NCBI GenBank assembly: GCA_020853255.1
Contig: JADYZI010000034.1
Location: forward strand, 1-12,418
Direction of reading: 5' to 3'
Length of the DNA stretch: 12,418 nt
From: Acidobacteriota bacterium
GTDB taxonomy: Bacteria; Acidobacteriota; Blastocatellia; Pyrinomonadales; Pyrinomonadaceae
How positions within the stretch are numbered: the first letter of the stretch is position 1; the number at the start of each line of letters is the position of its first letter. The notes beneath the pieces are model-generated. The model had not been told where the DNA came from, made no database searches, and saw only the letters and a list, made by a program, of their open reading frames with translations. Made by a program: the position numbers and the translations under genes. Below, piece by piece: positions 1-12,418 of the stretch.

Positions 1-49
1 AGTCCAAGGGGGGATGTTAAGAAATTCGCTAAATTCCTTCTGGCATTTT

Positions 50-77
50 TTGACAAACATAGTAAATTAGCTAAAAT
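50..77 (+). promoter_or_regulatory. Sigma70-type promoter of the PqqD-like gene
   Basis: A perfect -35 TTGACA (50-55) is followed after 16 bp by TAAAAT (72-77), a five-of-six match to the -10 consensus. The surrounding sequence is much more AT-rich than the coding DNA. Transcription would start near 84, inside the inverted repeat at 79-101, giving a leader of about 35 nt before the ATG at 120. Seen by eye only; no transcript data. Confidence 0.7.
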
Positions 78-78
78 G

Positions 79-101
79 ACCTAACTCTAATAGAGTTAGG
101 T
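79..101. promoter_or_regulatory. Perfect 10-bp inverted repeat at the start site (operator or leader hairpin)
   Basis: ACCTAACTCT (79-88) and AGAGTTAGGT (92-101) are perfect reverse complements separated by AAT. The repeat begins just after the -10 box and spans the predicted transcription start. It could be a repressor operator, or if transcribed a tight 5' hairpin that stabilises the mRNA. No T-run follows, so it is not a terminator. The repeat itself is certain; its role is inference. Confidence 0.7.
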
Positions 102-119
102 ACTTGTTTGGAGGAGAAG

Positions 120-608
120 ATGAACAAACCGCAGAATCCGGTCGCCCGGAAAACGGGCCTGGTCGTTCAAGACGTGCCTGAAGAAGTGTTGGTGTACGAT
201 ACAGATACCAACAAGGCCCACTGCCTTAATAAGACTGCCGCAATGATATGGCGCTCATGTGACGGGACGAGGTCCGTTGCTGAGATCGCAAAACATGTGG
301 GTTCGTTGGCGGGTGAAGCCGTCACAGATGATTTTGTTTGGCTTGCGATAGATCAGCTTAACGAAAGCGATCTGCTTGAAAAGCAAGTTGCCGCGGACTT
401 TAAAGGCCTTTCGCGCCGTGATGTGATCAAGCGCATCGGCCTCGGGTCAATGATCGCTCTGCCTGTTATCGCATCGCTTGTCGCTCCGCCTACCGCACGC
501 GCGGCTGCGTCCTGCAATTGCAATAACAACGCGGAATGCGGCGTGGGCACCCCTAACGTTGGTTGCCCGGCACCTACGTGCAACGGAAGCGGCCGCTGCG
601 AGGCGTAA
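120..608 (+). CDS. PqqD-like domain protein with internal Tat-type signal and six-cysteine C-terminal tail
   Basis: The product is 162 aa. Residues about 12-92 resemble the PqqD/RRE family of small winged-helix domains, which bind leader peptides and present them to modifying enzymes (LNKTAAMIW and the following DGTRSVAEIA helix are typical). Residues 98-104 (SRRDVIK) are a twin-arginine-like motif, followed by a hydrophobic stretch (about 106-122) and an ARA|AA signal-peptidase-like site near 128. The remaining 34 residues carry six cysteines (132, 134, 140, 149, 154, 160) in a Gly/Asn/Pro-rich tail. The ATG at 120 is chosen over the in-frame TTG at 108 because GGAGG (110-114) lies just upstream. 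A cytoplasmic PqqD domain with an exported, disulfide-bonded or modified tail is inferred. It may be a fused leader-binding/precursor protein. No PQQ biosynthesis genes are adjacent. Confidence 0.75.
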   Translation: MNKPQNPVARKTGLVVQDVPEEVLVYDTDTNKAHCLNKTAAMIWRSCDGTRSVAEIAKHVGSLAGEAVTDDFVWLAIDQLNESDLLEKQVAADFKGLSRRDVIKRIGLGSMIALPVIASLVAPPTARAAASCNCNNNAECGVGTPNVGCPAPTCNGSGRCEA

Positions 609-634
609 ATTTTTCGGGTCCTCAAACCTTTTTG

Positions 635-667
635 AGCAGCAAGCATCTCAAGTGTTTGCTGCTTTTT
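635..667 (+). terminator. Intrinsic terminator or attenuator after the PqqD-like gene
   Basis: AGCAGCAAGCA (635-645) can pair with TGTTTGCTGCT (653-663), 11 bp including one G-U, around a 7-nt loop, and is followed by TTTT (664-667). It lies 26 nt after the upstream stop codon and only 14 nt before the next ATG. It should end or reduce transcription into the nucleotidyltransferase and tsaB. No separate promoter was recognised between it and the next gene, so partial read-through is plausible. Confidence 0.65.
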
Positions 668-669
668 GT

Positions 670-683
670 ATTGTCAAGACAAT
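670..683. promoter_or_regulatory. Inverted repeat overlapping the nucleotidyltransferase start codon
   Basis: ATTGTC (670-675) and GACAAT (678-683) are perfect 6-bp reverse complements with an AA spacer, and the right arm includes the first two bases of the ATG at 682. It could be a small operator or a structure hiding the start. Short repeats of this size also arise by chance, so function is doubtful. Confidence 0.3.
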
Positions 684-1560
684 GTCCGTTCGCGTGGCTG
701 AAGCTGATGGAGATGACCGCTGGCACCGGCTATATGCGCGCAAGCTTGAGGTTGAGGCGATACGGGCATTTGAGTTGTTCCGTCGGAACGAGATCGAACC
801 GGTACTGATCAAGGGCTGGGCGGCGGCGAGAAACTATCCCGCCGATGCCCCGCGTTTCTACTCCGACATCGATCTCGCCGTTTCAGCCGGAGATTTCGAA
901 AAGGCACGGGCACTGCTGGCTTCAAAGGAAGCAATCAAAATTGGCATCGACCTGCACAGGGAGTTAAGGCATCTTGACACCCGGCCATGGACATCGATAT
1001 TCGAAAATTCGCAACTGATCGATCTTGACGGCTGTGCTATCCGTATTCCATCGCCCGAAGACCATCTGCGGATATTGGCCGTCCACTGGCTGAACGATGG
1101 TGGTGAAAGCAAAGAACGGCTGTGGGATATTTACTATTCCGTCGCGGCCCATCAGCACTCGTTCGATTGGAACGCCTGCCTTCATGGGCTCTCAAGCAAC
1201 CGGCGGAGCTGGATGATCGCCGCGGTGGGACTCGCGAATAAATATCTCGGGCTGCCGATCGACGGCCTTCCGTTTGCGGACGAGGCCCGCGATCTGCCGA
1301 ATTGGCTGACCGCGACCGTTGAACGCGAGTGGCGATCAGGTGTTTTGCATCGCTCGCTTCACACGTGCCTAAATGATCCGGCAGAATTTCTGCGTCAACT
1401 TCGAAAACGCATCCCGCCAAATCCGATCCAGGCAACGATCGAATGCGAAGGCGACATGCGAGCGGGTTCTCGGCTGCCGTATCAGGTCAATTGCATGATA
1501 AAAAGGTCCTTGCCCTCGATCCGCGGCGTTTTCCAAACTCTCAGATCGAAAGCCCGATGA
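682..1560 (+). CDS. Nucleotidyltransferase family protein (NTP_transf_5-like)
   Basis: The product is 292 aa from the ATG at 682. It has hallmarks of the NTP_transf_5 (PF14907) group of the polymerase-beta nucleotidyltransferase fold: VLIKG (41-45), an Arg (R58) just before the metal-binding SDIDL motif (61-65, D62 and D64), HREL (92-95), and a helical C-terminal part beginning around PEDHLRILAVHW (125-136). Substrate and product are unknown. Relatives are often found next to PqqD-like and HPr-kinase-related genes in putative peptide-modification clusters (from memory of the family). The open frame extends upstream to 478, but that part overlaps the PqqD-like gene and the terminator and does not look like the family. 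The start lacks a clear Shine-Dalgarno sequence. The 3' end overlaps tsaB by four bases (ATGA), implying translational coupling. Confidence 0.75.
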   Translation: MSVRVAEADGDDRWHRLYARKLEVEAIRAFELFRRNEIEPVLIKGWAAARNYPADAPRFYSDIDLAVSAGDFEKARALLASKEAIKIGIDLHRELRHLDTRPWTSIFENSQLIDLDGCAIRIPSPEDHLRILAVHWLNDGGESKERLWDIYYSVAAHQHSFDWNACLHGLSSNRRSWMIAAVGLANKYLGLPIDGLPFADEARDLPNWLTATVEREWRSGVLHRSLHTCLNDPAEFLRQLRKRIPPNPIQATIECEGDMRAGSRLPYQVNCMIKRSLPSIRGVFQTLRSKAR

Positions 1561-2219
1561 AGAACGAGACGGTACTTGCAATTGAATCAGCGGTCGGCGG
1601 CGGCAGTCTTGCTTTGATCGTCGATGGTAATGCCGTCGAAAAATGGCACGGCAACGGCAAAGTCTCGCGTTCGGAAGAATTGCTGGGTCAGATCTCGAAC
1701 ATTGTCGAAAAGGCGGGCTTGGAATTGAAGCAGATCTCATCCATAGCGGTCTCAAACGGGCCAGGAAGTTATACGGGAATTCGGATCGGCATGGCCACGG
1801 CACTCGGGCTTGCCCGAGCGTTGTCTATTCCGTGCGTCGGTGTATTTCTTTTGAGTGCGTTAGAACTTTGGAGCAAGTCGTGGGGCGAACGGATCATTGT
1901 CGTACCGATCGGGCGTACCGGATACTCTTGGCGGTACAAGAAGCCTGGCACCGAGACCGAAGGTGAAGCCGGTTTTGAAGCCCTCCACTCAGGGAATATT
2001 CAGGAACTCAACCGCTTTGTAATAGCCCGCCCGAACGCGATCATTTTGGCTCAGACCGATGCATTCGATGATCTGGCCGCCGCTGAGGAAATAGCCGACA
2101 CCATTGAGGTCGTTGACATCGGCCGCGATCTTGCCGAAGCGGTCGGCCTTGCATCCTCGACGATTGACAGCGGAATGAAACCCCATTATGCCCGCGACAC
2201 ATCGCCGAGGGCAGTGTAA
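1557..2219 (+). CDS. tsaB: tRNA threonylcarbamoyladenosine (t6A) biosynthesis protein TsaB
   Basis: The product is 220 aa, close to the family norm (E. coli YeaZ/TsaB is about 230). It has an ASKHA-type fold start (VLAIESAVGGGSLAL, 6-20) and the diagnostic GPGSYTGIRIG segment (68-78) followed by MATALGLARAL. TsaB is the non-catalytic partner that pairs with TsaD, together with TsaE and TsaC/Sua5, to make t6A37 on ANN-decoding tRNAs in the cytoplasm. The ATG at 1557 is chosen because it gives the family N-terminus and an ATGA overlap with the upstream nucleotidyltransferase; the same frame is open back to 1443 without family-like sequence. The RimI-like gene 19 bp downstream is a common neighbour. 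tsaD and tsaE are not in the window. Confidence 0.92.
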   Translation: MKNETVLAIESAVGGGSLALIVDGNAVEKWHGNGKVSRSEELLGQISNIVEKAGLELKQISSIAVSNGPGSYTGIRIGMATALGLARALSIPCVGVFLLSALELWSKSWGERIIVVPIGRTGYSWRYKKPGTETEGEAGFEALHSGNIQELNRFVIARPNAIILAQTDAFDDLAAAEEIADTIEVVDIGRDLAEAVGLASSTIDSGMKPHYARDTSPRAV

Positions 2220-2238
2220 ACAGTTGCAATAAATAGAT

Positions 2239-2718
2239 TTGGCCGATTCACCCTTTACAATTCGCCTATTTACCCGTGACGATTGCGGCTCCGCCCTCGA
2301 TCTGGCAAACTCGCTCGGCCTGAGCCCATGGACGCTGAACGACTATCGAGAAGAACTGCTGCGCGACGATTCACAAATGCTCGCGGCAGCTGATCAACGA
2401 GAGTTGGCTGGGTTTATTATCGGTCGGTTGGTCCCAAGCTCCTCGATCACCACAGGCCTCGATGCCGAGATCTACAACATTGGTGTTTCCCGATCCTTTC
2501 AACGGTCCGGTGTAGGCTCGCGACTCCTCCATGAATTCATCAGCCGATGCCGAAAGAAACACGTTTTTGCTTTATGGCTCGAGGTAAGGGCCCTAAACAG
2601 CGGGGCTTTAATATTTTACAAGCGTCACGGATTTGAAGAATTCACCATAAGGCCCTGCTTTTATCGGGACCCCGCAGATGATGCGATAGTGATGCGGCTA
2701 ACGCTCAAGCGAAAATAG
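2239..2718 (+). CDS. rimI: RimI-like GNAT N-acetyltransferase
   Basis: The product is 159 aa and covers one full GNAT domain. The acetyl-CoA pyrophosphate-binding loop is QRSGVG (88-93), preceded by the beta-strand IYNIGVSRSF. The RimI-type LEVRALNSGALIFYKRHGF region follows, with E115, N120 and Y127 in the expected places. RimI acetylates the N-terminal alanine of ribosomal protein S18; the exact substrate here is inferred. The start is a TTG at 2239, because an in-frame TAA lies just upstream (2230-2232) and the domain begins almost at once (FTIRLFTRDD). No good ribosome binding site is visible. It follows tsaB by 19 bp, a linkage common in bacteria, and is probably cotranscribed with it. 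Confidence 0.85.
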   Translation: MADSPFTIRLFTRDDCGSALDLANSLGLSPWTLNDYREELLRDDSQMLAAADQRELAGFIIGRLVPSSSITTGLDAEIYNIGVSRSFQRSGVGSRLLHEFISRCRKKHVFALWLEVRALNSGALIFYKRHGFEEFTIRPCFYRDPADDAIVMRLTLKRK

Positions 2719-2741
2719 TATGAAATTCTGCAAAAGAAGCC

Positions 2742-2770
2742 TTGAAAATACTTGACAACGGGGCTAGAAT
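2742..2770 (+). promoter_or_regulatory. Probable promoter of the DUF465 gene
   Basis: TTGAAA (2742-2747), a 17-bp spacer and TAGAAT (2765-2770) make a good sigma70-type promoter. A consensus TTGACA also occurs at 2752-2757, but no convincing -10 lies 16-18 bp after it, so it is probably not the -35 in use. The predicted start near 2777 gives a leader of about 70 nt. Confidence 0.55.
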
Positions 2771-2805
2771 TCAAATTGAGCCCATACCTGAACAACGTCC
2801 GGGGC

Positions 2806-2815
2806 CTGGGCCCAG
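2806..2815. promoter_or_regulatory. Perfect 10-bp palindrome in the DUF465 leader
   Basis: CTGGGCCCAG reads the same on both strands and sits about 30 nt downstream of the predicted transcription start and 30 nt before the ATG. The flanking bases do not extend the symmetry. It may be an operator half-site pair or simply chance in a GC-rich patch. Confidence 0.3.
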
Positions 2816-2845
2816 ATTAGATTGAAAAGTGAGGAACAAAGCGCT

Positions 2846-3076
2846 ATGGACTTGTCGACGCCCGATAGGGTACGAGATGAACTGCTCAAAGTGGATCCTT
2901 CTTTCCGTGAGTTAGTTCACCAGCACACAAATTACGAACAAAGGCTGCAAGAACTCGCCCACCTGACCTACCCGAACGATGATGAACAACAGGAAGAATC
3001 TCTTCTAAAGAAAAAGAAGCTCATTGTAAAAGATGAGATCTACGCAATAATGAGTCAATTCGAAGTATCGCATTGA
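2846..3076 (+). CDS. Small DUF465 (YdcH-like) protein
   Basis: The product is 76 aa, highly charged, and predicted to be a helical hairpin. A first helix carries FRELVHQHTNYEQRLQEL, a short turn with acidic residues follows, and the second helix contains LLKKKKLIVKDEIYAIM, the LKKxKLxLKDEI signature of the DUF465/YdcH family. The molecular role of the family is not known. The ATG at 2846 is preferred over the upstream in-frame TTG at 2822 because GAGGA (2831-2835) lies 10 nt before it. The gene has its own predicted promoter and a terminator just downstream, so it is probably monocistronic. Confidence 0.75.
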   Translation: MDLSTPDRVRDELLKVDPSFRELVHQHTNYEQRLQELAHLTYPNDDEQQEESLLKKKKLIVKDEIYAIMSQFEVSH

Positions 3077-3091
3077 CATAACAAAGTTCTT

Positions 3092-3122
3092 AAAGAGGCT
3101 GTCAGAAAAGGCGGCCTCTTTT
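3092..3122. terminator. Terminator between the DUF465 gene and the convergent beta-propeller gene
   Basis: AAAGAGGC (3092-3099) pairs with GCCTCTTT (3114-3121) around a 14-nt loop, with a T-rich continuation (TTTTGTTGT) on the + strand. On the - strand the stem is also followed by T residues, so it may work in both directions, serving the propeller gene that ends at 3159. The large loop makes it weaker than a classic terminator. Confidence 0.6.
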
Positions 3123-3158
3123 GTTGTGGATCGCTGAAGTCGGGCAGGCCGACGAACT

Positions 3159-4268
3159 TTACGATTTGGCGGCACAGTCGCCGACTGCGTATATTTCAAG
3201 AGAGCCGGTTGTCGTCACGGCAAAGGCCCCAACACGAACAGGGACCGGCGATCCGCTGATAAGATCGCTGTCAACGGACGTGAAAACATCCGCTATCTTC
3301 CCATTCGCAAGGTCAAGAGCATAGCCGGAGTTCTCACCATTTATCAGAACAACAAAATAGCCCGCGAGGCTTAGGCCGCCATCCAATATCCGCCCAGGCA
3401 AACGCCGTTTCCAGATAACGCTTCCGTTATAGTCAGAGATCAGGTAAACGAAATTATCCAGAGACGTAACAAGAATTCCCTCATCCGTATTCACGATCGA
3501 AGAAACGGCCGCTCCGGTTTTGAACTTCCAACTCGCGCCGCCGCTCTCCAGTTCAACATGCTCGAGGTTGCCTCGCTCACCGCCGACAAGCAGATCATCC
3601 TTTTTTGAGAACGCAACCGCCCGCGGGATCATGCCAAGAGCAATCTTCGTTACAGATCCTTCGCTCCGGCCTGAAATGACGATCAGTTGCTTATTCCCAG
3701 TTCCAAAGGCGATACGGCCTGCCTTAAATACCGGCTTGGCAGTCACTATCCCATACGGACCGTTTCGCGACATAAGCTGGCCCGACTGTTCGAGTATCGT
3801 GACGAGGCCTTCGCGGCTGATAATGGCGATCCCAACAGTCGACCTGCCTAAATAGTATTTTTCTGAAAATGGTAGCTTAGCGGACCAAGACGTGACGCCC
3901 GTTTTCCCGGCGATAAGCCTGATCGTGGCCTCGTCGGCGGCCGGTTGACCGCTTCGAATCGGGTTGCTAACAACTACCGGCCCGTCGTCGAGAGCTAAAA
4001 TATCAGAGCCAAATTCACCGCCGAGTTCAAGCCGCCATTCGGGCGCTAGATCTCGGGATACATATGAGCTTAATACTCCGTTCGTCGAACCGACATAGAT
4101 ACTGTCGCGGTTTGCGGCGAGCATGCCACTTTGTGGAGACGAGAGCCGATGCGAGTAACATTTCCCTAAAACAGGCGAAGATGGCCTCACTTGTTGGCCA
4201 TCGACGCCTATGCCGATCATGCATAAAAGCAGGACAGTGAACCATATAACATTTCGCTTCGATCGCAT
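3159..4268 (-). CDS. Secreted PQQ-type (BamB-like) beta-propeller protein
   Basis: The product is 369 aa. A signal peptide is visible at residues 1-24 (positive RSKR, a hydrophobic core, likely cleavage after VDG), so the protein is exported. The mature part is all-beta, with repeated blades carrying the PQQ/WD-like G-x-x-x-W pattern (W128, W247, W286) and segments such as IYVGSTNGVL, LLVGGERGNL and VYLISDYNGSVIW, fitting a single seven- or eight-blade propeller. It has no dehydrogenase catalytic motifs and no clear lipobox, so it is more likely a scaffold or binding protein than an enzyme. Cys37 and Cys365 sit at the two ends of the mature chain and could lock the ring by a disulfide. The ATG at 4268 is chosen because it gives a proper signal peptide; an in-frame TTG upstream (4328) does not. 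Confidence 0.75.
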   Translation of the reverse strand: MRSKRNVIWFTVLLLCMIGIGVDGQQVRPSSPVLGKCYSHRLSSPQSGMLAANRDSIYVGSTNGVLSSYVSRDLAPEWRLELGGEFGSDILALDDGPVVVSNPIRSGQPAADEATIRLIAGKTGVTSWSAKLPFSEKYYLGRSTVGIAIISREGLVTILEQSGQLMSRNGPYGIVTAKPVFKAGRIAFGTGNKQLIVISGRSEGSVTKIALGMIPRAVAFSKKDDLLVGGERGNLEHVELESGGASWKFKTGAAVSSIVNTDEGILVTSLDNFVYLISDYNGSVIWKRRLPGRILDGGLSLAGYFVVLINGENSGYALDLANGKIADVFTSVDSDLISGSPVPVRVGAFAVTTTGSLEIYAVGDCAAKS

Positions 4269-4351
4269 TATTCCGCCCGCCCCATCGCCTGTTCGATAGA
4301 CCTCGGTCACCGTTGTTGACCGGCACAAAGGATAAATCTTATCACACGCGC

Positions 4352-4381
4352 TTGACCGCCATAGATTGATGAATGTACTAT
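4352..4381 (+). promoter_or_regulatory. Probable ssb promoter
   Basis: TTGACC (4352-4357) and TACTAT (4376-4381) are separated by 18 bp in the 161-bp divergent region. Transcription would start near 4388, giving a leader of about 42 nt that contains the GGAGA ribosome binding site at 4415-4419. No equally good promoter for the propeller gene was found on the other strand. Confidence 0.5.
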
Positions 4382-4429
4382 CCGTGAAAGTTCGCTAACA
4401 TTTTCGTCCGTATTGGAGAAAATAATTTC

Positions 4430-4903
4430 ATGTCTTTCAACAAAATAATTGTCGTCGGATATCTAGGGCGTGACCCAGAGCTGCGTTATACGCCGCAGGG
4501 CGATGCCGTTTGCAATTTTTCAATGGCCACCAGCGAGCGAAAGCGCGACAAGGCCGGTGAGCTTCAGGAAATTACCACATGGTTCCGCGTTACGCTTTGG
4601 AGCAAGAAGGCAGAGACGGCCGCAAAGTACCTGACAAAGGGAAGCCAGGTTTATATCGAAGGACGTCTGCGGGTCGAAGAATGGACCGACCGTGATGGAA
4701 ATAACCGGCACACGCTCGAAGTTCAGGGAACTGACATGCAATTCCTCGGCAGCGGCGCCACAAGAAATGATGACCAAGGACATGAGGATGGCGGCCCTCC
4801 CGAATTTGCGGGCCCGGCGGGATCGAGTGCCGCTGCCTCATCGACTTCGGGCGGCTCAGGCTTTACCCGCCCGCCCGCCGGTGATGACGATATTCCGTTT
4901 TGA
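4430..4903 (+). CDS. ssb: Single-stranded DNA-binding protein SSB
   Basis: The product is 157 aa. Residues 1-107 form the bacterial SSB OB-fold: KIIVVGYLGRDPELRYTPQG near the start, then TTWFRVTLWSKKAE and GSQVYIEGRLRVEEW. A flexible Gly/Ser/Pro-rich linker (about 110-150) leads to the acidic tip DDDIPF (152-157), the tail that recruits replication and repair proteins. SSB coats single-stranded DNA as a tetramer during replication, recombination and repair. GGAGA at 4415-4419 serves the ATG. The gene stands alone here rather than between rpsF and rpsR, which is its place in many bacteria, and converges on accA. Confidence 0.96.
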   Translation: MSFNKIIVVGYLGRDPELRYTPQGDAVCNFSMATSERKRDKAGELQEITTWFRVTLWSKKAETAAKYLTKGSQVYIEGRLRVEEWTDRDGNNRHTLEVQGTDMQFLGSGATRNDDQGHEDGGPPEFAGPAGSSAAASSTSGGSGFTRPPAGDDDIPF

Positions 4904-4915
4904 TCGATCGGACAA

Positions 4916-5782
4916 CTAGGCCCATCGCCCCATTTTTCTGAATTTGCTGAACCTGGCCGCCGCGAGTTTTGAGGTATCGCTGGCGGCCAGTTCATTCACG
5001 GCATTGACGATCGACCGCTTCAGATCTTCTGCAACGGCGTTAAACCTTTCCGCCTTTTCGGTTTCCGCGTCTTCACCCGCAATCTCCCAGGGCTCAGGTT
5101 CAGGTACGATCTCATCGATGATGCCGAAGCTTTTGAGTTCCCTGGCTGTGAGTTTGAGGGCAGCCGCGGCAAGGTCTGCTTTCGCCGCGTCTTTCCAGAG
5201 TATCGCCGCGCAGCCTTCGGGTGTAATGACCGAGTAAATTGCGTTTTCCAGCATGATCACACGATCGCCGACCCCGATAGCAAGTGCACCGCCTGATCCG
5301 CCTTCACCCAGTACCACAACGATCACCGGTACCTTAAGGCCAGCCATCTCGCGCAGGTTCAGCGCGATAGCCTCCGCTTGGCCGCGTTCCTCGGCATCTA
5401 TTCCAGGATAAGCTCCCGGCGTATCAACGAAACAAATGAGCGGCCGGCCAAATTTTTCAGCAAGGCGCATCAGCCGCAATGCCTTTCGGTAACCCTCAGG
5501 CTTTGGCATGGCAAAGTTTCGATAACGCCGCTGATTCAGGTCGCGGCCCTTCTGCTGACCGATCACGGCCACCTCTACGCCTTCAAGGCGGGCAAACCCG
5601 CAAACGATCGCCGGGTCGTCGGCAAATCGCCGATCACCGTGAATTTCGTAGAAATCCGTGAACATCGACGTGAGCAGGTCCATCGAGTACGGCCGTTCTG
5701 GGTTACGGGCCATTTGGACACGCCCGAACGCGGCCTTTGCGTCATTTTGCTCTACTTCAACTTGCGGTTTCACAAATGCCAT
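4916..5782 (-). CDS. accA: Acetyl-CoA carboxylase carboxyltransferase subunit alpha
   Basis: The product is 288 aa, shorter than the E. coli protein (319) mainly because the N-terminal helix is reduced. Family segments are ARNPERPY (25-32), the GQQKGRD turn (75-81), DTPGAYPG (120-127), [12 protein letters not shown] (159-170, the oxyanion-hole glycines) and [12 protein letters not shown] (186-197). With AccD (not in this window) it transfers the carboxyl group from carboxybiotin to acetyl-CoA, giving malonyl-CoA, the committed step of fatty-acid synthesis. Its start lies inside the end of dnaE (13-bp overlap), so it is probably translated by coupling from the dnaE mRNA. The dnaE-accA order also occurs in E. 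coli. It ends 12 bp from the ssb stop with no visible terminator. Confidence 0.95.
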
Positions 5783-8700
5783 GCAATTGAACAGCCCTTT
5801 GATCTTAAGGCCGCCTCCAATGTTTCCGATCCCTTTAACCGTACGACCGGTGTATCAACAACTACCGACAGCCCTTTGATCGGTATTTCAATCAGAACTT
5901 CGCAATCGCCACGGGTCTGATTAAGTAGCGAGTAAAGCTCAAACAGATATTTCTCGTCCACCGATTCCGCCGGCAGGGTGACTGAAAGCCTCTTTGCATT
6001 GCCGGATTCGGCGGCGCGCAGCGAGCGAATACTGCTCGCGATGACCGTTAATTCAACCCCATCCGCCGTTTCGACCCGGCCTTCTACGATCAGCAGGGCG
6101 TCGTCAGAGATCAAATCGCCGAATTTCGAAAATGCTTCCGCCCAAACCAGGCACTTAACACCGGCCGAACGGTCTTCCAGGCGAAATATGCAGAATCGAT
6201 TTCCTTTCTTACTGTATCTTATCTGTGCTCCGGAAACGATACCTGCTAGCGTGATCGTATCACCCTGTGCGACTGACTCGTATTCCGCAGCCGCTTTGAT
6301 TTCGAGACCCTCAAGGATACCTGAATACTCATCAAGCGGGTGAGACGAAAGATAAAATCCCAGGGCCGCCTTTTCGTTCCCTGACAGTTCCGACTGCGTC
6401 CAGCCGCGAATTTCAGGAAGCTGAAAGCTGTCCTCACCCTCGGCGGGCGAGTTTCCGAAAAGGTCATTCTGTCCGCTTCGCTTATCATTCCAAGCCTTTT
6501 GGGCATACGATATTACCTCGTCGATCGCCGCATTCAGCCGGGCCCGCCACTCACTGACAAGCATGCCGTCCGGCAACAATGAATCGAACGCTCCGGACGC
6601 GATGAGGCTCTCCAACCCGCGCCTGTTTATACAACCTTGTTCGATGCGCGACACAAGGTCGAAAATAGACGTGAAGCGCCTCTCGTTCCGTGCCGCCAAC
6701 ACTGCGTTGATCGTAGACTCGCCGATGCCCTTGATCGCACTCAGCCCAAACCGTACTGAATCAAATGAAGGCGTAAAGCCAAGGTCGCTCTCATTGATAT
6801 CCGGAGGCAAAAGGCGCAGGCCCATCGAACGCAGTTCTGTGGAATATTTATAGACTTTCGCACTGTCGTCGGCTTCGTGCGAAAGGACAGCCGCGAAGAA
6901 AAACGCCGGATAATGGGCCTTTAGATAGGCGGTCTGAAAAGCAAGATAGGCATACGCAATACTGTGGCTGCGGTTGAATCCATAATCGGCAAATTGCGCC
7001 ATCAGCTTAAAGATAGCGTCTGCCTTATCGCGCTTTATCCCTCGTTCAACGGCACCGGAAATAAATTTCTCTTCCTCCTTCGCCATCGCCTCGCGCTTCT
7101 TCTTGCCCATTGCACGACGCATCATGTCAGCTTCGCCCAGGCTGTAGCCCGCCAGCTTTTGCGCCAGCTGCATAATTTGCTCCTGATAAACCAACACGCC
7201 GTACGTATTGCTCAGGATGTCCTTCATTTCCGGCACCAGGTAGCGGAGGGGCTTTTCACCGCGATGTCGGGCAATGTAATCATCGATCATCCCGCCGTCC
7301 AACGGGCCGGGACGATAAAGGGCGTTTAATGCGGAGAGGTCTTCCAGTTCCTTCGGCTTGAGCCTTCGGCAGATCTCTTGCATGCCCGAGGATTCAAACT
7401 GAAAAACCGCGTCGGTCCGACCTTCACCGAACAGGGCCATCGTCTTTTCATCGTTAAGCGAAATGCCGTTCCAATCGATCTCAATTCCGCCCCTGCGTTT
7501 GAGCTCGCCGAGACAGTCATCGATAACGGTAAGGGTTGTTAAGGCAAGGAAGTCCATCTTCAACATCCCCACCTTTTCGAGATCGCCCATTGAATATTGG
7601 CTCGTCAACTCGCTCTTGGCCGAAATTGCGACGGGAACTATCTCGTGCAGCGGTTTCGGCGAAATGACGACGCCGGCGGCATGGACCGATGAGTGCCTGG
7701 CGCAACCCTCAACACGCAAAGCCAGGTCGAGCAAGGCCCGTACCGACGGTTCTTTGTCGGCCATCGCCTTGAGTTCGGCCACTGTTTCGAGGGCCTGAGA
7801 AATGCTCACATTTCGGCCGCGGACAGGCAGCGGGATCAGTTTTGCAATGCGTTCAACCTCGCCATACGGCATGTTTAGGGCGCGCCCGACATCCTTGATC
7901 GCCGCCTTCGAGGCCATTGTTCCGAATGTGATGATCTGGCAAACAGAATCGCGGCCATAGAGCTCCGTCACATGTTCGATAACCTTACCGCGGCCGCGGA
8001 TACAAAAGTCGATGTCGATATCAGGCATCGAAACACGTTCCGGATTAAGGAAGCGTTCGAAAAGAAGATCGTATTGGAGGGGATCGATCCCGGTGATGCC
8101 GAGACAGTAGGCGACCAGCGATCCAGCGGCCGAACCACGGCCCGGGCCGACCGGAATATTCTGCTGGACGGCGTACTTAATAAAATCCCAAACGATAAGA
8201 AAATAGCCCTCGTAACCCATCCGCTCAATGACCTCGACCTCTCGGTCGAGACGCTTCTGATAGGTATCAAAGTCGTATTTCAATCGACCGGCGGACTCAA
8301 GCGGCAATAGCTTTGTCGCCTTTCGCTCCTCAAATCCTTCGGCAACCATAAGCTCGAAATACTGAGCCGGTGTCCCGCAGCCTGAATCTGGCGGAATTGG
8401 ATAACGGGGAAGTACAAGGTCCTGATCGTCGAGAGCGAGGTCAACGAAACAGGATTGAGCGATATCCAGGGTATTATTCAGGGCGTCAGGCAGTTCGCTG
8501 CCAAAGATATCCCACATCTCCTCACGCGAGCGAAGATACATTCGCGATGAACCCGTTTGTTCGGCCCCTGGTGCGAGCGTTCGGCCTTCGCCTATGCACT
8601 GCATGACCGCATGCGCTCGTGCATCTTCTACCGTCAGGTAGTGCGCGTCGTTAGTGGCGACAAGAGGTATCTCAGCAGAACGTGAAAGCCCAACAACTCG

Positions 8701-9294
8701 TTTTATTAGCTCCGCCTGTTCATCCAACCCGTGGTCTGCGATCTCCAGGAAAAAATTCCCGTGTCCAAATATCGATTCCATCTCCTTGACGGCCTTCGTC
8801 GCCCTGGCAACATCCCTGTTGTTCAGAAAATGTGCAACCGCGCCACCCAATCCAGCGGAAAGTCCGATCAAGCCGTCGCTGTATTGGGCGAGCAGTTCGA
8901 GGTCGATTCGCGGCTTGTAATGAAATCCTTCAGTAAAGGCACGCGATGAAAGCTCTACAAGATTTCGGTAACCGGTTATGTCTCGAGCGAGCAGGACGAG
9001 GTTGTAATATGGACGCTCACCCGCCTGAATGGCTGAACTTCGGTCTGCTCGTCCCGCCGGCGCGATGTACGCCTCATAGCCGATTATCGGCCGCACGCCC
9101 GCGGAACCCATTGCGCTATAAAAAGATACAGCCCCATACATGTTGCCGTAGTCGGTCAGAGCGCACGCCTCCATGTCCATTTCGGCGAGCTTTGCCGCCA
9201 AAGGCTTTAGTTGGATTGTGCTCTGCAAAAGGCTATAATCCGAATGAAGATGCAGGTGAACAAAATCGCGGGCTTTGAATTTCAGCGGTTCCAT
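5770..9294 (-). CDS. dnaE: DNA polymerase III subunit alpha (DnaE1 type)
   Basis: The product is 1174 aa, full length for DnaE. The PHP domain is N-terminal (about 1-280). The polymerase core contains [14 protein letters not shown] (383-396), the catalytic PDIDIDF (424-430; D427 and D429) and the third acidic residue in LKMDFLAL (D581). A helix-hairpin-helix follows around AIKGIGES (853-860), then a clamp-binding motif QNDLF (942-946), an OB domain (about 1013-1060) and a C-terminal domain. It is the replicative polymerase acting with the beta clamp and clamp loader. In the PHP domain H15, H17, E74, D216 and H218 are kept, but positions expected to be Asp, His, His and Cys are Q24, Y49, N98 and G148, so metal-dependent proofreading is probably lost. 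The ATG at 9294 is only 14 bp from the divergent miaB start. Confidence 0.97.
9211..9239 (+). promoter_or_regulatory. Probable miaB promoter inside the 5' end of dnaE
   Basis: TTGGAT (9211-9216), a 17-bp spacer and a perfect TATAAT (9234-9239) lie on the + strand within the first 30 codons of dnaE. Transcription would begin near 9246, about 63 nt before the miaB ATG. The 14-bp gap between the two start codons has no room for a promoter, which supports this placement. Confidence 0.6.
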
Positions 9295-9308
9295 CTTGAC
9301 TCTTGCTT

Positions 9309-10643
9309 ATGAAGAAAGTCTATCTCGAAACGTTCGGCTGTCAAATGAACGTATCCGATTCCGAGCGAGTCGCGACGACGCTTACGACAAACGGGTTCGA
9401 GATGACGCACCTCGAAAGCGAGGCGGACGTGATCCTGATCAACACCTGTTCCGTTCGGGAGAGAGCTGAACAAAAACTGTACACACGCGTCGGAAAGATA
9501 CGGAGTTCGTTTGAAAAAAAGCCGCTTGTCGGCGTCCTGGGCTGTGTTGCCCAGCTTGAAGGCGAAACGCTCTTTAAAAAGATCGAGGGTATCGATATGA
9601 TACTCGGCACAAAGGCCGTTGGGCGTATCGCAGACATCATTGAGCGGGTTCTGGACGGCAAAGACGGTATCGTCGATCTTGGCGAACGAGAGAAAGATTA
9701 CGATTGGACGGTCTCTGATCCTCAGCGGCATTCGTCGCACGTAGCCTTTGTGCCGATCATCGAAGGCTGCAATAAATTCTGCACTTATTGCATAGTTCCC
9801 TTTTCGCGCGGAAGGGAAGTCAGCCTTCCGGCTTCCGAGATCATCAGATCGATCCTGAATATTCGCCGCTCCGGCATCAAGGAAGTTCATCTGATAGGGC
9901 AGAATGTAAATAGCTACCGCCCGACGACCGACAGCGGGCTTGAAGGTTTTCAGGGAAACACGGCTTTCTCGCGACTATTGCGGGCAGTTGCTGCTACCGG
10001 CATCGAGCGGGTCAAATTTAATACATCGTTTCCACGGGATTTCAATTCCGACATTATTGACGCGATCAATGAGCACGAAAACCTATGCAACTGGGTACAT
10101 CTGCCGGTCCAATCAGGCAGCAATCGTGTTCTTAAGGCTATGAAACGCGGACACACGGTAGAAAGCTATCGGAGGAAGATCGACTACATCCGTTCATCAC
10201 CGCGAGACATCTCAATTACCACGGACATTATTGTTGGCTTTCCCGGTGAGTCTGATGCGGACTTCGACGACACATCAAAGTTGGTCGAATATGCAGGATA
10301 CGACCAATCGTATATATTCAAGTATTCGCCCCGGCCCGGCACTCCCGCATTTGAAATGTCGGACGATGTAAGTCCTGAACTAAAAACACATAGGTTTCGC
10401 GAACTCGAATCTGTACAGCGCCGTACTCAGAATGAGCGCCTGCAGCGTTACATTGGGCGGGTCCTGAATGTTCTTGTTGAAAGTCCTGCGACGAGGCACA
10501 GTGAACAGGTTTCGGGGCATTCAACCTGCCACAAGGTTGTGAATTTCGATGGGCCGCGTGAGATCATCGGCCAGATAGTGAAGGTTAAGATCACTGAGAT
10601 CAAGTCTAATTCGCTGCTCGGCAAATTGTGCCTAGCCGCATAA
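9309..10643 (+). CDS. miaB: tRNA-2-methylthio-N6-dimethylallyladenosine synthase MiaB
   Basis: The product is 444 aa, the usual length. The N-terminal methylthiotransferase domain has the three cysteines for the auxiliary 4Fe-4S cluster (C11 in TFGCQMN, C47 in NTCSVRE, C79 in LGCVAQ). The radical-SAM domain carries CNKFCTYC (C154, C158, C161), and HLPVQSGSNRVLKAMKRGHT is typical of MiaB rather than MtaB or RimO. A TRAM RNA-binding domain forms the last ~70 residues. MiaB adds a methylthio group to i6A37 in tRNAs that read codons starting with U. The ATG at 9309 is preferred over the TTG two codons upstream because it gives the exact family start; no Shine-Dalgarno is evident. Divergent from dnaE and 6 bp ahead of the DUF151 gene, with which it is probably cotranscribed. 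Confidence 0.95.
   Translation: MKKVYLETFGCQMNVSDSERVATTLTTNGFEMTHLESEADVILINTCSVRERAEQKLYTRVGKIRSSFEKKPLVGVLGCVAQLEGETLFKKIEGIDMILGTKAVGRIADIIERVLDGKDGIVDLGEREKDYDWTVSDPQRHSSHVAFVPIIEGCNKFCTYCIVPFSRGREVSLPASEIIRSILNIRRSGIKEVHLIGQNVNSYRPTTDSGLEGFQGNTAFSRLLRAVAATGIERVKFNTSFPRDFNSDIIDAINEHENLCNWVHLPVQSGSNRVLKAMKRGHTVESYRRKIDYIRSSPRDISITTDIIVGFPGESDADFDDTSKLVEYAGYDQSYIFKYSPRPGTPAFEMSDDVSPELKTHRFRELESVQRRTQNERLQRYIGRVLNVLVESPATRHSEQVSGHSTCHKVVNFDGPREIIGQIVKVKITEIKSNSLLGKLCLAA
9317..9344 (-). promoter_or_regulatory. Possible dnaE promoter inside the 5' end of miaB
   Basis: On the - strand a perfect TTGACA (9344-9339) is followed after 16 bp by TAGACT (9322-9317), a four-of-six -10 match. The start would fall near 9310, leaving a leader of only about 16 nt before the dnaE ATG. 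The -35 is the reverse complement of the codons for the conserved CQ residues of MiaB, so chance cannot be excluded. Confidence 0.4.
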
Positions 10644-10649
10644 CGTCAA

Positions 10650-11129
10650 ATGGCAGATACGTTGGTTGAAGTAAAAATTGGCGCCCTGATCATGGACCCG
10701 AATACCAACTCGCCCATTGTTGTCCTGAAGGGCGTGGAGTCGGACACGGTCCTTCCGATATGGGTCGGAGCGTTCGAGGCAAATGCAATTGCACTTGAGA
10801 TAGAAAAGATCGTCCCGCAGCGTCCGATGACGCATGACCTGCTTCGAAATCTGATAATTGAATGCGGCCTGCGTCCATCGCGCGTTATTGTGACCGACCT
10901 TCTTGAGAATACATTTTATGCTTTGATAGAATTGGTCAACGGGAATGACGAACTTGTTTCGATGGACTCACGTCCGTCCGATGCAATAGCGTTGGCGCTG
11001 CGGCTTGATTGTCCGATATTCGTTCAGCAAAAGGTCATCGACCTCTCTGCGGCGTCGCAGTTGGAAGGCGGCAAGGGCGAGGACGAACCTGCTCATCCGG
11101 CGGAAGACTGGCCGGAACTGATCGGATAG
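10650..11129 (+). CDS. Bifunctional nuclease (BFN/DUF151) family protein
   Basis: The product is 159 aa, with the DUF151/BFN domain (PF02577) in residues 1-135. Signature parts are VLPIWVGAFEANAIALE (34-50), RPMTHDLL (58-65) and DSRPSDAIALALR (106-118). Family members have been described as nucleases acting on both DNA and RNA in plants, while many bacterial members, including the Thermotoga TM0160 structure, have no settled function. The last 25 residues are an acidic low-complexity tail; the UVR motif found in some relatives is absent. It starts 6 bp after miaB stops, without a visible ribosome binding site, so translation is probably coupled to miaB. A terminator follows at 11150. Confidence 0.85.
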   Translation: MADTLVEVKIGALIMDPNTNSPIVVLKGVESDTVLPIWVGAFEANAIALEIEKIVPQRPMTHDLLRNLIIECGLRPSRVIVTDLLENTFYALIELVNGNDELVSMDSRPSDAIALALRLDCPIFVQQKVIDLSAASQLEGGKGEDEPAHPAEDWPELIG

Positions 11130-11149
11130 GTCAGTACTTATGACGCCTA

Positions 11150-11180
11150 AGCCGTTTTAATCGTTGAACGGCTGTTTTTT
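11150..11180 (+). terminator. Intrinsic terminator of the miaB-DUF151 operon
   Basis: AGCCGTT (11150-11156) pairs with AACGGCT (11167-11173) around a 10-nt loop, followed by G and six T residues (11175-11180). It begins 20 nt after the DUF151 stop and its T-run ends only 21 nt before the parA ATG. Confidence 0.8.
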
Positions 11181-11201
11181 ATTGGTGCTTCTACCCCCGA
11201 A

Positions 11202-11957
11202 ATGATAATTGTAATCGCGAACCAAAAAGGCGGCGTTGGAAAGACCACAACCGCGATCAACCTGGCGGCTGGCCTTGCGGCCCTGAAGAAAAAGGTCCTT
11301 TTGATCGACCTTGATCCGCAAAGCAATTCTTCGCTCTCGTTCCTTGAGCCGGAGGCGTTGAACGGCGGAGCGTACGAGCTCTTTGCCGACCCTGATCGAT
11401 CGACGGACGAATTGATCTACGAAACCAGGGTCGCAAATTTGTCAGTGATACCGGCACGGATCAGCCTTGCGAAACTTGAGGCAAAATTGATCGGCGATTT
11501 TGACGCAGCTTTCAAACTACGGGACCGGCTGGAAAAATTGAAAGGGAAGTTTGACATCATTGTTATCGATACCCCGCCGACGCTTGGTATCTTGACGGTG
11601 AATGCCATGGTCGCGGCAAATCACATAATCATCCCGATCCAGTCTTCATATTTTGCTCTTGAGGGCACCGACGACCTACTTGAAACGGTCGAACGCATCA
11701 GGTCGCGGCCAAACCCAGACCTTAATCTGCTCGGCGTTGTAGTAACACTGTTTGACCGTCGCACGACTATCTCAAAGGACGTTGAGGCCCACATTAGAAG
11801 CGTTTTTGGCAAAAAGGCGTTCAACACGGTAATTTCACGAAGTGTTCGGCTTGAGGAATCGCCGGCACATAAAATGCCTATCTTTGATTACGCACCACGT
11901 TCATCCGGCGCGATTGAGTACCAAAGCCTTTCAAAGGAGGTGCTTAAACGTGCCTAG
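11202..11957 (+). CDS. parA: Chromosome-partitioning ATPase ParA (Soj)
   Basis: The product is 251 aa, typical of small chromosomal ParA/Soj proteins without an N-terminal DNA-binding extension. It begins with the deviant Walker A motif KGGVGKTT (9-16, signature Lys9 and catalytic-site Lys14), then LLIDLDPQ (33-40, Walker A' with D36/D38) and the Walker B-like [12 protein letters not shown] (118-129). As an ATP-dependent dimer it binds DNA nonspecifically and moves ParB-parS complexes, helping origin segregation. The ATG at 11202 gives the family start, but no Shine-Dalgarno is visible (CTACCCCCGAA precedes it) and a terminator ends 21 nt upstream. It may have a short or leaderless transcript, or rely on read-through. 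It overlaps parB by 8 bp. Its neighbours in many genomes, rsmG and mnmG, are not upstream here. Confidence 0.95.
11933..11941 (+). promoter_or_regulatory. Consensus Shine-Dalgarno deciding the parB GTG start
   Basis: AAAGGAGGT is a full match to the anti-Shine-Dalgarno end of 16S rRNA and lies 8 nt before the GTG at 11950, inside the end of parA. It is by far the strongest ribosome binding site in the window and settles the start of parB. Confidence 0.85.
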
Positions 11958-12418
11958 ATCAGGACTTCCAACCGGCGTAAAGATGCGTCACGACTCGCAT
12001 TATGTCGACCAGATCGCCTCCAGATCGCGAAGCCTTGGCCGAACTCTATCCATCGGGGCGATCTATCCAAACCCCGAGCAGCCAAGGAGCGATTTCGGCG
12101 ATCTGTCCGACCTTACTGATTCTATCCGCGAAAAAGGCGTGCTTGAGCCGCTTTTGGTAAAACCAAAGCCGGACGGCCGATTTATGATCATCGCCGGCGA
12201 ACGCCGATGGCGCGCCTCGCAGGCTGCTGGGTTGAGCGAGGTTCCGTGTATCGAGATGGATCTCGACGACAAGGCCATCGCCGAGATCGCCCTGATCGAA
12301 AATCTCCAGCGTAAGGACCTCACAATATGGGAAGAGGCCGACGGCTTGGCCGCCCTGGGGCAGAAGTTCGGGTACACGCACGAGCAGATCGCTCATAAAA
12401 TAAGCAAGAGCCGATCAA
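11950..12418 (+). CDS. parB: Chromosome-partitioning protein ParB (3' end beyond the window)
   Basis: Only the first 156 codons are present; the frame is open at the window edge. The ParB N-terminal CTPase domain is clear: [12 protein letters not shown] (35-46), GVLEPLLV (63-70), the CTP-binding GERRWRA (83-89) and IENLQR (116-121), followed by the start of the parS-binding helix-turn-helix ([15 protein letters not shown]). ParB loads on parS sites near the origin, uses CTP to slide and spread, and works with ParA and SMC. The start is GTG at 11950, backed by a consensus ribosome binding site; an in-frame ATG 11 codons in is less likely. It overlaps the parA stop by 8 bp. No parS consensus (TGTTTCACGTGAAACA) was noticed in this window. 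Confidence 0.95.

Follow-up and report, generated by a model that had tools for sequence, protein, structure and literature searches.

The window, by which we mean the whole stretch of 12,418 nucleotides analysed here, opens inside a gene for an HprK-like kinase and runs on, along the same strand, through a gene in which a PqqD-type domain is fused to a signal-like segment and a cysteine-rich tail, and then through a nucleotidyltransferase gene. The features are these:

1-84, plus strand: 3' end of the HprK-like kinase gene (last 27 codons and stop), the window starting inside the gene; from translation and homology
79-101, no strand assigned: perfect 11-bp inverted repeat, an RNA hairpin between the kinase stop and the fusion gene, just 5' of the ribosome site
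110-116, plus strand: ribosome-binding site GGAGGAG, read by eye in the sequence
120-608, plus strand: fusion gene (PqqD/RRE domain, twin-arginine signal and six-cysteine tail; 162 aa), from ORF, homology and profile searches
126-392, plus strand: RRE (PqqD) domain, residues 3-91, from profile match and fold comparison
411-431, plus strand: twin-arginine motif SRRDVIK, residues 98-104, from translation and homologue conservation
435-485, plus strand: hydrophobic segment of the signal, residues 106-122, from sequence features
495-503, plus strand: putative signal-peptidase-like site A-R-A, residues 126-128, read by eye
504-605, plus strand: putative exported tail, residues 129-162, with six cysteines, from translation and the cysteine pattern of homologues
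510-512, plus strand: Ser131, an inferred candidate kinase target, third residue past A-x-A and immediately before the first cysteine
682-1560, plus strand: NTP_transf_5 nucleotidyltransferase, start codon uncertain (PF14907, E 1.5e-18, 67.7 vs 31.2 bits)

Residues 3-91 of the fusion correspond to PF05402 (PqqD)/RRE by sequence model, and their predicted structure, a winged helix of three strands and three helices, matches RRE folds; these bounds, which are approximate, correct the 12-92 suggested in an earlier note on this DNA. The hydrophobic stretch falls outside that fold and is accordingly not a segment of its buried core. Fold comparison was needed because a sequence-profile search of solved structures returned no RRE for the fusion profile and nothing for the transferase; a PADLOC search at E 1e-3 was likewise without a match for the fusion, for one kinase (L068) and for the nucleotidyltransferase of the window. 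The domain falls below the model for PqqD of PQQ biosynthesis (TIGR03859; 21.3 bits vs a cut-off of 46), and in the homologue alignment His34, Cys35 and Cys47 are among its residues that vary hardly or not at all. The hairpin ahead of the gene scores z -3.64 in a folding test, and a stem resembling it occurs also in one related locus (L032); as a general family element it was dropped, the mean z being 0.19 over 31 stretches with the window included. A promoter-like TTGACA was also dropped, lying as it does inside the kinase reading frame.

A homology search with the fusion protein gave 1486 homologues, with source names that include Pyrinomonadaceae and Chloracidobacterium, of which the best 120 were examined; a second search, with distant members, gave 1160, and the best 120 of these form a sister branch sharing the RRE and signal parts. 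Across both sets the arginine pair is present in 239 of 240 proteins (238 by pattern and P0150 read by eye), the exception being RH. When the best 120 of the 1486 are joined to 55 sequences from genome contigs, RR stands in the expected place in 174 of 175 proteins or ORFs, with the full twin-arginine motif in 169 of those 174 and six tail cysteines in 158. The six tail cysteine columns have entropies of 0.00-0.07 bits, whereas the remaining columns from residue 132 onward average 2.21. These values bear out the earlier proposal that a PqqD-like domain, a Tat-type signal and a six-cysteine tail are joined in one polypeptide. Counted from the first cysteine, the number of cysteines is even in all 240 listed homologues (six in 229, eight in 10, two in one), as expected for disulfides. 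A single odd count occurs among the 174 RR-bearing sequences; it may belong to L056, whose broken frame led to its exclusion from the pN/pS and cysteine-framework analyses but which was kept in the 174-sequence motif count.

In amino-acid sequence the tail has evolved faster than the two parts before it. In four pairs with dS under 0.8, which are not independent of one another, pooled pN was 0.139 for the tail, as against 0.027 for the RRE and 0.007 for the Tat part; pooled pS, also highest in the tail, was 0.599, 0.291 and 0.211 in the same order, so that pN/pS in these close pairs is about 0.23, 0.09 and 0.03, respectively. Homologues combining a conserved PqqD part with variable cysteine tails, which the earlier note had proposed to look for, are thus found, both by pN/pS and by column entropy, and a constant front joined to a variable tail is the pattern of modified or secreted peptides. 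In the sister branch the tail takes the form C..C..CC..C..C in 119 of the 120 proteins listed (best 120 of 1160) and in none of the 120 close homologues listed; that of L145, for instance, reads C-x6-C-x5-CC-x3-C-x4-C. In its cysteine pattern this resembles a knottin (inhibitor cystine knot), whereas the tail of the window has a C-x-C spacing and no CC. Tails thus switch cysteine framework behind a front that does not change. One distant member, L078, matches UPF0506 (PF11703) above cut-off and knottin-type families below threshold. The branch with knottin-type tails takes in L145, L146, L148, L149, L078 and P0121-P0240, and PF11703 also stands in the precomputed Pfam annotation of three of its proteins among the best 120 of 1160. 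In the still more distant loci L163 and L164, a kinase lies near PqqD/Tat-like proteins with tails that are Pro/Lys- or Ser/Thr-rich and without cysteine.

In all 120 close homologues listed (best 120 of 1486), an AxA-type site can be placed three residues ahead of the first cysteine, 17 of them reading AQS, and the residue before the first cysteine is Ser in 120 of 120; together these place a Ser at +3, as in the linear polyphosphorylated peptides considered below. At the same position the sister set (best 120 of 1160) has Thr in 74, Asn in 25 and Ser in 21 of 120. The residue equivalent to Ser131 is the best candidate modification site, though not a universal one, since 99 of the 120 sister proteins carry Thr or Asn there.

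Two enzymes recur beside this protein. The kinase of the window is known only from its last 27 codons, and the family traits given here come from relatives; the product of positions 1-84 matches the C-terminus of the kinase of locus L085 with 81% identity over 27 residues (E 3e-17, 64.7 bits), the best of 200 shuffles reaching 24.4 bits. H117, K138 and D155 are invariant in 30 aligned members, and lasso peptide kinases carry a His-Lys-Asp-Asp motif, according to a review (PMC9266682). The best NCBIfam model, HprK_rel_A (TIGR04352), was matched by four members at E 7e-14 to 5e-8, with scores (32.5-51.5 bits) below its cut-off of 200; two of three kinases were without a Pfam match, the third having a sub-threshold match to Hpr_kinase_C. 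In a profile search of solved structures HprK ranked first, weakly (E 0.05), with the His, the Walker Lys and the Asp aligned, and a predicted model of the kinase (pLDDT 93) resembles PEPCK and HprK with Foldseek TM-scores of 0.54 or less. In the nucleotidyltransferase, K44, G45, D62, D64 and D90 are invariant among 22 aligned sequences, KG and DxD positions among them.

The order that recurs in 55 loci from named assemblies is a WecA/MraY-like gene, the kinase, the fusion, NTP_transf_5, tsaB and rimI (several named by eye). The next gene upstream of the fusion is the kinase in 37 of 48 cases, and the next gene downstream is NTP_transf_5 in 36 of 48; 31 show both arrangements. The neighbour counts cover the 49 of 55 loci fetched in which a fusion ORF was called. 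The gene caller gave no such ORF in L031, L051, L075, L083, L084 and L085, although L031 contains the gene. Tandem copies of the fusion occur in five loci, and in L042 and L076 copies with different tails stand behind one kinase; paralogues without a recognised kinase alongside were seen in L074, L077, L079, L080 and L082. Among 20 stretches from other Acidobacteriota, picked by kinase or fusion matches, a strong trio of kinase, fusion and nucleotidyltransferase is present in five (L145, L146, L150, L152 and L161). The earlier note had looked toward radical-SAM genes as partners; none was noticed, by eye, among the recurrent neighbours of the loci, and the partners that do recur are the HprK-like kinase and the NTP_transf_5 nucleotidyltransferase. 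Farther downstream in the window lies a beta-propeller protein (PF13360, PQQ_2/BamB-like; 3159-4328, minus strand), whose cluster is found in 35 of these 55 loci.

The association extends to whole genomes. Strong matches to the fusion (E up to 3e-24) occur in 40 of 396 Acidobacteriota genomes, in 24 genera, and the kinase is found in all 40, by a strong match in 39 and in G009 by a partial match at a contig start; six genomes have the kinase only and 350 have neither (Fisher p 7e-49 over the 396 genomes, with shared ancestry ignored). The line between strong and weak in this test was drawn after the matches were seen. Kinase matches at E 1e-10 to 1e-19 were treated as weak, and the partial matches of G001 and G009 were counted only where stated; that of G001 was assumed to lie at a contig end. 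At loose limits (kinase 1e-10, fusion 1e-6) a kinase match accompanies 57 of 65 fusion-type genomes and is absent in 8. The nucleotidyltransferase (E 1e-20 or better) is present in 35 of the 40 strong-fusion genomes and in six others. In some genomes the fusion genes are dispersed, G242 having the fusion in five places and the kinase in one. A candidate joint loss of kinase and fusion in G036 was dropped, the nucleotidyltransferase there starting at contig base 29, which makes a contig break probable.

Comparison thus shows one polypeptide that combines an RRE fold, a segment resembling a twin-arginine signal and a tail with a disulfide pattern, and whose gene is linked to those for an HprK-like kinase and an NTP_transf_5 protein. 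The reading of these sequences to which we give slightly better than an even chance is that of a RiPP-like precursor with a recognition domain of its own, which is decorated by the kinase and nucleotidyltransferase, exported via Tat, and released. The RRE domain would remain cytoplasmic and present the substrate in cis by docking the kinase, perhaps together with the nucleotidyltransferase; the kinase would add one or more phosphates to a hydroxyl-bearing residue early in the tail, for which Ser131 (+3 after the AxA) is the likeliest choice, and the nucleotidyltransferase would attach a sugar or nucleotide to that phosphate. Tat would then take the internal twin-arginine signal and carry the tail across the membrane, signal peptidase would cut after the AxA, leaving RRE and signal in the cell, and the tail would form three disulfides and be released as a compact, decorated peptide. 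A self-presenting precursor of this kind, first suggested in the earlier note, gains comparative support from the RRE fold, the arginine pair, the variable tail, the flanking enzymes and the split arrangement in Sphingomonas described below; its Tat component is matched weakly by curated models.

The constancy of RRE and signal, set beside tails that vary and can be without cysteine, could also be explained if the RRE were a built-in export chaperone that shields the Tat signal until released by the kinase, which would phosphorylate the RRE or signal as a gate and leave the tail unmodified except for disulfides; the nearly invariant His34, Cys35 and Cys47 of the RRE would fit such a role. We regard this as rather unlikely: a mere gate needs no nucleotidyltransferase, and NTP_transf_5 lies immediately downstream in 36 of 48 loci, while the peptide core is described as a target of HprK-like kinases in both lasso and LPP systems, and of a nucleotidyltransferase in one case (PMC9266682, PMC13381572).

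The nature of the signal bears on a second alternative. The segment in the window follows the pattern S/T-R-R-x-hydrophobic-hydrophobic-K/R (as SRRDVIK) followed by a hydrophobic core and AxA, and a six-frame filter for Tat-like ORFs, applied to 800 kb of 49 loci, picked out 49 ORFs at family genes and three elsewhere. TatC is encoded in all 20 genomes tested, two of them without a fusion match. The retention of RR also speaks for Tat, as Sec would accept other pairs of basic residues. The window protein was not among matches to the curated Tat model TIGR01409 at E 1, where 8 of 30 members of set A4 and 4 of 15 of set A5 appeared (best E 0.016, with no pass reported); L145 scored 15.3 bits against a cut-off of 16.7. 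A folded domain of about 95 residues ahead of a Tat signal is unusual, and this internal position behind an RRE may weaken the scores of curated models. The weak match to curated models, and the single hydrophobic segment set between a cytoplasmic-type domain and a cysteine-rich tail, would also suit a membrane-anchored sensor, in which an uncleaved anchor holds the tail outside to sense metal or redox state and the RRE relays to the kinase. Such a sensor seems to us improbable, for an anchor would not need the RR found in 239 of 240 listed proteins, an AxA-type site is possible in every close homologue listed, and the tails are highly variable and switch cysteine framework.

The surroundings of the operon suggest where a released, decorated peptide might act. 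In the genus of the window the operon is preceded by a WecA/MraY-like gene (PF00953 above cut-off) and by genes read by eye as glycosyltransferases, wecB, capD and RmlD, and this polysaccharide-type cluster suggests a role in the envelope or in competition. That the tail is instead a structural or anchoring peptide joined to the polysaccharide of this cluster, the transferase acting on a sugar-phosphate, is the least probable of the alternatives, for although LPP clusters too are described in capsule loci (PMC13381572), the tsaB/ssb/accA/dnaE side is equally syntenic here, so that the proximity may be just inherited gene order.

Loci also occur in which counterparts of the fused parts are separate genes. 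On a plasmid of Sphingomonas parapaucimobilis the order is a 161-aa twin-arginine protein, with its RR pair after 35 residues, a 92-aa PqqD scoring above the TIGR04353 cut-off, a kinase above that of TIGR04352 (228 vs 200 bits) and a PF14907 transferase. On a plasmid of Vibrio alfacsensis, a twin-arginine protein has its motif, SRRRFIR, behind 33 residues; a PF14907 transferase is encoded there too, the kinase reaches 324 bits and so passes TIGR04352, and the 84-aa ORF in the place of PqqD matched no NCBIfam or Pfam model. Both loci with a kinase above the TIGR04352 cut-off, those of Sphingomonas and Vibrio, thus have an adjacent twin-arginine protein. As sequences from both loci lie inside our own profiles, which makes those assignments circular, their genes were tested against NCBIfam and Pfam instead. 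On sequence grounds, the split loci and the Acidobacteriota fusion together are a Rosetta-stone pattern. The internal position of the signal, which the earlier note found odd, is real, but in Sphingomonas and Vibrio too the RR follows an N-terminal extension, of 33-35 residues, and the odd order may be such an extension grown by fusion.

The sphingomonad twin-arginine protein (L165:5978-6463; P0246-P0365) is without a Pfam or NCBIfam match, lies beside HPr-rel-A genes and has 370 homologues. Among the best 120 of these 370, 112 carry [S/T/N/A]RR and the other eight GRR, ERR or PRR; the protein is possibly the substrate of the HPr-rel-A system. Curated Tat models matched none of five split twin-arginine proteins tested. 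A screen for a separate Tat protein in 12 kinase- or PqqD-bearing loci led to acceptance in three (L165, L167 and L178) and gave none in L169, L171, L177, L185 and L187; Tat-like matches in L170, L181, L183 and L186 look spurious. The candidate in L178 (6193-6402), a lead only, is a 69-aa Tat-like peptide with an ERR motif and two tail cysteines, beside a kinase and NTP_transf_5 in a locus where no PqqD was recognised; against TIGR01409 it scores 15.6 bits (cut-off 16.7). A Methylosinus kinase match was rejected as a split locus, no twin-arginine protein or PqqD being noticed alongside.

Several known systems share parts of this arrangement, and characterised relatives of its enzymes act on peptides brought to them by an RRE. 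Among the closest are the linear polyphosphorylated peptides (LPPs) of Bacillota, described in 2026 (PMC13381572), whose clusters, inside capsule loci, encode a discrete RRE, an HprK-like kinase and an NTP transferase. As reported there, the precursor is presented by LppB, the RRE, and cut by a SipW-like signal peptidase; the kinase, LppK, polyphosphorylates the Ser at position 3 (Ser3) of a core that begins AQSNWK and did not accept Thr. The likeness takes in the three core components; precursors with a conserved N-terminus and a variable C-terminus; a leader removed by a signal-peptidase relative there and a putative AxA site here; Ser at core +3, which is the kinase site in LPPs and would be a modified residue in the window by inference; and the placement of LPP clusters in capsule loci, the operon in the genus of the window adjoining a polysaccharide-type cluster. 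The differences are as plain, in that LPPs have a discrete RRE, which recognises a YxxP leader, whereas here RRE and precursor form one protein; LPPs are served by a SipW-like peptidase of their own and by an MsbA-like transporter, where a twin-arginine signal is found here; and the six-cysteine tail and the phylum Acidobacteriota set the present family apart. The LPP report calls these peptides restricted to Bacillota, and its main text is without the words Acidobacteri- or Tat.

The HPr-rel-A system (TIGR04352/TIGR04353), as drawn from the Sphingomonas locus, likewise places a kinase, a PqqD-type domain, PF14907 and a twin-arginine protein side by side; there, however, PqqD and twin-arginine protein are separate genes, and in Acidobacteriota they are one, while kinases and PqqD of the type in the window lie below the cut-offs (PqqD of the window, 16.7 vs 35 bits). 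A full-text search of the open-licence literature for the HPr-rel-A and HprK-related kinase names gave no paper. With its RRE fused and its scores below cut-off, the system of the window stands outside strict LPP or HPr-rel-A membership, yet by analogy it probably works like them.

Paeninodin and pseudomycoidin, as reviewed (PMC9266682), are lasso peptides whose HprK-like kinases, PadeK and PsmK, phosphorylate a peptide Ser, with a nucleotidyltransferase, PsmN, linked in pseudomycoidin to hexose addition; the target there is a C-terminal Ser, and no macrolactam cyclase or B2 protease was noticed, by eye, in the recurrent neighbour clusters beside the fusion. The DUF2063/DUF2282 pair also matches an RRE with a precursor bearing an export signal (PMC12710340), but the signal described is of Sec type and the RRE a separate protein. 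In listings from the open-licence PMC library, no description of the architecture of RRE, signal and cysteine tail was found.

Since RREs as a rule flag the enzymes, they serve in the discovery of RiPP pathways (PMC7470986); here the mark is on the putative substrate itself, and a single gene reveals recognition domain and peptide together. It is possible, though we rate it somewhat below an even chance, that these loci represent a new class of ribosomal peptide pathway, in which one self-presenting protein is both RRE and precursor and Tat stands in for a dedicated exporter. Its products would be disulfide-rich peptides, bacterial knottins among them, that carry phosphate or sugar-phosphate, and it would be widespread in Acidobacteriota and present on at least one Gemmatimonadota plasmid. 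The comparison provides a hypothesis for the targets of HprK-related kinase A and NTP_transf_5 in HPr-rel-A systems, whose missing substrate, if it is true, would be the twin-arginine protein encoded alongside, and it draws attention to knottin-like bacterial peptides as a large group, little explored so far, whose members can be cloned as three-gene units.

The Gemmatimonadota case is a megaplasmid of Gemmatirosa, which encodes a kinase (E 3e-55), a fused RRE-RR-Cys protein (E 3e-27) and a PF14907 transferase, with a MauE-type gene between. The product of that gene (L166:7348-8271; PF07291), which adjoins the fused gene, has a CxxC motif and is a possible disulfide-forming partner. A further relative of the fusion, with 42% identity, lies in a record named Betaproteobacteria (L083; JAQGMV010000056.1) together with an ORF that clusters with NTP_transf_5; this record is possibly misbinned.
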